Below are positions 1 through 64,000 of a stretch of 64,000 nucleotides of DNA, in pieces; position 1 is the stretch's first letter, and each line of letters opens with the position of its first letter. Source of the stretch: Phycisphaerales bacterium (lineage in GTDB: Bacteria > Planctomycetota > Phycisphaerae > Phycisphaerales > SM1A02). Under the pieces are notes generated by a model. That model saw only the letters and a program-made list of their open reading frames with translations. It searched no databases and had not been told where the DNA came from. Location of the stretch: the NCBI GenBank assembly GCA_009691915.1, contig SIAD01000011.1, forward strand, positions 1 through 64,000, given 5' to 3'. The position numbers and the translations under genes are program-made.

Positions 1-273
1 TCACTGCGCCTTGGTCCGCGCACCGCCCAGCAGTCCCCCCTTGGGAGCCGGCGGCAACCCAACCGATGCCAGCACGACGATGCCGGCGCGGATCGCCTGG
101 GGCAGTTCGGGCCATGCTGCGACTACCTGCGCCAGGTTGGGGTCAGATTGGATGCGCCACGCGGTCAAAGCGTCCCGATCGTCGCCGAGTGCGTCGGATT
201 CTGCGTCACTGGATTTGGTTACCCCCTGATTTTCCCGTGGATTCTGCATGGGTTCGAATCCCATTGGGGTCAT
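1..273 (-). CDS. small ORF resembling the tail of a planctomycete integrase-type protein
   Basis: This 90-residue ORF starts at an ATG inside a tRNA-like sequence, so its first residues (MTPMGFEPM) are simply the T-arm of a tRNA read on the opposite strand. The rest (roughly residues 40-80, with a segment like NLAQVVAAWPELPQAIRAGI) resembles, from memory, short C-terminal segments carried by integrase-like ORFs in planctomycetes. No catalytic recombinase residues are present. It is either a remnant of an integrated element that lies mostly to the left of the window or a short ORF of unknown function. Upstream in-frame starts (to position 369) exist but run through intergenic sequence. The assignment is tentative. 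Confidence 0.35.
   Translation of the reverse strand: MTPMGFEPMQNPRENQGVTKSSDAESDALGDDRDALTAWRIQSDPNLAQVVAAWPELPQAIRAGIVVLASVGLPPAPKGGLLGGARTKAQ
248..272 (+). other. tRNA 3'-end fragment (T-arm plus acceptor strand), possible attachment site
   Basis: Positions 248-264 form a perfect T-arm (stem ATGGG/CCCAT around TTCGAAT), followed by TGGGGTC and a discriminator-like A at 265-272. No matching 5' acceptor strand (GACCCCA), D-arm or good anticodon arm lies in the 247 bases upstream, so this is not a complete tRNA. Fragments of exactly this kind are left when an element integrates at the 3' end of a tRNA gene. Confidence 0.45.
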
Positions 274-341
274 TTTCGCGGATACCTTCGGGTGGGTGTG
301 GGGTTGAATTCGCAGCCATTCGGGGTAAGTTGAAGGGCTCG

Positions 342-1832
342 ATGAAACTCCGTCAACCCAGCATCGCATTCCGGCCGGTTGCTGCCGCCCTCATGTCGAT
401 CATCGCTCTCGCAACCTCAACGGAGGCGTTGGGGGTGGTTCGTTTCGTGGACGGTGCGCTCGCTACAGGCGCCAACAACGGTCTCTCCTGGGCTGATGCG
501 TATCGCGGACCCTCGTCGGTCGCAGCCGCGCTCCTAGCGAGTGTCAGCGGCGATGAGATCTGGGTGAAGGCAGGCACCTACAAGCCAACCACCACCACCT
601 CGCGCACGATCTTTCACACGCTCAAGTCTGGGGTAGGCGTCTACGGGGGATTCGCGGGCAACGAGACAGCGCGCGACCAACGAGACTTCGTCGTCAATGT
701 CACGATTCTCTCGGGTGACCTCTCTGGTAACGACACGGGCACGGTGACCTCGATGGCGGAGAACTCCCACCACATCGTCGTCGGAAGCAGCGTGCTCAAC
801 ACCGCGATCCTCGATGGCTTCACTGTGCAAGGCGGCTACGCCAACGGGGCCTCTGCGTCGAACTACGACAAGGGCGGCGGGATCATCATTCTCTCGTCGG
901 GCAATCCGACCATTCGCAATTGCAAGTTTGTCGGCAATCGCTGCACCTTCGGGGGCGGCGCCGGCTACATCTTGGGCGCGCAGGCGACCTTCAGCGGATG
1001 CGAGTTCACCGACAATGTCGGCGGGAGTTACGGGGGGGCGTTTGACACGAACTCCACGAGCGTCACCTGGTTCCGCTGCACATTCACGAACAATCAGGCG
1101 GCGCGCGCGGGAGCGATCGAGTCCTATGGCAGCAGCCAGTCCTACATCACTAATTGCGTCTTCCTGCTCAACAAGGCGACTTCGACGAACTCAGGCGGCG
1201 CTGTCTGGGTCGGGACCACTTCGACTGTCACGGTTCGCAACTCGACCTTCGCGCAGAACTCGACAACCGCCACTACCGGCGGAGGCTTCTACAACACGAG
1301 TGGCTCAAGCACCCTCGCTAACTGCATCTTCTGGGGCAACTTCGGGTCCGGCGCAGCGACCGCGAACAATCAGGTGACCGCGGCCGGCGGGACCAACACC
1401 GCCACCTACTGCGTCGTCCAGAACGGACTTGCCGGAACCGGCAATACCTCAGTGGATCCGTCATTCGTGAGTCTCGCGACTGGCGACCTGCATCTGCTGG
1501 CGACATCTCCCGCAATCGACGCCGGGAGTAACGCGATGATTCCCACCGGGGTCATCATCGACCGCGATGGCAATCCACGGCAGATGGACATCGCCGCGAT
1601 TCCCGACACGGGCGCGGGGACGGCACCCATCGTCGATCGCGGCGCCTACGAAGTTCAGCCGCCACCGCCTCCGGCGTGTCCGGCCGATCTCAACGATGAC
1701 GGCACCGTGGACGGCGTTGACCTGACGAGCATCCTGTCGAGTTGGGGGACGCCGGACGCCGACATCAATGGCGACGGTACGACCGACGGGATCGACCTCT
1801 CCGCGGTGCTCGCGGCGTGGGGCCCGTGCTGA
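342..1832 (+). CDS. exported beta-helix protein with choice-of-anchor and GC-type dockerin tail
   Basis: The 496-residue product begins with a signal peptide (about residues 1-30, hydrophobic AAALMSIIALA). The middle (about 130-370) is rich in G, N, S and T with repeated short strands such as NCKFVGN, GCEFTDN and RCTFTNN, typical of right-handed parallel beta-helix or polymorphic outer-membrane repeats. A choice-of-anchor-Q-like segment follows (LHLLATSPAIDAG ... DRGAYE). The last 51 residues hold two calcium-loop-like repeats (DLNDDGTVDG and DINGDGTTDG), each ending in a Trp-Gly, and finish with GPC; this 'GC-type dockerin' tail is common in Phycisphaerae. The start is the ATG at 342, preceded by GAAGGG, because it gives the signal peptide. 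The role is probably cell-surface adhesion or anchoring; the substrate is unknown. Confidence 0.8.
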   Translation: MKLRQPSIAFRPVAAALMSIIALATSTEALGVVRFVDGALATGANNGLSWADAYRGPSSVAAALLASVSGDEIWVKAGTYKPTTTTSRTIFHTLKSGVGVYGGFAGNETARDQRDFVVNVTILSGDLSGNDTGTVTSMAENSHHIVVGSSVLNTAILDGFTVQGGYANGASASNYDKGGGIIILSSGNPTIRNCKFVGNRCTFGGGAGYILGAQATFSGCEFTDNVGGSYGGAFDTNSTSVTWFRCTFTNNQAARAGAIESYGSSQSYITNCVFLLNKATSTNSGGAVWVGTTSTVTVRNSTFAQNSTTATTGGGFYNTSGSSTLANCIFWGNFGSGAATANNQVTAAGGTNTATYCVVQNGLAGTGNTSVDPSFVSLATGDLHLLATSPAIDAGSNAMIPTGVIIDRDGNPRQMDIAAIPDTGAGTAPIVDRGAYEVQPPPPPACPADLNDDGTVDGVDLTSILSSWGTPDADINGDGTTDGIDLSAVLAAWGPC

Positions 1833-1874
1833 GCCGAGCCACAGCGCACGCTACGATCGCTCATTGGTGATGGC

Positions 1875-2486
1875 GTGATCGACCACCAGGAGACGCGCGA
1901 CTGGCCGAGTGATCGATTCGAGTCGCTCTGGAGTGAGGTTGCGTCCGTGGGCGCACCGGGCGCACTCAGTCATTCAGATATCGCGACGAAGCCGGTGATC
2001 CTTCTCCCTCAATGGAACTCGATTCCTGAGGGATCGTGGGTTCTCGTTCAGGGGCAACTTGAGCAGGCCACGGCTCTTTCGCCGATCCACCCCGAAGGTC
2101 AGGAGTGGTTCATCCGCACGGCTCTCGGTGAGCCGATCGCGGCGTATGTGAATTTCGCGCCGAGAGTCAAGGAAGGGGATCGTGTCGCGGTGCTCGGTCG
2201 CGCCCTTGGATCTCTGCATATGGCGGATCGGCAGGGGGTCATGCGCGACTACCCCGCAGTCATCGCGAGGACCATCGATCCCGTGTGGGTGCGCGAGGTG
2301 GCTGCACGCCTCGACGGAGGTGGCGGCGCTGCAGGGACGCAGGGATCAGCCGTCGGAAACGCCGGATGGTTCGCGGTGCTCGCAGTTGTTCTCATCGGTG
2401 GGTGGATCGCGGCGCGGGTCTTTCTCAGGCGTTCGCCGGGTGGCTCAATGTCGCGGATCCATGGGGTCGCGGAGCGCGCAAGGTGA
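1875..2486 (+). CDS. hypothetical protein with C-terminal membrane anchor
   Basis: This 203-residue protein starts at GTG. Residues about 40-145 form a soluble domain with strands such as GSWVLVQGQLEQAT and GDRVAVLGRAL, suggestive of an OB-like or NfeD-like beta barrel, but no family is recognised with certainty. A Gly-rich linker (about 148-165) leads to one hydrophobic helix (about 166-185, WFAVLAVVLIGGWIAARVFL) and a basic tail, so the protein is probably a single-pass membrane protein with the domain outside the cytoplasm. No signal peptide is seen. Its end overlaps the aroB start by four bases (GTGA), so the two are translationally coupled, although no functional link is evident. Confidence 0.65.
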   Translation: MIDHQETRDWPSDRFESLWSEVASVGAPGALSHSDIATKPVILLPQWNSIPEGSWVLVQGQLEQATALSPIHPEGQEWFIRTALGEPIAAYVNFAPRVKEGDRVAVLGRALGSLHMADRQGVMRDYPAVIARTIDPVWVREVAARLDGGGGAAGTQGSAVGNAGWFAVLAVVLIGGWIAARVFLRRSPGGSMSRIHGVAERAR

Positions 2487-3625
2487 CGCGGATCCTTGAC
2501 CATCGGATTGGAACGGCAAGCGCGCCGGTCCATGTAGGCAGCGGAACGCTCGTGTCCGCGGGATCGTTGATCGCCAGCGCACTTGCCGGACACTCGACGA
2601 CGGGCATCGTCGTCGTTGCGGACGAGGCGATCGATGGCGCGAACTCATGGGCCGCGTCGGTCATCGCATCGATCAAGGCCGAGCCGACCTTCACGAAAGT
2701 TCACCTCGAGCATGTCTCGCTGCATGCATCCGAGCGGAGCAAGTCAGTCGCACAATGGCAATCAATCATGGATCGCTCGCTCGCGGCGGGCCTTGATCGC
2801 CACGGGCTCATCGTCGCTATCGGTGGAGGAATTGCGACCGACCTCGCCGGTTTCGTCGCTGCCACCTACATGCGCGGCGTGAGTTGGGTTGCGGTTCCGA
2901 CGACGCTCCTCGGGATGGTCGATTCCGCGCTCGGCGGGAAGACGGCGATCAACCTGCCGCTGCCACGGGGCGGACTCGGAAAGAACCTGGCAGGAGCGTT
3001 CTGGCCACCAGCGGCCGTCCTGTGCGATGTCCAGACGCTGTCCACGCTTCCGGCGAGGCAGATACGGGCGGGACTCGCCGAGTGCCTCAAGCATTCGATG
3101 ATCGCCGATCATCCTCTGGGGGCACTCCTGGCGGGCACCGTGGAGTGCGCGGCCAGCCTTGACGCCGCCGATCAGTGGAAGCTGGTTGATCTCGTCTCTC
3201 GAAGTGCGAAGGTCAAGTTGGACATCGTCGCCAAGGACGAACGGGAAGCGGGGGTACGCCGGCATCTCAACCTTGGCCACACCTTTGCCCATGCGTTCGA
3301 GGCGCATTGCTGCGACCAACTGCTCCACGGCGAGGCGGTTGCCATCGGTCTCGTGGCGGCGGCGGCGGCATCCGGCGCGTCTGGGAGGCTCACGGCCGAG
3401 GAGGCGTCAGCGATCAAGGAGCGGGTTGCGTCCCTAGGCCTGCCGACCATGCTTCCCACCAAGGTCCCGACCGCAATGCTGCTAGACGCCGCTCGCAGTG
3501 ACAAGAAGAGCCGGGGCGGACGGCTCTTGCTCGTTCTTCCACGGCGCGAAGGCGGGGTAGAGGTCGTATCCGACGACTCGGACAGACTGTTCGCCGCAGG
3601 GATCGCGGCAGTCTCGCCTCCCTGA
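2483..3625 (+). CDS. aroB: 3-dehydroquinate synthase
   Basis: This enzyme converts DAHP to 3-dehydroquinate, the second step of the shikimate pathway, using NAD and a divalent metal in the cytoplasm. The 380-residue protein has the family signature blocks in order: GGGIATDLAGFVAATYMRG, PTTLLGMVDSALGGKTAIN, KNLAGAFWPP, TLPARQIRAGLAECLKH, then HLNLGHTFAHAFE and LLHGEAVAIG, which supply the Glu and two His metal ligands. The start is a GTG overlapping the stop of the upstream gene (GTGA); the next in-frame Met would remove the N-terminal strand. It is of normal length for the family. No other aro gene is nearby. Confidence 0.96.
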   Translation: MTRILDHRIGTASAPVHVGSGTLVSAGSLIASALAGHSTTGIVVVADEAIDGANSWAASVIASIKAEPTFTKVHLEHVSLHASERSKSVAQWQSIMDRSLAAGLDRHGLIVAIGGGIATDLAGFVAATYMRGVSWVAVPTTLLGMVDSALGGKTAINLPLPRGGLGKNLAGAFWPPAAVLCDVQTLSTLPARQIRAGLAECLKHSMIADHPLGALLAGTVECAASLDAADQWKLVDLVSRSAKVKLDIVAKDEREAGVRRHLNLGHTFAHAFEAHCCDQLLHGEAVAIGLVAAAAASGASGRLTAEEASAIKERVASLGLPTMLPTKVPTAMLLDAARSDKKSRGGRLLLVLPRREGGVEVVSDDSDRLFAAGIAAVSPP

Positions 3626-3673
3626 GGCGCGCTCAGAGACTTCAAGCCCTTCCCGTGCCCGGGCCGATAAGGA

Positions 3674-4660
3674 ATGGTGCGGGTCATCGCTGTTGTGAAC
3701 CAGAAAGGTGGAAGTGGCAAGACCACGACGGCGGTCAACTTGGCCGCTGTTCTTGCGGCCCGTCGAGGGCGCACCCTCCTTGTCGACCTGGACCCGCAGG
3801 GACACTGCGCGCTCGCATTGGGGATCCCTGCGGCACGCATCGAACACGGGATCGAAGAGGCGCTCATTCAGGGAAGCGGAACGACCCTTCTCGACGAGGG
3901 GCTCTTCTGGGAGCCCTCTACCGGCCTGGTCGTTGCCCCATCGACGGTCAACCTGGCCATGATCGAGGCGCCGTCGGGGCCAATGCACATGGCTCCCGAC
4001 CGCGATCGCCGTCTCGCGGCGATCCTTGATCGCCTAGCTCCGAGATTCGAGTGGTGCATCATTGACTGCCCTCCACACATCGGGCTCCTCGTCTTCAATG
4101 CCCTTCGTGCCTGCGATGAGGCGCTCATTCCGGTGGAGACTGGATTCTTCGCGCTGAAGGCGGCGCAGCGCCAGGTGGCGACGATTCGCGCCGCGGCCGC
4201 ACGCCTTGAACGGACGATTGCCATCCGGGTCCTGCCGACACTGGTCCGCCGCCAGTCGCGACACTCCAGCGACATTCTTGCCGCAATCGGCCGTACCTTC
4301 GGCCCCGATGTGGTTCCTCTTTCGATCCATGAGCACGATGTGCTGCGCGAGGCGGCGGGGTTCGGACAGGCCGTGACCGAGTACGCACCGACTTCCGACG
4401 CGCGCGCGGACTTCGAGTCCCTCGCCGACTGGCTGCAGGCGCAGCCGATCGTGAGCCAGCGCGAAGGGGGTGTGCCCGCAGGGAGCGACCCGACTAACCG
4501 TGATGCCGCGCTGCTTGCACGCCTTGCCGCACCGCGCACCAACACCCGTGCCCTCGAGCGACCGATCGTGGAGATCGAGCCGCGCGCCTCGGCTCGCGAG
4601 GGGCGACTGGGTGAAGTGGCCCAGCGACTGCGCGCTGGCGGAGCGACTCCGATGCCATGA
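3674..4660 (+). CDS. ParA/Soj-family ATPase
   Basis: This 328-residue P-loop ATPase of the ParA/MinD class has a deviant Walker A motif (KGGSGKTTT, about residues 11-19), a Walker A' aspartate in LLVDLDPQG, and a Walker B-like IIDCPPHIG. ParA proteins bind DNA or membrane in an ATP-dependent way and position chromosomes, plasmids or other cellular cargo. There is no parB or parS nearby, so this is an orphan ParA whose cargo is probably not the replication origin. About 60 residues of low-complexity tail follow the ATPase fold. Its stop overlaps the start of the next gene (ATGA), which suggests that the next product is its partner. Confidence 0.9.
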   Translation: MVRVIAVVNQKGGSGKTTTAVNLAAVLAARRGRTLLVDLDPQGHCALALGIPAARIEHGIEEALIQGSGTTLLDEGLFWEPSTGLVVAPSTVNLAMIEAPSGPMHMAPDRDRRLAAILDRLAPRFEWCIIDCPPHIGLLVFNALRACDEALIPVETGFFALKAAQRQVATIRAAAARLERTIAIRVLPTLVRRQSRHSSDILAAIGRTFGPDVVPLSIHEHDVLREAAGFGQAVTEYAPTSDARADFESLADWLQAQPIVSQREGGVPAGSDPTNRDAALLARLAAPRTNTRALERPIVEIEPRASAREGRLGEVAQRLRAGGATPMP

Positions 4661-5844
4661 CGAGCGCCGCCGACGACTTCTCCTCGCTCGCGGACGCCTT
4701 TCTCGGCGGTGCTGTGCCGCGCGGACACTCCGATCTGGCGCGCATGCCGACGCTGCTGGTTGTCGGGAATGTTCCCACGCTGGCGGGGATCTGGATCGCG
4801 CAATATGTAGATCAGCGCGCCCGTTCCGAGGGACCCATCGCGCTCGTGCGGCTTGATGGCGCCGCGAGCCGTGGAGAACTCTTTCGGGCACAGGGTCGTG
4901 CGATGCCGGCTCACGCGACGGCGTGGATGGATCGCGCGAGTGCCGTGACCAATCGGTGGGTCCTCTGCGCGGACTCGCAGGTGCAGGCGCGATCGATTGC
5001 CCGCAGCGGGTGCCCCATCGTCCTCATGTGCGGCACGGACGAGGCGGCGCTTGCCGCGGCGCGCCGGACGGTCGAGTCGATTGAGACAGCGGCAAGGGAC
5101 GCAGGAATCTCTAGGCTGAAGGTGGGATTGGCACTCGTTGGATCCCCCGACGACGCGGCTCGGGATGCCGCGCAGCGGTTTTCGTCGTGGACGCGCGAGC
5201 GGGCACCTGGGGTCGAAGTCCATCTCGCCATGCTGGCGCAGCGGGTTGATCGTGTCGAGTCGACGGGACCGGTTCCACTCCCTATGTTTTCCGACCTCGA
5301 GGCGGAGAGCGCTGCCGAACTCATTGCCATCAGCATCGACGGGAGCGCGACGAGATTCGAGGCGCGGGACGAACGGAAGTCCGCCCAGTCTGCGGCACCT
5401 CTGTCAATCCCGACGCTTGTCGGTCGTACCGCAACGACGGTAGTGCCGGTGACGGAACGGCGAAGCGACACCCCATCGCTCGCCGCACACTTCCCCGAGT
5501 TCTCAGCGATCCCCTTCGTGTGCCCCGAGGCGCCCGAAGTGACCATCGCGTGCGATCGCGCCGGGGCACTCCACCTGATCGCGACCGGAAGCAACGCGAA
5601 CGCGCTTCGTGCGGCTCGTGCGTGGGCGCGCGGCAACTGGAGGCTGCTCTCGGCCGCGAATCCGACGATCAACGAGGCCGCCGCGCGCGTGATCGAACAC
5701 ATGGTGCTCGATGACGCTCGCGAGGCCGTGTCGCTTCACCGAAGCGGAGTGCTGCTGCACGCACTCATTGCGCCTGCGGGTGTTTCCGAGTCCGGCCGTA
5801 TCCGCGTCGATCTCAATGACGAGCGGACGGCGGGGCTTGCCTAG
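4657..5844 (+). CDS. hypothetical protein coupled to ParA, possible degenerate MinD/FlhG-like fold
   Basis: This 395-residue protein is not recognised as a named family. Residues about 30-220 alternate hydrophobic strands and helices as in Rossmann or SIMIBI folds: PTLLVVGNVP, IALVRLDG, RWVLCADSQ, CPIVLMCG, LKVGLALVGS and VEVHLAMLAQ. The layout recalls MinD/FlhG, but there is no Walker A lysine at the expected first loop (GNVPTLAG), so it may be a pseudo-ATPase. The C-terminal part (about 280-390) looks like a separate alpha/beta domain. It overlaps the ParA gene by four bases, which implies co-expression and likely physical partnership. No signal peptide or membrane segment is seen. Confidence 0.7.
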   Translation: MTSAADDFSSLADAFLGGAVPRGHSDLARMPTLLVVGNVPTLAGIWIAQYVDQRARSEGPIALVRLDGAASRGELFRAQGRAMPAHATAWMDRASAVTNRWVLCADSQVQARSIARSGCPIVLMCGTDEAALAAARRTVESIETAARDAGISRLKVGLALVGSPDDAARDAAQRFSSWTRERAPGVEVHLAMLAQRVDRVESTGPVPLPMFSDLEAESAAELIAISIDGSATRFEARDERKSAQSAAPLSIPTLVGRTATTVVPVTERRSDTPSLAAHFPEFSAIPFVCPEAPEVTIACDRAGALHLIATGSNANALRAARAWARGNWRLLSAANPTINEAAARVIEHMVLDDAREAVSLHRSGVLLHALIAPAGVSESGRIRVDLNDERTAGLA

Positions 5845-5850
5845 CGAGGC

Positions 5851-6780
5851 TCAACTCATCCCTGATGGCGTGGCGGTGTACCCAAGGGCCGCAGCGGCGT
5901 CGCGGATCCGCGTGATCGCCTCGTCCACCGTGGCCTGACTCTCGCTGTCTACTTCGACCTCGGCGCGTCTCGTTGTGAAATCAACGTGGGCGTTGCCGAC
6001 TCCCTCGAGCTGAACTAGCCGATCGCGGAGCGTGGTCGCACACCGTTCGCAGGTCATCCCTGCAATCGTCAACGCGACGGGGCGGGTGGTACGGGGTGCC
6101 TGCTTCAGGGCCGACTGCTCTGCCTCGCCAATCCACGCAGTCACTTGGTGCGGGAACATGGTTAGCACTGCCACGATCGCGGCCGAGGGCCAGAGGAGCG
6201 CCCGCTGGAGGCGGCGACTGCCTCTGCGGCCGTCACGACAGCACGCGCCACAGACAGCGGGCCGTCTGCGGTAGGCGAAGTAGAAGCTCGCGCCGAGCAT
6301 CAGGATCGCTCCTGCGATCAGAACTGGACGCCATCGCGCGACCGTTGCCGAGACGCCGATGGCCGACCCACCCAGAGCGATCAGCAGAAGCGGTCCCCAG
6401 CAACAGGCGCTCGCCCCAAGCGCGGCCACGACAGATCCCAGCGTGGCGATGCCTCCAACGCCCTCATGCGGCAGACGACGGTTGGCATCGACTCCGAGCG
6501 CGGCGCGGAACATCTCTTCAGACGGCAACCCGTCGGGTGTCAGGTACAAGCGGCACGACATGGAGTAGTCGGTTCGATCAGCGGCGGTCGGGTCGATATC
6601 GACTCCGTCGATCTGGATAGTGGGAGAGCCCAGAAACCTCTGACTCGCGAGATCCCCAGGCTCTACTGCGACCGCCTCGATCACGCCGTCGAGGCGGTGT
6701 TCGAGCACGAGGCGGTTCGCCATCGCGACCGACGGTGCGAAGTTAGGGCATCCGTCGAAGTACAGGATCCGGATGATCAT
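5851..6780 (-). CDS. merT: mercuric transport protein, fusion of thioredoxin-like, MerT and MerP (HMA) domains
   Basis: The 309-residue protein combines three parts. Residues 1-95 are a thioredoxin-like domain beginning ILYFDGCPN, with Cys11 in the redox position and a cis-Pro-like GSPTIQIDG. Residues about 108-215 carry membrane helices with the MerT vicinal pair Cys126-Cys127 (ASACCWGPLLL) and a second Cys cluster at 177, 180 and 181. Residues about 234-305 are a heavy-metal-associated domain with GMTCERC (Cys244, Cys247), as in MerP. MerT and MerP normally pass Hg(II) from periplasm to cytoplasm; here both plus an extra thiol domain lie in one chain. Its ATG overlaps the stop of the Cys-rich gene. 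No mercuric reductase follows. Confidence 0.85.
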   Translation of the reverse strand: MIIRILYFDGCPNFAPSVAMANRLVLEHRLDGVIEAVAVEPGDLASQRFLGSPTIQIDGVDIDPTAADRTDYSMSCRLYLTPDGLPSEEMFRAALGVDANRRLPHEGVGGIATLGSVVAALGASACCWGPLLLIALGGSAIGVSATVARWRPVLIAGAILMLGASFYFAYRRRPAVCGACCRDGRRGSRRLQRALLWPSAAIVAVLTMFPHQVTAWIGEAEQSALKQAPRTTRPVALTIAGMTCERCATTLRDRLVQLEGVGNAHVDFTTRRAEVEVDSESQATVDEAITRIRDAAAALGYTATPSGMS

Positions 6781-7016
6781 CGAACATCGGGCGAGGGCTC
6801 AGTCGCCTTCGCGCAACATGAGGGAGTCGTGGAGGCATCTGTCGGCATCGCGTCGGCGCTGAGTGGACAGCGGTCCTTGCAGACGAGCTCTCCTGTCAGC
6901 GGGCAGACGACCTTTCCAGGACAGTCTGGTCGAGATGTTCCGTATGAGGAAACTGCGTACGAGACTCCGACGACGGTGGCGAGCAGGACGAGAGCAGTGG
7001 CGATTCGCTTCAGCAT
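6777..7016 (-). CDS. small exported cysteine-rich protein of the mercury cluster
   Basis: The 79-residue product has an N-terminal hydrophobic signal or anchor (residues about 5-22, ATALVLLATVVGVSYAV). The mature part has six cysteines, at 32, 38, 46, 50, 67 and 68, in the blocks DCPGKVVCPLTG, LVCKDRCP and SCCAK. This spacing suits soft-metal binding outside the membrane, so a periplasmic Hg(II)-binding role next to the MerT/MerP fusion is likely but inferred from context. The ATG at 7016 is chosen because AAAGGAG lies just upstream on this strand and because it gives the signal sequence. It is the first gene behind the mer-type promoter and is translationally coupled to merT. Confidence 0.75.
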   Translation of the reverse strand: MLKRIATALVLLATVVGVSYAVSSYGTSRPDCPGKVVCPLTGELVCKDRCPLSADAMPTDASTTPSCCAKATEPSPDVR

Positions 7017-7046
7017 GGATGTGCTCCTTTCGGGGAATGCACCACC

Positions 7047-7078
7047 ATTATGCACCTTGAACCATGGTGCAAGGTCAA
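7047..7078 (-). promoter_or_regulatory. MerR-type promoter/operator of the mercury genes
   Basis: Read leftward, a -35 element TTGACC (7078-7073) and a -10 element CATAAT (7052-7047) are separated by 20 bp, the over-long spacing typical of MerR-controlled promoters. The spacer contains the dyad CCTTGCACCATGGTTCAAGG (7074-7055), a nearly perfect 10+10 palindrome with one mismatched pair. The -35 hexamer overlaps the merR stop codon. The first codon of the Cys-rich gene is about 30 bases downstream. Known MerR proteins bind such dyads and untwist the spacer when metal binds. Confidence 0.85.
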
Positions 7079-7515
7079 GGGGATTTTCGAGATTTTCGGC
7101 GCGGTCCCCGGGCCGGTGCGGAAAGGGCCTCGAGAGCACCGCAGCGGCCCCGCTTGCCCGATGAACGGCACACCGATAGCCAGCCCTGCAGCAGCCGCTC
7201 GATCTCCACGAGGTGCATGCGCTCACCCTGCACCTTGGAGAGCCGCGCCGACACCAGTTCCTGCACCCTGGCGCAGGGAATCGGAGACTCGTTGCGGAAC
7301 GCGACGAGGGTCTTGATGTCGCTCAGCGTAAACCCAGCCAGTTGCGCGCTTCGCACGAACTGAAGGCAATCGACAGCGCTTTCCCCATAGATGCGATAGT
7401 TCCCGGCACTACGACGATCAGGGTGCAGTAGCCCACGGCGTTAGTAGTAGCGGATCGTTGATGCAGGAACGCCTACTTCGCGGGCGAGCTGACCGATTGT
7501 CTGTGGCCCACTCAT
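7075..7515 (-). pseudogene. merR: merR-type regulator interrupted by an in-frame TAA at codon 25
   Basis: From the ATG at 7515 the frame reads a MerR winged-helix start (TIGQLAREVGVPASTIRYY), meets TAA at 7443-7441, and continues in the same frame as RRGLLHPDRRSAGNYRIYG and a normal effector domain to a stop at 7075. If the stop is ignored the protein has 146 positions and keeps Cys81, Cys116 and Cys125, matching the Cys82/117/126 mercury ligands of Tn501 MerR with the same spacing. The stop falls where homologues have Gln or Glu after the RYY/RFY motif, so one base change from CAA or GAA explains it. The ATG overlaps the dipeptidase stop. It could be a recent pseudogene, a sequencing error or a readthrough product. 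Confidence 0.85.
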
Positions 7516-8519
7516 GGCGCGGCCGGGGTCGGACACGCGGCGAGGGCGCGCCGCAGCACCCGAATCCAGTTGTGTGCGGCAAAGCCATCGCACTCGGCCT
7601 CTGACCACCCGCGTGCCGCGAGCGCATCGGTGAGCGCGTCATAGTGATCAGGCTGGCGTACACCCTCGGGGACCGCGTCGGGAGGGAATCCTCCGTCGAG
7701 ATCCGAGCCGAGTGCGCTGACGGCGCGCGTTCCCGCCGCGCGCGCGATGTGTTCGACATGATCGATCGCATCCGCGAGGGTCGCCGGCCGTCCCTCGGCC
7801 AGAAAGTTCCCGCAGAGGTTGAGTCCGACCACGCCCCCTCGGCGGGCAATCTCCCGGACCTGATCGTCGCGAATGTGGCGCTTAGATCCCGGCAGGAGTG
7901 CCCTCGAGTTTGAGTGCGAGGCGACGATGACGGCATCCGTCGTAGAGGCGAGCAGATCGAACGACTCGTCACTGAGATGGCTCGCGTCGTGGACGATTCC
8001 GAGACCATCGAGTGCGTGAATGAGATCGAGCCCCTCCCGCGTGAGTGGTCCGCCATTGCCGTTGCCGCCGGAGAACCGCGACCCGCGTGCCCACGAGAGT
8101 CCGACCATCCGGACCCCCATCGCGTGCCATCGCGCGGCATCGCCGGAGTTGCGGATCGGATCGGCGCCTTCCATGAGGATGACGAGCTTGAGGGGTTCGA
8201 CTGCGCTGAGATCCGCGAGCGTGCGGACGATTTTCGCACGGCCCTCGCGTTCGAATCCTTCGTACAGGGCAATCTGCGCCAACGCGGCGCGATTCGCGCC
8301 CTCCCAGTCAGCCGAACCTCCGTATCCCCACTCAGTGCCTCGCGCCTCATCGGTCGGATCCACAAAGATCGTGGCGGCGACGATTCCGACACGCCCTCGG
8401 CGAAGACGATCGAGCGAAACCCCTCGCGGCCGTTCCGGTGTTGGCTCCGTGGTGAGGTCGCCGACCGACATCGACACATACGCAAGATCCAGATGTCCAT
8501 CGATCCAGTCGCGCGGCAT
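7512..8519 (-). CDS. membrane-dipeptidase family (M19) peptidase
   Basis: This 335-residue enzyme belongs to the renal dipeptidase family of zinc amidohydrolase-fold peptidases, which cleave dipeptides, often with D-residues. Visible family features are the N-terminal metal site WIDGHLDLAY, the Glu-containing LVILMEGADP, VGLSWARGSRFSGG, DASHLSDESFDLL with the His ligand, VIVASHSNSRAL, and SALGSDLDGGF near the C-terminus. There is no signal peptide, so it is probably cytoplasmic. Its stop overlaps the merR start (ATGA on this strand), making it the first gene of the leftward mercury unit, although a role in mercury handling is not evident. Confidence 0.9.
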   Translation of the reverse strand: MPRDWIDGHLDLAYVSMSVGDLTTEPTPERPRGVSLDRLRRGRVGIVAATIFVDPTDEARGTEWGYGGSADWEGANRAALAQIALYEGFEREGRAKIVRTLADLSAVEPLKLVILMEGADPIRNSGDAARWHAMGVRMVGLSWARGSRFSGGNGNGGPLTREGLDLIHALDGLGIVHDASHLSDESFDLLASTTDAVIVASHSNSRALLPGSKRHIRDDQVREIARRGGVVGLNLCGNFLAEGRPATLADAIDHVEHIARAAGTRAVSALGSDLDGGFPPDAVPEGVRQPDHYDALTDALAARGWSEAECDGFAAHNWIRVLRRALAACPTPAAP

Positions 8520-8594
8520 GCCGCGAGCCTAACCGTTGGAGGATGCAGGGCGGCTGCGATTCGCCGCACCTCTGGGTACGATTGTCCGCCCTCG

Positions 8595-9071
8595 ATGGAC
8601 CTGACTGCGATCACGCCCACACAGCGGATGGCCAAAGAGGCCGCGCTCCCAATTCCCCAACGCCTCCTCATGGGGGGCGCGGCACTTGGTGCATCAGCGG
8701 TTCTCGGAGTCGCGGCGTGGATCGATCCATCCGCTGCGGGAATCGGAACTCATACGCAACTGGGAATTGCGCCATGCTCGTGGCCTGCGTCGCTCAATAT
8801 TCCATGCCCCAGTTGCGGGATGACGACCGCCTTCGCCTGCGCGGCCGATGGCCGGATTCTCGACGCGATCCACGCACAACCGGCTGGATTTCTTCTCGCC
8901 GTCGCCACAGCCGGCGCCGCGATTGCGTGCGGCTATTCCGCACTCACCGGCTCTAGACTCGTCGGCGCGCTGATGGAGGCGATCCCGGCCCGTGGCTGGT
9001 GGATCTTCGGCGGGATGCTGCTTGCCTCGTGGGGCTACAAGGCCGCCGTCATGCGAGGGCTCCTCCCATGA
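8595..9071 (+). CDS. DUF2752 family membrane protein
   Basis: This 158-residue protein has three hydrophobic segments (about residues 24-45, 95-118 and 130-150). Between the first and second it carries the DUF2752 signature block IPCPSCGMTTAFACAADG, with a CPxCG pair and a conserved Thr-Ala. DUF2752 proteins are small membrane proteins of unknown function. The ATG at 8595 removes a long upstream extension that lies antisense to the dipeptidase. Its stop overlaps the start of the following lipoprotein gene (ATGA), beginning a chain of four coupled genes. Confidence 0.82.
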   Translation: MDLTAITPTQRMAKEAALPIPQRLLMGGAALGASAVLGVAAWIDPSAAGIGTHTQLGIAPCSWPASLNIPCPSCGMTTAFACAADGRILDAIHAQPAGFLLAVATAGAAIACGYSALTGSRLVGALMEAIPARGWWIFGGMLLASWGYKAAVMRGLLP

Positions 9072-9754
9072 TCGCGTCTCGGATTGTCCGCGCGGCGTCC
9101 GCCTGCGCACTGCTTCTGGCGACCGCAGTCACCGGTGGATGCGTCATCCCCGGGATCGTCTCGGTGATGGGGCAGCAAATCGAGAAGGACAAGGACATCG
9201 AGGTGCTCGCCAGGTATCGCGGCCTTGAGAACCGATCAGTCGCGGTGCTCGCGCACACCATGATGTCGACGGCCTACGAGTATCCGACGGCAATCCCCAA
9301 CATCGTCGGCAATGTCGCCAATGAGATCCAGCAGAATGTCGGGGGCGCGCGTGTTCTCGACCCTCGACACTGCGTCGCCTGGATGCATCAGAATCCGGGA
9401 TGGCCCACGATGCCGATGGCCGACCTCACCGGGGAACTCGATGTCGATCGCGTGGTCGTCATCGACATCTACGAGTACCGGCTCAACCCGGAGGGCAACG
9501 CATTCCTGTGGGAGGGGGTTGCCGCCGCGAACATCGGAGTTGTCGAGCGCGACGGGATCGATCCTGACTCGTATGCCGAGGAACTCCAGGTCATTTCGAA
9601 GTTTCCCGACATGGAAGGGGTCGGGCGGGAACAGGCGGGCGCACGCGAGATCGAACTTGGCGTCCAGAAGACTTTTGTCGACGAGATCTCCTATCTCTTC
9701 TACGACCACATCGAGAAGAAGTACCCCAACCGCGGGATCAGGAAGGTGAAATGA
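9068..9754 (+). CDS. hypothetical lipoprotein
   Basis: The 228-residue product has a lipoprotein signal peptide: basic start (MIASRIVRAA), hydrophobic core and lipobox TGGC with Cys at about residue 24. The mature domain contains RSVAVLAHTMMSTAYEYPTA, a central stretch around the WMHQNPGWPTMPMADLTG block and VDRVVVIDIYEYRLNPEG. These alternating strand-rich blocks look like the fold of outer-membrane assembly lipoproteins that bind TolB- or LptE-like partners, but no named family is recognised. It is coupled by four-base overlaps to DUF2752 upstream and to a second lipoprotein downstream. The pair probably works together at the cell envelope. Confidence 0.75.
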   Translation: MIASRIVRAASACALLLATAVTGGCVIPGIVSVMGQQIEKDKDIEVLARYRGLENRSVAVLAHTMMSTAYEYPTAIPNIVGNVANEIQQNVGGARVLDPRHCVAWMHQNPGWPTMPMADLTGELDVDRVVVIDIYEYRLNPEGNAFLWEGVAAANIGVVERDGIDPDSYAEELQVISKFPDMEGVGREQAGAREIELGVQKTFVDEISYLFYDHIEKKYPNRGIRKVK

Positions 9755-10410
9755 TTCGCCACTGGACCCTCGTCGTCGGTCTCGTGGTGGGCGCCGCGGC
9801 GGTCATGCTGCCGTCGTGCAATCTGCTGATTCCGGGGATCTATCTGGCTGAAGGGCCGCCGAAGAACGACGCGCTCTACACCCTCCCTCACAAGAAAACC
9901 GTCGTGATTGTCGACGACACCACGAACCACATGTCACGGGTTGCGATGCGATCGGAAATGGGCGACGCCGTCGCTGAGGTACTGCTCGAACAGGATCTCG
10001 TACCTGAAGTCGTTGCGACCAGAGATGCCATCACCTACGCTCGCAAGACCGACTCCTCCGGGCGCGCCAGTTCAATTCAGCGGATCGGCGAGGCGCTTGG
10101 GGTCGAGCAAGTGGTCTATGTCAAGGTTGACCAGTTCTCGCTCGTCGGGACGGGGATCGACCGCAGCCCCGAAGCGATCGTTCTCGTGCGGGTGATCGAT
10201 GTCACCAGCGGATCGCGCCTCTGGCCGTCGGCTGGCTCGGAGGCGGTGAAGGGAACGCTCATCGACATCGAGCCGTCGCTGACTTCGACCAGCGCCGGCC
10301 GGCGCGAGATCGAGGACAAGCTTGCCCGTGAGACCGGCGAGGCGATCGCCAAGCTCTTCTACGCGCATGAGCGGCGCGAACTCGGCGGCAGGCTCGGCGT
10401 GAAGAAGTGA
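9751..10410 (+). CDS. hypothetical lipoprotein, partner of the preceding lipoprotein
   Basis: This 219-residue protein has a signal peptide with a lipobox-like LPSC (Cys at about residue 23). The mature part starts with a KTVVIVDDTTNHMS strand and runs through RIGEALGVEQVVYVKVDQFSL and IVLVRVIDVTSGSRLWP. These blocks resemble small proteins in which a strand-helix repeat forms a TolB-N-like or GNA1162-like fold, but the match is only by eye. The gene overlaps its neighbours on both sides by four bases (ATGA upstream, GTGA downstream). The two adjacent lipoproteins share the V-V-D-strand layout, so they may be distant paralogues. Confidence 0.75.
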   Translation: MIRHWTLVVGLVVGAAAVMLPSCNLLIPGIYLAEGPPKNDALYTLPHKKTVVIVDDTTNHMSRVAMRSEMGDAVAEVLLEQDLVPEVVATRDAITYARKTDSSGRASSIQRIGEALGVEQVVYVKVDQFSLVGTGIDRSPEAIVLVRVIDVTSGSRLWPSAGSEAVKGTLIDIEPSLTSTSAGRREIEDKLARETGEAIAKLFYAHERRELGGRLGVKK

Positions 10411-11327
10411 CACTGGGCGCGGTTTTCGCGCGGCTCCCACGGGGTGGGACGGTTCATGTTGTGCCCGCCGCACCCGACGGTGGTTGGACGATGGCAGTGC
10501 TCGCGGAGGCGGCCCGCCGCGGCGAGCCAGGCGAGGCAATCGTGGTGGTCGGGCCACCCTCGGCTGTCCACGATGCTCAGTCGCTCGGGGTCGCAGTGGA
10601 TGCAACCATCGCCGCGCCTGCTGGAATTCATTCGCTTGCGTCGCGTCGGCTTCGGGCGTTGATCGCGGGGCGAGGGCTTTCTCCTCTGACGACGGTCACC
10701 TGGGGATCATGGCTGGCACCGATGGTGCGACGGGCGATCCCGAGTGCCCAGCGAATCGTCTACGACAGCGCGCCCGTGGGTAGCGACGCGCACTGCGCCG
10801 ATGCCGCGCGGGCCTTCTGGCGCGGATCGCTCGATTCCGAGCGCAACAGAGTTAGGCGCGAACTCGGGATCTCCCCCGATGCGTTCGTCGTCCTCGTTGG
10901 CGGAGACTCGGCCGCGGGCATCGATGCGTTCGATGCCTTCCTGATCGTCTGCCGCGCCGCGCGCGCGGGGTGCGATGTGGTGGCGATCTCCCCGGCGAGG
11001 GCGAAGCGCGCAGCTGAGGCGCGGTCCCATGCGCGAGCGAGCGGAGTGGAACGCCGACTGGCTACCGTCGAGGGCGCCGAGCTGCCGTCGCGGCTCTGGC
11101 GGGGGTGCGATCTCATGCTGCTGAAACGGCCCTCGGTCGATCGCCTCGCGCCGTGGTGGGGAGCGTGCGCCTTCTGGGCGACTGAGGCCGGAATCCCAGT
11201 TCTTGCTGAAGAGTGCGCTCCGGCCATCGACTCGGTCGAGTTCTTTGCTCAGGGCGGCATCGATGCCGCAGCGCGCGCCATCGTCAGACATGCCGAGCGC
11301 GCGGCCGCTACGACAAGATCCCGTTGA
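10407..11327 (+). CDS. hypothetical GT-B glycosyltransferase-like protein
   Basis: This 306-residue protein starts at a GTG that overlaps the upstream stop. The first half has a Rossmann-like beginning (GTVHVVPAAPDGGW, EAIVVVGPPSA). The second half has the pattern of a GT-B nucleotide-binding domain: RRELGISPDAFVVLVGGDS, CDVVAISPARAKR, RRLATVEG, LWRGCDLMLLK and a late Glu-Ala-Gly-like segment ATEAGIPVLAEE. The usual EXE or E(x7)E catalytic pair is not clear, so activity is uncertain. Its 3' end overlaps the convergent DUF1501 gene by 20 bases. Confidence 0.65.
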   Translation: MTLGAVFARLPRGGTVHVVPAAPDGGWTMAVLAEAARRGEPGEAIVVVGPPSAVHDAQSLGVAVDATIAAPAGIHSLASRRLRALIAGRGLSPLTTVTWGSWLAPMVRRAIPSAQRIVYDSAPVGSDAHCADAARAFWRGSLDSERNRVRRELGISPDAFVVLVGGDSAAGIDAFDAFLIVCRAARAGCDVVAISPARAKRAAEARSHARASGVERRLATVEGAELPSRLWRGCDLMLLKRPSVDRLAPWWGACAFWATEAGIPVLAEECAPAIDSVEFFAQGGIDAAARAIVRHAERAAATTRSR

Positions 11328-12831
11328 CGATCTCCCCCTTCACATCGGTGAGCCGGTAGTCGCGTCCCTGCGCGCGGTATGTCAACTGCCGATGATCGAG
11401 TCCAAGGAGGTGGAGCATGGTGGCGTGGAGGTCGTGCACCTCGACGGGGTTTTCGACGATGTTGTAGGAGAAGTCGTCGGTCGCGCCGTATGAGATCCCC
11501 GGTTTGATTCCACCACCGGCGAGCCACAGGGTGAAGCAGCGCGGATGATGGTCGCGTCCGTAATTGGTAGTAGTGAGCGTTCCCTGGCTGTAGGCGGTGC
11601 GCCCGAACTCTCCCGACCACAGGACGAGAGTCTCGTCGAGCATTCCGCGCCGCTTGAGGTCCTTGACAAGCGCGGCCTGCGCCTGATCGACGCTCTTGCA
11701 CTGCGCGCGCAGTTCCGTCGGCAGGTTGTTGTGCTGGTCCCATCCGCGCATGAAGAGCTGCACGAAACGCACATCGCGCTCGGCCAGCCGCCGCGCCAGG
11801 AGACAGTTGGCGGCGAACGAGCCGGGAGTCATCACATCGGGCCCGTACATCTGAAGCGTCTCCGGTGACTCGTCCGAGAAGTCGGTCAGCTCAGGAACCG
11901 ACATCTGCATGCGGTAGGCCATCTCGAACTGGGCGATGCGCGAGAGCACCTCGGGGTCGAGGCTGCGCGCGTGCTCTTCGTGATTGATCTTCGCCGCCAG
12001 ATCGAGCATCCGTCGGCGATCCTCGCGTGAGACTCCCTCGGGGTCGCGCAGGTAGAGCACAGCGTCTTTCCCCGCGCGCAGCTTGCATCCCTGATGCTCG
12101 CTGGGAAGGAATCCGCTGCCCCAGAAGCGTGCGGTCAAGGCCTGCATGTTTCCAGTCCCCTGGGTGATCAGCACTACGAACGCCGGAAGATTCCGATTGA
12201 TGCTCCCGAGGCCGTAACTCATCCACGAGCCGAACGAGGGGCGCCCCGGCTGCTCGGAGCCAGTCTGGAAAAAAGTGATCCCCGGGTCGTGGTTGATCGC
12301 CTGCGTGTGCATCGACTTGACAACGCAGATCTCGTTGGCGATTCCACCGGTGTAGGGAAGCAGCTCGGAAATCATCGCGCCGCCGTCGCGCGTGTCGTAG
12401 CGATCGAAGCGGAAGATCGAGGGAGCAACGGGGAACCTGGTCTGGCCGCTCGTCATGGTGGTGATCCGTTGCCCCATGCGCACTGACGCGGGAAGTTCCT
12501 TGTCGTAATGCGCGGCTAGCTGCGGCTTGTAGTCAAAGAGATCGATCTGACTCGGCGCCCCCTCCATGTGCATGTAGATGACGCGCTTGGCCTTGGGAGC
12601 GTGGTGGGGGAGATTGGCGAGGAGTCTCGCGGCATCGGGCGTTGCGCCCTGCGGCGCAGGAAGTGCCGCCAGCGCGCGCGACGAAAGAAGCTGCGCCAGC
12701 GCCGCGCCGCCAAGCCCCGCGCCGATCGATCCTGCGGCCGATCCAAAGAACTTTCGGCGCGTCAGATTGAGGAGGTGCTCCTCGAGAGGATCAGCCGGAG
12801 TGGAACTCAGCAGTGGATTTATTGGTCGCAT
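11308..12831 (-). CDS. DUF1501 domain-containing protein (Tat-exported)
   Basis: This 507-residue protein is a member of the DUF1501 family, which has an alkaline-phosphatase/sulfatase-like fold and is strongly expanded in planctomycetes. It has a twin-arginine signal (NLTRRKFFGSAAGSIGAGLG, residues about 23-45), then KRVIYMHMEGAPSQIDLFDYKP, NHDPGITFFQTGS, SFGSWMSYGLGS, VLWSGEFGRTAYSQG and RDHHPRCFTLWLAGGG. The conserved His and Asp residues of these blocks are present. It lies 7 bases downstream of the PSCyt gene and is transcribed with it; such pairs are the usual arrangement. The substrate is unknown; an envelope role in handling complex polysaccharides is often suggested. Confidence 0.9.
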   Translation of the reverse strand: MRPINPLLSSTPADPLEEHLLNLTRRKFFGSAAGSIGAGLGGAALAQLLSSRALAALPAPQGATPDAARLLANLPHHAPKAKRVIYMHMEGAPSQIDLFDYKPQLAAHYDKELPASVRMGQRITTMTSGQTRFPVAPSIFRFDRYDTRDGGAMISELLPYTGGIANEICVVKSMHTQAINHDPGITFFQTGSEQPGRPSFGSWMSYGLGSINRNLPAFVVLITQGTGNMQALTARFWGSGFLPSEHQGCKLRAGKDAVLYLRDPEGVSREDRRRMLDLAAKINHEEHARSLDPEVLSRIAQFEMAYRMQMSVPELTDFSDESPETLQMYGPDVMTPGSFAANCLLARRLAERDVRFVQLFMRGWDQHNNLPTELRAQCKSVDQAQAALVKDLKRRGMLDETLVLWSGEFGRTAYSQGTLTTTNYGRDHHPRCFTLWLAGGGIKPGISYGATDDFSYNIVENPVEVHDLHATMLHLLGLDHRQLTYRAQGRDYRLTDVKGEIVNGILS

Positions 12832-12838
12832 CGGAATC

Positions 12839-15800
12839 TCAGTCCTTCACGAGTGTGGCGTCGCTTGTCATGATCGAATTCGCCAGCAGGGTCCACGCGG
12901 CAAGTTCCGTGGGGTCGATCCCCTCTGAGACGGCCGACTCACCGACTTCGACGACGGCCCTCGCCTCTTCCGGCGCCTTCGCGTACCGCGCGCGGTTCGC
13001 GGTGAGCGCCTCGGCAAGTGCCCGCATCATCGCCTCGGATGGGGACTCGCCTGTACACGAGCGAAACAGGCGGATGGCGCGCTCGGAATCACCATTGGCC
13101 TGGGCGAGCACACGGGTCGCGACAGCGCGCGATGCTTCCACAAACTGCTCGTCGTTCCACAGGACGAGCGCCTGCAGCGGTGTGTTGGTGGAGATCCGCC
13201 GCGTGACGCAGTACTCGCGCGAGGGCGCATCGAACGTGAGTAGTGACGGTGGCGGCACGGCGCGTTTCCAGTAGGTGTAGAGACTCCGGCGCCAGAGGTC
13301 GTCACCCATTCCTCGCACATGAGTGCGTGTGTTTGACTGGGGCATCGACACCTCTTCCCACAGTCCGTCGGGCTGGTAGCTCTTGACGCTTGGTCCGCCG
13401 GTCTGCTCCTTGAGGAGTCCAGCGACGAAGAGTGCCTGGTCGCGAATCTGTTCTGCCGCAAGCCGCTGCCTAGGGAAGTAGGAGAGCAAGCGGTTTTCGG
13501 GATCGCGCGCGGCGATTTCCGGCCGCAGCGCCGAAGCCTGCGCATAGGTCGAACTCTCGGTGATCAGCCGGATCATGTGGTTGAGATCCCATCCCGACTC
13601 GACGAATTCGACCGCGAGCCAGTCCAGGAGTTCCGGGTGCGTGGGCCACTCTCCCCTGAGGCCAAAGTCATCTTCGGTCCTCACGAGCCCGCGTCCAAAG
13701 AACTGCCCCCACAGGCGATTCATCGCCACACGCGCCGTCAGCGGATTCTCGCGGGACACCAACCACCGCGCGAGGCCGAGCCGGTTGCGCGGCGCGTCCT
13801 CGGGAAGCCGTCCCAGCGCTGCGGGCACGGCCCGCTCGACCGGGCGACTCGCATCCGCCTTGTCGTAGGCCCCTCTCATGTGCACAAAGGTCGCGCGCGG
13901 GGATGCCATCTCGCGCATCACCATGGTCTGCGGAATGTCCGTCGTGACCTTCGCCAGTGTCGCCTCGCGCTCAGTGATCGTCTTCGCGAGCGCACTGACG
14001 CGCGGCAGCGAAGTTCGCCTCCAGGATTCCCGCATCGCCGTGCGCAGCTCGCTTCGGACCATTGATTCTGCCAGCGCTGCGGGAACGAGCGGCTTCGGCA
14101 GCACCGAGGGCGCCTCACTCTCTCGGTGATAGAAGCCTCCAGGCCCGCCGGTATTGACCACCTTGCAGACGAGGGAGTTCTCTCCAGCTCGGAGGCTGAG
14201 CGTCACGCGCTCCTGATCCTTGGCAACGGGGCGGTCGATACGCGCCTCGTGGACCTTTTCGCCGTTGAGATAGACGACGATCCCATCGTCGCTGCCGAGC
14301 GAGAGTTCTATCTCGCGGGCACTGGGCGAAAAAATCTGCCTTGCCACAAACTCGCTGCCCGGACCCTGTGCGAGCGTCACGAGCTCAGCTTCGCGCACGC
14401 CTGGTGCGTACCGCCATGAGTATTCGGAATGCTCGCCCCAGGTCTTCCGACGATCAAAGCGTGCGCTCGACTCCGGGCCGCGCATCGTGTCGTACTCGAT
14501 CTCCCCGGGGAGTGTCTGCCACGGACCCGCGATGTACCAAGCGCTGGTGGCGACCGGCAGTCGACCAAGGAGCTCGTCGTCCGCCTGCCCCAGAGTGACT
14601 CGAAGATGCCCGAGGGCGTGCTGGGCGTACTCCGACTCGTATCCGAGCGTGATTCGCAGCCGAGATCCACCCTCGAAGCCGAAGGGAGTTGTCGATGCGA
14701 AGAGCAGTGTTCGCTTTCCCGGCTGCATGTGCGAGTCGGGGGCCCACTCACGGCCGTCCTGGGCGACGAGCGCGTTGACGGCTCGGAAGTCGCCGTTGCC
14801 TTGCTCCAGATCGGCCCACGCCCAGTCGAGAGTGACACCAGCCTTTAGCGATGGATCACGCAGCGAAATCGCCTCGACCTCGATGGAGTCGAGGATCGCA
14901 TTGCCGTTGAAAGCTCTACCGATCCGGCCGTCCTGGCGCGACGGGACCGGCAGTGCTTCGAGGGCGAGAACGCGCAGCGAGTCCGACGAGGTCTCCACCT
15001 CGATCGTGTGCTGGTCGGATGCGGGAGTGTCGCCGGACGCGAGGACGGTGCCATCCGCTTCGATCGAGAGCGATGCACCGTTGCGTGACGCAGCGCCGAC
15101 CACGCTGGTCTCGACCCAGCGGATCCCCGACGGGCCTCGCATCGCCTCGCAATAGGCCGAAAAGAGCCCATCTTCGTCGGGAGTCGGTTGATCCCGCTCA
15201 GCGGTAAGCGCGGTGATCTCGGCGTTGAGGCGCTCAAGCGCAGAGGATTGCTCCGGCGTCGCCACCGTGATCGCCGGTTCGAACGACCGCGTCGCGTCAG
15301 GAAGTTGCGTGTAGACCCCCGGCTCCTCAATCGAGTTGTAGAAGGCCACCATCCCATAGAAGTCCTGCATCGACACGGGGTCGAACTTGTGGTCGTGACA
15401 GCGCGCGCACTGGAGAGTGAGGCCGAGGAAGGCAGCCCCGGTCGTCGCCACGCGGTCGACCGCGTACTCAAGGAGGTACTCCTCGTTGATCGCGCCGCCC
15501 TCATCGCTGGTGACATGATTGCGCTGGAAACCACTGGCGATTCGCTGCGCTTGGGTCGCCGCGGGCAAGAGGTCGCCGGCGATCTGTTCGGTGACGAAGC
15601 GGTCGTAGGGCATGTTGTCGCGCAGCGCATCGACCACCCAGTCCCGCCATAGCCAATTGGAGCGCCCCGCGTCGGTGTGGAGCCCCGAGGTGTCGGCGTA
15701 CCTCGCGAGATCGAGCCACGGGACGGCCATTCGCTGCGCGAACCGCGTCCGGTACGGCTCCTCGGTGAGCAGTCGTGCGATGAGCGATCGTGTCGCGTCA

Positions 15801-16432
15801 GCGGAGCCATCCGCGACGAAGGCATCAATCTCCTCAGGGGTCGGCGGGAGTCCCGTCAGGTCGAGGAAGAGTCTTCGCGCCAGCGTGGCGCCCTCAGCGG
15901 GCAGACTCGGCGCGATCGATTCCGCTTCGAGCGTGGCGAGGATGAATGAGTCGATCTCGTTGGCGCACCACGCGGGATCCTTCACGCGAGCGGGGGCGCT
16001 CCGCGTCGGAGGAACGAACGACCAGTGTGACTCGTAGTGGGCTCCTTCGTCGATCCATCGTCGCATGAGCGCGAGGGTCTCCCGATCGAGTGCATGAGTC
16101 GTCGGCGACACGGGCGGCATCCGGAGTTCTGGATCCAGCGAGGCCACGCGGCGGTAGAGCGCACTCCTAGCCGCGTCCCCGGGCACGATCGCGGCGCCGT
16201 CCTCGCGCGGTCGCGTTGCGTCGTCGCGGTCGTCGAGTCTCAGGTCGGACTTGCGCTTGGCGGCGTCGGGGCCGTGACAGGTGAAGCACCGTTCAGACAG
16301 AATCGGGCGAATCTCATGGTCGTAGCCCACGGGCCCTCGGGTGCGCCCAGTTACCGGTGTCGGGAGCACCACGATGGCGGCCGGGATCGCCACTGCGAAA
16401 AGAGCCAGGATGAGCATCCGGTTGCGTATCAC
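12839..16432 (-). CDS. PSCyt1/DUF1549/DUF1553 (Planctomycete cytochrome C) protein
   Basis: This 1197-residue exported protein starts at GTG (an internal ATG five codons later is possible). After a signal peptide (about 1-28) comes the Planctomycete cytochrome C domain with one haem motif, CFTCH, followed by [19 protein letters not shown]1549 (PSCyt2) follows at about 145-360 ([24 protein letters not shown]). About 450 residues of insert include a PA14/galactose-binding-like segment ([19 protein letters not shown]). DUF1553 (PSD1) lies at about 880-1140 ([26 protein letters not shown]). Such proteins pair with DUF1501 proteins in planctomycetes and probably act in electron-linked degradation at the envelope. 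It is upstream of, and cotranscribed with, the DUF1501 gene. Confidence 0.92.
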
Positions 16433-16460
16433 ACAGTGAAAGGTAGCCCATCTGGGGGCG

Positions 16461-16482
16461 ACAGCCTCCAGTACGAGGCTGT
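16461..16482. promoter_or_regulatory. intergenic hairpin between amidohydrolase and PSCyt genes
   Basis: A perfect 8-bp stem (ACAGCCTC at 16461-16468 with GAGGCTGT at 16475-16482) closes a 6-base loop. On the leftward strand, which both flanking genes use, no T-run follows, so it is not a standard terminator; on the rightward strand three further T's follow. It may mark an mRNA processing or attenuation point between the two leftward genes. Confidence 0.4.
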
Positions 16483-16494
16483 TTTCTGCGAGTT

Positions 16495-17586
16495 CTACGA
16501 GGAGTATCCGGACGCCGAGCGGCCCGAGAAGTCACGGGCATTGCCTGCGTATAGGAGGTGGAGAAGGTCCCCCGGCAGGGCGACCCCACGCAGCGTTGGC
16601 GAGTCCCGCACCGTAAAGCGCGCGGGGTCTACGAGGGCGAGATCGGGATCGGCGATCGGGCTTGGCCCCTCCCACGATGACTCCCACAGCGTCCGGAGTG
16701 CCCAGTAACGACTGGCATAGAGCTCGAACGCGGCATCTGCGGAACTTGCTTTGCGATCCATGTCGAACTTCGATGGCTCATCGCTGAGGTGCGCGTCACT
16801 CGTGACGATGTCCGAGCCGAAGAGCAGGCGATGACGCCACTTGGAGAAGAACGCATGCACCTCCTCCCGTGGATGCCTCGAGACTTCGCGAACGACCCAC
16901 TTCGTCGCGCTTGTGTCGAGCCATAGGTTGTGATGGCGGGAGAGCAGTCCGTCGAGGAACGCGAGATCCTCCGGCCATCCTCCCATGTGCGCGGCGATCC
17001 ACGGCGCGTCGAATCGATCAACGGCTTGCTCGAATGGCTCGTACTGCGATGCCTTGGTTCCATAACGCGACGCATCCGCGTACTTGGTTGCGAACCAGGT
17101 GTCGGGATCGGCCACATGGACCATGAACGACATGCCGAGGTCGTACGCCCGTTGCATGGCGGCGATGCGCACAGGATTGTCGAGGCGCATGAGGGCGCCA
17201 TCGCCGACTTCATGGCCCATGTCGACTCCCCGCGGCGCGGCCCAGAACTTGGCGATGCGCGCGCCCCGCGTGTGCATCTCTTCGATGCGGCGCGCATATC
17301 CCTCGCCGTGAGTACTGCGACGGTCAGGACTTCGCCAGTCTGGTACGGCGATGAATCTGATCCGCTGACCGAAAAGGTCGCGCATGGCTTCGACCTCCGT
17401 CAGCGACGGGGTCATGCTCCAGATCTCGGCGATCCCGTAGAGATCCATCACCTCTAGAAGAATGCGGGCTGCCCGAGTACCCACGATATGGGCGTGCGCG
17501 TCAATGATCGGGACGGGAGGCACACCCAGGCGCGCCGCCTCGGCACGGAAGTCAAGCCCGCTGAGGTTCGAGTCGCTCGGCACCAC
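16495..17586 (-). CDS. amidohydrolase-family (amidohydrolase 2) protein
   Basis: This 363-residue protein starts at one of two tandem GTG codons. It has the TIM-barrel metal hydrolase features of the amidohydrolase-2 group: the N-terminal PIIDAHAHIV metal site, AKFWAAPRG on the third strand, FMVHVADPDTW with the third His, APWIAAHMGGWPEDLAF with the fourth His, and LLFGSDIVT with the catalytic Asp. Members act as decarboxylases, lactonases or hydrolases on small ring compounds, so the substrate cannot be told. There is no signal peptide. It lies 6 bases downstream of the flavin-reductase-like gene in the same direction, which may hint at a shared aromatic or flavin-linked route. Confidence 0.82.
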   Translation of the reverse strand: MVPSDSNLSGLDFRAEAARLGVPPVPIIDAHAHIVGTRAARILLEVMDLYGIAEIWSMTPSLTEVEAMRDLFGQRIRFIAVPDWRSPDRRSTHGEGYARRIEEMHTRGARIAKFWAAPRGVDMGHEVGDGALMRLDNPVRIAAMQRAYDLGMSFMVHVADPDTWFATKYADASRYGTKASQYEPFEQAVDRFDAPWIAAHMGGWPEDLAFLDGLLSRHHNLWLDTSATKWVVREVSRHPREEVHAFFSKWRHRLLFGSDIVTSDAHLSDEPSKFDMDRKASSADAAFELYASRYWALRTLWESSWEGPSPIADPDLALVDPARFTVRDSPTLRGVALPGDLLHLLYAGNARDFSGRSASGYSS

Positions 17587-17592
17587 CCGATG

Positions 17593-18174
17593 CTAGGAGC
17601 GGCGCGACTTGGAGCCGTCGCGCCCTCGGATCGCCGTGTTCTTGGGCGCACGAGCCCGCGCGTTGAGGTGAGCGCGGGCGGCGGACGACCGCGAACCCTT
17701 CGTCTCTGCCCGTGAGGGTGCCTCGCCAAGCAGTGCTGCGTGGTGGATCATCCCGATGTAGACCTCGTAGTCCGCCTCGATGTCGAGATGGCGGACGAGT
17801 TCGCAGGCGATGTATCCGAGTGCGCGCAGGGGCACTGGTGATCCGCCTGCGGCCTTCACATGGGGGATCGCGAGGAACGGATCGACTCCATGATCGGGAG
17901 CTGTAGCAAACATCTTGCGCATCGCCCGGTCGTCGCGATGGAGGACACAGATCGCAAAGTTGCGGCTATCGCGAATCACCGGCGAGAGCGGCTGCCCCTT
18001 CTCCATTGCCACCAGCAGCATCGGGGGATGCATCGCGACCTGCTGCACACACTTAACGATCACCCCGCTGCGAACTTCTCCGAAGGCTGAGGTCAGCAGG
18101 AATGCGGATGAAGGGAGCAGGTCGAGCACATGCTCAATGCTTGGTCGGTCGGCCGCTGGTCGATCGGTCTGCAT
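17593..18174 (-). CDS. flavin reductase-like domain protein
   Basis: This 193-residue protein has the flavin-reductase-like (split-barrel FMN-binding) pattern: SSAFLLTSAFGEVRSGVIVKCVQQVAMHPPMLLVAMEKGQPLSPVIRDSRNFAICVL reads as the FMN-contacting first half (given here in part as AFLLTSAF, VKCVQQVAMHPP, SRNFAICVL), followed by LGYIACELVRHLDIEADY and VYIGMIHHAALL, a typical end. The last 35 residues are a basic Ser/Arg/Ala-rich tail outside the fold. The ATG at 18174 is chosen because a promoter lies 45-70 bases upstream; the longer reading would start at 18255, upstream of that promoter. It probably binds FMN and reduces flavins or small molecules. Confidence 0.8.
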   Translation of the reverse strand: MQTDRPAADRPSIEHVLDLLPSSAFLLTSAFGEVRSGVIVKCVQQVAMHPPMLLVAMEKGQPLSPVIRDSRNFAICVLHRDDRAMRKMFATAPDHGVDPFLAIPHVKAAGGSPVPLRALGYIACELVRHLDIEADYEVYIGMIHHAALLGEAPSRAETKGSRSSAARAHLNARARAPKNTAIRGRDGSKSRRS

Positions 18175-18218
18175 GGGTTGGGAATCGCCGTCACTAACTG
18201 TTGTCGGTGATCTGAGTA

Positions 18219-18246
18219 AATATAGGACAGATTCGTGCCATGTCCA
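18219..18246 (-). promoter_or_regulatory. sigma70-type promoter of the flavin reductase gene
   Basis: Read leftward, TGGACA (18246-18241) and TATATT (18224-18219) are separated by 16 bp; each hexamer matches the consensus at five of six positions. The start codon is about 45 bases downstream of the -10 element. This is the clearest housekeeping promoter in the window. Confidence 0.65.
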
Positions 18247-18354
18247 TAAAGACATCGGCAGGAATGAGTTACGGGTATGTCCAACAGGTCAAGCGTTCTC
18301 GGACCACGAATTCATTCGTAGAAGTGGGGTGTGATTCTTGAATTTTGTCGACAT

Positions 18355-18385
18355 GTGTTGCATTGTGGGGCGTAGTGGGTATAGT
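18355..18385 (+). promoter_or_regulatory. mraZ promoter with MraZ-binding repeats
   Basis: GTGGG occurs at 18365-18369 and 18375-18379, exactly 10 bp apart, with a degenerate GTGTT one more turn upstream at 18355-18359 and a further GTGGG at 18324-18328. Tandem TGGG-type repeats with 5-base spacers are the known operator of MraZ. A -10 element TATAGT (18380-18385) follows the last repeat directly, with a weak -35 TTGCAT 16 bp upstream, so bound MraZ would cover the promoter spacer. Confidence 0.75.
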
Positions 18386-18411
18386 CACCGCGCCCCGAAT
18401 GTTCACTCACC

Positions 18412-18879
18412 ATGCTCTTCCTCGGCGAATACGAACACAGCATCGACTCGAAGCAGCGTCTCGCCATTCCGAGCGAACTGCGCGCAGTACTCGATGCCGC
18501 AACGATTGGAAGCGCGTTCGTCGCAGTGCCAGGCCCCGAGTCACTGCTCCTCTGGCCGGACAGGACCTTCGAACTTCTTGCCTCGCGCATGGGTGGATCG
18601 CTCGTCGGCGACGAGACGCTGCGAACATTCGAACGATCATTCTTCTCGCAGGCATCGAGCGCTCCGTTGGACTCGGCAGGGCGCATTCGCATTCCCGACC
18701 GTCTTCTCTCGAGATTCGGACTCGCGGGAAGCGTCATGATTCTCGGTGTTCGCGATCATCTGGAACTGGTCGGGGCAGCCGCATGGCAGGCGCAGCAGCA
18801 GGAACGGAACTCCGCTGCGAACGACCTGTGGCGGCGCGCCAACCAGATCCTCGACTCACGGTCTCCTGGGAACAGGTGA
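18412..18879 (+). CDS. mraZ: MraZ transcriptional regulator
   Basis: This 155-residue protein has two AbrB-like (SpoVT) half-barrels with the family DxxxR motifs: DSKQRLAIP at about residues 12-20 and DSAGRIRIP at about 86-94. MraZ forms a ring-shaped oligomer that binds direct TGGG repeats and represses its own promoter; in most bacteria it heads the division and cell-wall (dcw) cluster. Here no rsmH, ftsL, ftsI or mur gene follows; the next features are a structured RNA region and csrA. The autoregulatory repeats upstream are retained, so it is likely functional. The final 30 residues are a Gln/Asn/Arg-rich tail. Confidence 0.93.
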   Translation: MLFLGEYEHSIDSKQRLAIPSELRAVLDAATIGSAFVAVPGPESLLLWPDRTFELLASRMGGSLVGDETLRTFERSFFSQASSAPLDSAGRIRIPDRLLSRFGLAGSVMILGVRDHLELVGAAAWQAQQQERNSAANDLWRRANQILDSRSPGNR

Positions 18880-18975
18880 TGGATCGCCTCTCCCACGACC
18901 ACGCTTCTGCACGGACGCAGTAGCGACGAATCAACGCCTGCTCCGCGCACGGACGCGCGCGGCGGGCTCGACAAA

Positions 18976-19144
18976 CTCTCCTTTCGCAGGGATGCGCAAG
19001 GTGAGCAGGACAACGGGTCAGGGACGACCCGAAGGGAGCGCGCGGTTGGCCAAGGACGGCAACGCGACGCGCGAAGTCCGGTCAGGCGACTGCCGGATTA
19101 TCTGCCGTGCCCCCGCGTCACTGGCCCGACGCGGGGGCTTTTTT
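18976..19144 (+). ncRNA. candidate CsrA-sequestering RNA (CsrB/RsmZ-like)
   Basis: No gene is seen in this stretch, but it folds into consecutive hairpins. Hairpin 1 (18976-19005): ten pairs with two mismatches around loop AGGGAT (18988-18993). Hairpin 2 (19014-19031): perfect CGGGTC/GACCCG around loop AGGGAC. Hairpin 3 (19041-19066): CGCG, UU and GCC segments pairing with GGC-AA-CGCG, with two bulged Gs, around loop AAGGAC. Hairpin 4 (19077-19097): eight pairs with one bulge closed by a GCGA tetraloop. Two more GGA motifs lie in the linkers (CAGGACAA, AAGGGAGC). The terminator at 19109-19144 ends it. ANGGA in hexaloops is the known CsrA binding signature. No promoter is clear directly upstream, so it could be processed from the mraZ transcript. 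Confidence 0.6.
19109..19144 (+). terminator. strong intrinsic terminator between mraZ/RNA and csrA
   Basis: An 11-bp perfect stem (19109-19119 with 19128-19138, GCCCCCGCGTC and its complement) closes an 8-base loop and is followed directly by six T's (19139-19144). It is among the strongest intrinsic terminators possible and separates the upstream transcript from csrA. Confidence 0.95.
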
Positions 19145-19145
19145 G

Positions 19146-19341
19146 TGCCCAATAATGCCATTTTCTCCAATTTGTCAATCAGCCGATAGGCGCGATCCGA
19201 TCGAGCGATACCCTTTCAGTCGTTCGGGTTTCTTGCCGATGAAGTGCAGGCAAGGGTCGCAGGGAAGACGCACCGTGCGTCCGAGGCGAACCGGACAATC
19301 GGCTGGCGAAGATCCAGCCGTCTTTGGGATAGGAGGTCCGC
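19146..19341 (+). promoter_or_regulatory. structured csrA leader with GGA motifs
   Basis: The 196 bases before csrA hold three perfect 6-bp hairpins: CTTGCC/GGCAAG (19232-19254), GACGCA/TGCGTC with a 3-base loop (19267-19281) and GGCTGG/CCAGCC (19301-19319). GGA motifs lie in the linkers (AGGGA at 19261-19265, CGGAC at 19292-19296) and over the ribosome binding site (GGGA at 19326-19329 and AGGAGGT at 19331-19337). Known csrA leaders are repressed by CsrA at just such sites. No confident promoter hexamers are seen, although TTGTCA occurs at 19172-19177. Confidence 0.55.
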
Positions 19342-19572
19342 ATGCTCGTAATCACCAGGCGCGAAGGCGAAGAGGTCGTCATCGGCAACCCAGCGTCGCC
19401 GATCGGCATCGTTCGCATCGCGTCCATCAAGGGTGATCGCGTTCGGATCGCCTTCGAGTTCCCGCGCGAGATCCCCGTGCATCGCAAAGAGGTCGCCGCC
19501 CAGATTCTGGCTGGCGCGATCGATCCAGCCAAGCCAGTCATCGGTCAGATTCGCCCCGCGGCCGAAGGGTGA
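19342..19572 (+). CDS. csrA: carbon storage regulator CsrA
   Basis: This 76-residue RNA-binding protein starts MLVITRREGEEVVIG and contains VRIAFEFPREIPVHRKEV, with the Arg-containing REIPVHR segment that contacts RNA. CsrA dimers bind GGA motifs in hairpin loops near ribosome binding sites and change translation and mRNA stability. The ribosome binding site AGGAGGT is excellent and overlaps a potential CsrA site, consistent with autorepression. No flagellar gene (fliW, flgM or others) is adjacent. The structured RNA upstream (18976-19144) is a candidate antagonist. The tail after residue 60 is slightly longer than in gamma-proteobacterial CsrA. Confidence 0.95.
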   Translation: MLVITRREGEEVVIGNPASPIGIVRIASIKGDRVRIAFEFPREIPVHRKEVAAQILAGAIDPAKPVIGQIRPAAEG

Positions 19573-19590
19573 TTACTCCGCGCTGGGGTG

Positions 19591-19854
19591 CTACTTAACG
19601 GCGCGGACTTCTCGGATCTCCGGTATCCGCTCCCGCATCAACTGCGCAATTCCTGTCTGCAGAGTCATAGACGCTGAGGGACATCCCACGCAAGCCCCGT
19701 GGAAGCGGACATCCACGATTCCGTTGCTGACCGCGACAATCTCCACATCGCCGCCGTCGGCCTGAATCGAGGGTCGCATCAGGTCAAGAACCTCCGCCAC
19801 TCGTTCGCGCAGCGGATCGCTCTCGGGGGTTGGCTTCGCCTGACGCGCGCTCAT
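19591..19854 (-). CDS. NifU C-terminal (NFU-type) iron-sulfur carrier
   Basis: This 87-residue protein is a stand-alone NFU domain: LRERVAEVLDLMRPSIQADGGDVEIVAV leads to VDVRFHGACVGCPSASMTLQ, in which the CVGC pair (CxxC) holds a bridging iron-sulfur cluster between two subunits. NFU proteins deliver clusters to target enzymes in the cytoplasm. The ATG at 19854 is chosen because it begins right before the disordered N-terminus; a longer start at 19878 would leave only 13 bases to the divergent gene. It is convergent with csrA, and no isc or suf gene is adjacent. Confidence 0.92.
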   Translation of the reverse strand: MSARQAKPTPESDPLRERVAEVLDLMRPSIQADGGDVEIVAVSNGIVDVRFHGACVGCPSASMTLQTGIAQLMRERIPEIREVRAVK

Positions 19855-19891
19855 TGAGCGAATCCTACGCAACTCCAACTACACTTCGTCG

Positions 19892-21337
19892 ATGCGAACG
19901 CGCATCGCACGGTTGGCCACCTTCTTCACCAGCGCTGCCCTCGCGCTCGCGGGATGCGCCGCCACGCCCGAGGGCGATCCACTCGAGTCTCTCGGCCGCA
20001 CCGACATTGTTCCGCAGCGCCAGGAGGCCGCCATGAGACTCCTCGACGCGGACGCGACCAACCCGAACTACATCAAGGCGTTGCGCAAGATCGTGGTGCA
20101 GCCGGGGTACTCGGCGTCGATCCGCAACGAGGCGTGGGATCGGCTCGCGCGCAACGATCCCGCCGCGCTAAGAGAGGCACTCGAACTCGCGCTCCCGAAG
20201 ATGAGTGCGTATGAGTGGCGGACAGAGGTCTGCCGTCGCATCGGCGTCCTCGGATGGAAGGATCTCACGCAGACGCTGGTGCGTGCGTGGGCGGTCCCGA
20301 TGCCGATCCTTGCCACCAAGCTCAAGGACCGTCCCGAGTATTTCGCGCTCTGCACGCTGTGGGGAACCGAGCGCGTGCCGAGCGTGCTCTATGAGCTGCT
20401 TCTCAAGAGCGACCCCGTCAAGGAATCCAACCTGCGCGCGCGCTGCTGGGAACTGCTGCTGGCCACGGGAGAGCGCGATCGGATTACGGCGCTTCTGGCT
20501 GACGAGAGCGATGCCACCACCGACTCGTTCATTCTCGACATGCGGCGCGGCTCGTCCGACCTTCATGTGATCCCGCGCAATCGCGAAGAAATCCTGTGGA
20601 TCCGTGCACTGCGCACACCTCAGCGGCGCGCCTTCTGGGACGCGGCGCGCGAGGCGGTGGCGAGGCTTCCCGAGAGTGTGCACGCGACCCTGGAGCCGAG
20701 GGACATCTCCATCATTGTCGCGGTGGCCAAGGCGAGGCCGGATCTTCTTTCACGCGACCGAGACGCGCTCTTCGCGGAGGTCTCGGCCACCCTCGCGGCA
20801 GATCGCATCAAGCGGCACAGCGCCTCCTTTGAGGGGTACGGAACCCAACTGGCCGAGACACCGCGGGCGCACGCCTCAGATATGACCTGGGGGGATTGCG
20901 CGGCGGTTCTCGTTATCGACGCGGCGCTCCAGGACCCGGCGGTCAATGCCCACCTTTTCGACCTCGCGGACCGCGACCTCGCTGACCGCACCTCCGAGCA
21001 CGGCGGACTCCTCCGACTTGATGAGGATGGTCGCTTCGAGCTCGTCGAGTATCAGCCGCAGAACCGTGGCAGCGATGTTCGATTCGAGGCCTCGGGGCAG
21101 ATGTTCGAAGACGGGTACGACTGCATCGCCCATGTGCATCTCCACGCGCAGCAGTACGACAACCGCCGATACGCCGGCCCGCACATCGGCGACTTCAGTT
21201 ATGCCGACGCCACCGGAGTCAACGGCCTCGTCCTCTGCTTCATCGACAGCGCGACGCTCAATGCGGATTTCTATCGACGGGGCCAGGTCGTGATCGACCT
21301 CGGCACCATCGGCAGATCCACGAGAAGTGCCCCATGA
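19892..21337 (+). CDS. hypothetical lipoprotein with helical repeats and a His-rich C-terminal domain
   Basis: The 481-residue protein has a lipoprotein signal peptide with lipobox LAGC (Cys at about residue 22). Residues about 45-330 are mostly helical with repeated patterns such as EAWDRLARNDPAALREALELAL and ARCWELLLATGERDRITALL, suggestive of HEAT-like repeats. The C-terminal part (about 340-480) has GLLRLDEDGRFELVEYQP, DCIAHVHLHAQQYDNRRYAGP and GVNGLVLCFIDSATLNADFY; the HVHLH followed by a distant Asp recalls metal-binding JAB-like or related domains, but is not diagnostic. No known family is recognised. Its stop overlaps the dapF start (ATGA). Confidence 0.72.
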   Translation: MRTRIARLATFFTSAALALAGCAATPEGDPLESLGRTDIVPQRQEAAMRLLDADATNPNYIKALRKIVVQPGYSASIRNEAWDRLARNDPAALREALELALPKMSAYEWRTEVCRRIGVLGWKDLTQTLVRAWAVPMPILATKLKDRPEYFALCTLWGTERVPSVLYELLLKSDPVKESNLRARCWELLLATGERDRITALLADESDATTDSFILDMRRGSSDLHVIPRNREEILWIRALRTPQRRAFWDAAREAVARLPESVHATLEPRDISIIVAVAKARPDLLSRDRDALFAEVSATLAADRIKRHSASFEGYGTQLAETPRAHASDMTWGDCAAVLVIDAALQDPAVNAHLFDLADRDLADRTSEHGGLLRLDEDGRFELVEYQPQNRGSDVRFEASGQMFEDGYDCIAHVHLHAQQYDNRRYAGPHIGDFSYADATGVNGLVLCFIDSATLNADFYRRGQVVIDLGTIGRSTRSAP

Positions 21338-22254
21338 AGTTCTCGAAGATGCACGGTATCGGCAATGACTACATATATGTCGACGCCGCGCGCGAACGGG
21401 TCGTGGATCCTCCGGCGCTGGCGCGCGCGATCAGCCATCGCAACAGGGGAATCGGCGGAGACGGTCTGATCCTCGTGACGCCAGTGTCGGAGGGATCGCT
21501 CGCCCATGTGGCGATGCGGATGTTCAATGCCGACGGCAGTGAGGCCGAGATGTGCGGGAACGGGATCCGCTGCCTGACGAAATTCGCAGTGGATCGTGGC
21601 CTAGCGCAGGCGAACCCGCTCAGAGTCGAGACGCGGCGAGGCATCCTGGAGACGAAATGGACGCGCGGAGTGGACGGTGCCGTGGCCGAAGTCGAAGTGG
21701 ATTTGGGCGAGCCGATTTTGGAGGCCGGTTCCATGGGCGTCGCGATCCAGGGAGTGGGAACCGCCCAACGCATCGTGGGTATGGAATGGACGCCGGACAT
21801 GTGGGCGGACGCGCTCAGCGGTCAGTCGACTCGCGTCGACCCATCATGGCTGGCGAACGCGGGAGTCGCTCCATGTGCGAGTGTTGTCTCGATGGGCAAT
21901 CCCCACATCGTGTTCTGGGCGCGCGATGTTGGTCGCGTCCCGCTCGAGCTGGTCGGCGGCGCCATCGAACGCCACCGCTTCTTTCCAGAGCGAATCAATG
22001 TGCACTTCGTTGAGGTGATCACCCGCAGCGAAGTCCGCATGCGAACCTGGGAGCGCGGTTCGGGGATCACTCAGGCGTGTGGCACCGGAGCGAGCGCGGT
22101 GTGCGTGGCCGGCGTGCTGGAGGGGCGGCTCGATCGAACAGTGCTCGCGCACCTGCCTGGAGGCGATCTCACTCTTCGGTGGGTCGAGAAGGATGGCCAT
22201 GTCAGGATGATCGGTCCTGCCACGCATGTGTTCGATGGGGAGTGGCCAGCGTGA
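21334..22254 (+). CDS. dapF: diaminopimelate epimerase
   Basis: This 306-residue enzyme interconverts LL- and meso-diaminopimelate for lysine and peptidoglycan synthesis. It begins MKFSKMHGIGNDYIYVDA and has both catalytic cysteines in their motifs: EAEMCGNGIRCLTKF in the first half and TQACGTGASAVCVAG in the second. NPHIVFW and the mirrored two-domain layout are also present. Length is normal, with about 30 residues of insertion before the second half. It overlaps the upstream lipoprotein gene by four bases and is followed 13 bases later by an M20 hydrolase, so it may share a transcript with the AST genes. Confidence 0.96.
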   Translation: MKFSKMHGIGNDYIYVDAARERVVDPPALARAISHRNRGIGGDGLILVTPVSEGSLAHVAMRMFNADGSEAEMCGNGIRCLTKFAVDRGLAQANPLRVETRRGILETKWTRGVDGAVAEVEVDLGEPILEAGSMGVAIQGVGTAQRIVGMEWTPDMWADALSGQSTRVDPSWLANAGVAPCASVVSMGNPHIVFWARDVGRVPLELVGGAIERHRFFPERINVHFVEVITRSEVRMRTWERGSGITQACGTGASAVCVAGVLEGRLDRTVLAHLPGGDLTLRWVEKDGHVRMIGPATHVFDGEWPA

Positions 22255-22267
22255 GGAGCCGCCCGCA

Positions 22268-23491
22268 ATGGGGCTGAACGAGACCGAGTCACTCCTAGTT
22301 GCCAAGATCCGTGCGCGCGCGGACGCGATGCTCACCGACCTTCGAGACCTGGTCGCCATGCCCACGGGACACGGCCACCGGGAGGGACTCGAACACGCTC
22401 GGAGTTGGATAACGGCGAGGCTCACCGCGCTCGGGGCGAGCGTGACCCGCGTGGCTGGGGAAGCGCGTCCCGACTGGCTGCGCGAGGGAGTGGGGGGGCT
22501 CGACGGCGCTGACATCCTCGTGGCCGACCGACTCAGTGTCCTCTCCCAGGGCACGCGAATTCTTGTGTCGGGTCATCTCGATACGGTCCACGATCCGCGT
22601 GGCGGATTCCGTGAGCTGTCCTCGAAGGGCGACGGCACGCTGTGCGGCCCCGGCGCCGTCGACATGAAGGGGGGCATCATCGTCGCACTGCACGCGCTCG
22701 AGGCGCTGGAGGCGTGCGGCGTCGGGGTGCGCTGGTCGTTCGTGCTGAATGCCGATGAGGAGACGGGGAGTTTCGCGAGCGCTCAAGCGCTCAGTCGTGT
22801 TGCGCACGACCACGATCTCGGACTTGTTGTTGAGCCTGCCTTCGGTGACGGGAACTTCGTCACCAGCCGCGCGGGAAGCGCGCAGTTCCGGCTCGACGCC
22901 TTCGGACGCGAGGCGCACGCAGGGCGCGACGCGGCATCGGGAGTCTCGGCTGTCGAGGCGCTTTGCAAGGCGGTTGTGTCGGTGCTCGCGCACTCAGATC
23001 CAGCCGTCGGGCGCACCCTGAACATCGGCCCACTCGAGGGGGGCACGGCGACGAACATCGTGCCCGGTCACGCGGTCGCGTGGGGGAACGGGAGGTACCG
23101 GACTCACGAGCAGCGTTCAGAGGTCGAGCATGCGATCAACGCGGTCAGAGTCGGCAGCTCGCCCTCAGTGCCGCGCGTCGAGACCCGGATCATCCACAAC
23201 CGCCCCGCGAAGCCTGCAACGCGCGAAGTCGACTCGATCGCCGCCTTCGCCATCGCCTCGGCGGAAGACCTTGGTGTGAAGGCGGGGTGCGCCTCAAGCG
23301 GGGGAGTCAGTGATGCCAATCTCCTTCAGGCCGCCGGGTTGCCGTGCCTCGATGGACTCGGCGTTCGCGGAGGAAATCTCCACCGTACCGACGAGTTCGT
23401 GGTAGAGGCGAGCCTTGTCGAGCGCGCGTCGATCTTCGCACTGCTGGTCGCGCGGATCGCGTCGCACCGAGGCGTACCATGGAGCCGATGA
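22268..23491 (+). CDS. M20 (CPG2/ArgE/DapE-like) metallohydrolase
   Basis: This 407-residue protein belongs to the M20 zinc hydrolases that cleave N-acylated amino acids. The metal-site motifs are all visible: ILVSGHLDTVHD, GPGAVDMKGG, NADEETGSF with the catalytic Glu pair, VVEPAFGDG and GGNLHRTDE. The GPGAVDMKGG and VEPA blocks are closest to glutamate carboxypeptidase (CPG2), which acts on N-acyl-glutamates. The start at 22268 leaves 13 bases after dapF; an earlier in-frame ATG at 22226 would overlap it. Its stop overlaps the aminotransferase start (ATGA). In this place it could remove the succinyl group from N-succinylglutamate, the usual job of AstE, but that is inferred from position only. 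Confidence 0.85.
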   Translation: MGLNETESLLVAKIRARADAMLTDLRDLVAMPTGHGHREGLEHARSWITARLTALGASVTRVAGEARPDWLREGVGGLDGADILVADRLSVLSQGTRILVSGHLDTVHDPRGGFRELSSKGDGTLCGPGAVDMKGGIIVALHALEALEACGVGVRWSFVLNADEETGSFASAQALSRVAHDHDLGLVVEPAFGDGNFVTSRAGSAQFRLDAFGREAHAGRDAASGVSAVEALCKAVVSVLAHSDPAVGRTLNIGPLEGGTATNIVPGHAVAWGNGRYRTHEQRSEVEHAINAVRVGSSPSVPRVETRIIHNRPAKPATREVDSIAAFAIASAEDLGVKAGCASSGGVSDANLLQAAGLPCLDGLGVRGGNLHRTDEFVVEASLVERASIFALLVARIASHRGVPWSR

Positions 23492-24954
23492 ACGCGACGA
23501 CGACTTCCGCAGCGCAGACCGCGGGCGTGTCGCACATGCCGCTTCCCGCGACCGACCCGGCGATCCGCGCGGCCATCGATCAGATCATCGCCCGCCTCGC
23601 TCGACTCCAGTCAGGTCTGACTCATTCGCGCCCGGCGGATCCGGCCCGTGCCGCCGAGGTCGCCGCGTGGCACGCCCGCAACGCGGCACTGCGAGGACGC
23701 GCGACGATGTATCCGTATGTCGGGGCCGGGCTCGGGAATGGGCCGCTGGTGCAGGGGGCCGACGGGAGTGTCAAGTGGGACATGATCAGCGGAATCGGGA
23801 TCCACATGTTCGGCCACTCCGATGGGCGCATGGTCGAAGCTGCGCTGGAGGGGGCGTTGTCGGACATCTGCATGGAGGGGCATATTCAGCACAATGCCGA
23901 TGTGCTGGCGATCGCCGAAATCCTTGTTGGGCAGGCGTCGCGCACCAGCGGAGTGCGCCACTGCTTCGTCGCCAACTCCGGCTGCATGGTCAACGAAGCC
24001 GCACTCAAGATCTGCCAACAGAAAACAAACGCCGCGCCTCGCGTCATTGCGTTCAACGATTGCTTCATGGGGCGATCCACCGCCATGAGCCAGATCGGCG
24101 ACACGCCCGCCTATCGCCAGGGTCTCCATCTCAACATGCTCGTCGACTACATGCCCTTCTACGACCCGCATATGGGTGCGCGGTCGACCGAGAGTTCGGT
24201 GCGGCGGCTCAGGGATCTTGTCGCGCGGTATCCAAAGCAGCACTCCTGTTTCGTGATGGAACTGATTCAGGGAGAAGGTGGCTTCAATATCGCCCCGCGT
24301 GAGCATCTGGCGGCGCTCATGGAAGTCTGCCGCGATGCGGGAATCCCAGTCTGGGCGGACGAGATTCAGACCTTCGGTCGTACCACGCAGATGTTCGCGT
24401 TCGAAGCTCTTGGGCTCGGCGAGTTCATCGATGTCGTAACCGTCGGGAAGATGGCGCAGATCTGTGCCTGCCTCTTCACCCCGGACCTCAATCCCAAGCC
24501 CGGGCTCCTGGCCGGAACATTTATGGCCTCGACGAGCGCCTTCCATGTCGGGCGGCGCGCGCTGGAGCTCATGCGCGATGGCGGCTACTACGGTGCGGGA
24601 GGAAAGATCCAGAACCTCCACGATGGATTCCGCGTTCACGCCGAGCGCCTCGTCAAGCGACGGCCGGAGTTCTTCCCCGCGGTCATCGACGCGGAGGGTC
24701 GCAGACTCCCCAGCGTGATCGGCGGCATCGGGGGAATGTGCCGTCTCACTCCCTTAGGGGGCAGCAAGGAGCGGATTACGAAGCTACTGAATGTGCTGTT
24801 CGACGAGGGAGTCATTGCGCTCAGCTGCGGCCACGGCCCGTACCACCTCCGGTTCCTTCCGTCCGTCGGTGTGATGGAAGCCGAGCAATTCGCACCGGTC
24901 TTCGAGATTGTCGAACGGTCTCTCGAGCGCTGTGTGCGCGAGGAGCACCCCTGA
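23488..24954 (+). CDS. astC: class III aminotransferase, probable succinylornithine transaminase
   Basis: This 488-residue PLP enzyme has the class III pattern: an N-terminal loop with a Gly-rich segment around GAGLGNGPLVQGADG, FVANSGCMVNEAALKICQQKTN, the Glu-Gly-Gly segment ELIQGEGGF, PVWADEIQTFGRTTQMF with the PLP-binding Asp, and VTVGKMAQICACLF with the Schiff-base Lys. Neighbouring astA- and astD-like genes make succinylornithine:2-oxoglutarate aminotransferase (AstC) the most likely role; acetylornithine or lysine aminotransferase are alternatives, and it is longer than typical AstC (about 400 residues). The start at 23488 overlaps the previous stop; another ATG lies at 23479. Confidence 0.8.
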   Translation: MNATTTSAAQTAGVSHMPLPATDPAIRAAIDQIIARLARLQSGLTHSRPADPARAAEVAAWHARNAALRGRATMYPYVGAGLGNGPLVQGADGSVKWDMISGIGIHMFGHSDGRMVEAALEGALSDICMEGHIQHNADVLAIAEILVGQASRTSGVRHCFVANSGCMVNEAALKICQQKTNAAPRVIAFNDCFMGRSTAMSQIGDTPAYRQGLHLNMLVDYMPFYDPHMGARSTESSVRRLRDLVARYPKQHSCFVMELIQGEGGFNIAPREHLAALMEVCRDAGIPVWADEIQTFGRTTQMFAFEALGLGEFIDVVTVGKMAQICACLFTPDLNPKPGLLAGTFMASTSAFHVGRRALELMRDGGYYGAGGKIQNLHDGFRVHAERLVKRRPEFFPAVIDAEGRRLPSVIGGIGGMCRLTPLGGSKERITKLLNVLFDEGVIALSCGHGPYHLRFLPSVGVMEAEQFAPVFEIVERSLERCVREEHP

Positions 24955-24955
24955 A

Positions 24956-26047
24956 GTGTTCGTGATCCGTGAGGCGTGCAGTGCCGATATGCCGCAGCTC
25001 CTGAGGCTGTCCCGGCTCGTCCACTCCTTCAATCTCCCGCAGGACCTCGAGTCGCTGGAGGCAAAAGTCGAACGGAGCCGCCGCGCCTTCGCCGGTCAGG
25101 TCAAGGAACCGCGCGGGCGCGAGTTTGTCTTTGTACTCGAGGACGTGGAGTCGGGCACGGTCGTGGGGACCAGTTCCATCTACTCATGCATTTCCTGGCC
25201 GGGGCATCCCCACCTCTACTTCAAGACGAGGCGACGGGAGCACTACAGCAAGGACCTCGGGACCGGGCAGGTCCATGTGACCATCCAGTTGACCTCCGAC
25301 GAGACCGGACCGAGCGAGATCGGCGGGCTCATCCTCGCGCCGGGATACCGCGGGCACCCCCAGAAGCTCGGATCACTCCTCTCCTATGTGCGGTTCCAGT
25401 TCATCGCGATGCACAGAAAGTGGTTTGAGACGAGGATCCTCGCCGAGTTGATGGGCGCACTCACCCCCGACAGCCGCTCGTCGCTGTGGGACTACCTCGG
25501 CCGGCGGTTCATCAATCTCTCGTACACCGAGGCGGACACATTCTGTCAGCGGTCGAAGGAGTTCATCTTGACGCTCTTTCCGTCGGTTGAGATTTACTGC
25601 TCACTCCTTCCTCCCGAAGCGCGGCAACTTGTGGGCAAGGTCGGCGAGGAGACGATCCCTGCATTGCGAATGCTCGAACGGCTTGGGTTTGCAGCGCAGG
25701 ATCATGTCGATCCATTTGACGGCGGGCCCTACCTCCAAGCAATGCGCGACGAGATTCCCATCGTGCGTCACACGGCGAACCTGCGGCTCGCGGGTCCGCT
25801 GCGGCAAGGTGGCTCTGGTGCCCGAGGGATTGTCAGCGCACACAGCGCCCTCGGATTCCGAGCAGTGCGCAGCGAGTACTCGGTAACGGCGGGCACTCTG
25901 CGGCTCCCGGAGCGCACGATCGAGATACTGGGCGCGGCCACGGGCTGTTCCATCGGCCTCAGTCGTTTCAATGCCAAGGGGGAGGCGGTTGCGGTCACCG
26001 CGGCGCGTGCGCGCGGCAGCGCGCCGAGGTCGCGGAGCGCACGGTGA
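24956..26047 (+). CDS. astA: arginine N-succinyltransferase
   Basis: This 363-residue protein starts at GTG, one base after the previous stop, and begins FVIREACSADMPQLLRL. It matches AstA along its length: SRLVHSFNLPQDLESL, FVFVLEDVESGTVVGTSSIY, SEIGGLILAPGYRGHPQKLGSLLSYVRF, RILAELMGALTPDSRSSLWDYLGRRF, LSYTEADTFCQRSKEFILTLFP and DHVDPFDGGPYLQAM are the recognisable blocks. The enzyme transfers succinyl-CoA to arginine, the first step of the AST route. About 70 residues after DGGPYL extend beyond the usual end, so the C-terminus is unusual. It is coupled to the following dehydrogenase by a GTGA overlap. Confidence 0.9.
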   Translation: MFVIREACSADMPQLLRLSRLVHSFNLPQDLESLEAKVERSRRAFAGQVKEPRGREFVFVLEDVESGTVVGTSSIYSCISWPGHPHLYFKTRRREHYSKDLGTGQVHVTIQLTSDETGPSEIGGLILAPGYRGHPQKLGSLLSYVRFQFIAMHRKWFETRILAELMGALTPDSRSSLWDYLGRRFINLSYTEADTFCQRSKEFILTLFPSVEIYCSLLPPEARQLVGKVGEETIPALRMLERLGFAAQDHVDPFDGGPYLQAMRDEIPIVRHTANLRLAGPLRQGGSGARGIVSAHSALGFRAVRSEYSVTAGTLRLPERTIEILGAATGCSIGLSRFNAKGEAVAVTAARARGSAPRSRSAR

Positions 26048-27564
26048 ACGCAGCGTCGGAGCGGGGACTTCTGGCGATGCCACCCGGCAACCTGATCGCG
26101 GGACGGCACATGCTTCTCACCGCGCCGGGCAGTCCGGTGGAGGGAGAAGATGTCGTCAGCAGCGACCCCGCGCGGCCACGCACCACCGTGTGGAGCGCGC
26201 GCGCGACTGTCGCCCATGTCGATGTCGCGGTGTCGGTGGCCCGCAAGTCGCTCGCCCGGTGGCGCGCGTCCGGTACCGCAGGACGCACCTTTGCCCTTGA
26301 GTCGTGGCGCTCGGCGGCGATCACCCACGCCGAGCGACTCGCCGCACTCATCACGCTCGAGACTGGCAAGACGCTGTCGGAGAGTCGGCTGGAAGCGAAG
26401 GCGGTTGCCGAGAAGGTCTCCATCACACTCGATGCGCAAGTGAGCGCGCGCGTGGCGGGATTCGACTTCGAGGTCTCCCCAACGCGGCGAGGGGTCTGCG
26501 AGTTCGCACCGCATGGCGTGGTCGCCGTGATCGGCCCATTCAACTTCCCCGCGCATCTGCCCAACGGACACATCGTCCCCGCGCTCCTGGCTGGAAACAC
26601 CGTCGTCTTCAAGCCCAGCGAACGCGCGCCGGCGGTGGGGCAATTCCTGGGAGAATTGGCACAAATCGCGGGGATTCCTGCGGGAGTGTTCAATGTCGTT
26701 CAGGGGGCGGGGCGGGTCGCCTCGGCGCTCGCCGCGCATCACGACATCGACGGAGTGCTGTTCACGGGATCGTGGAGTGTCGGGCGGAAGATCCTCGAGG
26801 CGAATCTCGACTCGCCCGGGCGCATGGTCGCCTTGGAGATGGGAGGAAGCAACGCATCTATCGTTCTCGACGACTGCCACATGACGCAGGCGGTGGTCGA
26901 GTGCGTGCGCAGCGCGTTCGCTACGGCGGGGCAGCGCTGCACCTGCACGCGGAGGATCATCATCCTTCCGGAGATCGCCAGCGAGTTCATCGCGCTCTTC
27001 TGCAAGCTGGCGGCCGGTCTCTCCATCGGACCCGGCGACTCGGCTGATCCGGTCTTCATGGGGCCGCTCATCTCGAAGAGCGCGCGCGATGCGGCCTTGG
27101 CGTTTCAGGCCCGGCGATGTCAGGCGGGTGCAGAGGTGCTCCTTGAGTCCAAGCCACTCGACCGCGAGGGGTGGTTCCTCACTCCAGGCGTCATTCAAGT
27201 CGAGCGGTTCGATGCTCTCACCGACGAGGAGGTGTTCGGGCCAATCGTGCAGGTGTCGGTGGCGCGGGATCTCGATGACGCGATCGACCAGGCAAATGCC
27301 ACGGAGTACGGGTTGGCGGCGGCGGTCTACACGGCGAGCCGTACGAAGTGGGATGCGACGAGGCTGCGGCTCAGGGCGGGATGCGTCAACTGGAATGTCT
27401 CGACGGCCGGAGCGAGCAGTCGCCTGCCGTTCGGGGGACTTGGGAAATCGGGCAATCTCCGCCCGGCCGGTGCCTTCAGCGTCGACTATTGCGCCGCGCC
27501 GGTGGCCCGCCTGGAAGAGTCATCCGATTTGGTCGTGTTCCCCGACGGAATGCGACCGCTCTAG
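26044..27564 (+). CDS. astD: N-succinylglutamate 5-semialdehyde dehydrogenase
   Basis: The 506-residue aldehyde dehydrogenase starts at GTG and overlaps astA. It has the ALDH landmarks in order: VVAVIGPFNFPAHLPNG, NTVVFKPSERAPAVGQ, the Rossmann VLFTGSWSVGRKI, the general-base Glu in MVALEMGGSN, the catalytic Cys in ATAGQRCTCTRR and EEVFGPIVQV. The GPFNFPAHLPNGHIVPALLAGN version is characteristic of AstD, which oxidises succinylglutamate semialdehyde with NAD. About 30 N-terminal residues precede the usual start. Its stop is 47 bases before the ureohydrolase gene, in the same direction. Confidence 0.92.
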   Translation: MNAASERGLLAMPPGNLIAGRHMLLTAPGSPVEGEDVVSSDPARPRTTVWSARATVAHVDVAVSVARKSLARWRASGTAGRTFALESWRSAAITHAERLAALITLETGKTLSESRLEAKAVAEKVSITLDAQVSARVAGFDFEVSPTRRGVCEFAPHGVVAVIGPFNFPAHLPNGHIVPALLAGNTVVFKPSERAPAVGQFLGELAQIAGIPAGVFNVVQGAGRVASALAAHHDIDGVLFTGSWSVGRKILEANLDSPGRMVALEMGGSNASIVLDDCHMTQAVVECVRSAFATAGQRCTCTRRIIILPEIASEFIALFCKLAAGLSIGPGDSADPVFMGPLISKSARDAALAFQARRCQAGAEVLLESKPLDREGWFLTPGVIQVERFDALTDEEVFGPIVQVSVARDLDDAIDQANATEYGLAAAVYTASRTKWDATRLRLRAGCVNWNVSTAGASSRLPFGGLGKSGNLRPAGAFSVDYCAAPVARLEESSDLVVFPDGMRPL

Positions 27565-27611
27565 GGCGAGAGAGCTCCACGCACAGCGCGAAGGGCGTTT
27601 ATCCTCCTCGC

Positions 27612-28574
27612 ATGCCGACCGACCTGCCCAGCGGCCGAACGCAGCCGAGGTTTGCGGGGATCTCGTCGTTCATGCGCCTGCCACGGCTCGCGGACGCTGT
27701 GGGGTCACTCGACTGGATCGTCTACGGCGCGCCATTTGACGGCGGCACCACCTACCACCCCGGCGCACGATTCGGTCCGCGCGCGATCCGCGACGCGAGT
27801 CAGTACATCAAACCAGCAAGCATGGAGCACGGCGTGAACATTGCCGAGAGCTTCTCGCTCGCCGATGGCGGGGACGCGCCGGTCGCGCCGTACTCGTGCG
27901 CAGACACTCTCGACTGCGTGACCGCATTCGCGCAGGGTCTCGGGCAGGCCGACGCGACCCATCTTCTGGCACTCGGTGGCGATCACTCCATCGCGCTCGC
28001 CAACATCCGCGTCGCGTGGGAGCGCACGGGGCGACCGGCCTCCGGGCTCGCCTGTGTCGTGTTCGATGCCCATGTCGACACCGTCGACAGTGTCTGGGAC
28101 GAGCGATATGGCCACGCCTCCTATCTGCGTCGTGCGATCGAGGACGGGTGCATCGACGCCGCGCGAACACTCGTCGTGGGAGTTCGTGGGTCGCTCAACA
28201 CCCTTGAGGATCTTGCCTACCCCCGCTCCAAGGGGATCGCGCTCGTGCCGATGCAGGCATTCACCAATGACTTCGCCAGCGCTGAGCGGCAGGTGCTTGA
28301 GTTCCGAGGACGCATCGGTGACGCCCCGCTCTATCTGTCGTTCGATGTCGACGCGGTCGACCCGGCTTTCGCCCCGGGGACCGGCACGCCTGTCTGCGGT
28401 GGCTTCAGCAGTGCCGACGCGCTCGGCCTGCTGCGTCGATTCGCCGGAGCGCAGCTTGTGGGAGCCGATGTTGTTGAAGTCTGTCCGGCGCGCGATGTCG
28501 GCGCGGCGACTGCCACGCTGGCAGCGCAGTTGGCGTTCGAGATGCTCTGCCTCGACGCCGTCGGACGCGCCTGA
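27612..28574 (+). CDS. agmatinase/arginase-family ureohydrolase of the AST cluster
   Basis: This 320-residue protein has the three manganese-site blocks of the ureohydrolase family: LALGGDHSIAL, VVFDAHVDT and YLSFDVDAVDPAFAPGTGTP, plus the N-terminal GAPFDGGTTYHPGARFGPRAIR typical of agmatinases and guanidinobutyrases. Such enzymes release urea from a guanidino group. Position after astC-astA-astD suggests it may act on arginine or N-succinylarginine, replacing AstB (which is absent and unrelated in sequence). Agmatine, guanidinobutyrate or another guanidino compound remain possible. The ATG at 27612 is chosen because it follows the intergenic gap and gives the normal family length. Confidence 0.88.
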   Translation: MPTDLPSGRTQPRFAGISSFMRLPRLADAVGSLDWIVYGAPFDGGTTYHPGARFGPRAIRDASQYIKPASMEHGVNIAESFSLADGGDAPVAPYSCADTLDCVTAFAQGLGQADATHLLALGGDHSIALANIRVAWERTGRPASGLACVVFDAHVDTVDSVWDERYGHASYLRRAIEDGCIDAARTLVVGVRGSLNTLEDLAYPRSKGIALVPMQAFTNDFASAERQVLEFRGRIGDAPLYLSFDVDAVDPAFAPGTGTPVCGGFSSADALGLLRRFAGAQLVGADVVEVCPARDVGAATATLAAQLAFEMLCLDAVGRA

Positions 28575-28594
28575 GCGGTCCTCTGGTGGTGGGA

Positions 28595-29224
28595 TTACAG
28601 CCCCGAGGCGGGCGCCCGTCCGATGTCGATCAGCCTCAGGAATTCCGATCGGGTGCGGTTGTCTTCGAGGAATACGCCGGTCAACTTGCTCGTCGTCGTC
28701 CAGGCATGAGGCTGGTGGACGCCGCGGTAGCACATGCAGAAGTGGCGCGCCTGAATGACGACCGCGACCCCCATCGGCTTCAGGTGCGACTGGATCGCGT
28801 TGGCAATCTGCGCGGTCAGTTTCTCCTGAACCTGAAGCCTCTTGGAATAGATCTCGACGACCTTGGCAAGCTTTGATAGTCCGACGACCTTCCCATCGGG
28901 GATGTACGCGACATGCGCTTTGCCGACGAAGGGGACCATGTGGTGTTCGCAGTGGCTGTGGAGGTCGAGACCGGTCAGCAGGACCATCTGGTCATAGCCG
29001 TCGATTTCCGTGAAGGTTCGCGAGAGGTAGTCGGAGGGGTCCTCGGCGTAGCCGGAAAAGTGTTCTGCCCACGACTTCACGACGCGCTTGGGAGTGTCGA
29101 TGAGTCCTTCGCGTTGCGGATCCTCCCCGATGTACCGCAGAATGGCGCGAACATGCTCCAGTGCTTCCTCGTGTTCAGCATCCCGCTGATGGGGGCGTAT
29201 GGAAGTGGAGTCGTGCGGGGTCAT
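28595..29224 (-). CDS. folE: GTP cyclohydrolase I
   Basis: This 209-residue enzyme forms dihydroneopterin triphosphate from GTP for folate or queuosine-related pathways. Family blocks are present: [32 protein letters not shown] with the zinc Cys and His, [34 protein letters not shown] and [14 protein letters not shown] with the second zinc Cys. The catalytic His follows the CEHH motif. Length and composition are ordinary. It is convergent with the ureohydrolase gene (20-base gap) and divergent from the AsmA-like gene. folD, another folate gene, lies about 8 kb away. Confidence 0.97.
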
Positions 29225-29309
29225 GGATCGCCAATGATAGGCTTCGCACCCCGTGGTAGAAGCGGCAGACTCACATTACAAGGCCGTTCACCGCACCTCG
29301 GGGCGAACG

Positions 29310-30110
29310 ATGATCCGCCGCCTGGTGATCGGCGCCGTGGCAATGCTGATCGCCCTCGCCGTCACGGCGGTGCTTTTTCTTGATGCCGCGGCGGCGAGGA
29401 TTGTCGCGTCTGCCGCGACGAGAGTGCTTGGAGCCGAAACCACGGTGGCATCGAGTCATCTCGGGCTATTCGAAGGGCGATCAACGCTCCACGGGCTCGA
29501 CATCCGGCAGCCCTCGGGATTTCCCGAGGGATCCATGATCAGTGTCCGCGAGGCGTCGGTCACCGCGGGGCTCTCGGGTCTCTTGGGCGACTCGATCGAG
29601 ATTGAAGAGATCACAATCTCCGGAGTCGTTGTGCACATCGACGAGGCATCGGGCAAGGTCAATCTTGAAGTCGTGGCGAACCATGTCTCGAAGGGCGACA
29701 CCAAGCCCCAGCCGACACCGGCGGGCCCGTCACGCTCCGTCGTCGTTCACCGGCTGACCATCCATGACATCACGGTGATCGTCTCGGGCCGGGCCGCCGA
29801 GATCGCCGGGAAGACTGTGACGGTCACGATTCCGGACATCATCGTCACCGAGCTGGGGACCAGATCGACAGTCAGTGACATCGCCGAGAGGATTTCGAGG
29901 CAACTCCTGGACCGTCTGACCGTTGCCATCGTCGAAGCTCGGATCGAGGGGCTTGCGTCGGGTGTGGGGTCGACCTTACAGGTCACCGCGACCACTCTTC
30001 AAAATGCTGGTGCAGGGATTCTGACGGGCGCCGGCGATGGCCTCAACGGCGCGCTGGAGAAGGCAGGCCAAGGGATCGGCGACGCGATGAAGGGGATCCT
30101 GGGGAAGTAG
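29310..30110 (+). CDS. AsmA-like membrane-anchored protein
   Basis: This 266-residue protein has one N-terminal hydrophobic helix (about 5-26, VIGAVAMLIALAVTAVLFL), then AsmA/DUF748-like repeats: GAETTVASSHLGLFEGRSTLHGLDIR, MISVREASVTAGLSGLLGDSIEIEEITISGVVVHI and VNLEVVANHV. This strand pattern is that of the beta-taco proteins that move phospholipids between membranes. The C-terminal part is variable and ends in a Gly-rich helix. The start at 29310 is chosen for the helix; GTG at 29253 is also possible. The 3' end overlaps the convergent S9 peptidase gene by 68 bases. Confidence 0.75.
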   Translation: MIRRLVIGAVAMLIALAVTAVLFLDAAAARIVASAATRVLGAETTVASSHLGLFEGRSTLHGLDIRQPSGFPEGSMISVREASVTAGLSGLLGDSIEIEEITISGVVVHIDEASGKVNLEVVANHVSKGDTKPQPTPAGPSRSVVVHRLTIHDITVIVSGRAAEIAGKTVTVTIPDIIVTELGTRSTVSDIAERISRQLLDRLTVAIVEARIEGLASGVGSTLQVTATTLQNAGAGILTGAGDGLNGALEKAGQGIGDAMKGILGK

Positions 30111-32139
30111 TGGAGTCACGCCACCACCGCGTGATCTCGTTGAGGCGATGGATCCGCAGATCTGGGGGTCCGCTGCGGCTCATCCCATGGCTCGTTTCGC
30201 GGGGGTAGCGTACGAATCGCACAGGAACTCCCTGTACCACGAGCGCCGCATGGATCTGCTCGGACTGCTCAATATTGCAGCGCAGATCTCCCTCGGAGTG
30301 AATCAGGAGCATCGGTGTGCGCGCCTTGGAGAAGTGGGCGATAGGACTCGCGCGCCAGAGCGCAGAAGGGTCTCCGAAGGCGCTGCCCTTCCAGTATTCG
30401 CCAGGCACTTCCGGGTAGTCGGAGCTGCCGGCCTGGCTCACAAGATTGGATACACATCGGTCGGCGATCGCGGCGCAGTAGCTGCGGCTGTGCGAGACCG
30501 CCCAGGTGGCCATGTATCCACCGTACGAACCGCCCATGATGCCGATCCTCTTCGGGTCGACTCTCGTGTCGCGTTTCATCGCACGGGTGATGGCCTGAAT
30601 GTCGAGCCAGTCCTTCGTGCCCCACGCACCGCGGATCGCCGCGCAGTGGCGCATGCCGTACCCCTTCGATCCCCGTGGGTTTCCGTAATAGACCGTGTAT
30701 CCCTGAGCCGCGAGCAGCTGGAACTCGAGAAAGAATGCGCATCCGTACTGGGCGTGCGGGCCGCCATGGACCGTGAGGATCCCGGGACCGCGCCGCCGTG
30801 AGACAGTGCGCGGCCTCAGGATCCAGTAGTGGATCGGCGAGCCGTCGCTGGCGGTGATCCATCGCTCCTCGGGATGAACAAGCTGCAGCGAGTCGGCCAG
30901 TGCGCCATTGAGCGTTGTCAACTGGCGCACCGGGAACTCGCGCCCGACGATGTCAGCGATGCAGACCTCGGCCGGTTCGGTCGGCGCTGTACGCACGAGC
31001 GCGATGCGCGACCCATCACCCGAGAGCGATGCGGGAATGTGCTCGGCCCCCTCGGGTGTGTGTATGGCGACCATCGAATCGCGCAGCCCGACGCTCGCAA
31101 GATGCCCCGAGCCGTGCCATCCGGCTCTGAGAACGATTGACTCGCCGTCGGGCAGGAAGCGGAACCACGCCGAGAATCCTGTCTCTGCACTGTCGGTGAG
31201 TGTGGCCGCCAGCATGCAGAGGTCGGTGCTCGCAAGGAGGTCGCGGGTCTTCCGGGTGGACAGGTTGTGCACGAACAGGCCGAGATTCGCGGTCGAATAG
31301 GCAGAATCGCGCCCACAGCGCCCGGCGTAGGCGATCGATGCGCCGTCGGGACTCCACGCCACGAAACCCTTGGGCCCCTCCGGGAGTCCGCCCAGCGTTC
31401 GCCCACGGCCATTGCGTGCATCCACGATGACAACCTCGCACTTCCACAGCGCAATGAGCGCGGTCTTGGATCGGTTGACGGTGGCAGCGATTGAGCGGCC
31501 GTCGGGAGACCAGTCAAAGGAGAAAGTCCCCATGGAGTCTCCGAGGTCGATCGTGCGGACGCGCCGCGAGGCAATGTCGACGATGTGGAGTCCGTAGCGC
31601 GCCGCGCCAAACACACCGTCACCGTCGAGGCGATACCAGGGATCGGCAACTTCGACAGGAGGAGTGCTGGCCTTGGACCGTTCACGCCTCTTGGCGGCGG
31701 CCACGGTTCGCTCCGGGTCGGTGGCGCGGTAAGCAAAGGCGACTTCGCGCCCCGTGGGCGACCATCGCACATCGCCGATCGATCCCGGTGCAAGCCGTGT
31801 GATCGTCGCGGGTCGTCCAACGCGCACACCCGTGACTGCCGCGAGCACCAATTGTGGTGAGCCCTTCTCGGACTCCGTCACGAACAGAAGGCGGCGTGCG
31901 TCGGGGGACCATCGTGGGGAGCGGTCTCGTGGTCCCTTGGTCAGGTGCCGCGCCCTAGGCGCGCCGTCGCACGAGGCGATGTGAATCGAGGTCGCGTAGG
32001 TCGAGCTGGAGTCCACTCGTTTCACGACGAACACGACGCGCGTGCCGTCTCGGTCGATCTGCGGGTCCGTAGGAATCTCAAGGTGGAGGAGGTCTGAGGC
32101 TTCGATGGGCCGAGTAGTGGCGTGTGTTGGGCGCGGCAT
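30043..32139 (-). CDS. S9 family prolyl-oligopeptidase-like serine peptidase
   Basis: This 698-residue protein has an N-terminal beta-propeller with WD40/TolB-like blades (SPRWSPDARRLLFV, DVRWSPTGREVAFAY, FSFDWSPDGRSIAAT, FVAWSPDGASIAYAG) and a C-terminal alpha/beta hydrolase domain: GILTVHGGPHAQYG for the oxyanion hole, RIGIMGGSYGGYMATW with the nucleophile Ser, LLIHSEGDLRCN with the Asp and the His in ETSHGMS. It is an acylaminoacyl-peptidase/oligopeptidase type enzyme without a signal peptide, so cytoplasmic. The start at 32139 avoids overlap with the divergent hutG-like gene. The last 22 residues are basic and are encoded antisense to the end of the AsmA-like gene. Confidence 0.93.
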   Translation of the reverse strand: MPRPTHATTRPIEASDLLHLEIPTDPQIDRDGTRVVFVVKRVDSSSTYATSIHIASCDGAPRARHLTKGPRDRSPRWSPDARRLLFVTESEKGSPQLVLAAVTGVRVGRPATITRLAPGSIGDVRWSPTGREVAFAYRATDPERTVAAAKRRERSKASTPPVEVADPWYRLDGDGVFGAARYGLHIVDIASRRVRTIDLGDSMGTFSFDWSPDGRSIAATVNRSKTALIALWKCEVVIVDARNGRGRTLGGLPEGPKGFVAWSPDGASIAYAGRCGRDSAYSTANLGLFVHNLSTRKTRDLLASTDLCMLAATLTDSAETGFSAWFRFLPDGESIVLRAGWHGSGHLASVGLRDSMVAIHTPEGAEHIPASLSGDGSRIALVRTAPTEPAEVCIADIVGREFPVRQLTTLNGALADSLQLVHPEERWITASDGSPIHYWILRPRTVSRRRGPGILTVHGGPHAQYGCAFFLEFQLLAAQGYTVYYGNPRGSKGYGMRHCAAIRGAWGTKDWLDIQAITRAMKRDTRVDPKRIGIMGGSYGGYMATWAVSHSRSYCAAIADRCVSNLVSQAGSSDYPEVPGEYWKGSAFGDPSALWRASPIAHFSKARTPMLLIHSEGDLRCNIEQSEQIHAALVVQGVPVRFVRYPRETSHGMSRSGPPDLRIHRLNEITRWWRDSTTSPGSPSSRRRSLGLPSPARR

Positions 32140-32165
32140 TGAGAGCCCATCGTAAGATCGTCCGC

Positions 32166-33119
32166 ATGACATGGAACTGGCGCGGACGAGATGACGGACC
32201 GGACCCGCAGGCGCAGCGGTGGCATCAGGCGATGCGGCCCTGGGATGCGATGCCCAAGTCCCGTGCGCGGCGGCCGTCGATCGTCGTCATCGGCTACCCG
32301 ACCGACGCCGGTGTCCGGGCGAATTTCGGCCGAGCTGGGGCCCATGATGGCCCCGGTGCGCTGCGCGGGGCGTGCGGCAATCTCCCCGCACCCTCCGGGT
32401 TCACGCTGTTTGACGCGGGAGATGTGGCGGGCGGTTCGGAGCAGGTTGAGTCGTGGCAGCAGAGTCTCGCGGCGATCGTGGCGGCGGTGCGAGTTTCGGG
32501 TGGAGTGCCTCTCGTTCTGGGTGGCGGGCACGATCAGGCCTTTGGGCATTGGCTCGGCACGGTGCAGGCGGCCACGGAAGGAACCATTGTCGGATGCATC
32601 AACTTCGACGCGCACATCGACATGCGCGAGTCCAACCATGTTGGCGCCCACTCTGGAACCCCGTACACACAGGTGCATGGATGGGCCACGGCGCACGGGC
32701 GGCCATTTCGCTATCTCGTCCTCGGCGTGCAGCCCGCGCACAACACGCCATCGCTCATTCATCGCGCGCTCGCGGCGGGGGCGCAGATCGTCGACATGGA
32801 CGCGTTCCAAGCCTCTCAGGAGACCGCGCTCCTGCAGTTGATCGACCGCTTCGTCAACGCCTGCGATCTGATCTGTCTGAGCATTGATCTCGACGCCTTC
32901 AGCGCCTCCGCCGCTCCGGGGGTGAGCGCGCCGAGCCCGATGGGGATCGCCCCCGATGCGATCTTCCGCAGTGTCGTGCGGCGAATCGCCTCCAGCGGAA
33001 AGGTGGCCGGCATCGAGATCGCGGAGTGCGCGCCCTGCCTCGATGTCGGAGGACGCACCGCGCGTCTGGGTGCGGCCGTTGTCGACACCATCGTGCGTGC
33101 GCTGCCGGTGAGCGCGTGA
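32166..33119 (+). CDS. hutG: formimidoylglutamase-like ureohydrolase
   Basis: This 317-residue ureohydrolase-family enzyme has VLGGGHDQAFGHW, GCINFDAHIDMRE and ICLSIDLDAFSASAAPGVSAPSP, the metal-site blocks in the version used by formimidoylglutamases (GGGHDxxxG rather than GGDHS). HutG hydrolyses N-formimidoyl-glutamate to glutamate and formamide, the last step of histidine degradation. hutU and hutH lie about 21 kb further right, which supports this role; a hutI gene is not in the window. The start ATG at 32166 is 26 bases from the divergent peptidase gene, so the two share a very short control region. A ROK kinase follows 10 bases downstream. Confidence 0.85.
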   Translation: MTWNWRGRDDGPDPQAQRWHQAMRPWDAMPKSRARRPSIVVIGYPTDAGVRANFGRAGAHDGPGALRGACGNLPAPSGFTLFDAGDVAGGSEQVESWQQSLAAIVAAVRVSGGVPLVLGGGHDQAFGHWLGTVQAATEGTIVGCINFDAHIDMRESNHVGAHSGTPYTQVHGWATAHGRPFRYLVLGVQPAHNTPSLIHRALAAGAQIVDMDAFQASQETALLQLIDRFVNACDLICLSIDLDAFSASAAPGVSAPSPMGIAPDAIFRSVVRRIASSGKVAGIEIAECAPCLDVGGRTARLGAAVVDTIVRALPVSA

Positions 33120-33129
33120 CGAGGCTGTC

Positions 33130-34047
33130 ATGATCCGGGTCGGCATCGACCTCGGGGGAACAAAGATTGCGGCGTGCGCGCTGGCGGAGGGCGGCGAAGA
33201 ACTCGCGCGCTCGCGGGTCGCGACGCCAGTGGGGAGTTATGAGGGAACCATCGCGGCGATTGCCACGCTAGTCAAGTCGGTGGAGGCAGAGGCGGGGGGG
33301 GATCCCGGCGCGGCGAAGGTTGGAATCGGCTTTCCCGGCAGCGTCTCGCCCACGACCGGGCTTCATCGCAACGCCAACTCGACTTGTCTCAACGGACGCG
33401 ACCTCGTTGGCGACCTCAGTGCAATGCTGGGTCGCGCGGTGCGCGGAGCCAACGATGCAAACTGCCTCGCCCTCTCCGAAGCACTTGATGGCGCGGCCAA
33501 GGACGCGCGTGTCGTCTTCGCAGTGATTCTGGGCACAGGGGTCGGCGGAGGCGTCGTCGTCGATCGAAGGATCGTCGAGGGGCGCAACGCCATCGGTGGC
33601 GAGTGGGGGCATTGCCCGCTCCCTCTGTCGCAGAGTGAGGATCGCGCACGGCGCCCGTGCTACTGCGGCAAGTTCGGCTGCACCGAGCAGTTCATCTCCG
33701 GACCGGCCCTCGAAGCCGACTACCAAGGCCGCGCGGGAGTCAGCCTTCCGCTTTGCGAGATCGATGCGATGGCGCGAGGTGGCGGCGACCCGCACGCACT
33801 CGCGACCATCGACGCGCTCTGCCACAGGCTTGCCGACGCGCTGGCGTCGGTCGTGAACATCCTTGATCCCGACGCAATCGTGCTCGGTGGAGGAGTGAGC
33901 CTCATCGCGGCCATCTATGAGCGCGTCCCGGAACTGGTGAGGGCGCGAGTCTTCGCAGACCGATTCGAAACGCCGATCATCGCTGCGAAGTTCGGCGACG
34001 CAAGCGGCGTTCGTGGGGCGGCACGACTCTGGGACGCGCGCGCCTGA
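33130..34047 (+). CDS. ROK-family sugar kinase
   Basis: This 305-residue kinase has the ROK layout: an N-terminal ATP-binding block IRVGIDLGGTKIAACAL, GIGFPGSVSP, NDANCLALSEA with the catalytic Asp, VILGTGVGGGVVVDRRI, EWGHCPLP and the zinc-binding CYCGKFGCTEQFISG. The CxCGxxGCxE motif is intact, so it is likely an active kinase rather than a ROK regulator (no HTH is present). Substrates in this group include glucose, fructose, N-acetylglucosamine and N-acetylmannosamine, and cannot be told here. It lies 10 bases after hutG, so it is probably cotranscribed, but no sugar genes are nearby apart from murQ 27 kb away. Confidence 0.9.
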   Translation: MIRVGIDLGGTKIAACALAEGGEELARSRVATPVGSYEGTIAAIATLVKSVEAEAGGDPGAAKVGIGFPGSVSPTTGLHRNANSTCLNGRDLVGDLSAMLGRAVRGANDANCLALSEALDGAAKDARVVFAVILGTGVGGGVVVDRRIVEGRNAIGGEWGHCPLPLSQSEDRARRPCYCGKFGCTEQFISGPALEADYQGRAGVSLPLCEIDAMARGGGDPHALATIDALCHRLADALASVVNILDPDAIVLGGGVSLIAAIYERVPELVRARVFADRFETPIIAAKFGDASGVRGAARLWDARA

Positions 34048-34072
34048 GCGCGGCGCGGCCCAGGCCAACCCG

Positions 34073-35329
34073 TTACAGCCGCCGTGGCCGCACCGAGGCG
34101 AGCAGTTCGTGTGAAACCGACTGGCGAAGACCAAGAATGTCCGCGGCCGCAATCATCCCCGTGACTGGACCGAGCATCAGCCCCATCATCGCGTGGCCGG
34201 TGGCGATGTAGAGGTTGGCAATCTCGCGCGAGAATCCGATGATGGGCATTCCGTCGGCAGTGCAGGGGCGGTATCCCGCCCACTCTTCGACCGCCTTGGT
34301 CTGCGAAATGCCGTGAATTGCACGGGCCGCCTGTCTTGTCAGCGCCTCCAGCCGTCGCCTCATCCATGGCCGACCTAGCGGCGCGATCTCCAGCGTCCCG
34401 GCGAGTCTCAGTTGATTGCCCATCGGCGTATACGCGACCGCCGTCTCATGGAGAACGCCACCGGTCTTCGGAAGCCTAGCCATTCCTTCAAGCTGGATGT
34501 GATAGCCGCGCGCTGGCTGCATTGGCACCCTGACCCCGACGGTGCGTGCCAGCTGCTCGCTCCAGATTCCCGCGGCCAGCACCACCGTCTCGCCTTCGAC
34601 AACTTCGCCGCTCGCAAGGCGAACCCCCGCACACCGCTGAGCGTGATCGCAGACTAAGGCGGTCACTGCGGCGTCAGTGCGAATCTCTCCGCCACGACGA
34701 ACGACCGCCTGGGCGAGCCCCTGCATCAGAAGTCCGGGATGGATGATCGCCGTGTCCTCATAGTGGACCGCGCCCGCGACGGCGTCCGTGTAACTCCCAT
34801 CCCATGCGCGCAGTTCATCCCCCGAGAGGCGACGCGTCCTGTACCCGAAGGGCGCGAGCGATCTCCCCTCGGCCTCCGCGGCGTCGAGCGCGCGATCATC
34901 GCACACGATGTCGAGCCAGCCGCTCCGCTGATAGTGACAGGCAATCGACTCCTCGTCGAGGATCTTCTCCAGCGCCTGAATCGTTCGCCATCCGAGAGCG
35001 CACAGAGTCCGCATGGACTGCTGAGTCGTCGCAGCATCGCAACTGCGGTGGAACATCCAGAGCCAGCGAAGGAGCGCAGGTGAGAGAGTCGGTCGGATCC
35101 ACAGCGGACTCTGTGGATCGAACATCCATTTGAAGCCGCGCCACGAGGCGCCGGGCCTCGTCAACGGATAGTGGCCGATCGAGAAGAGCCCCGCGTTCCC
35201 GCACGACGCGCTCTCACCGAGGCGCTCGCGGTCGAGCACCGTGACGCGTTGGCCGCGCGTCGCCAGTTCGTACGCGGTACAGAGTCCGACGATCCCTGCG
35301 CCGACGACCACCATCCGTGCTGAACCCAT
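34073..35329 (-). CDS. FAD-dependent oxidoreductase, D-amino acid dehydrogenase-like (DadA)
   Basis: This 418-residue protein begins with the FAD-binding Rossmann motif MVVVGAGIVGLCTAYELATRG and then GESASCGNAGLFS, as in DadA-type dehydrogenases. Further blocks are EDTAIIHPGLLMQGLAQAVVRRG, ETVVLAAGIWSEQLA, and the C-terminal FAD contact GYRPCTADGMPIIGFS with IATGHAMMGLMLGP. Such enzymes oxidise D-amino acids and feed electrons to the respiratory chain, often without a true signal peptide. A glycine-oxidase-like role is an alternative. It is convergent with the ROK gene and divergent from the MocA-type oxidoreductase. Confidence 0.85.
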   Translation of the reverse strand: MGSARMVVVGAGIVGLCTAYELATRGQRVTVLDRERLGESASCGNAGLFSIGHYPLTRPGASWRGFKWMFDPQSPLWIRPTLSPALLRWLWMFHRSCDAATTQQSMRTLCALGWRTIQALEKILDEESIACHYQRSGWLDIVCDDRALDAAEAEGRSLAPFGYRTRRLSGDELRAWDGSYTDAVAGAVHYEDTAIIHPGLLMQGLAQAVVRRGGEIRTDAAVTALVCDHAQRCAGVRLASGEVVEGETVVLAAGIWSEQLARTVGVRVPMQPARGYHIQLEGMARLPKTGGVLHETAVAYTPMGNQLRLAGTLEIAPLGRPWMRRRLEALTRQAARAIHGISQTKAVEEWAGYRPCTADGMPIIGFSREIANLYIATGHAMMGLMLGPVTGMIAAADILGLRQSVSHELLASVRPRRL

Positions 35330-35346
35330 CGTCGTATCCTAGAAAG

Positions 35347-36450
35347 ATGCCGTTCAATCTTGGCGTTGTTGGCTGCGGCGCAATCGGGTCAGTGCATGCG
35401 CAGGTTGCACGCCGAGCCGGCATCACGATTGCGGCAGCGTGGGATCTCGTTCCTGAGCGTGCGAAGACGCTCGTTACCAAGCACGGGGGGCGAACCATGG
35501 CGAGCCTCGCTGAGCTTCTCTCGCTCAAGGAGGTCGATGCGGTTGCCATCGCCGTTCCCAACGACCGCCATCGGGAGTGCGCGTGCGCGGCACTGCGCGC
35601 GGGAAAGCATGTGCTCCTCGAGAAACCGATGGCGCTGTCGAAGGCCGAGTGCGACGAGATTCTCTCCGTCGCGAGGGAATGCGGCGACGGCGCGAACTCG
35701 CCCCGACTTCAGATCGGCCTCCTTTGCCGGGGGGCACCGGCGGTGAAGACCGTCAGACGCTTCGTCGACGACGGGACATTCGGATCCATCTATCACATCA
35801 AGGCGTCCGCCTATCGACAGCGGGGGATCCCCGGCCTCGGCGGCTGGTTCACTTCGCGGCAACACTCGGGCGGGGGACCGCTCATCGACCTCGGCGTGCA
35901 TGTCCTTGATGCCGCGTTGCATCTTGCTGGACAACCCAGAGTCGAGCGGGTCAGCGCGATGACCTGGGCGAAGTTCGGGAGTCCCATCAAGGACTATCGG
36001 TTTGCGTCGATGTGGGCGGGCCCGCCACGCCTCGACGGAGTGTTCGATGTCGAGGACTCGGCGACCGCCCTCATCCGCTGTGCAGGCGGTCTTGCGATCG
36101 AACTCAGCGTGTCGTGGGCCGGCAATCACCCGGATGGGTCGCTCAAAGATGGCCTCGTGATCTGGGGGACAAGTGCAGGCGCCAGCTTCGAACTCCTCGG
36201 CCAATCGGCCGCCATCGCTGTCGAACAAGACGGCCTCCTCGTTGACATCGCTCCCAAGGTCGTGGCTTCCTCGCCAAGCACCCCGACGCCACTTGACCAG
36301 GCGTGGGACGAGGAGTACCGGAACTTCATCACACTCGTCACCCGCGGTGGGGCGAGTTGCGCCAGCGGTGAAGAGTCCCGCGCCATGCACGCGGTCATAG
36401 ACGCGATCTACGAGAGTTCACGGCTAGGCCGCGAAGTTGAACTCGCCTGA
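35347..36450 (+). CDS. Gfo/Idh/MocA-family oxidoreductase
   Basis: This 367-residue protein has an N-terminal NAD(P) Rossmann fold (LGVVGCGAIGSVHAQV), DAVAIAVPNDRHRE, then HVLLEKPMALSKAECDE with the conserved EKP lysine, followed by the C-terminal alpha/beta domain beginning QHSGGGPLIDLGVHVLDAALHL, where GGxxxDxGxHxxD is the catalytic Asp/His motif. The family oxidises or reduces sugars, inositols and related molecules, is very common in planctomycetes, and cannot be assigned a substrate by sequence alone. Its ATG at 35347 lies 17 bases from the divergent DadA-like gene. Confidence 0.9.
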   Translation: MPFNLGVVGCGAIGSVHAQVARRAGITIAAAWDLVPERAKTLVTKHGGRTMASLAELLSLKEVDAVAIAVPNDRHRECACAALRAGKHVLLEKPMALSKAECDEILSVARECGDGANSPRLQIGLLCRGAPAVKTVRRFVDDGTFGSIYHIKASAYRQRGIPGLGGWFTSRQHSGGGPLIDLGVHVLDAALHLAGQPRVERVSAMTWAKFGSPIKDYRFASMWAGPPRLDGVFDVEDSATALIRCAGGLAIELSVSWAGNHPDGSLKDGLVIWGTSAGASFELLGQSAAIAVEQDGLLVDIAPKVVASSPSTPTPLDQAWDEEYRNFITLVTRGGASCASGEESRAMHAVIDAIYESSRLGREVELA

Positions 36451-36490
36451 CGGCCCGAGGGGCTGAGGCACCCGACGAAACCCGAGCCGT

Positions 36491-37624
36491 TCAGCCAGCC
36501 TTCGCCGGACTGGCGGGGGTCGTGTATTCCTCGAGTGCCTTCTTCATCTGGTCGCGCATCGGGCCCTCTTCGGTGGCGGCGATCGCCTCCTTCTGGGTGG
36601 TGATTGCGCGCGACTTGTCTCCGGTCTTCCAGTACGCGGCGGCGAGCGTGTCGAGGATGGCGCCTTCCTTGCCCTGCGAAATCGAGTTCGCCTCCTTGGC
36701 GGCGTCGAGCGCGAAGCGGTAGTCCGGATTCTTCAGAGAGGAAGTGTCGATGACGAACCAGGAAATCTGGTTGAGACCAATCGTGTCCTTGTTCGCAACC
36801 ATGGATGCGACCAGGTGCTTGCCCAAGGTGTAGCCAGCCTCCGGCTGGTTGGCCGGTCCGACGAGGAGCTGGAACTTCTGCATCTCGAGTGCGCTCGTCG
36901 TGTCGGGTGAGCCCTTGGCGATCATCTCATCGATCTCCATGAGCACTTCGTCAAACTTGCCGTTCGACCTGGCATCGCGCATCAGGACCGAAAGCCGCCG
37001 CTGCGCCATCTTGGCCTGCGCCGCCACGGCGAACTGGGTCTTGGCCGCGGCGATATCCCATGTTCCGTCGACGATCTGCGCCAGCGCATTGTCCATTGTC
37101 TGCGGATGACCGATCCACTGGACCACCGAGTCCTTCACGATGAACGCCGTGGGGATCCCATTCTGCATCGCGGCCTTCATGTAGTTGTCGTATGCCGAGC
37201 GGTCGGGATCGGTTGCGAGTGTGTACTGGGTCTTCGCCGCCCACTCGGGCAAGGCAAGAAACGCTTCAACCGTCGCGAGCGGTTCATCGCTGATCCCGAT
37301 GATCGTCACTCCCTTGTCCTTGTACTCCTCCTGGAGATGGGAGAGGTGTGGCATCCCCACCTTGCACGGGCCACACCAGGTTGCCCAGAACTCCAGCACG
37401 CAAACCTTTCCGGGCGCGAAGGCATCGACCTTGTCGCCCTTCACGAAGTGCGCGATGGCCGGGAAGACGGCCGGTGATCCTGGCGTGAGCGTCGGCTCGG
37501 TGATCGGCGCGGTCGCCTTTGCTGCAGCGGCGATGGGGACGATCTTTGCTGCAGGCACTGATGGTGCCGGCTTGGCTGAGTCCTGCACAAACGAGAGCGA
37601 TGCGACGATGGCGAGCGTGATCAT
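36491..37624 (-). CDS. exported TlpA-like thiol-disulfide protein with helical C-terminal domain
   Basis: This 377-residue protein begins with a short hydrophobic signal (MITLAIVASLSF), an Ala/Pro-rich linker (residues about 18-50) and a TlpA/AhpC-type thioredoxin domain (about 55-170) with the active site FWATWCGPCKVGMPHL and the family loop GVTIIGISDEPLATVEAF. The C-terminal part (about 215-370) is mostly helical with TPR-like stretches (FALDAAKEANSISQGKEGAILDTLAAAYWKTGDKSRAI). TlpA-like proteins reduce disulfides in the envelope, for example during cytochrome maturation. The start at 37624 follows the only good Met before the signal. It is convergent with the MocA-type gene. Confidence 0.85.
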   Translation of the reverse strand: MITLAIVASLSFVQDSAKPAPSVPAAKIVPIAAAAKATAPITEPTLTPGSPAVFPAIAHFVKGDKVDAFAPGKVCVLEFWATWCGPCKVGMPHLSHLQEEYKDKGVTIIGISDEPLATVEAFLALPEWAAKTQYTLATDPDRSAYDNYMKAAMQNGIPTAFIVKDSVVQWIGHPQTMDNALAQIVDGTWDIAAAKTQFAVAAQAKMAQRRLSVLMRDARSNGKFDEVLMEIDEMIAKGSPDTTSALEMQKFQLLVGPANQPEAGYTLGKHLVASMVANKDTIGLNQISWFVIDTSSLKNPDYRFALDAAKEANSISQGKEGAILDTLAAAYWKTGDKSRAITTQKEAIAATEEGPMRDQMKKALEEYTTPASPAKAG

Positions 37625-37690
37625 GGTTGGAATCCTTTGCGGAGTTGAACCGGGTCCAGTAAGCATAGCCGAGGCGAGTATCTTTCCTGC

Positions 37691-38533
37691 ATGAGTGCGA
37701 AACTGATTGACGGGCGCGCGATGGGCGCGGCGATTCGCGCGCAGCTCTCGACGCGCATCGCGCGAAGTTCCCGCAGCGTCCGCCTGGACGCAGTCCTCGT
37801 GGGGAATCATCAGGCCGCGGAAATCTATGCCCAGAACCAAGCAAAAACCTGCCGGGAAGTTGGTCTTGAGTACCACCTGCACACGCTTTCAGCGACGGCC
37901 GGATTCGGGGAGATCGCCGGGCGGATTCGCTCCATGAACACCGAGGAATCGGTGCGCGCGATGATGGTTCACCTGCCGCTGCCGGAGGGGGTCGACACCG
38001 AGCGCATTCAAGCTCTGATCGATCCAGAAAAGGATGTCGAAGGGGTCAACCCCGTGAACATCGGCAATGTCGTCTACGGAAGGCGCAGCCTCGTCCCATG
38101 CACGGCGCTAGCCGTCCTTGAGATGATCGAGCACACTGGGATCGCGCTCTGCGGAGCTCGCTGCGTGATCGTGGGGGCGAGCAACATCGTCGGCAAGCCG
38201 ATCGCTGTGCTGCTCATGCGCGAAGAGGCGACGGTGGTGAGCGCCAATCGGTACACCCGCGATCTCCCCTCGATCACTCGCGAAGCGGATGTCGTCGTCG
38301 CTGCGGCCGGAGTCGCAGGGCTCGTGACGCGCGAGTGGATCAGGCCGGGCGCCATCGTCGTCGATGTCGGGATCAATCGTGCGCGCGGTGCGGACGGAAA
38401 GACCATGACCGTCGGCGATGTCGATCCCTCGGTGCGGGAGGTCGCGGGTTGGATGAGCCCGGTTCCAGGCGGGGTCGGCCCCTTGACCGTGGCCATGCTT
38501 CTTCGCAATGTCGTTGACGCGGCACTCGCGTGA
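37691..38533 (+). CDS. folD: bifunctional methylenetetrahydrofolate dehydrogenase/cyclohydrolase
   Basis: This 280-residue enzyme interconverts 5,10-methylene-THF, 5,10-methenyl-THF and 10-formyl-THF in the cytoplasm. Signatures present are AEIYAQNQAKTCREVGL with the catalytic Tyr and Lys, VHLPLPEGV, DPEKDVEGVNPVNIGN, LVPCTALAVLEMI, the NADP-site CVIVGASNIVGKPIAVLL and MSPVPGGVGPLTVAMLLRN. VPCT replaces the usual PCTP, a common variation. Length is normal. It provides one-carbon units for purine synthesis; purC is the next gene, convergent, 24 bases away. Confidence 0.96.
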   Translation: MSAKLIDGRAMGAAIRAQLSTRIARSSRSVRLDAVLVGNHQAAEIYAQNQAKTCREVGLEYHLHTLSATAGFGEIAGRIRSMNTEESVRAMMVHLPLPEGVDTERIQALIDPEKDVEGVNPVNIGNVVYGRRSLVPCTALAVLEMIEHTGIALCGARCVIVGASNIVGKPIAVLLMREEATVVSANRYTRDLPSITREADVVVAAAGVAGLVTREWIRPGAIVVDVGINRARGADGKTMTVGDVDPSVREVAGWMSPVPGGVGPLTVAMLLRNVVDAALA

Positions 38534-38557
38534 CGCGGATTCGCCGCGTCCGCGCAC

Positions 38558-39499
38558 CTAGGCGCGGAGCCTTTCGAGCGCTTCCTTGTAACGAGCCAGC
38601 GTCCCCGCGACGACCTCCGCAGGAAGTTCCGGCCCCGGCGGGTTCTTCGCCCACGCTCCCGATGCCACCCGCGCGAGCAGCCAGTTTCGCAGGTACTGCT
38701 TGTCAAAGCTCGGCTGATCCCTCCCGGGCGTGTAGGCATCACGCGGCCAGTAGCGGCTCGAGTCGGGGGTCAGCACTTCGTCGATGAGGAGCAGCTCGTC
38801 GGTCGGTCGCCCATCAGGCCCGAGCGCGAATCCGAACTCGAACTTGGTGTCTGCGAGGATCATTCCGCGTGAGTGCGCGTGCGCCGCGGCGACCGAAAAA
38901 ATCCGCACCGAGATGGCACGCAGCCGCTCCATCAGCGCGCCGCCCGCGAGATCGCAGGCACGCTCGAACGAGATGTTCTCGTCGTGGCCATGCGCCTCCT
39001 TCGTGGCTGGCGTGAAGATCGGCTCGGGCAATTGCTGGCATTGCGCCAGCCCGGATGGAAGTGAAACCCCGCAAATCGCGCCGCGCTTCTGATACTCGGT
39101 CCATCCGCTACCGGCGAGATACCCGCGCACGACGCACTCGATAGGTATCACTTCGGCCGCGCGGCAGACCATGACCCGTCCCGTGAGCGCGCCCCGCAGG
39201 GGTTCGTCGGCGCTCGGGAGTTCGGGCACCTTGGTCGAAAGAAGGTGGTCTCGTACAAAGGCGTGGCGGCGCAGGAAGTCGAACCATGTCGACGCCAGCG
39301 CGGTGAGGATCCGTCCCTTCCCGGGGATCGCTGTCGGCATCACTACATCGAATGCGGAGACTCGGTCGGACGCTACGAGAAGCACCCTCGGTCCCTGGGC
39401 GTCGCCGGGCAGCTCGTAGATGTCACGGACTTTCCCTTGGCGACGGTTGGGCAGATGCAGGTGCGTGTCGAAGAGCGAGTCAATCGTCGACGAAGGCAT
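38558..39499 (-). CDS. purC: phosphoribosylaminoimidazole-succinocarboxamide synthase
   Basis: This 313-residue ligase forms SAICAR from CAIR, aspartate and ATP in purine synthesis. It has the family blocks RRQGKVRDIYELPG (with the GKVRD ATP contact), ILLVASDRVSAFDVVM in the related form LLVASDRVSAFDVVMP, VVRGYLAGSGWTEYQ, PIFTPATKEAHGHDENISFE, GMILADTKFEFGF and LIDEVLTPDSSRYW. It belongs to the longer, eukaryote-like PurC type of about 300 residues. The ATG at 39499 is chosen because it leaves the normal N-terminus; an upstream start at 39634 would overlap the divergent gene. Confidence 0.96.
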   Translation of the reverse strand: MPSSTIDSLFDTHLHLPNRRQGKVRDIYELPGDAQGPRVLLVASDRVSAFDVVMPTAIPGKGRILTALASTWFDFLRRHAFVRDHLLSTKVPELPSADEPLRGALTGRVMVCRAAEVIPIECVVRGYLAGSGWTEYQKRGAICGVSLPSGLAQCQQLPEPIFTPATKEAHGHDENISFERACDLAGGALMERLRAISVRIFSVAAAHAHSRGMILADTKFEFGFALGPDGRPTDELLLIDEVLTPDSSRYWPRDAYTPGRDQPSFDKQYLRNWLLARVASGAWAKNPPGPELPAEVVAGTLARYKEALERLRA

Positions 39500-39613
39500 C
39501 GCCCAAGTGTAGGGATCGAGCGCCTCGTCAATCGTGGCGCGCACTCGCAGGGCCGTTCCAAAGCGGCGAGGTTGCTGGACACATCGAGCGCGGCGATAGA
39601 CTCGGCTCGCCCA

Positions 39614-41158
39614 ATGCTGCGTTTCACCATTCATCCATCACGGGACCGCCGCGTCAAGTTCGACGCGGCCCGTGGCTACCTGCTGGGAGCGCACGATATG
39701 GCGGTGAAGGGCCGGATCAAGGTCGGTGATGGAATCCTGGAGTGCGAGACCACGAGTTCGAAGGCGGCGGCTATCAACCTCGAGTGCGAGACGAAGGAGA
39801 TGGGCCGTCTCGCGCTCTCGACTTGCCTGCTCGAACAGCGCGATGAGCCATACTTGTTGCTCCTGGAACTCGCCCGTCACCGAATCAAGCAGTTCATAGC
39901 GAAGGCTGAGGACTGGCAGATCTGGGATCACCCGGCCGCCAAAGAGGCGCTGGAGCAGTGGAACCGAGCGCGCGATCACTTCACTTCTGCGATGACCAGC
40001 GCCGATCCGGCCCAGGCCGACCACGAGAGCGCTCTTGCACTCATCACGGGTCTCAAGGCCAGCGAGCGGCTCGCCGTCGCGCACTCGCGGATACTCATGC
40101 ACCGCCGCTTCGGGAGCCGTGCGGCGTCGAAACTGGTCCTCGGAGTGAAACTCGATCCCGGCATCACGCCATCGCGCGCGACGGGAGCCCAGGGTGAGGC
40201 TGATCAGTTTGCCCAGTTTGACATGGTGAGCCTGCCGCTTCCGTGGTCGAAGATCGAGCGGGCACCTGGCGTCTACGACACTTCGGTTCTAGGGCCTTGG
40301 ATCGAGTGGGCGCAAGCGCATTCGCGAACCGTGATGGCCGGTCCACTCATCGATCTGCGTCCCGCAAACCTGCCCCCTTGGCTCGTCGCCAAGCGCGGGG
40401 ACTTCGCTGCCTTGCGCGATGGTGTCTGGAAGTTCGCGGAGGCAGTCGGAGATGCCATCGCGGGGCATGTGCGGATGTGGGACATTGCCTCGGGGCTCAA
40501 CGACGGCGAGTGGTGGACGCTCAAGATCGAGCAGATGGTTGAACTCGCGCGGCGCGCCGAAGTGGGACTGCGAAAGGCGCGCAAGGAAGTCCCGACGCTC
40601 GTCGAGATTGAACACCCGTTCGGCCATGATGTCGCTTTGCGCGAGGGGGCGATCGCGCCGCGCGCCTTTGTCGAGGCGCTGGTGAACGACGGGGTTCATG
40701 TCGACTGCCTGATGGTCAAGCTCCTGATGGGGGAACCGGGAAGCGGTCACCTCACGCGCGACCTCCTCGAAGTGTCGGCGATGCTCGACGCCTACATTCC
40801 CTACAGGAAGCCGGTGTTTGTCGAGATCGGCGCGCCCAGCGCACTCATCGATCAGCAGGCCGGTCACTGGCGAGCCCCGTGGACTCCGAAGTCGCAGTCG
40901 GTCTGGGCTTCGCGGATCTTCGCGATCGCCATGAGCAAGCCGCATGTCGAACTGGTTCTATGGCACGCGCTCCAGGACTCCGATGCTTCGGCACCACCTC
41001 ATGGGCTCGTGGGAATCGATCGTGCGGTCAAGCCCGTCGCCGCGGCGCTCGCCACGATCCGCAACACTCTGCGAAAGCCGCTGGGAGTGTGGAAGCCCGT
41101 GGTTCAGAAGGGGCCATCTGGGGCACACGCCCACGACGGCGGATCTCGCGGCGCATGA
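39614..41158 (+). CDS. GH10-like (endo-1,4-beta-xylanase family) protein, probably degenerate
   Basis: The 514-residue protein has an N-terminal domain of about 180 residues without signal peptide, followed by a TIM-barrel resembling GH10 (SKLVLGVKLDPGI, FDMVSLPLPWSKIERAPGVYD, HVRMWDIASGLNDG, VPTLVEIEHPFGHD, KPVFVEIGAPSALI, HVELVLWHALQDSD). In true GH10 enzymes the acid/base Glu is in WDVVNE; here the equivalent WDIASGLND has no Glu. The nucleophile-position Glu in FVEIGAPS is present. This suggests a changed or lost hydrolase activity. Proteins of this kind recur in planctomycetes. The stop overlaps the next gene by four bases. Confidence 0.7.
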   Translation: MLRFTIHPSRDRRVKFDAARGYLLGAHDMAVKGRIKVGDGILECETTSSKAAAINLECETKEMGRLALSTCLLEQRDEPYLLLLELARHRIKQFIAKAEDWQIWDHPAAKEALEQWNRARDHFTSAMTSADPAQADHESALALITGLKASERLAVAHSRILMHRRFGSRAASKLVLGVKLDPGITPSRATGAQGEADQFAQFDMVSLPLPWSKIERAPGVYDTSVLGPWIEWAQAHSRTVMAGPLIDLRPANLPPWLVAKRGDFAALRDGVWKFAEAVGDAIAGHVRMWDIASGLNDGEWWTLKIEQMVELARRAEVGLRKARKEVPTLVEIEHPFGHDVALREGAIAPRAFVEALVNDGVHVDCLMVKLLMGEPGSGHLTRDLLEVSAMLDAYIPYRKPVFVEIGAPSALIDQQAGHWRAPWTPKSQSVWASRIFAIAMSKPHVELVLWHALQDSDASAPPHGLVGIDRAVKPVAAALATIRNTLRKPLGVWKPVVQKGPSGAHAHDGGSRGA

Positions 41159-41550
41159 TCGCTGTTGCGCGCAATGGGTGGTTCCAGCGCGCGCGCCGAA
41201 ATCTGTGGCGACTCTCGCCATCGACGACGGTCCTTCTCGCGATCGCCTCGTCGGCAGCCGCCGCAGCACCTTGGCTGTCCAGTGTTGAGTGGGACGGTCC
41301 AGTCGTTGCCACCCACTCGCCGACTCCCTCACACGCAACCATCGACCTCAACACGGCGAGTGTCGACGAGTTGGCGGTCTTGCCCGGGGTCGGACCGTTC
41401 CTTGCGATGCGAATCGTCGATCACCGGGAGCGCTACGGCAGATTCGAGTCGGTAGCTGCGCTCGACGGTGTGAAGGGGATCGGCCCGGCGATCCTCGACG
41501 GTCTCGCCCAGTTCGCCTCTGTGGATGGCCGCGGGGCGGCGGCACCCTAG
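41155..41550 (+). CDS. ComEA-like helix-hairpin-helix protein
   Basis: This 131-residue protein has an N-terminal membrane helix (about 22-42, STTVLLAIASSAAAAAPWL) and a ComEA domain of two helix-hairpin-helix motifs (about 66-125): DLNTASVDELAVLPGVGPFLAMRIVDHR and FESVAALDGVKGIGPAILDGLAQF. ComEA binds double-stranded DNA outside the inner membrane during natural transformation; the same module also occurs in other export or DNA-binding systems. No comEC is adjacent. It overlaps the upstream gene by four bases and precedes mfd by about 20. Confidence 0.85.
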   Translation: MIAVARNGWFQRARRNLWRLSPSTTVLLAIASSAAAAAPWLSSVEWDGPVVATHSPTPSHATIDLNTASVDELAVLPGVGPFLAMRIVDHRERYGRFESVAALDGVKGIGPAILDGLAQFASVDGRGAAAP

Positions 41551-41569
41551 CGTCGCAGGCGCCGATCCC

Positions 41570-44500
41570 ATGGAATGGTTCGACGCGATCGTCAGCGGAA
41601 CTCCCATCACCACGCTATCGGCCCTCGTCATGTGCGCGCGACGCGGCACTCCTGTGACTCTCGCAGGATCGGCTGGATCGAGCACTACGGTCGTTGTCGG
41701 CGCGCTTTCGCGTGCGTCTCACCGGTCAATCCTGATGGTGACCGCCCATCGCGACGAAGCGGACGAGGCGGTTGTGGAACTCTCTGCACTTGGCCTCGAG
41801 GCACGGCTTTTCCCCGCGCTCGAGGCACCCTCGATGGACCAGGAGGCCGCAGAGCAGCTAGCCGACCGCATCCGAATTCTCCGCCTTCTCGACTCCGGGA
41901 AGCCTCCGGCGATCCTCGTCGCACCCGCGCCCGCACTGATGCAGGGGGTTCCATCTCGCGCCTCACTCGACGATGTCTCCATGACGATCCGCGCGGGGGA
42001 GCAGGTCGAGCGCGAACGGCTTCTCGCCTGGCTCGTCGCCTCGCACTACGAGCGGATGGCGGTCGCCGAGTCACCGGGTTCGTTCGCGGTGCGGGGGGGG
42101 ATCATCGACATCTTTCCCTCGGGTGCACTTGGTCCGGTCCGCATCGACTTCTTCGGCGATCTCGTGGAGCACCTCTTCGAGGTGGACCCACGCACACAGG
42201 CGGTCGATCGACAGGTGGCGTCGGTCGATCTCGTCGCCAGCGGCGGATTCGCTGATGCGCTGCGCGCGGATCTCGTGGCCACGCGCCTTGGTCCGGACAC
42301 GATCCTCGTTCTCCAGGATGCCGCCGAGATTCACGAGCAGGCGCGCGGTTTCCAGGATCGCCTGAGTGATGGCCGCGGGGTCTGGCCATGGTCCGACACA
42401 CTGAAGGCACTTCACGGAGGCTGCGCCTGCACGATCGAGGCGGGTCATGCGACGAGGGCCGCGTCCATCGAAACAACCTGCGAGATTCCCGTCTCTCCAC
42501 TCGAACCATTTTCCGAGACTCTGGCGACTGCGGTCGACTCGCTCCTCCGGATGGCGAAACCCGGGCATGTCTGGGTCCTCTGCGACACTCCGGGAGAACT
42601 CACGCGCGCCCGCGAACTGCTTGATGCGCGCGATGGAGGCGCGGCTATTGTCAGCCACGAGGGGCACCTTCATCGTGGATTCCACTGGGGCTCACCCGGA
42701 CCGGGGCGGATCACGCTCGTTCCCTGGCACGAGCTGCTCAATCGCTTTGGAGTGAGGCGGCGCGCGTCGACGGCGCCGATGGCGCAAAGTCGCGCGCGCG
42801 ATGCGTTCCTCTTCTTTGAGCCGGGTGACTTCGTCGTTCACCGTGATCACGGCATCGCGCTCTATCGAGGGCTCGTGCAGCTTGCGGAGGCAGGCCGGGG
42901 CGGATCGAGCGACGAGGAGTTTCTCACGCTCGAGTTTCATGGGGGATCGACGATTCATGTACCCGCCTCGCGCGTCTCACTGGTGCAGCGGTATGTCGGT
43001 GCCGGATCGCCGCGTCCGACGACTTCGACCCTCGGCGGTCGACGCTGGAGGGCCCAGAAAGATGATGCTGCCGAGGCGGTGCGTGAGCTCGCCGCCACCA
43101 TGATGCGTGTCCTGGCGGTGCGCGAGTCGACGCCCGGGATTGTGTATCCGTGTGACTCTCATTTGCAGACCGAGTTTGAGGCGGAGTTCCCCTTTGAAGA
43201 AACCCCGGATCAGATCACTTCGATCGCCGCCGCCAAACGAGACATGGAGCGGTCGCGGCCGATGGACCGATTGGTCTGTGGCGATGTCGGGTTCGGCAAG
43301 ACCGAGATCGCGCTTCGCGCGGCTTTCAAGGCCGTCGATTCGGGGCGGCAGGTGGCGCTTCTGGTTCCGACGACCGTGCTCGCCGAGCAACATGAACGCA
43401 CTTTCCGCGAGCGCCTGCGCGCGTACCCGGTGCGCGTCGAGAGCGTCAGCCGATTCAAGAGCGACCGTGACATCAGAGAAGTCCTGGCCGGAGTCGCCGC
43501 GGGCACGGTCGACATCATCGTCGGAACGCATCGCCTTCTCTCGGCTGATGTGAAGTTCAAGGATCTCGGGCTGGTCGTCATCGACGAAGAGCAGCGATTC
43601 GGGGTCGAACACAAGCAGCGGCTCCTGGAGTTCCGACTGACCGCTGATGTGCTCACCTTGAGCGCGACGCCGATCCCGCGAACTCTTCACATGGCGATGC
43701 TCGGATTGCGGGACATCTCAAGTCTCACGACGCCGCCGCCTGACCGTCGCGCCATCGTGACTGAAGTCATGCCGTGGAACGGTGATCGGCTCGCGGTAGC
43801 GATCCGCCGTGAACTCGCCCGCGAAGGTCAGGTGTTCTGGGTCCACAATCGGGTCCACGACATCGATGACGCCGCCGACGCCGTCCGCAGGCTTGCCCCC
43901 GGCGCGCGCATCGCCATCGGCCACGGGCAGATGGCCGACGGTGAGCTCGAAAGCGTCATGCGCACCTTCATGCGCCGCGAGGCGGACATTCTCGTCTCGA
44001 CGACGATCATCGAGAGCGGCATCGACATCCCCACGGCGAACACGATGATCATCGACGACGCGCACCGTTTCGGCCTCTCGGAACTTCATCAGCTGCGCGG
44101 CCGCGTCGGTAGGTCGAGCCATCGGGCTTACTGCTACCTGCTGCTGCCCGCCAAACCCATCCCCCCCGATGCCATGAAGCGGCTTAGAGCCCTCGAGGAC
44201 TACTCCATGCTCGGCGCGGGATTCCGCATCGCGGTGCGCGACCTCGAGATCCGTGGGGCGGGGAATCTCCTGGGCAGTGAGCAGTCCGGGCACATCGCGG
44301 CCGTTGGCTACGAGATGTACTGCCAGATGCTCGAGGCCGCCGTGCACGAACTCCGCAGCGAGCCGCGCGTTGTGTGCCTCGACACCTTCGTCGATCTCGG
44401 TTTCTCAGGCGTGATCCCCAAGTCGTACATCCCCAGCGACCGCCGCCGCCTCGAGGCGTACAGGCGACTCGCCGACGCCGCCGACCAAGTCGAGTTAGAC

Positions 44501-44827
44501 AAGGCTGTCGCCGATCTTGCGAGTGCCTACGGCGATCCTCCCGAGACATTTATACGGCTCGTCCTGCTTACGCGGGTGCGTCTGCGCGCGACGCTGGCGG
44601 GCATCGTCTCGATCCGCATGGACGATGCGGATGTTGTCGTGCGGACGCCGCATCCGGAGGTGATTCATCACATGATGAAGGGAGTGCGAGGCAGCGTCCG
44701 TTCAGTCGGGACACCCGATGGGTCGGGGATCGTCGATGTCTATTGGAGGCCGCAGGGGACAGGAGCGAAGCCCGAGGCGATTGCCGCAGAACTTGACCGG
44801 CGGTTGGCGCGCCCCGTCGGACCCTAA
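41570..44827 (+). CDS. mfd: transcription-repair coupling factor
   Basis: Mfd removes RNA polymerase stalled at DNA lesions and recruits UvrA. The 1085-residue protein has the UvrB-like N-terminal region (SFAVRGGIIDIFPSGALGPVRIDFFGD), the RNA polymerase-interacting domain (PGDFVVHRDHGIALYRGL), a RecG-like translocase (CGDVGFGKTEIALRAAF Walker A, VVIDEEQRFGVEHK as DEEQ box, LTLSATPIPRTLHMAMLGLRD, VSTTIIESGIDIPTANTMII, LRGRVGRSSHRAYCYLL) and the C-terminal TRCF domain. Length is near the usual 1100-1150. The ATG at 41570 is preferred because 41525 overlaps comEA. An 8-G run at 42093-42100 is in-frame and encodes Gly-Gly. Confidence 0.97.
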   Translation: MEWFDAIVSGTPITTLSALVMCARRGTPVTLAGSAGSSTTVVVGALSRASHRSILMVTAHRDEADEAVVELSALGLEARLFPALEAPSMDQEAAEQLADRIRILRLLDSGKPPAILVAPAPALMQGVPSRASLDDVSMTIRAGEQVERERLLAWLVASHYERMAVAESPGSFAVRGGIIDIFPSGALGPVRIDFFGDLVEHLFEVDPRTQAVDRQVASVDLVASGGFADALRADLVATRLGPDTILVLQDAAEIHEQARGFQDRLSDGRGVWPWSDTLKALHGGCACTIEAGHATRAASIETTCEIPVSPLEPFSETLATAVDSLLRMAKPGHVWVLCDTPGELTRARELLDARDGGAAIVSHEGHLHRGFHWGSPGPGRITLVPWHELLNRFGVRRRASTAPMAQSRARDAFLFFEPGDFVVHRDHGIALYRGLVQLAEAGRGGSSDEEFLTLEFHGGSTIHVPASRVSLVQRYVGAGSPRPTTSTLGGRRWRAQKDDAAEAVRELAATMMRVLAVRESTPGIVYPCDSHLQTEFEAEFPFEETPDQITSIAAAKRDMERSRPMDRLVCGDVGFGKTEIALRAAFKAVDSGRQVALLVPTTVLAEQHERTFRERLRAYPVRVESVSRFKSDRDIREVLAGVAAGTVDIIVGTHRLLSADVKFKDLGLVVIDEEQRFGVEHKQRLLEFRLTADVLTLSATPIPRTLHMAMLGLRDISSLTTPPPDRRAIVTEVMPWNGDRLAVAIRRELAREGQVFWVHNRVHDIDDAADAVRRLAPGARIAIGHGQMADGELESVMRTFMRREADILVSTTIIESGIDIPTANTMIIDDAHRFGLSELHQLRGRVGRSSHRAYCYLLLPAKPIPPDAMKRLRALEDYSMLGAGFRIAVRDLEIRGAGNLLGSEQSGHIAAVGYEMYCQMLEAAVHELRSEPRVVCLDTFVDLGFSGVIPKSYIPSDRRRLEAYRRLADAADQVELDKAVADLASAYGDPPETFIRLVLLTRVRLRATLAGIVSIRMDDADVVVRTPHPEVIHHMMKGVRGSVRSVGTPDGSGIVDVYWRPQGTGAKPEAIAAELDRRLARPVGP

Positions 44828-44832
44828 GCCGT

Positions 44833-45324
44833 TCAGCGCGACTTCAAGCCGGGAAAGTTAAACTCGAGGTACCGCGCCACATAGTCAAGGATGCTTGAAC
44901 AGTCGGGGATGTCGGGGTTCGAGGTCGCCCCCATCGGTTCGAACCGCATACCCCGGAAGCGTTCGGCGGCATCCTGGAGGGCCAGCCCATGCTGGAGCGA
45001 GAGGCTGAACGCGCGGCAGAACCCCTGAATGAGACCGGAGAGGGTCGATCCCTCCTTGCTCATCTTGATGAAGATCTCCCCAGGGCGACCATCCGGGAAG
45101 AGCCCGACGGTGAGGTACCCCTCATAGGTCGAGATCGAAAACTTGTGGGTGACGCTTCGCCTCGTTTCGGGCAGCACTTCGCGGTGAGGCGACTGGGTGA
45201 GCATGGCGGCGCAATCTCCTTCGGAGTTACCGGCCTCAGGTGCCACAAAGTCGCGCCCGTGCCGAGTACTCAATCGGCAAGCGGCCGCGGTTGGCTGCGG
45301 ATTTTCCGTTGCTGATGCGGTCAC
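44833..45324 (-). CDS. stand-alone TSCPD domain protein (NrdJ C-terminal-like)
   Basis: This 163-residue protein starts at a GTG overlapping the rplI stop. Residues about 55-160 match the C-terminal TSCPD domain of vitamin B12-dependent ribonucleotide reductase: VTHKFSISTYEGYLTVGLFPDGRPGEIFIKMSKEGS, SGLIQGFCRAFSLSLQHG, FRGMRFEPMGATSNPDIPDCSSILDYVARYL (quoted in part). No reductase barrel is attached and none is in the window, so it is a free domain. Free TSCPD proteins exist but are not well understood. The first 50 residues are low-complexity. It is translationally coupled to ribosomal protein L9. Confidence 0.82.
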   Translation of the reverse strand: MTASATENPQPTAAACRLSTRHGRDFVAPEAGNSEGDCAAMLTQSPHREVLPETRRSVTHKFSISTYEGYLTVGLFPDGRPGEIFIKMSKEGSTLSGLIQGFCRAFSLSLQHGLALQDAAERFRGMRFEPMGATSNPDIPDCSSILDYVARYLEFNFPGLKSR

Positions 45325-45983
45325 TCCGCTGCGGGCTTCTTCGACGACTTGCGGGCGCTCTTGGTTGCACGATCAGACTTCGATTCATCGTCCGTCGAGC
45401 GCTCGGTCGAGGGCTCCTTCGAGCCGGTGTCATCGCCGTCCTCGTCGTCGCGGTCGCCTTCGCCGCCCTTGTTCTTCGCCTCGGCCTCATGGTGCTTCGC
45501 GTGGCCGGGGGTCTCGAGTTCGATGATCCGGTCGGGCTTGACCTCGACGGTGATTTCAGCGATGAGATCCCGACCGAACTGGATCGTGACATGCTGGGAA
45601 CCGATGCGCCGCATCGGGTTGGTCAGGCGCACCGCGCGCATATCGACCCCGTACCCCTCAGTGACCAGCTTGTCGCTGATGTCGCGCTGGGTGACGGCAC
45701 CATAGAGGACGCCCTGGTCGTTGCAGGGGCGAATCAGCGTGATCGTGACACCGTTCAGACGGGTGATGATCGCCTCCCTCTGGGCGCGCTGCTTCGAGAC
45801 TTCAGCCTCGGCCTTGGCACGGGCCTCCTTGAGGGATTCGATCTTCTCCGGGGTCGGCGCCTCCGCCATCTCATTGGGCAGGAGATAGTTGCGTGCATAT
45901 CCCGGGCGCACCTTGACGACATCGCCCACAAGGCCAAGGTTCTCGATCGTCTCGAGGAGGAGGAGTTCGTACTGTCGTGCCAT
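45321..45983 (-). CDS. rplI: 50S ribosomal protein L9 with long charged tail
   Basis: L9 binds 23S rRNA and helps keep reading frame. The first 148 residues are canonical: MARQYELLLLETIENLG, GDVVKVRPGYARNYLLP, then the long connecting helix and a C-terminal domain with LYGAVTQRDI. The remaining 70 residues are a disordered tail, acidic first (GEGDRDDEDGDD) and then Ser/Lys-rich (KSARKSSKKPAAE), longer than in ordinary L9. GAAAGGAC precedes the ATG at 45983. The usual rpsF-ssb-rpsR genes are absent here, and a TSCPD protein follows with a GTGA overlap. Confidence 0.95.
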   Translation of the reverse strand: MARQYELLLLETIENLGLVGDVVKVRPGYARNYLLPNEMAEAPTPEKIESLKEARAKAEAEVSKQRAQREAIITRLNGVTITLIRPCNDQGVLYGAVTQRDISDKLVTEGYGVDMRAVRLTNPMRRIGSQHVTIQFGRDLIAEITVEVKPDRIIELETPGHAKHHEAEAKNKGGEGDRDDEDGDDTGSKEPSTERSTDDESKSDRATKSARKSSKKPAAE

Positions 45984-46196
45984 GGTCGCTGTCCTTTCGG
46001 GGAGAGTTAGGGGCGCCGCCTAGGCCCCAGCGATGGTCCCAGCGCACTCGCGATGGGGGCGGCCGGATTGTCCCCCGGCGTGGCACGCCGAGGGGCGGGG
46101 AGTATCGCAGATCGTCCTCGTCCGCGCAACCTCCATCGAATCCGGGAAACATTCGGCCCCATTAGGGCGTTTTGTTTCCCGAATTCGCACATTGGC
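45984..46196 (-). promoter_or_regulatory. rplI leader with two GC-rich hairpins
   Basis: The 213-base gap between the leftward beta-synthase gene and rplI has no ORF of interest. It contains a 10-bp hairpin with one bulge (46072-46095: CCCCCGGCGT with ACGCCG-A-GGGG) and a 5-bp GGGGC/GCCCC hairpin with a 9-base loop (46010-46028). Neither is followed by T's on the leftward strand, so they are not terminators. A ribosomal-protein leader element is possible. No promoter hexamers are convincing. Confidence 0.4.
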
Positions 46197-47588
46197 TCAC
46201 GAGGCGGCGTGGGCCCTCAGGTGGTTGATGAGGTCGATCTTCGTGATGAGCCCACAGAACTTCGTGCCGTCATGGACAACCGCGACCTTGTCCGCGCGAA
46301 AAATGGGGAGGAGGTCGTTGGGTGTTTTTGAGGGGTGGATCGTCTCCACCCTGCTCACCATGAACGCGGACACTGGCTGAGACTGCGCTTGGGGATCCTG
46401 CGCCAAGGCGAGAAGGACATCGCTTTCGTCGAGGATTCCAACGAGATGGTCCGCTTCGTCGAGGACTGCCATCTGGCTGACTGAGAACATTCTCATTCGG
46501 CGGACGGCGATCGCCAGCGGCATGGTGGGATGGAGGACGAAGTCCTCGCGATCGTCGTGGCGTCTGGCGATGAGGTCCCTCAGATCCCCCGTCCTGGCGC
46601 GCTCGATGAACCCCTGATCGCGCATCCAGAAGTCGTTGTACATCTTCGAGAGGTATTTCGCGCCCGAGTCGCAGATGAGAGTGACGACGCGTCTGGGCGA
46701 GGTTTGCGCACGGCAGTAGGCGAGCGCCGCATGGAGCAGCACTCCGACGCTCGATCCGGCGAGGATTCCCTCCTTGCACAAGAGTTCGCGGACCGCCGCG
46801 AACGCTTCCGCGTCGGTCACGGAGTACGCGCAATCGATCGCCGCCAGATCAAGAATCGACGGCACGAAATCCTCGCCGATTCCTTCGACCAGCCACGATC
46901 CCGCTTCGACTCGCTTCCCCTCATTGACAAGCGGCGCGAGGATCGATCCGCGCGGGTCGGCGAGCACGATCTCGCATTTGGAATTGCGCTCCTTCAAGAA
47001 CCTGGCGACTCCCGCAATCGTCCCGCCGCTGCCGACTCCAGCGACAAAGGCGTCGATACGGCCATCCATCTGCTCCCAGATCTCCGGCGCGGTTGTCTCA
47101 TAGTGTGCCAGCGGATTGTTCGCATTGTCGAACTGATTCACATAGAACGACGATGGATCCTCGTCCGCCATCCGCTGGGCGATGTCCTGGTAGTACTCGG
47201 GATGACCCTTGGCAACATCGGAGCGAGTCAGCACGACCTCTGCTCCCATCGCGCGCAGGTGGGCCATTTTCTCTTCGCTCATCTTGTCTGGCATGACGAC
47301 GGTCAGCCGGTAGCCCTTGACCGCGGCGACGAGCGCGAGCGCGATCCCCGTGTTTCCCGCAGTCGCCTCGATGATCCTTCCGCCTGCGCGCAATCGCCCC
47401 TCGGCCTCGGCGACTTCCACCATCTTGAGGGCGATCCTGTCCTTGATCGACTGGCCCGGATTCTGGCACTCCAGCTTGACGAAAAGCTCGCACCGACCAG
47501 TCTCAATCCGGCTAATCCGCAACATCGGGGTATTGCCGATGAGTTCGAGGACGCTTTGGAAGACGCCCCCAGTTGTCGCGTTGGTCAT
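46197..47588 (-). CDS. cystathionine beta-synthase with CBS pair
   Basis: This 463-residue PLP enzyme condenses serine (or O-acetylserine) with homocysteine or sulfide. The catalytic part (1-320) has ELIGNTPMLRI, VKLECQNPGQSIKDRIALKM with the PLP Lys in the KDR segment, IIEATAGNTGIALALVAAVKGY, GVGSGGTIAGVARFLKE and SVTDAEAFAAVRELL. Two CBS domains follow (about 335-460; FVLHPTMPLAIAVRRM, HLVGILDESDVLLAL, PVSAFMVSRVETIHP, KFCGLITKIDLINHL). CBS pairs bind adenosyl ligands and regulate the enzyme. A cysteine synthase role is an alternative. It is divergent from rsmJ (24-base gap). Confidence 0.92.
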   Translation of the reverse strand: MTNATTGGVFQSVLELIGNTPMLRISRIETGRCELFVKLECQNPGQSIKDRIALKMVEVAEAEGRLRAGGRIIEATAGNTGIALALVAAVKGYRLTVVMPDKMSEEKMAHLRAMGAEVVLTRSDVAKGHPEYYQDIAQRMADEDPSSFYVNQFDNANNPLAHYETTAPEIWEQMDGRIDAFVAGVGSGGTIAGVARFLKERNSKCEIVLADPRGSILAPLVNEGKRVEAGSWLVEGIGEDFVPSILDLAAIDCAYSVTDAEAFAAVRELLCKEGILAGSSVGVLLHAALAYCRAQTSPRRVVTLICDSGAKYLSKMYNDFWMRDQGFIERARTGDLRDLIARRHDDREDFVLHPTMPLAIAVRRMRMFSVSQMAVLDEADHLVGILDESDVLLALAQDPQAQSQPVSAFMVSRVETIHPSKTPNDLLPIFRADKVAVVHDGTKFCGLITKIDLINHLRAHAAS

Positions 47589-47612
47589 GGGTTGAGTGTA
47601 ATACTGCGCACA

Positions 47613-48296
47613 ATGGCGGGACTTCCGAGGAGCGTGCTGGCGCAGCTTGATCCGCATGGACGGATGGAGCTCATTGAACCGGGCGAACGACCCGGGACCG
47701 GGGCGTGTGTCGACTTTCGACGGCTCGACCTCGCCGGTGTTTCCTCGCAGCCGCTGGTGCGGGCGTGCGGAAAGAAGGGTGCGCTCGTCGACGCGACCGC
47801 GGGGCTCGGTGGCGATGCCTGGATTCTCGCCGCCGCCGGGTTTTCGGTGACCTGCATCGAGAGATCACCACTGGTGGCCGCCGTACTCGATGATGGGATT
47901 TCCCGGGCGCTCCTTGACAGCGCACTCGCACTCGTTGCGTCGCGCATCGTGTTGCGCGTCGGAGACTCGGCGCAGCTTCTCGGTGTCGTGCTCGACCCCG
48001 CCGCACGCTCCGAGGCGACGGCCTACCTTGACCCGATGTATCCGCACCAGAGTGGATCGGCGCTTGCACCCAAGCCCATCGTGCTCGTCCGCAAGGCGGT
48101 CGGGGAGGATGCCGACTCGCAATCTCTCTTCGCGGCGGCGATCAACGCGAGGTACAAGCGGATCGTCGTCAAACGGCCGCACCACGCGCCGCCGATCCAT
48201 CCAGAACCGCATCATGTCATTGAAGGAAAGCTCGCCCGATTCGATGTGTATTGCCTGGGTGGCAGCGCGGGTTTGCCGAGGCCAGGTCCGGAATGA
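47613..48296 (+). CDS. rsmJ: 16S rRNA m2G1516 methyltransferase
   Basis: This 227-residue class I SAM-dependent methyltransferase has motif I GALVDATAGLGGDAWILAAAG, motif II CIERSPLVAAVLDDG and the characteristic YLDPMYPHQ catalytic motif of RsmJ, which methylates G1516 of 16S rRNA. It is a little shorter than the E. coli protein (250). The start at 47613 is chosen because the fold begins a few residues later and the region upstream lies antisense to the beta-synthase gene. Its stop overlaps rsmE (ATGA), another 16S rRNA methyltransferase, so the two form a ribosome-maturation pair. Confidence 0.9.
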   Translation: MAGLPRSVLAQLDPHGRMELIEPGERPGTGACVDFRRLDLAGVSSQPLVRACGKKGALVDATAGLGGDAWILAAAGFSVTCIERSPLVAAVLDDGISRALLDSALALVASRIVLRVGDSAQLLGVVLDPAARSEATAYLDPMYPHQSGSALAPKPIVLVRKAVGEDADSQSLFAAAINARYKRIVVKRPHHAPPIHPEPHHVIEGKLARFDVYCLGGSAGLPRPGPE

Positions 48297-49018
48297 TCGC
48301 GCCCTGGGCGTACTGCCGGAACCTCGCGAGTGTTGCCCCGAGTGTGTGCGATGTCTCAGAGGAGGAGGCGCGCCACCTGAGCGCGAGCCGTCGCCTGAGA
48401 GCGGGGGACGCGATCACGCTCTTTGACGGCACCGGACTCGTCGCGGATGCCCGTGTCGGCACCCCGCGCGCAGACGGCGGGCTCGAGGTAGAAGTCTCCG
48501 CCGTTCGCCTCGCGTCGCGTGTGAAACCCGCCATCGACATCGCGTCGGCACTTCCCAAGGGCGATCGACTGGCAACCCTTCTGGAGGCGGCGGGGGCGCT
48601 TGCGGCGCGACGGTTCATCCCGCTTCTGTGCGAGCGGTCGGTTGTTGCTTGGAATCCGTCGATCAACGCGCGAGGAGCCAGAGTCCTTGTTGCCGCGTGC
48701 AAGCAGGCGCGACAGCCGCATCTTCCCGAAGTCGCCCCAGCGGCGACCGTCACCGACGCCGTCGCTCGATCGGTCGAGCATCAGTCGGCGATTCTGATGG
48801 CGCACCCTAGGGGAGCGCGGCTAACGGAAGTCGTCGGGCGTCTCGCGCAGGATCGATCGGCTGCGGCGATCACGGTGCTGATTGGCCCGGAAGGAGGATT
48901 CACCGACTCGGAAGTCGCCATGGCGACCGACCACGGCGCGATGCTCGTCTCACTCGGCGACTCCGTTCTGCGCATCGAACTTGCTGTCGCCGCGACCCTC
49001 GCGGCATTTCGCGTGTAA
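48293..49018 (+). CDS. rsmE: 16S rRNA m3U1498 methyltransferase
   Basis: This 241-residue SPOUT methyltransferase has an N-terminal PUA-like domain (HLSASRRLRAGDAITLFDGTG) and a C-terminal trefoil-knot domain: ALPKGDRLATLLEAAGALAARRFIPLLCERS, VAACKQARQPHLPEV, ITVLIGPEGGFTDSEV and MLVSLGDSVLRIELAVAATLA. The GPEGGF and LGxxxLRxE motifs are diagnostic of RsmE, which makes m3U1498. Length is normal. It overlaps the rsmJ stop by four bases. The tRNA-Ala gene follows on the opposite strand. Confidence 0.96.
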   Translation: MIAPWAYCRNLASVAPSVCDVSEEEARHLSASRRLRAGDAITLFDGTGLVADARVGTPRADGGLEVEVSAVRLASRVKPAIDIASALPKGDRLATLLEAAGALAARRFIPLLCERSVVAWNPSINARGARVLVAACKQARQPHLPEVAPAATVTDAVARSVEHQSAILMAHPRGARLTEVVGRLAQDRSAAAITVLIGPEGGFTDSEVAMATDHGAMLVSLGDSVLRIELAVAATLAAFRV

Positions 49019-49037
49019 CTCCGCAGCGAACAGGAAG

Positions 49038-49110
49038 TGGAGCGTATCGGGGTCGAACCGATAACCTCCGCCTTGCAAAGGCGGCGCTCTCCCAATTGAG
49101 CTAACGCCCC
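49038..49110 (-). tRNA. tRNA-Ala (anticodon TGC)
   Basis: The 73-nt leftward sequence begins GGGGCGT and ends ACGCTCCA. Acceptor (GGGGCGT/ACGCTCC, with one G-T pair), D-arm (TTAGCTCAATTGGGAGAGC), anticodon stem CCGCC/GGCGG around loop TTTGCAA (anticodon TGC) and T-arm TATCGGTTCGACCCCGATA all fold. The G-U pair in the acceptor is at position 3-70, the alanine identity element. CCA is not encoded. Confidence 0.97.
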
Positions 49111-49162
49111 ATTCGCACTGCGATTAGACGACGGATCCTACTGGAAGTCGCGGCCGAGCGTC

Positions 49163-50452
49163 TCAGTCGTCGCTCTTCGGCGTGAGATAGTCAATCGTCG
49201 ACGGTGTAATCGTGTCGAGCTTCAGCGCATCGTCGAAGCACCGTTCGCCTCGAATACCGATCAGCGTCCCCAGCATCGTCGAAAGCTGGTACGAGTCGTC
49301 GGGGACGACATACGCGACCGTCTGTCCGCTTGCGGGATCCTGAAGGCGGAAGAGCAGGGGGAGAGTCGCCCCGTCATAGACGATGGACGCGTTCAGCACG
49401 CCGACCGCGGCGTAGTCGCTACGGGCTTCGATGGCCTTGGCAACCGACTCGATCTGATCGCACTCGCCGCTCAGCCGCGCCTTCGCGTTTCTGATTTCGA
49501 CAAGCTTGCCCTGGACGACCTGCTGAACTTCAAGTTGTTCAGTGCGGGCATGAGCGCGCGCCTTGATCCCCGGCTCGCATGCCGGATCCGCCACGAGCAC
49601 CGTATAGGCGGCGAACATGGCACCGAGCTCCGCTTCCTCGATGGCCTGACCCTTGACCTTCAACCAGGTCGCCTCGAGATCTGCAAAAGTCGCACGGCGC
49701 TTCTGAGAGGCGATGGCCTCCGGAGACGGACCCCTGGCGACGATCTCAACGCCCGCCACTTCGATCGCTGCGCCCGGTTCAGATGGTTCACCTGATGCAT
49801 CGGAGAGCGACGCCGTTGCGAGGACCGCTCCCGGCTGAGGTGCTTCGAAGGCCGCAGCCTCCGCGGCCGTCGCGGCGCGCAGGAAACTCGAGTTGATCCA
49901 TCCTTCGCCGCTCGTGGGCAGTCTCACGCGCCAGACCGATCCGCGTTCGCCATCGACGCGGTTGAGCGCGATGAGCGTGGTCCCCGCGTCCACGCGGCCG
50001 ATCTGCTTCCAAGAGCTATCGGGACTCGAATCGGCGCCGATGTTGGGTGCGCGTAACTCCGTCACCGCTGTCGCGGTGATCGATCCGCCGTCGGCCGAGA
50101 GTTGCACACGATCGTCAGCCAACACGAATCCGGACATGTCCCGAAACGCTGCGCCCGCCGTCTGCACACGCGACCATCCAAAGTTCTCTTCAACAACGCG
50201 CACAATCCTGTTGCGGTCGAGCTTCCCGAACGGATACGAACTCTGCACACTCGGCCCCGAGCGCACATACACATTGTCGGCAGTGACGGCGGCGAAGTGC
50301 GCTGCGGCGGTCTGCGGCGGCGCGTTTGGCACTGCACTTGGCGCAGCGCTGGGCGGCGCTCCTTGCTGTGCCTGCACGCTCGCAGTGGGAGCGATACCCA
50401 CGGCAAAAAAGGCGATCGCGACCATGGAACCGGCGGTCCGTGCTCTGTCCAT
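49163..50452 (-). CDS. exported protein with two SH3-like domains
   Basis: This 429-residue protein has a signal peptide (about 1-28, VAIAFFAVGIAPTASVQA), a Pro/Ala-rich linker, and two bacterial SH3-like segments: FAAVTADNVYVRSGPS ... GWSRVQ at about 52-105 and TAVTELRAPNIGADSS ... RVRLPTSGEGWINSSFLR at about 120-175. A helical region (about 220-330, probably a coiled coil) and a C-terminal domain (VAYVVPDDSYQLSTMLGTLIGIRGERCF) follow. Bacterial SH3 domains bind peptidoglycan or proteins, so an envelope role is likely. The ATG at 50452 is chosen for the signal peptide. It is divergent from the TolC-like gene (30-base gap). Confidence 0.78.
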   Translation of the reverse strand: MDRARTAGSMVAIAFFAVGIAPTASVQAQQGAPPSAAPSAVPNAPPQTAAAHFAAVTADNVYVRSGPSVQSSYPFGKLDRNRIVRVVEENFGWSRVQTAGAAFRDMSGFVLADDRVQLSADGGSITATAVTELRAPNIGADSSPDSSWKQIGRVDAGTTLIALNRVDGERGSVWRVRLPTSGEGWINSSFLRAATAAEAAAFEAPQPGAVLATASLSDASGEPSEPGAAIEVAGVEIVARGPSPEAIASQKRRATFADLEATWLKVKGQAIEEAELGAMFAAYTVLVADPACEPGIKARAHARTEQLEVQQVVQGKLVEIRNAKARLSGECDQIESVAKAIEARSDYAAVGVLNASIVYDGATLPLLFRLQDPASGQTVAYVVPDDSYQLSTMLGTLIGIRGERCFDDALKLDTITPSTIDYLTPKSDD

Positions 50453-50482
50453 GCGCGAATCGTAACCGCTAGCATCGCAAAG

Positions 50483-52297
50483 ATGCCAGAGGGCACGGTC
50501 AATTTTTTTTTCGGTCGTGGCACCTGGTCCCTCGGACTGCTCGTGACCGCATGTCTGATCTCGTGCGAGTCGCCATTCCCCGGCGATCAGGCCGACCGGG
50601 GTGATGCCGAACTCTCCTCGGCCATCGAGTCGGTGCTTGCCCGTCAGGGGGCATCGCCCAGAGCAGCCTCCGCCGATCAGGCGGCGGCCAGCCACCTCCA
50701 GACGGCAACACAACTCCCCAATGACCTCTTTGAAACCCTGAAATCGCGCATGCCCGAGCTCGACTCGCTCGGCCCACAGACCCCGGGAGTGGGAATCGGG
50801 CTCGATCTGGGGCCCGATGTCTCGGGAACTCCCGCCCGCGAAGTCGGAATCAGCCTCAGGAACGCGATTTCAGCCTCGGTCCGCAACAACTTGTCGGTCC
50901 AATCCGCCCGGATCGAAGAGTCCATCGTCCAAGCAGATGTCGTCAAGGCCGAGGCGGCCTTCGACGCCGTACTCCTCGCGTCTACTGGCTACCAGGTCAA
51001 CAACATCCCGCCTCCGCCACTCAACCTCGGAGGGCTCGACAACGCCTTCACCAAGGAGGACACGGCCACGACCCTCTCCACCGGGATCCAGAAGCGGCTC
51101 ATCTCTGGTGGCACCGTATCGGCCAGTTTCGACATGGAGTACACACAGCAGGCCACAACCAGCATCTACGACCCGGCCAACTACTGGACTAACTCTGTCA
51201 ATTTCAACATCAGCCAGCCCCTTCTTCAGGGGTTCGGCAGCGATGTGAACGAGGCGCAGATCCGGATTGCACGCAACCAGGATCGCGTGGGGGTCCTCAA
51301 CCTTCGCCAGACGCTCCTCGATACCGTGCGGGACACGGAAGTTCAGTACTGGTCGCTCCTTCAGACGAGGCAGCAGGTCGTCGCCGCGGCATGGCTCGTC
51401 AAGGTCGGCGGCGATGTCCGTGACATCCTCAAGAAGCGGCTCAACTTCGATGCCACCGTGGCCGACTACTCCCTGGCCGTCGCTATCGTCGAAGTGCGCC
51501 GCGCCAACCTCATAAGGGCCTGGCTCGCCTCGCGCGATGCGAGTGACCGGCTCAAGCTGACTCTCAACGATCCCGCCGCATCGGTGGGAAGCGACGCTCT
51601 CCTTGTCCCCGTGGACAGGCCTGTCCTTCAGCCGATTAGTTACAACCTCCGCGACGCCATCGTGACCAGCGTCGAGCAGAATCCATCGATCGCGCGGTCC
51701 ATACTGGCGATCGACGACGCGGCGATCCGTCTGATCGTGGCTGACAACGGGCGGCTGCCGCAGCTGGGTCTTCAGGCGGGTGTGACGCTGACCGGTCAGG
51801 ACAATTCCAGCGGAACCTTCGGCAGCGCGATGAGCGAAATCAACAACGCGGACTTCGTGTCGTGGCTCGCCCAGATGGCCTTCAGCCAGCCGATCGGTAA
51901 CCGCGCGGCCGAGGCGGAGTACCGCAAGGCCCGACTGCGCCGTTCGTCCGCGGTGATCTCCTACCAGCAGGCGATTGAGAATGCGGTCTTTGCCGTCAAG
52001 GTTTCACTCCGCAGTGTGACGACCAGCTACGAGTTGATCGAGCAGTCGCGGGCCAGTCGCCTCGCCTCGGCGGAGAGCCTGCGGGCGCTGAATGTGCTTG
52101 AGAAGACCCTTGCCGCACTCACCCCCGAGTTCCTCCAGACGAGATTCCAGGCGCAGGATCGCCTCGCCACGGCGTGGCTCTCCGAGGTTGACGCAATGGT
52201 CAACTACAACAGCGCGATGGCCCGCCTCTACCACGCGATGGGAACCGGACTCATCATGAATCGTGTCGAGATCGATGTCGTCGAGCCGGGACCCTGA
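50483..52297 (+). CDS. TolC-family outer-membrane efflux lipoprotein
   Basis: This 604-residue protein has a signal peptide with lipobox LISC (Cys at about residue 28), a Pro/Ser linker, and a TolC fold (about 125-595): REVGISLRNAISASVRNNLSVQSARI, VNFNISQPLLQGFGSDVNEAQIRIARN, VLNLRQTLLDTVRDTEVQYWSLL, and the second repeat ISYNLRDAIVTSVEQNPSIARSI. TolC proteins form outer-membrane channels for tripartite pumps. Neither pump nor adaptor gene is adjacent. The start region includes nine T's in a row (50503-50511) in the coding sequence (codons for Phe), which could be slippery. Confidence 0.88.
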   Translation: MPEGTVNFFFGRGTWSLGLLVTACLISCESPFPGDQADRGDAELSSAIESVLARQGASPRAASADQAAASHLQTATQLPNDLFETLKSRMPELDSLGPQTPGVGIGLDLGPDVSGTPAREVGISLRNAISASVRNNLSVQSARIEESIVQADVVKAEAAFDAVLLASTGYQVNNIPPPPLNLGGLDNAFTKEDTATTLSTGIQKRLISGGTVSASFDMEYTQQATTSIYDPANYWTNSVNFNISQPLLQGFGSDVNEAQIRIARNQDRVGVLNLRQTLLDTVRDTEVQYWSLLQTRQQVVAAAWLVKVGGDVRDILKKRLNFDATVADYSLAVAIVEVRRANLIRAWLASRDASDRLKLTLNDPAASVGSDALLVPVDRPVLQPISYNLRDAIVTSVEQNPSIARSILAIDDAAIRLIVADNGRLPQLGLQAGVTLTGQDNSSGTFGSAMSEINNADFVSWLAQMAFSQPIGNRAAEAEYRKARLRRSSAVISYQQAIENAVFAVKVSLRSVTTSYELIEQSRASRLASAESLRALNVLEKTLAALTPEFLQTRFQAQDRLATAWLSEVDAMVNYNSAMARLYHAMGTGLIMNRVEIDVVEPGP

Positions 52298-52314
52298 CAC
52301 CCTGACACCTTGCC

Positions 52315-53280
52315 ATGGCCGCGATCCTTCCCTACTCCGACGACAGCATCGACCTTGCCTCGGGCATGATCCGCGACGGGAAAGTGGTGGCATTCGCGAC
52401 CGAGACGGTCTACGGACTCGGCGCAGACACCTTCAATCCCGACGCCATCGCGCGGGTCTACGAACTCAAGAATCGCCCGGGCGGGAATCCGCTCATCGCG
52501 CATGTCGTCGATCTGGCGATGGCCAAGGAAGTCAGCGACGGGTGGACGCGCCGCGCGATGCATCTGGTTGGGGCGTGCTGGCCGGGACCACTGACGATCA
52601 TCCTTCCCCGCAAGTCGTCGGTGCCTGCGAACGCGTCGGGGGGCCTCGCAACAATCGCCGTGCGAAGTCCCCGGCATCCACTGGCCCGGAGTCTCCTCTA
52701 CGGATGCTCACGGCCGATCAGTGCGCCCAGCGCCAATCGAAGCGGCGGTGTCTCGCCCACTTCCGCGCAGCATGTCGCGTCGGACTACAGCGATCAGCAG
52801 GACTTGCTGATCCTCGATGGCGGGCCGTGCACCGTCGGAATCGAGTCGACCGTCGTCGACCTCACGGAGTCGAAGGCGGTCGTGCGACGCCTTGGAAGTG
52901 TGTCCATCGAGCGCCTCGCGGAGATCCTTGGGGCCATCGAAGTCGATGTTTCAATTGAGCAGAACGCAAGCCCCGGTTCGGCGCTGCGCCACTATGCGCC
53001 GAGGATTCCCGCCACGCTGGTCGAGAAGGAGATAATCGCCCAGGTGCTAGCGAGCGGCCCTCCCGCGGTCGTCCTGTGCCTTGAGTCAACGGAAGTCGAG
53101 GCTCCCCATGTGCGGATTGTTCTCCCGCCTGAGGCGGATGGGTATGCCGCCGAGCTCTACAACGCGATGCGCCGCGCCGACACGACCGGATGTTCACGGA
53201 TGGTCATCGAGAGTCCGCCCCGGGCTCCCGGCCTCTGGAGCGCGATCCACGATCGGCTCGCTCGCGCGACTTCTCCCTGA
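52315..53280 (+). CDS. tsaC: L-threonylcarbamoyladenylate synthase (Sua5 type)
   Basis: This 321-residue enzyme makes threonylcarbamoyl-AMP from threonine, bicarbonate and ATP for t6A37 of tRNA. The YrdC domain (1-210) has GKVVAFATETVYGLGADTFNPDAIARVYELKNRPGGNPL, then CWPGPLTIILPRK, TIAVRSPRHPLARSLL, RPISAPSANRSGG and GIESTVVDL. The last 110 residues form the Sua5 C-terminal domain (SPGSALRHYAPRIPATLV), so this is the long form. It is 17 bases after the TolC-like gene in the same direction. Confidence 0.94.
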   Translation: MAAILPYSDDSIDLASGMIRDGKVVAFATETVYGLGADTFNPDAIARVYELKNRPGGNPLIAHVVDLAMAKEVSDGWTRRAMHLVGACWPGPLTIILPRKSSVPANASGGLATIAVRSPRHPLARSLLYGCSRPISAPSANRSGGVSPTSAQHVASDYSDQQDLLILDGGPCTVGIESTVVDLTESKAVVRRLGSVSIERLAEILGAIEVDVSIEQNASPGSALRHYAPRIPATLVEKEIIAQVLASGPPAVVLCLESTEVEAPHVRIVLPPEADGYAAELYNAMRRADTTGCSRMVIESPPRAPGLWSAIHDRLARATSP

Positions 53281-53290
53281 AACCGGCGCG

Positions 53291-54961
53291 TCACCAGTCG
53301 CGCATCGGGATGTTGACGCCGAGCCGGTCGGCGCACTTCTGCGCTGCGTCGTACCCGGCATCCGCGTGCCGGAACACTCCCATCATCGGATCATTCGTGA
53401 GGACCCGCTCCAGCCGCGCGGCAGCTTCCTTCGTTCCGTCGGCGACGACCACCTGCCCGGCGTGCTGGCTGAAACCGATTCCGACGCCTCCTCCATGATG
53501 GAAGCTGGCCCACGACGCGCCCGATGCGATGTTCACGGCGAAGTTGAGCAGCGCCCAGTCGCTGACGGCATCGGTGCCGTCGAGCATCCCCTCCGTCTCG
53601 CGATTGGGACTTGCAACTGAGCCGCAGTCAAGATGATCGCGCCCGATGACGATCGGAGCCTTCACTTCGCCCGAGGCCACCATCTCGTTGAAGCGAAGAC
53701 CGGCCCTGTGCCTTTCGCCGAGTCCCAGCCAGCAGATGCGCGCAGGCAGCCCCTGGAATGCGACGCGCTCCTGCGCCTTGCGGATCCACCTCGCAAGCGG
53801 CTCGTCCCTCGGAAACAGTTTGAGGATCGCCGCATCGGTGGCGTGGATGTCCAGGGGATCGCCCGAGAGCGCAGCCCAGCGGAACGGTCCGCGACCGACA
53901 CAGAACTGCGGACGGATGTACGCGGGGACGAATCCAGGAAACGCGAACGCGTCGACGAATCCCTGATCCTTCGCCCGCTGACGGATGTTGTTGCCGTAGT
54001 CGAAGGTGCGCGATCCCTTGCGCATGAAGGCAACCATCAGTCGGACATGCCGCTCCATCGACTGAAGCGCGAGGTTTCTGTATTGCTCGGGAGCATTCGC
54101 GCGCAGCGCATCGGCCGCCTCGCGCGTGAGACCTGCGGGGTAATACCCCTCAAGAGGATCGTGCGCGCTCGTCTGATCGGTGAGCGTCGCGGGGATGATC
54201 CCGCGTTCCCTGAGCCGCTCAAGGAGGTCGATCGCGTTGGCAAGCACTCCAACCGAGATCGCTTCACCGGCCTTCGCCAGCGCGACCGCACGGTCAATCC
54301 CGGTGTCAAGATCCTCATGAAACTCATCGAGGTACCGGTCCTTCACCCGCTTCTCAAGTCGCTCGCGGCATATCTCCGCGATCAGGCAGGTGCCATCATT
54401 CATGGTGATCGCAAGCGGCTGCGCCCCGCCCATTCCGCCGCAGCCGGCGGTCACATTGAGCGTTCCCGCAAGCGATCCCTTGAAGTGCTGCCTCGCACAT
54501 TCGGCGTAGGTCTCGTAGGTCCCTTGGAGGATCCCCTGCGTGCCGATGTAGATCCAGCTCCCGGCGGTCATCTGACCGAACATGATGAGTCCGCGGGCGG
54601 CGAGATCGTCGAAGTGCCCCTGCGTCGCCCAGTGCGGAACGAGATTCGAGTTGGCGATGAGGACCCGCGGCGCGTCGGCGTGAGTGCGCACGACTCCCAC
54701 TGGTTTGCCGCTCTGGATCAATAGAGTCTCATCCGTGCCGAGCGATTTGAGGCTCGCGACGATGGCATCGAACGCCGCCCACGAGCGCGCGGCCTGGCCG
54801 CGTCCTCCGTAGACGATGAGGTCCGCGGGCCGCTCCGCAACCTCGGGGTCGAGGTTGTTCATGAGCATGCGCATGGCCGCTTCCGCCGCCCAGGTCTTGC
54901 AGGTGAGTGTGTTTCCGCGCGGGGCGCGCTGGACCCGCGGCGACTGTTCAGTCAGGGGCAT
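53291..54961 (-). CDS. hutU: urocanate hydratase
   Basis: This 556-residue enzyme converts urocanate to imidazolonepropionate using a tightly bound NAD. Family blocks are [70 protein letters not shown] for the NAD Gly-rich loop, [30 protein letters not shown] with the active-site Cys just before it, and [23 protein letters not shown]. The start ATG at 54961 overlaps the end of hutH by 14 bases and gives the normal N-terminus. The pair hutH-hutU is transcribed leftward. Confidence 0.96.
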
Positions 54962-56546
54962 CGCTCGAGTGTAATCGTCCCGCCTGCGCGAACCCAACTT
55001 TCACTTCGGGGCACGCGCGAACCAGTACCCCATCCCGGATGGCCTCAGCAATCGCTGCGAGATCCTTGGCAGGGGGGCGGTCCTCCTTCAGGGGCGAGAC
55101 GAGTGCTCGGATTGCCGCGTGGGCGCGCTCGACGCCATCGCCGCTTCGCTGGGGCCGCTGATGCTCTAGGGCCTCGGCCATCACCAGAAATTCGCAGGCG
55201 ACGACATCACGCGCCAGTCGGACCGCGCTTGCGGCATGGAGCGCGCTTGTTGCCCCCATCGAGTTGTAATCCTCGATTCCCGCGCAGGTCGGGATGTTTC
55301 CGACGCTCGACGGATACGCCAGTGTTCGCAGCTCGTTGCAACAGGCCGCCGCCGAGTACTGCACGATCATGAAGCCGCTGTGCAGACCGGGACTCGCGGC
55401 CAGATGCGCTGGAAGATGGCTCTCGGGGTCGTGTCCCGCGAGGGCCCAGTAGATGCGCCGCTCCGCGATACCGCCTAGGTGCGAGAGGGCGATCTTCACG
55501 ACATCGAGGGCAATCGCCAGCGGCATCCCGTGAAAGTTGGCGCCACTCACGATGTCGACGCGGTCGTTCCCTGTTGCGAACACAAGCGGGTTGTCCGTGA
55601 CGGCACCGAGCTCGCGCGAGATCGCCGCCCCAGCGAATTCGAGCGCGTCGATCACCGCGCCGAGCACCTGAGGGGCCGCGCGGAGCGAATAGGGATCCTG
55701 CACACGAGGGTCCTGAGTGGCGTGACTCTGCGCAATCGTGCCGCCCCAGAGAAGCCCGCGCAGGTTTCGCGCCACCGTCACCTGCCCGGGCTGCCTGCGC
55801 ACCTCGTGGATGCGTTCGTCGAGCATCGCATGGGTCCCCCGGCACCCGTCAATCGCCATGGCGGTCGCCACGGTCGCGGCATGGGCAAGCGTCCACGCAT
55901 CGTCAAGGACGAGCGCACCGAGACCCGCCATCAGGTGCGTGCCGTTGAGAAGCGCGAGACCTTCCTTTTCCTCCAGCACGAGCGGCGCAATACCGCACGA
56001 CGCATGGGCCGAACGAGCGGCGCCACGCACCCCCTTGTAATGCACTTCTCCCTCGCCGATGAGCGCGAGTGCGATGTGCGCCAGCGGTGCAAGATCCCCG
56101 CTGGCCCCGACCGAGCCACGGCTGGGGACGATCGGTGTGATGGCGTGATTGAGGTGGAGAAGGATGGAGTCGACGACTTCGCTGCGGACCCCGGAGTGGC
56201 CTCGGGCAAGGCTCGCAGCGAGCACGACCATCGTCGCACGAACCGTCTCGCCATCAAGTGGCTCACCGAGCCCGGCGCTGTGCGACCTGACGATGTTCAA
56301 CTGGAGTTGCGTAAGGTCCTTCGCGTCGAGCCGGACGCTTGCAAAGCTGCCGAATCCCGTATTGATCCCGTAGAGCGCGGTTCCGCCGCGGGCCTGCGCC
56401 AACATCGCCGAGCGCGCGAGATCCATCGCCCGGCGCGCCTCAGCACCGAGCGCCACGCATCCCGCCCCCCGCGCGACCGCCACCACCTCCCGGATCGAAA
56501 TCGGTCGAGCGTCGAGTGTGATCGTCTCAGCAGCCGTTGACTTCAC
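54948..56546 (-). CDS. hutH: histidine ammonia-lyase
   Basis: This 532-residue lyase converts histidine to urocanate and ammonia. The active-site MIO cofactor forms from the Ala-Ser-Gly of [16 protein letters not shown], which is intact. Further family blocks are [95 protein letters not shown] and [24 protein letters not shown]. The start is taken as the GTG at 56546 ([12 protein letters not shown]), since the region before it is unlike any HutH. It heads the hutHU unit. HutG-like and other Hut functions lie elsewhere. Confidence 0.95.
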
Positions 56547-56603
56547 AGAGGCGAGCGTACGCCGAGTTTGCGAAGCACGGCGTGTGCGGATACACCTTCG
56601 CCG

Positions 56604-57506
56604 ATGAGCCCCACCGACTCCGCCGGCGCGCGCGCCGATGCCCACGGCTCCAGCAGCGCGCGGCGCGCATCGTCCTTTATGGAGCGCGGCTGGATCCGCG
56701 GGGCGTTTCTCACACTCGCAATCGGCGCCTCCATCTGGATCGGCATCGCCGCGAGCTCTCTGGGTGTCGATGCGCGAGGCGTGGCGACGGGCACGATCGC
56801 TCTCTCGACGAGCACGGGGTCTGCCGCGATCGTCCTGTTGGGGCTCTTCGCTGTCGCGACGGTAATCGCCGCGGCTGTCGGACGACTCGTCAACGCCGTC
56901 GTCGGACTTTTCGTCCTCGGCGCGGTCCTGACCGCCTTCTCGATGCGCACTGGCGCCATCAGCAGCGCGGTGTTCGACTCGGCCTCGCTGAGTTCAATCG
57001 GCATCGAGGCGCTCTTGTGGACGCTGCCGGTAGCCATCGGGGTTGTCGTCGTCTTTCGCGTTGCCGGACCGCTTCCCGATGTGCCGCCGCGCCATGACGA
57101 GGGGCCGTGGTGGCGCGAGTACTTCGATCTCGAGGCGCTACGCGCGAGCCTTGTCGGCGGGCTGCTGCCCATCGTCGCTTGGCTCCTCGTGCGCTCCGTC
57201 ATGAAGGGCCAGGCAATCGGCGGCGCCTGCGTCGGCGGGATTGCCGTGGGGATGGCATTTCGGTTGGTCGCGCCCAGGATCCAGCCGGCCATCGCCTTCA
57301 TCTCGCCGATCCTTCTCATGGGTGGCTACCAGTGGTTCGTGGCCTCGCGGCTCCGAGTCGGCGCCGACGCGCTCTTCGCCGCGACGCTCCTTCCGCCGGA
57401 ACTCTGCGTGATGCCTCTCGACACCGTGGCGGGGACTCTTCTGGGTGTCGCCATCGGAATTGGATGGGCTCGGAGTTTTCGCAAGACCGATACGATCCAC
57501 TCGTGA
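56604..57506 (+). CDS. hypothetical multi-pass membrane protein
   Basis: This 300-residue protein has about seven hydrophobic segments (for example FLTLAIGASIWIGIAA, AAIVLLGLFAVATVIAAAV, AVVGLFVLGAVLTAF, ALLWTLPVAIGVVVVF, SLVGGLLPIVAWLLV, GGACVGGIAVGMAF, FISPILLMGGYQWFV and TVAGTLLGVAIGIGW). No conserved motif is recognised, so no function can be given. It lies between hutH, on the other strand, and a PfkB kinase gene, whose GTG start overlaps its stop (GTGA). The first 30 residues before the membrane part are Ala/Ser-rich and without a signal. Confidence 0.72.
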   Translation: MSPTDSAGARADAHGSSSARRASSFMERGWIRGAFLTLAIGASIWIGIAASSLGVDARGVATGTIALSTSTGSAAIVLLGLFAVATVIAAAVGRLVNAVVGLFVLGAVLTAFSMRTGAISSAVFDSASLSSIGIEALLWTLPVAIGVVVVFRVAGPLPDVPPRHDEGPWWREYFDLEALRASLVGGLLPIVAWLLVRSVMKGQAIGGACVGGIAVGMAFRLVAPRIQPAIAFISPILLMGGYQWFVASRLRVGADALFAATLLPPELCVMPLDTVAGTLLGVAIGIGWARSFRKTDTIHS

Positions 57507-58417
57507 AGCTCGTTGTCACCGGCACAATCGGGATCGACACCGTCTACACGCCGCGTGCGAGCCGCGAGGGAGTTTCCGGCGGGAGCGCCGCCTACTTCGC
57601 CGCCGCCGCAAGCCACATGGGTCCGGTCGGTGTCGTCGCCGTTGTCGGCGGCGACTGGCCCAAGGAGCACGAAGCCATCCTCCGCGCACTCCCGGGAGTT
57701 TCACTCGATGGGCTGGAGTCGCGCGCGGGTTCGCGCACTTTCGCCTGGGGTGGGCGCTACTTCGAGGATGTCAATCGCCGCGAAACGCTCTTCACCGAAG
57801 TCGGCGTTCTGCAGGAGACGCCGCCGTCTGTCCCCGACTCCTACCGGGCCGCCGAGTTCATCTTTCTCGGCAACACCCATCCCGCAGTGCAGCTTGGGTT
57901 TCTCGACCAGTTTCCCGAGAGGCAACTGGTTGTTGCCGACACCATGGACTTGTGGATCCGCACCGCCCACGGAGACCTGATGTCGCTCCTGGGACGGGTC
58001 GACGGCGTGATCGTCAATGACTCGGAGGCGGCCGAACTCACCGGGATGCGCAATGCGATCAGTGCCGCGCAGAAACTCCTGGATTTCGGCCCTCGATTCG
58101 TCGTCGTCAAGAAGGGAGAGCACGGGGCGATCCTTATCCACCCCGAGGGTCGCGCGGTTCTGCCCGCGTTTCCGGTGGAGGAGGTGGCGGTCGTCGATCC
58201 GACCGGAGCCGGCGATTCCTTTGCCGGAGGATTCATGGGCTACCTCGCTCGTGAGGGGCGCGGAGACTTCAAGGCACTGCAAGCCGCGATGGCCTACGGG
58301 ACCGTCCTTGCGAGTTTCACCCTCGAAGCCTTCGGGCTCGACCGGCTCCGAGAATTGAAGCCCGGCGAGATTGATCGACGGCTGCGACAGTTTCAGCAGA
58401 TCGCGCGCGTGGGCTGA
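57503..58417 (+). CDS. PfkB-family carbohydrate/nucleoside kinase
   Basis: This 304-residue ribokinase-like kinase starts at a GTG in the previous stop. It has LVVTGTIGIDTVYTP, GGSAAYFAAAASHMGPVGVVAVVGGDW, VNDSEAAELTGM and the C-terminal signature VVDPTGAGDSFAGGFMGYLA with the catalytic Asp. Substrates of the family include sugars and nucleosides; the DTVYTPRASREGVSGGSAAYFA segment is of the type seen in planctomycete PfkB proteins of unknown substrate. It is followed without gap by the peptidase gene and is upstream of murQ, so a sugar role within that stretch is possible. Confidence 0.88.
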   Translation: MKLVVTGTIGIDTVYTPRASREGVSGGSAAYFAAAASHMGPVGVVAVVGGDWPKEHEAILRALPGVSLDGLESRAGSRTFAWGGRYFEDVNRRETLFTEVGVLQETPPSVPDSYRAAEFIFLGNTHPAVQLGFLDQFPERQLVVADTMDLWIRTAHGDLMSLLGRVDGVIVNDSEAAELTGMRNAISAAQKLLDFGPRFVVVKKGEHGAILIHPEGRAVLPAFPVEEVAVVDPTGAGDSFAGGFMGYLAREGRGDFKALQAAMAYGTVLASFTLEAFGLDRLRELKPGEIDRRLRQFQQIARVG

Positions 58418-60430
58418 ATGAGAGTCATCGCTCTCATCCTCGCTGGCGCCATCGCGGCGTGCGCCTTCTCTCAGGGGGAGTCCGGCGTCGTCCGCGACAT
58501 CCGATGGGACATTGATGGTGGCGTCGCGTGGTTTCGCCGAGATGGACACTGGCGGACCGTTGACCTCGACACCGGCGCAATCACCGATGCCCCCGCGGGC
58601 ACCAAACCGCCTGAAGTGCAGGAGCCTTCCCGCGCAGTGATGCGTGGAGTACCTCCAGGGCGGGGACGCCAGCGGCCGCTTGAACTCTCTGCGGATGGAT
58701 CGCGCAGCGCGGTCACGCAGAAGGGAAACCTGTTTGTCAAGTGTGGCGGGGAGTCCAAGCGCGCAGTGACCGCCGACGGCCACGAGACCTTGCGCTACGG
58801 CACGGCGAGCTGGGTCTACGGCGAAGAGCTTGACCAGTCGACCGGCATGTGGTGGAGCCCCGACTCGAAGCGCCTGGCGTTCTACAAGTTCGACGACTCG
58901 AAGGTGCCTGAGTTCCACTTGCTCTCAGGCCTCTCTGGCATCCGCACCGCAGTCGAGTCCGAGCGGTATCCCAAGCCGGGGGACCCAAATCCCGTCGCGA
59001 CGCTCGCCATCCTTGATGCGGAGGCGTTCTGTGCTGATCCCACGGGCGATCCCCTGACGAATGTCGTGTTGATCGCCGTCGGCGACGCCGACCAGTACAT
59101 ATATGGAGTCGAGTGGTCGAAGTCGGGTGGTGAACTTCTCTTCCACCGCCTTTCCCGCAGGCACGATGTTCTCGAACTATGCGCCGCGGACGCCAGAACC
59201 GGCGAGGTCCGTGTCATCCTGCGCGAGCAACAGGTCCACTGGACTCATCACATACCGGAGATGAGGTTCCTCGACGACGGTCGGCGATTCCTCTGGGCCT
59301 CCGAGCGCACCGGATTCAAGCAGTACGAACTTCGTTCGCTCGACTCCGGTCAGATCGTTCCGCTCACTTCCGGCGCGTTTCCCGCGGATCGCATCCAGAA
59401 GGTCGATGAAGCGGGGGGAGCGTTCTACTACAGCGCGTATCCGGCGCCGACCGCGGTGAATTCGCAGCTCATGGCAGCGAAGCTTGACGGTTCGGGACAG
59501 CGGCGGCTGACTCCCGACGATCTCCACTATGGCCGCTACAAGATCGCCCCCGGCGGGGGCTGGTTCGCCGCCACCGACGAATCTGTTTCGCGCCGGGCGT
59601 CGACCCGGATCTATACGAACCAGGGCGCGCTCCTCGCCACGCTGGCGCAGGGGGAGTCGGATCCGTGGACTCCGATGGGACTCCGGCCTCCTCTACTCAA
59701 GAAGTTCAAGTCCGCCGATGGGGTCACCGACATTTACGGGGTCGTCCACTATCCGAAAGGATTCGATCCCGGTTCCGAGTGGCCGATCATCGTCGCGGTC
59801 TATGGCGGCCCGTACTTTCGGACCGTCGACGGCTCCTTCGCCGATCAACCCGAGCCCTGCGACCACGGGTTCGTAACGCTGCGGGTGGACAATCGAGGGA
59901 CGCCGGGGCGGGGCAAGGCGTTCGAGGACGCGACCTACATGGCGCTCGGGATCGCGGACCTGGATGACCAGGCGGCCGCAGTGAGGCAGCTGGGCGCGGA
60001 GCCAGGAATGGATGAGCTCCGTGTTGGGATCACCGGGCTTTCCTACGGCGGGTATCTCTCTGCGCTGGCGCTTGTGCGATATCCGGAGGTCTTCAGCGCG
60101 GCCGTCGCCGAGAGTGGCCCGATGGACTGGCGCCAGTACGACTCGATCTACACCGAGCGATTCATGAGGACTCCACAGGAGAATCCGGCGGGGTACGACG
60201 CAGGCAGCGTCGTCGTCCATGCCGATCGCATGAAGGGGCATCTCCTTCTCGTACACGGCATGCAGGATGACAATGTGCATCCCACGAATGCGTTCGCGCT
60301 CGCGCAGCGGCTCTACGACCGAGGCTTCGACTTCGAGATGAGGCTCTATCCGCGCGCGGGCCACGGAGGATTCGGGCAATCGGAGTTTGACGCAAAGTGG
60401 CGGTTCTTTGGGAAGTGGCTTCAGCCATGA
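58418..60430 (+). CDS. dipeptidyl-peptidase IV-like S9 serine peptidase
   Basis: This 670-residue exported protein has a signal peptide (about 1-19), a DPP-IV N-terminal propeller domain (RYGTASWVYGEELDQSTGMWWSPDSKRLAFYKFDDS, with the Glu-Glu motif for the substrate N-terminus) and a C-terminal hydrolase domain: FVTLRVDNRGTPGRGKAFED, the nucleophile Ser in GITGLSYGGYLS, HGMQDDNVHP with the Asp, and the His in RAGHGGFGQ. DPP-IV-type enzymes remove N-terminal dipeptides with Pro or Ala in the second position, usually in the periplasm. It starts one base after the PfkB stop and overlaps murQ by four bases. Confidence 0.92.
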   Translation: MRVIALILAGAIAACAFSQGESGVVRDIRWDIDGGVAWFRRDGHWRTVDLDTGAITDAPAGTKPPEVQEPSRAVMRGVPPGRGRQRPLELSADGSRSAVTQKGNLFVKCGGESKRAVTADGHETLRYGTASWVYGEELDQSTGMWWSPDSKRLAFYKFDDSKVPEFHLLSGLSGIRTAVESERYPKPGDPNPVATLAILDAEAFCADPTGDPLTNVVLIAVGDADQYIYGVEWSKSGGELLFHRLSRRHDVLELCAADARTGEVRVILREQQVHWTHHIPEMRFLDDGRRFLWASERTGFKQYELRSLDSGQIVPLTSGAFPADRIQKVDEAGGAFYYSAYPAPTAVNSQLMAAKLDGSGQRRLTPDDLHYGRYKIAPGGGWFAATDESVSRRASTRIYTNQGALLATLAQGESDPWTPMGLRPPLLKKFKSADGVTDIYGVVHYPKGFDPGSEWPIIVAVYGGPYFRTVDGSFADQPEPCDHGFVTLRVDNRGTPGRGKAFEDATYMALGIADLDDQAAAVRQLGAEPGMDELRVGITGLSYGGYLSALALVRYPEVFSAAVAESGPMDWRQYDSIYTERFMRTPQENPAGYDAGSVVVHADRMKGHLLLVHGMQDDNVHPTNAFALAQRLYDRGFDFEMRLYPRAGHGGFGQSEFDAKWRFFGKWLQP

Positions 60431-61359
60431 GCCAGTCGCTGCCCCCCGACCGTTCTCATGTGGCGGTGGAACAGCGCAATCCAGCCTCGAGCAGTTTCGA
60501 CGAGCTCTCGACGCGCGAGCAACTGGCCATCATGGTGCGCGATCACGAGGCGGTGACCGTGGCGGTCGCTGCCGCGTCGGACGCGCTCGCCGCCTTCATC
60601 GACGCGCTCGAAGTGCGAGTGCGCGGCGGCGGTCGTCTCTTCTACTGTGGAGCGGGGACTTCGGGACGGCTCGGAGTTCTCGACGCAGCCGAGTGTCCGC
60701 CGACTTTCCTCTGCGACCCTTCGCAGATCGTCGGTCTCATCGCGGGCGGCGATGCAGCGCTGCGGAAAAGCAGCGAACGCCGGGAGGACGAGTTCGATGG
60801 CACCCATGCGGAGTTCGCAGCGCATGGCGTCGGGGCGCGTGACACGGTCGTGGCGATCGCAGCGGGGGGGACGACCCCGTACGCGCTCGGTGCCCTCGTT
60901 GACGCGAAGGCGCGGGGCGCACTCACAGCGTTTCTGACTTCGTCGGCGCGCGAAGTGCCCCGGGATTGCGACCATTTCCTTGTGCTTGCAACCGGCCCCG
61001 AAGTCCTGACCGGATCAACGAGGCTCAAGGCAGGCTCGGCGACGAAGCTCGCGCTCAACTGCATCACCACGATTCTCTTTGCGAAGCTCGGCAAGATCCA
61101 CGGCAACCTGATGGTCGACCTCGCAGCGACCAACGACAAGCTCGTCGATCGCGCCATCCGCACGCTCTGCCAGTTCGACCCAGCGCTGACACGCGACGCC
61201 GCGGCAGCCTTGCTGCGCGAGGCCGACGGCCGCGTCAAGGTCGCCATCGTCATGCGCTCGCTTGGCCTCGGCGCGTCCGACGCGCGCTCTCTCCTCGACG
61301 CCTCTGGTGGATCGCTGCGCCGCGCGCTTGAGACAAAAAAAAACGCGGCCCCGCGTTGA
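60427..61359 (+). CDS. murQ: N-acetylmuramic acid 6-phosphate etherase
   Basis: MurQ cleaves the lactyl ether of MurNAc-6-phosphate to give GlcNAc-6-phosphate during peptidoglycan recycling. The 310-residue SIS-domain protein has FYCGAGTSGRLGVLDAAECPPTF with the catalytic Glu, VGLIAGGDAALRKSSE, VVAIAAGGTTPYALGAL, TRLKAGSATKLALNCITT, GNLMVDLAATNDKLVDRA and the C-terminal LGLGASDARSLLDASGGSLRRAL. Length is normal. The last eight codons and the stop lie inside the hairpin and A-tract that terminate the HU gene on the opposite strand. A MurNAc-6-P-producing kinase is not in the window. Confidence 0.95.
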   Translation: MSQSLPPDRSHVAVEQRNPASSSFDELSTREQLAIMVRDHEAVTVAVAAASDALAAFIDALEVRVRGGGRLFYCGAGTSGRLGVLDAAECPPTFLCDPSQIVGLIAGGDAALRKSSERREDEFDGTHAEFAAHGVGARDTVVAIAAGGTTPYALGALVDAKARGALTAFLTSSAREVPRDCDHFLVLATGPEVLTGSTRLKAGSATKLALNCITTILFAKLGKIHGNLMVDLAATNDKLVDRAIRTLCQFDPALTRDAAAALLREADGRVKVAIVMRSLGLGASDARSLLDASGGSLRRALETKKNAAPR

Positions 61360-61371
61360 TGCGGGACCGCG
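61335..61371 (-). terminator. intrinsic terminator of the HU gene, inside the murQ 3' end
   Basis: Read leftward, a hairpin of ten pairs with one mismatch (61371-61344; CGCGG-T-CCCGC pairs with GCGGG-C-CCGCG, loop ATCAAC) is followed by nine T's (61343-61335). It begins 22 bases after the HU stop. The same bases encode the last residues of murQ. Confidence 0.9.
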
Positions 61372-61392
61372 TGAACTGACGAGTTCAGCGAA

Positions 61393-61794
61393 TCAGCTGA
61401 CGAGGGTGTTGAGACCCTTGGTCGGACGAATCCGAACCTTCTTGCTCGCGGGCTTCGCCTTGAAGACCTGAGTCTCGCCGGTGAATGGGTTCACGCCGGT
61501 TCGCTCCTTGGTGGCGGGCTTCTTGACAGTCTTCATCTTCATGAGACCCATGAAGCTGAACACGCCCGGGCCGCGGCCGCCGAGATCGCTGCCGATCATC
61601 GTGCCGAGGTTCTCAAAGAGCTCCTTGACGACGCCCTTCTTGAGGTCGCATGCGCAAGCGAGTTCTGCGATCACCTGACTGCGGGTTCGGACCTTCGAAC
61701 TCGGAGTCGGCTTGTAAGCCTTCTTCGTGTTCTTGGTGGTCTTCGAGTGCTTCGTTGCCTTCTTTGCGGGCGACTTCTTGGTCATTGTTGCCAT
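61393..61794 (-). CDS. HU-family DNA-binding protein with lysine-rich N-terminal tail
   Basis: This 133-residue protein has a lysine-rich, Ala/Pro-rich N-terminal tail of about 35 residues (KKSPAKKATKHSK type, like histone H1 tails), then an HU fold: SQVIAELACACDLKKGVVKELFENLGTMIGSDL, GVFSFMGLMKMKTVKKPATKERTGVNPFTGETQVFKAKPASKKVRIRP, of which the GVNPFTGE and Lys/Arg arms form the DNA-contacting beta-arm. It probably compacts the nucleoid. AAAGGA precedes the ATG at 61794. Nearly all family members in planctomycetes carry such a tail. It has its own terminator. Confidence 0.92.
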   Translation of the reverse strand: MATMTKKSPAKKATKHSKTTKNTKKAYKPTPSSKVRTRSQVIAELACACDLKKGVVKELFENLGTMIGSDLGGRGPGVFSFMGLMKMKTVKKPATKERTGVNPFTGETQVFKAKPASKKVRIRPTKGLNTLVS

Positions 61795-61902
61795 TGGTTC
61801 GATGTCCTTTCTATTGCCGTTCCATGTCGAGCATGTCGAGCATGACGGCTCTTGTCGAGAAACTGGTCTCGCTCCCAGCCGCACAGAGCATGCGGCAGCG
61901 TG

Positions 61903-61932
61903 AATGTAGAGCCACTAGATGGCGCGCCGCAA
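61903..61932 (-). promoter_or_regulatory. candidate HU promoter
   Basis: Read leftward, TTGCGG (61932-61927) and TACATT (61908-61903) are separated by 18 bp, about 108 bases before the HU start codon. The remainder of the 227-base gap to ugd holds a tandem 9-base repeat GTCGAGCAT (about 61825-61842) and nothing else recognisable. The hexamers are imperfect, so this is tentative. Confidence 0.3.
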
Positions 61933-62021
61933 GGGCAGGGCGCGAAAAATCCCTACATTTCGGGCAGTTTCTGAGTGGTCCGATCTGGGGTCCGCCCGCG
62001 GTCCCTCCCGGAGGTCCCGTG

Positions 62022-63353
62022 TCAGCCCGGCCGTACCGTCGTGCGACCGACCGAGGCATAGGTAAACCCAGCCGCGCCAAGTTGCGAGGGTCGGAAGAGA
62101 TTTCGGCCGTCGAAAATGATCGGCTGCTTCAGTCGGCGGCGGATCTCGTCGAAGTCCGGAGCCCTGAATTCAGCCCATTCTGTGCAGATAATGAGGGCAT
62201 CCGCCCCGTCGAGGGCCGAGTATTGGTCAGCCGCTCTCGCGATCCCTGGCATCTCCTTGGCAAGATGGTCAAGGGCGACCGGGTCGTAGGCGGTTACGAC
62301 AGCACCCGCCCCTAGTGCCATCTCCATCAGGGTAATGCTCGGGGCTTCGCGGATGTCGTCGGTCTTGGGCTTGAATGCAACCCCCCAGAATGCCAGGGAT
62401 TTACCACGCATTTCGCCGCCGAGTTCCTTGACGATCTTCGCCCAGAAATGCCTGCGCTGGTCCTGGTTCACCTCGTGGACGGAGGCGTTCAACTTGCAGT
62501 CAAGCCCGACCGCACGGCCCATCGACACGACCGCCTGGGTGTCCTTGGGGAAACAGGATCCGCCGTAGCCAAGCCCGGGATAGAGGAACTGGTTGCCGAT
62601 CCGCTTGTCGGCGCACATCCCCTCCCGGACAGCGATGATGTTGGCTCCGTAGAGTTCGCAGAGATTGGCGATCTCGTTGATGAAGGAGATCTTGCAGGCG
62701 AGCATGGCGTTGGACGCGTACTTGACCATTTCCGCGCTGCGAACATCGAGAATGAAGATCGGGTTGCCTTGGCGGACGAAGGGGTCGTAGAGCGTCCGCA
62801 TGAGGTTTCCCGTCGCCTCGTCGTCGACGCCGCACACGACGCGGTCGGGCTTCATGAAGTCCTGGATCGCGTCACCTTCCTTGAGGAACTCGGGATTGTC
62901 GGCGATATTGAAGGGAACCTTTGTGATCTTCCGGATCGTGTCGCGCACCGCGTGGCTGGTTCCCACCGGCACCGTGCTCTTGACGACGACCGTCTTCCCC
63001 GCGCCCTTCGCGCCGAGGCACTCGATCGCCCTCGCAATGTCCTCCGCGACCTTGAGGACATACTGGAGATCCGCGCTCCCGTCGTCGCGGCTCGGCGTCC
63101 CGACGCAGATGAAGATGATCTGTGCGCTTCCGTACGCCGAGGCCTTGTCAGTCGTGAAGTCAAGTCTCCCCGAGGCGGCATTGCGCTTGATCATCTCCGA
63201 GAGCCCCGGCTCGTAGATCGGGCTCTCACCAGTGCGCAGGGTGGCGATCTTCGCCTCGTCGATGTCGAGGCATGTCACATGGTTCCCCATGTCGGCGAAG
63301 CACGCGCCCGTGACGAGCCCGACATAACCGGTTCCGACCATTGTGATGTGCAT
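62022..63353 (-). CDS. ugd: UDP-glucose 6-dehydrogenase
   Basis: This 443-residue enzyme oxidises UDP-glucose twice with NAD to give UDP-glucuronate for polysaccharide or nucleotide-sugar synthesis. It has the N-terminal NAD fold MHITMVGTGYVGLVTGACFADMG, IYEPGLSEMI, FICVGTPSRDDGSADLQYV, VVVKSTVPVGTS, the domain with AEMVKYASNAMLACKISFINEIANLC and the catalytic Cys in LGYGGSCFPKDTQAV, then VAFKPKTDDIREAPS. All catalytic residues are present. No polysaccharide genes adjoin it within the window. Confidence 0.96.
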   Translation of the reverse strand: MHITMVGTGYVGLVTGACFADMGNHVTCLDIDEAKIATLRTGESPIYEPGLSEMIKRNAASGRLDFTTDKASAYGSAQIIFICVGTPSRDDGSADLQYVLKVAEDIARAIECLGAKGAGKTVVVKSTVPVGTSHAVRDTIRKITKVPFNIADNPEFLKEGDAIQDFMKPDRVVCGVDDEATGNLMRTLYDPFVRQGNPIFILDVRSAEMVKYASNAMLACKISFINEIANLCELYGANIIAVREGMCADKRIGNQFLYPGLGYGGSCFPKDTQAVVSMGRAVGLDCKLNASVHEVNQDQRRHFWAKIVKELGGEMRGKSLAFWGVAFKPKTDDIREAPSITLMEMALGAGAVVTAYDPVALDHLAKEMPGIARAADQYSALDGADALIICTEWAEFRAPDFDEIRRRLKQPIIFDGRNLFRPSQLGAAGFTYASVGRTTVRPG

Positions 63354-63407
63354 TCGAGAGACTCTCCGACCGGGGTGGCGACTGAGTGAGCGCGAAGCGT
63401 AAGGGAA

Positions 63408-63935
63408 TCAGCGGGCCCGCGACTTCGCCGCCTCGATGCGCAGGAGTTCTGCCTTGAGCAAGAGGAAGCGAGAGGCTTCTCGCGTCGCCCCTCCCATGCT
63501 AGGCATGTGTCCATGACCGCAGAACCCACCGGGATTGCCCGTCCCAACGACACGGTGGCACGGAACGAGAAGCGGCAAGGGATTGCGTGCCATCGACTGG
63601 GCCGCCGCGCGCGCGGCGCGGGGGCGCCCCGCGGTCCTGGCGAGCCACGAATAAGTTCGCGTCTCGCCACGGGGGATCTTCATGCAGGCTTTCCAGCAGG
63701 CGACGAAGAACTCCGGAGTCTGTGGAAGAAGCCCTGCTACGCGCCTCGGCTCAGGATCCCTTCCTCGACGCCACTTGGCGACAAGCGCGGCGATCTCGCG
63801 CGCCTGAGAGTCGGGCAAGCCCCGGCCGCGGCGGCCAGCCACGGCAGGCGACACGATCCAGTCCGCCCGGACCCGGCCATCAACCGCTTCGAACTTCAGC
63901 TGCGCACCGGCGATTGAGAAATTCATGGGGGTCAC
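63408..63935 (-). CDS. methylated-DNA-protein cysteine methyltransferase
   Basis: This 175-residue protein repairs O6-alkylguanine by transferring the alkyl group to its own Cys. The DNA-binding and active-site region is intact: IPRGETRTYSWLARTAGRPRAARAAAQSMARNPLPLLVPCHRVVGTGNPGGF contains the helix with the Arg finger, RNPLPLLVPCHRVV with the reactive Cys, and the Gly-Gly-Phe turn. The N-terminal 60 residues are a variable domain. It is the Ogt/AGT type without Ada's regulatory domain. Start ATG at 63935 or 63926 are both possible. Confidence 0.93.
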   Translation of the reverse strand: MTPMNFSIAGAQLKFEAVDGRVRADWIVSPAVAGRRGRGLPDSQAREIAALVAKWRRGRDPEPRRVAGLLPQTPEFFVACWKACMKIPRGETRTYSWLARTAGRPRAARAAAQSMARNPLPLLVPCHRVVGTGNPGGFCGHGHMPSMGGATREASRFLLLKAELLRIEAAKSRAR

Positions 63936-63977
63936 AGGGCGCGACGATATCCGGATCCTCCTGAGTACATTGAGCCG

Positions 63978-64000
63978 ATGCAGACCGCGAAAGAGCGCCC
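63978..64000 (+). CDS. start of a gene cut by the window end
   Basis: An ATG at 63978 opens MQTAKER and runs off the window. It lies 42 bases from the divergent methyltransferase start, which fits a divergent pair, but seven residues are too few to identify anything or to prove that it is translated. Confidence 0.25.

Follow-up and report, generated by a model that had tools for sequence, protein, structure and literature searches.

Two mechanisms of CsrA antagonism have been described so far and have been called 'mutually exclusive mechanisms' (PMC7366521): Csr-family small RNAs are widespread in Gammaproteobacteria and the protein FliW is found elsewhere (PMC7652899, PMC7366521). Whether FliW and the small RNAs act together in any species is undetermined, according to a review (PMC7652899). 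The ligand preferred by CsrA is known from SELEX, with the consensus RUACARGGAUGU presented mostly in six-base loops closed by a C-G pair, and the NMR structures of RsmE contain an ANGGAN hexaloop (PMC7652899). In the open-licence literature searched (titles and the beginnings of abstracts) we found no CsrA-antagonist RNA of this kind in planctomycetes and no MraZ-CsrA link; as far as those papers go, this agrees with the first-pass annotation of the locus, which had held that such RNAs are described in gammaproteobacteria and not in planctomycetes. The locus compared here is an array of ANGGAN hairpins directly behind a planctomycete mraZ gene. It is likely to be a CsrB/RsmZ-like sponge for CsrA carried in the 3' region of the mraZ mRNA, with binding, co-transcription and sequestration all inferred.

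In the window, by which we mean the whole 64-kb stretch of DNA that was analysed, mraZ (18412..18879, + strand; Pfam PF02381, 67.4 bits) is followed on the same strand by a csrA gene (19342..19572, +; PF02599, 54.2 bits), and the array lies on this common strand in the gap between both genes. From the mraZ stop (18874) onwards there are six ANGGAN-hexaloop hairpins without gaps in their stems, then a hairpin of the GNRA type and finally a terminator that reaches to 19144. Hairpin 1 (18874..18889, +) shows the loop AUGGAU from 18879 and overlaps the mraZ stop codon; hairpins 2 (18907..18920, +) and 3 (18944..18959, +) both carry ACGGAC, with loops from 18911 and 18949. Hairpin 4 (18985..18996, +), with AGGGAU at 18988-18993, is an extra one that also occurs in the related locus L003. 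Hairpins 5 (19014..19031, +) and 6 (19049..19060, +) show AGGGAC at 19020-19025 and AAGGAC at 19052-19057, respectively. They are followed by a GCGA-capped hairpin of the GNRA type (19075..19099, +; read from the sequence and its fold), which has no ANGGA site, and by an intrinsic terminator of 11 bp with six T's (19109..19144, +; terminator scan). Array and terminator are thus shown at the level of sequence; the proposed CsrA-sponge RNA, or mraZ 3' region, has 18874..19144 (+) as its minimum extent, and its 5' end is not defined. The first-pass annotation had reported hexaloop hairpins with AGGGAT, AGGGAC and AAGGAC between mraZ and csrA, on what prove to be gapless stems of 3, 6 and 3 pairs, together with the GNRA-capped hairpin and the 11-bp terminator with its six T's, and all of this held. 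Its count of three hairpins held only in part, three more ANGGAN hairpins lying upstream of 18976, and its RNA of about 170 nt beginning at 18976 failed, as the array extends back to the mraZ stop and is at least 271 nt long.

A partition-function fold of 18874-19144 gives a closing-pair probability of 0.99-1.0 for four of the six hairpins (1.0 for hairpin 2, 0.99 for hairpins 3 and 5), with weak folding of hairpin 1, at the mraZ stop (0.60), and of hairpin 6 (0.43). The 169 nt first singled out (18976-19144) fold more stably than their shuffles (z = -3.66). Six ANGGAN hairpins per 300 nt is the maximum of the window, where the next separate place has two. On both strands of the 1.61 Mb of the assembly that were scanned there are 712 such hairpins; the array is the sole cluster with four or more per 300 nt, and the runner-up places have three. 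In a ranking of the 256 xNyzwN-type loop motifs, ANGGAN comes out on top in 18861-19150, with six occurrences against one for the next motif. The density of plain GGA around the array is ordinary and was dropped as evidence; the signal therefore resides in the loop context of GGA. The hairpins are real, and the array is not a chance product of base composition.

Searching with the DNA of the array region gives matches in 18 of the 19 genomes of the genus (the array's own included) and in none of 42 other relatives, and in all 18 matching loci the region is flanked by mraZ and csrA. The one genus genome that has no match, G017, has neither an mraZ nor a csrA match in its assembly; the same is true of G028, and G032 lacks an mraZ match, these assemblies being 72-83% complete. 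A second match within the array's own genome (L020), 48 nt long and located in what reads as a reverse-transcriptase frame, was set aside. The 18 mraZ-csrA gaps contain 3-6 hairpins each and 73 in total, as compared with five on the other strand and a shuffle mean of 2.5. The closing-pair probability is at least 0.5 in 56 of these 73 and lower in 17, and hairpin 1 folds poorly in many relatives. In four of the loops the A and the GGA are invariant in all 18 loci, while the N varies and is missing in one sequence; counterparts of hairpin 6 have either a five-base AGGAN loop or a six-base one.

The stems were compared in 16 of the 18 loci, the window and L003 being left out on account of their extra hairpin. 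Over the 59 pairs of these 16 sequences, 88.7% of cells are paired and 22 pairs show double changes, including 5 of 9 pairs in the counterpart of hairpin 2, 8 of 12 in that of hairpin 3 and 2 of 6 in that of hairpin 5. Double-change cells number 80, against a shuffled mean of 30.7 (none of 500 shuffles reaches 80) and at most 27 when the pairing partner is slid. 'Further pair types', one of five covariation measures, gave a less clear result and was reached in 31 of 500 shuffles. It should be kept in mind that the structure was drawn by hand from the same sequences and is thereby favoured over the slid controls; RNAalifold, unaided and given all 18 sequences, recovers the terminator, hairpins 1, 2 and 5 and an outer stem that encloses hairpin 3. 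Hairpin 1 keeps its loop A and GGA unchanged in 18 of 18 loci, and since its stem is constant across the 16 counted sequences there is no covariation evidence for it. Loop invariance and stem covariation are both shown by these counts, so that the comparative check suggested with the initial annotation, hexaloop conservation plus stem covariation in relatives, was passed.

A conserved short peptide could in principle account for part of this: a translated ORF running over the mraZ stop (ATGGATCGCC...) would explain why the beginning of the region is conserved, and its ATG does overlap the stop in 13 of the 18 genus loci. Against it, the ATG is gone in the other five, whereas no locus has lost the loop A or the GGA, and neither the length nor the frame of the ORF is conserved, which leaves this explanation next to no room. 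A longer coding frame was likewise rejected, since the loci differ in length by amounts not divisible by three and every frame is interrupted in at least one of the 18. By comparison the array is untranslated, without a conserved frame or length in the 18 loci.

The terminator was checked systematically for the genus only, and its core GCGTC.CTGGCCCGACGC (19115-19132) is present in all 18 loci with a single variable base, which is more conservation than a terminator needs. The terminator loop may serve some further function.

Beyond the genus, hairpins were counted within 450 nt after the mraZ stop, with dinucleotide shuffles and the opposite strand as controls. Other genera of the family have 51 hairpins in 17 loci (shuffle mean 2.2, opposite strand 0), and every one of the 17 has at least two. 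The other families of the order have 42 in 20 loci (shuffle mean 2.7, opposite strand 1); ten of the 20 have two or more, and the remaining ten have fewer than two gapless hairpins, with none at all in two. In the rest of the class there are 30 in 23 loci (shuffle mean 3.2, opposite strand 0), eight loci having at least two and six having none. ANGGAN ranks first among the 256 loop motifs in each of the genus, family, order and class groups. In the phylum outside the class there are 2 hairpins in 16 loci, with 2 on the opposite strand and no locus having two or more; as a control for csrA without an array this sample is weak, only 4 of its 16 genomes being csrA-positive (G082, G085, G122 and G123, with 0, 1, 0 and 0 hairpins). 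For the order, mraZ regions were sampled from 20 of 23 genomes in which mraZ was matched (G055, G058 and G059 being omitted); G053 gave no such match. The wider loci come from two samples, one of 20 out of 114 matching genomes (4 from the class plus 16 from beyond it, each of the 16 from a different family) and one of 20 out of 94 (19 class members and 1 family member), the choice being made so as to spread over families. Related lineages recur in every group, so the counts are not independent. A separate collection of 80 loci, mostly from planctomycete or Phycisphaerales metagenome assemblies, contributed 54 new ones after removal of 3 without a detectable mraZ, 1 that was too short and 22 repeats ('new' meaning without an exact 200-base repeat): all 54 have at least one hairpin and 51 have at least two, with none on the other strand in any of the 54.

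The first-pass annotation had anchored its interpretation in the csrA next door, and this anchor failed. A leader or attenuator of csrA, in which CsrA binding would gate read-through of the terminator into csrA, would fit the order mraZ - array - csrA on one strand seen in the genus and in some other genera. The csrA2 gene (the divergent paralogue discussed below) is, however, on the opposite strand in 37 of the 54 new loci, with 17 on the same strand, and in 12 of the 16 family loci outside the genus that have it near mraZ, with 4 on the mraZ strand; all 16 of these loci have at least two mraZ-strand hairpins behind mraZ. In the other families of the order csrA2 is far from mraZ, yet hairpins are enriched behind mraZ there too. 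As a general explanation the leader was rejected, the hairpins persisting behind mraZ when csrA is inverted or remote, and we regard it as virtually ruled out. What the array is attached to is mraZ, and that attachment and its strand specificity are shown. An additional cluster of four ANGGAN hairpins, three of them with near-identical CGUG stems, was seen in one genome (G042, L073:4824-5150, +) some 1.6 kb downstream of csrA2 rather than behind mraZ, and may be a second array.

The link to CsrA rests on the hairpins themselves and on the protein. A C-G closing pair is found in 71, 88, 67 and 73% of the array hairpins in the genus, family, order and class, respectively (n = 73, 49, 42 and 30), compared with 27% of 680 background hairpins. 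The loop sequence and the base pair that closes it both match the known preference of CsrA, though binding itself is only inferred. The csrA at 19342..19572 is the single csrA match in the assembly and encodes a divergent paralogue, here called CsrA2, with a PF02599 domain above the cut-off that aligns with solved CsrA structures. T5, R6, V46, R48 and E50, which we take to be its RNA-contact residues, are invariant in 18 of 18 aligned sequences, and R7 is kept in 16 of 18. CsrA is thus indicated by the spread of the array in the family and order, by the C-G closing pair and by the neighbouring CsrA with conserved RNA-binding residues. The reading of the locus as a CsrA antagonist, as first proposed, is thus supported by sequence comparison, while transcript, CsrA binding and sequestration remain inferences.

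It can be objected that the hairpins bind some other RNA-binding protein or reflect a coincidence of composition, as CsrA binding is inferred only and four class genomes with a clear csrA (G166, G173, G176 and G191) are among the six without a hairpin behind mraZ. Against this, loop and closing pair fit CsrA, the hairpins are strand-specific in five sets of loci, and the shuffles exclude chance. Of the 23 class genomes sampled, G180 is the one that lacks csrA and G148 the one whose csrA match is marginal, and neither has a hairpin behind mraZ; this agrees with a CsrA link, but weakly, because the four csrA-positive genomes are hairpin-free as well. We think either form of this objection very improbable.

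CsrA2 itself carries a four-residue insertion (NPxxP/DPxxP) after the second strand and is found across much of the order beside canonical CsrA; to judge from its sequence alone it looks like a distinct kind of CsrA. The leader of the csrA gene in the window (19240-19341) has variants of GGA-bearing stretches that recur in relatives, e.g. GCANGGAGGACGCACGGTGCGTCC and GGGCAGGAGGTCCGC, which are possible candidates for CsrA autoregulation sites. Some genomes (G094, G110, G163, G077, G122, G134 and G154; family f26, planctomycetes outside the class) have 9-17 csrA-like matches each.

Among the 61 genomes searched, a canonical csrA (about 80-93 bits) occurs in most of those outside the genus, where fliW lies no more than about 1 kb away and flagellin usually just beyond it; the majority carry the divergent csrA2 (about 47-56 bits) too. 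In the genus, flagellin and FliW were found in none of 19 genomes and canonical csrA was not found; csrA2 and the array are kept. Three further genera (G019, G023 and G035) resemble it in being without flagellin, FliW and canonical CsrA while retaining csrA2 and the array. In four other genomes (G021, G022, G036 and G048) there is no flagellin match and FliW is retained. Because no canonical CsrA was found in the genus, CsrA2 is the only possible target there. Outside it the identity of the target is left undecided by family f5, which possesses a canonical csrA but lacks an ordinary csrA2 (two weak extra matches occur in G056) and nevertheless carries 0-4 hairpins behind mraZ.

The sequence before mraZ bears on how the array would be transcribed. 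MraZ-box-like direct repeats (GTGTTGCATT/GTGGGGCGTA/GTGGGTATAG) with a TATA-like -10 at their end occupy 18355..18385 (+); by resemblance we take them to be MraZ boxes with a -10, their function being inferred. The block GTGTTGCATTGTGGGG....GTGGGTATA before mraZ is near-invariant in all 18 genus loci, and GTGTTG or ATGTTG followed by two TGGG precedes mraZ in 24 of 36 other loci of the order (counted by eye). MraZ boxes could not be assessed in the class and phylum loci because the sample includes too little upstream DNA. In E. coli, MraZ is reported to repress its own cluster through MraZ boxes (PMC8475190). The simplest inference, in the absence of 5'-end data, is that the array forms the 3' end of the mraZ mRNA, perhaps after processing.

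An independent small RNA, transcribed from a promoter of its own within mraZ or shortly behind it and in all other respects acting as the proposed sponge, remains a possibility. CsrB/RsmZ-type RNAs are separate genes, and in several genera about 50-240 nt separate the mraZ stop from the first hairpin. On the other side, the first hairpin overlaps the mraZ stop in the genus, the scan found no sigma70-like promoter in 18250-19380 (a stretch that includes the MraZ-box block), codon variety at the 3' end of mraZ shows no obvious constraint by eye, and the conserved promoter-like block is upstream of mraZ. The array might instead act only in cis, CsrA altering the stability or 3' processing of the mraZ mRNA through its 3' UTR without being titrated. 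This would agree with the array following mraZ on the same strand wherever csrA sits, and with its start at the mraZ stop in the genus. In our judgement, however, three to six tandem sites plus a terminator exceed the needs of a single cis-regulatory site; moreover, the mRNA examples given in one review are leaders (PMC7652899), and another paper names 5' untranslated and early coding regions (PMC5694010). We consider a purely cis-acting element unlikely, though a cis role and titration could coexist.

The sponge that we prefer would work as follows. A non-coding RNA extending from the mraZ stop codon to the terminator, with up to six CsrA-binding hairpins, would most probably be transcribed together with mraZ, forming the 3' end of its mRNA, from the conserved promoter with its MraZ boxes, and that 3' end might be trimmed to a stable RNA. 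The array would bind several CsrA dimers and so lower free CsrA, like CsrB/CsrC and RsmX/Y/Z, the predicted target in the genus being the CsrA2 encoded next door. A point against a sponge is its capacity, with up to six hairpin sites here versus 22 GGA sequences in CsrB. A bolder reading would have MraZ, whose control of the array is itself inferred, regulate its own mRNA, the 3' end of which titrates CsrA, so that an envelope regulator would set CsrA activity, in many species beside a canonical CsrA/FliW pair near flagellin; on present evidence we lean slightly against it. Were it correct, RNA and FliW antagonism would coexist in one cell, and RNA titration of CsrA would occur well outside Proteobacteria, wired to mraZ. 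In 23 of the planctomycete genomes sampled (13 from other genera of the family and 10 from the same order), FliW appears together with an array that has at least two hairpins, and one genus appears to have the RNA only.

How, then, does the array compare with known systems? At the gathering threshold Rfam identifies only a tRNA in the window, leaving CsrB, CsrC, RsmX, RsmY and RsmZ unmatched; with the threshold relaxed to E = 10, the region 18850-19400 gives three unrelated weak matches and no Csr/Rsm family, the two best aligning to the terminator. The small RNAs controlled by BarA-UvrY or GacS-GacA have an upstream GacA box, TGTAAG-N6-CTTACA; three weak matches to it in the 64 kb are the chance level, and none is near the locus. 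The array resembles CsrB/CsrC and RsmX/RsmY/RsmZ in presenting GGA repeatedly in hairpin loops and in ending with an intrinsic terminator, and it shares the ANGGAN loop and the C-G closing pair with CsrA/RsmE ligands; it differs from these gammaproteobacterial RNAs in belonging to another phylum and in being attached to the 3' end of mraZ, with no separate promoter found. With FliW it has in common that both would restrain CsrA and are present in the same order of bacteria, whereas FliW is a protein, is encoded near canonical csrA and has no match in the 19 genus genomes. UpsM of Rhodobacter is likewise a terminator-ended RNA made next to mraZ, but it is the mraZ 5' leader, is reported to be cleaved in an RNase E- and Hfq-dependent manner, and has no link to CsrA in the abstract (PMC5089854). 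The ncRNAs of the E. coli dcw operon provide a precedent for a stable RNA released from an mraZ-containing transcript; in contrast to the array they come from within coding sequence, and it is Hfq/ProQ binding that is discussed for them, with CsrA as background only (PMC6156199). No homologue of the Rfam families, and with binding and sequestration inferred, the array is by its anatomy sponge-like, in a new phylum and at a new position.
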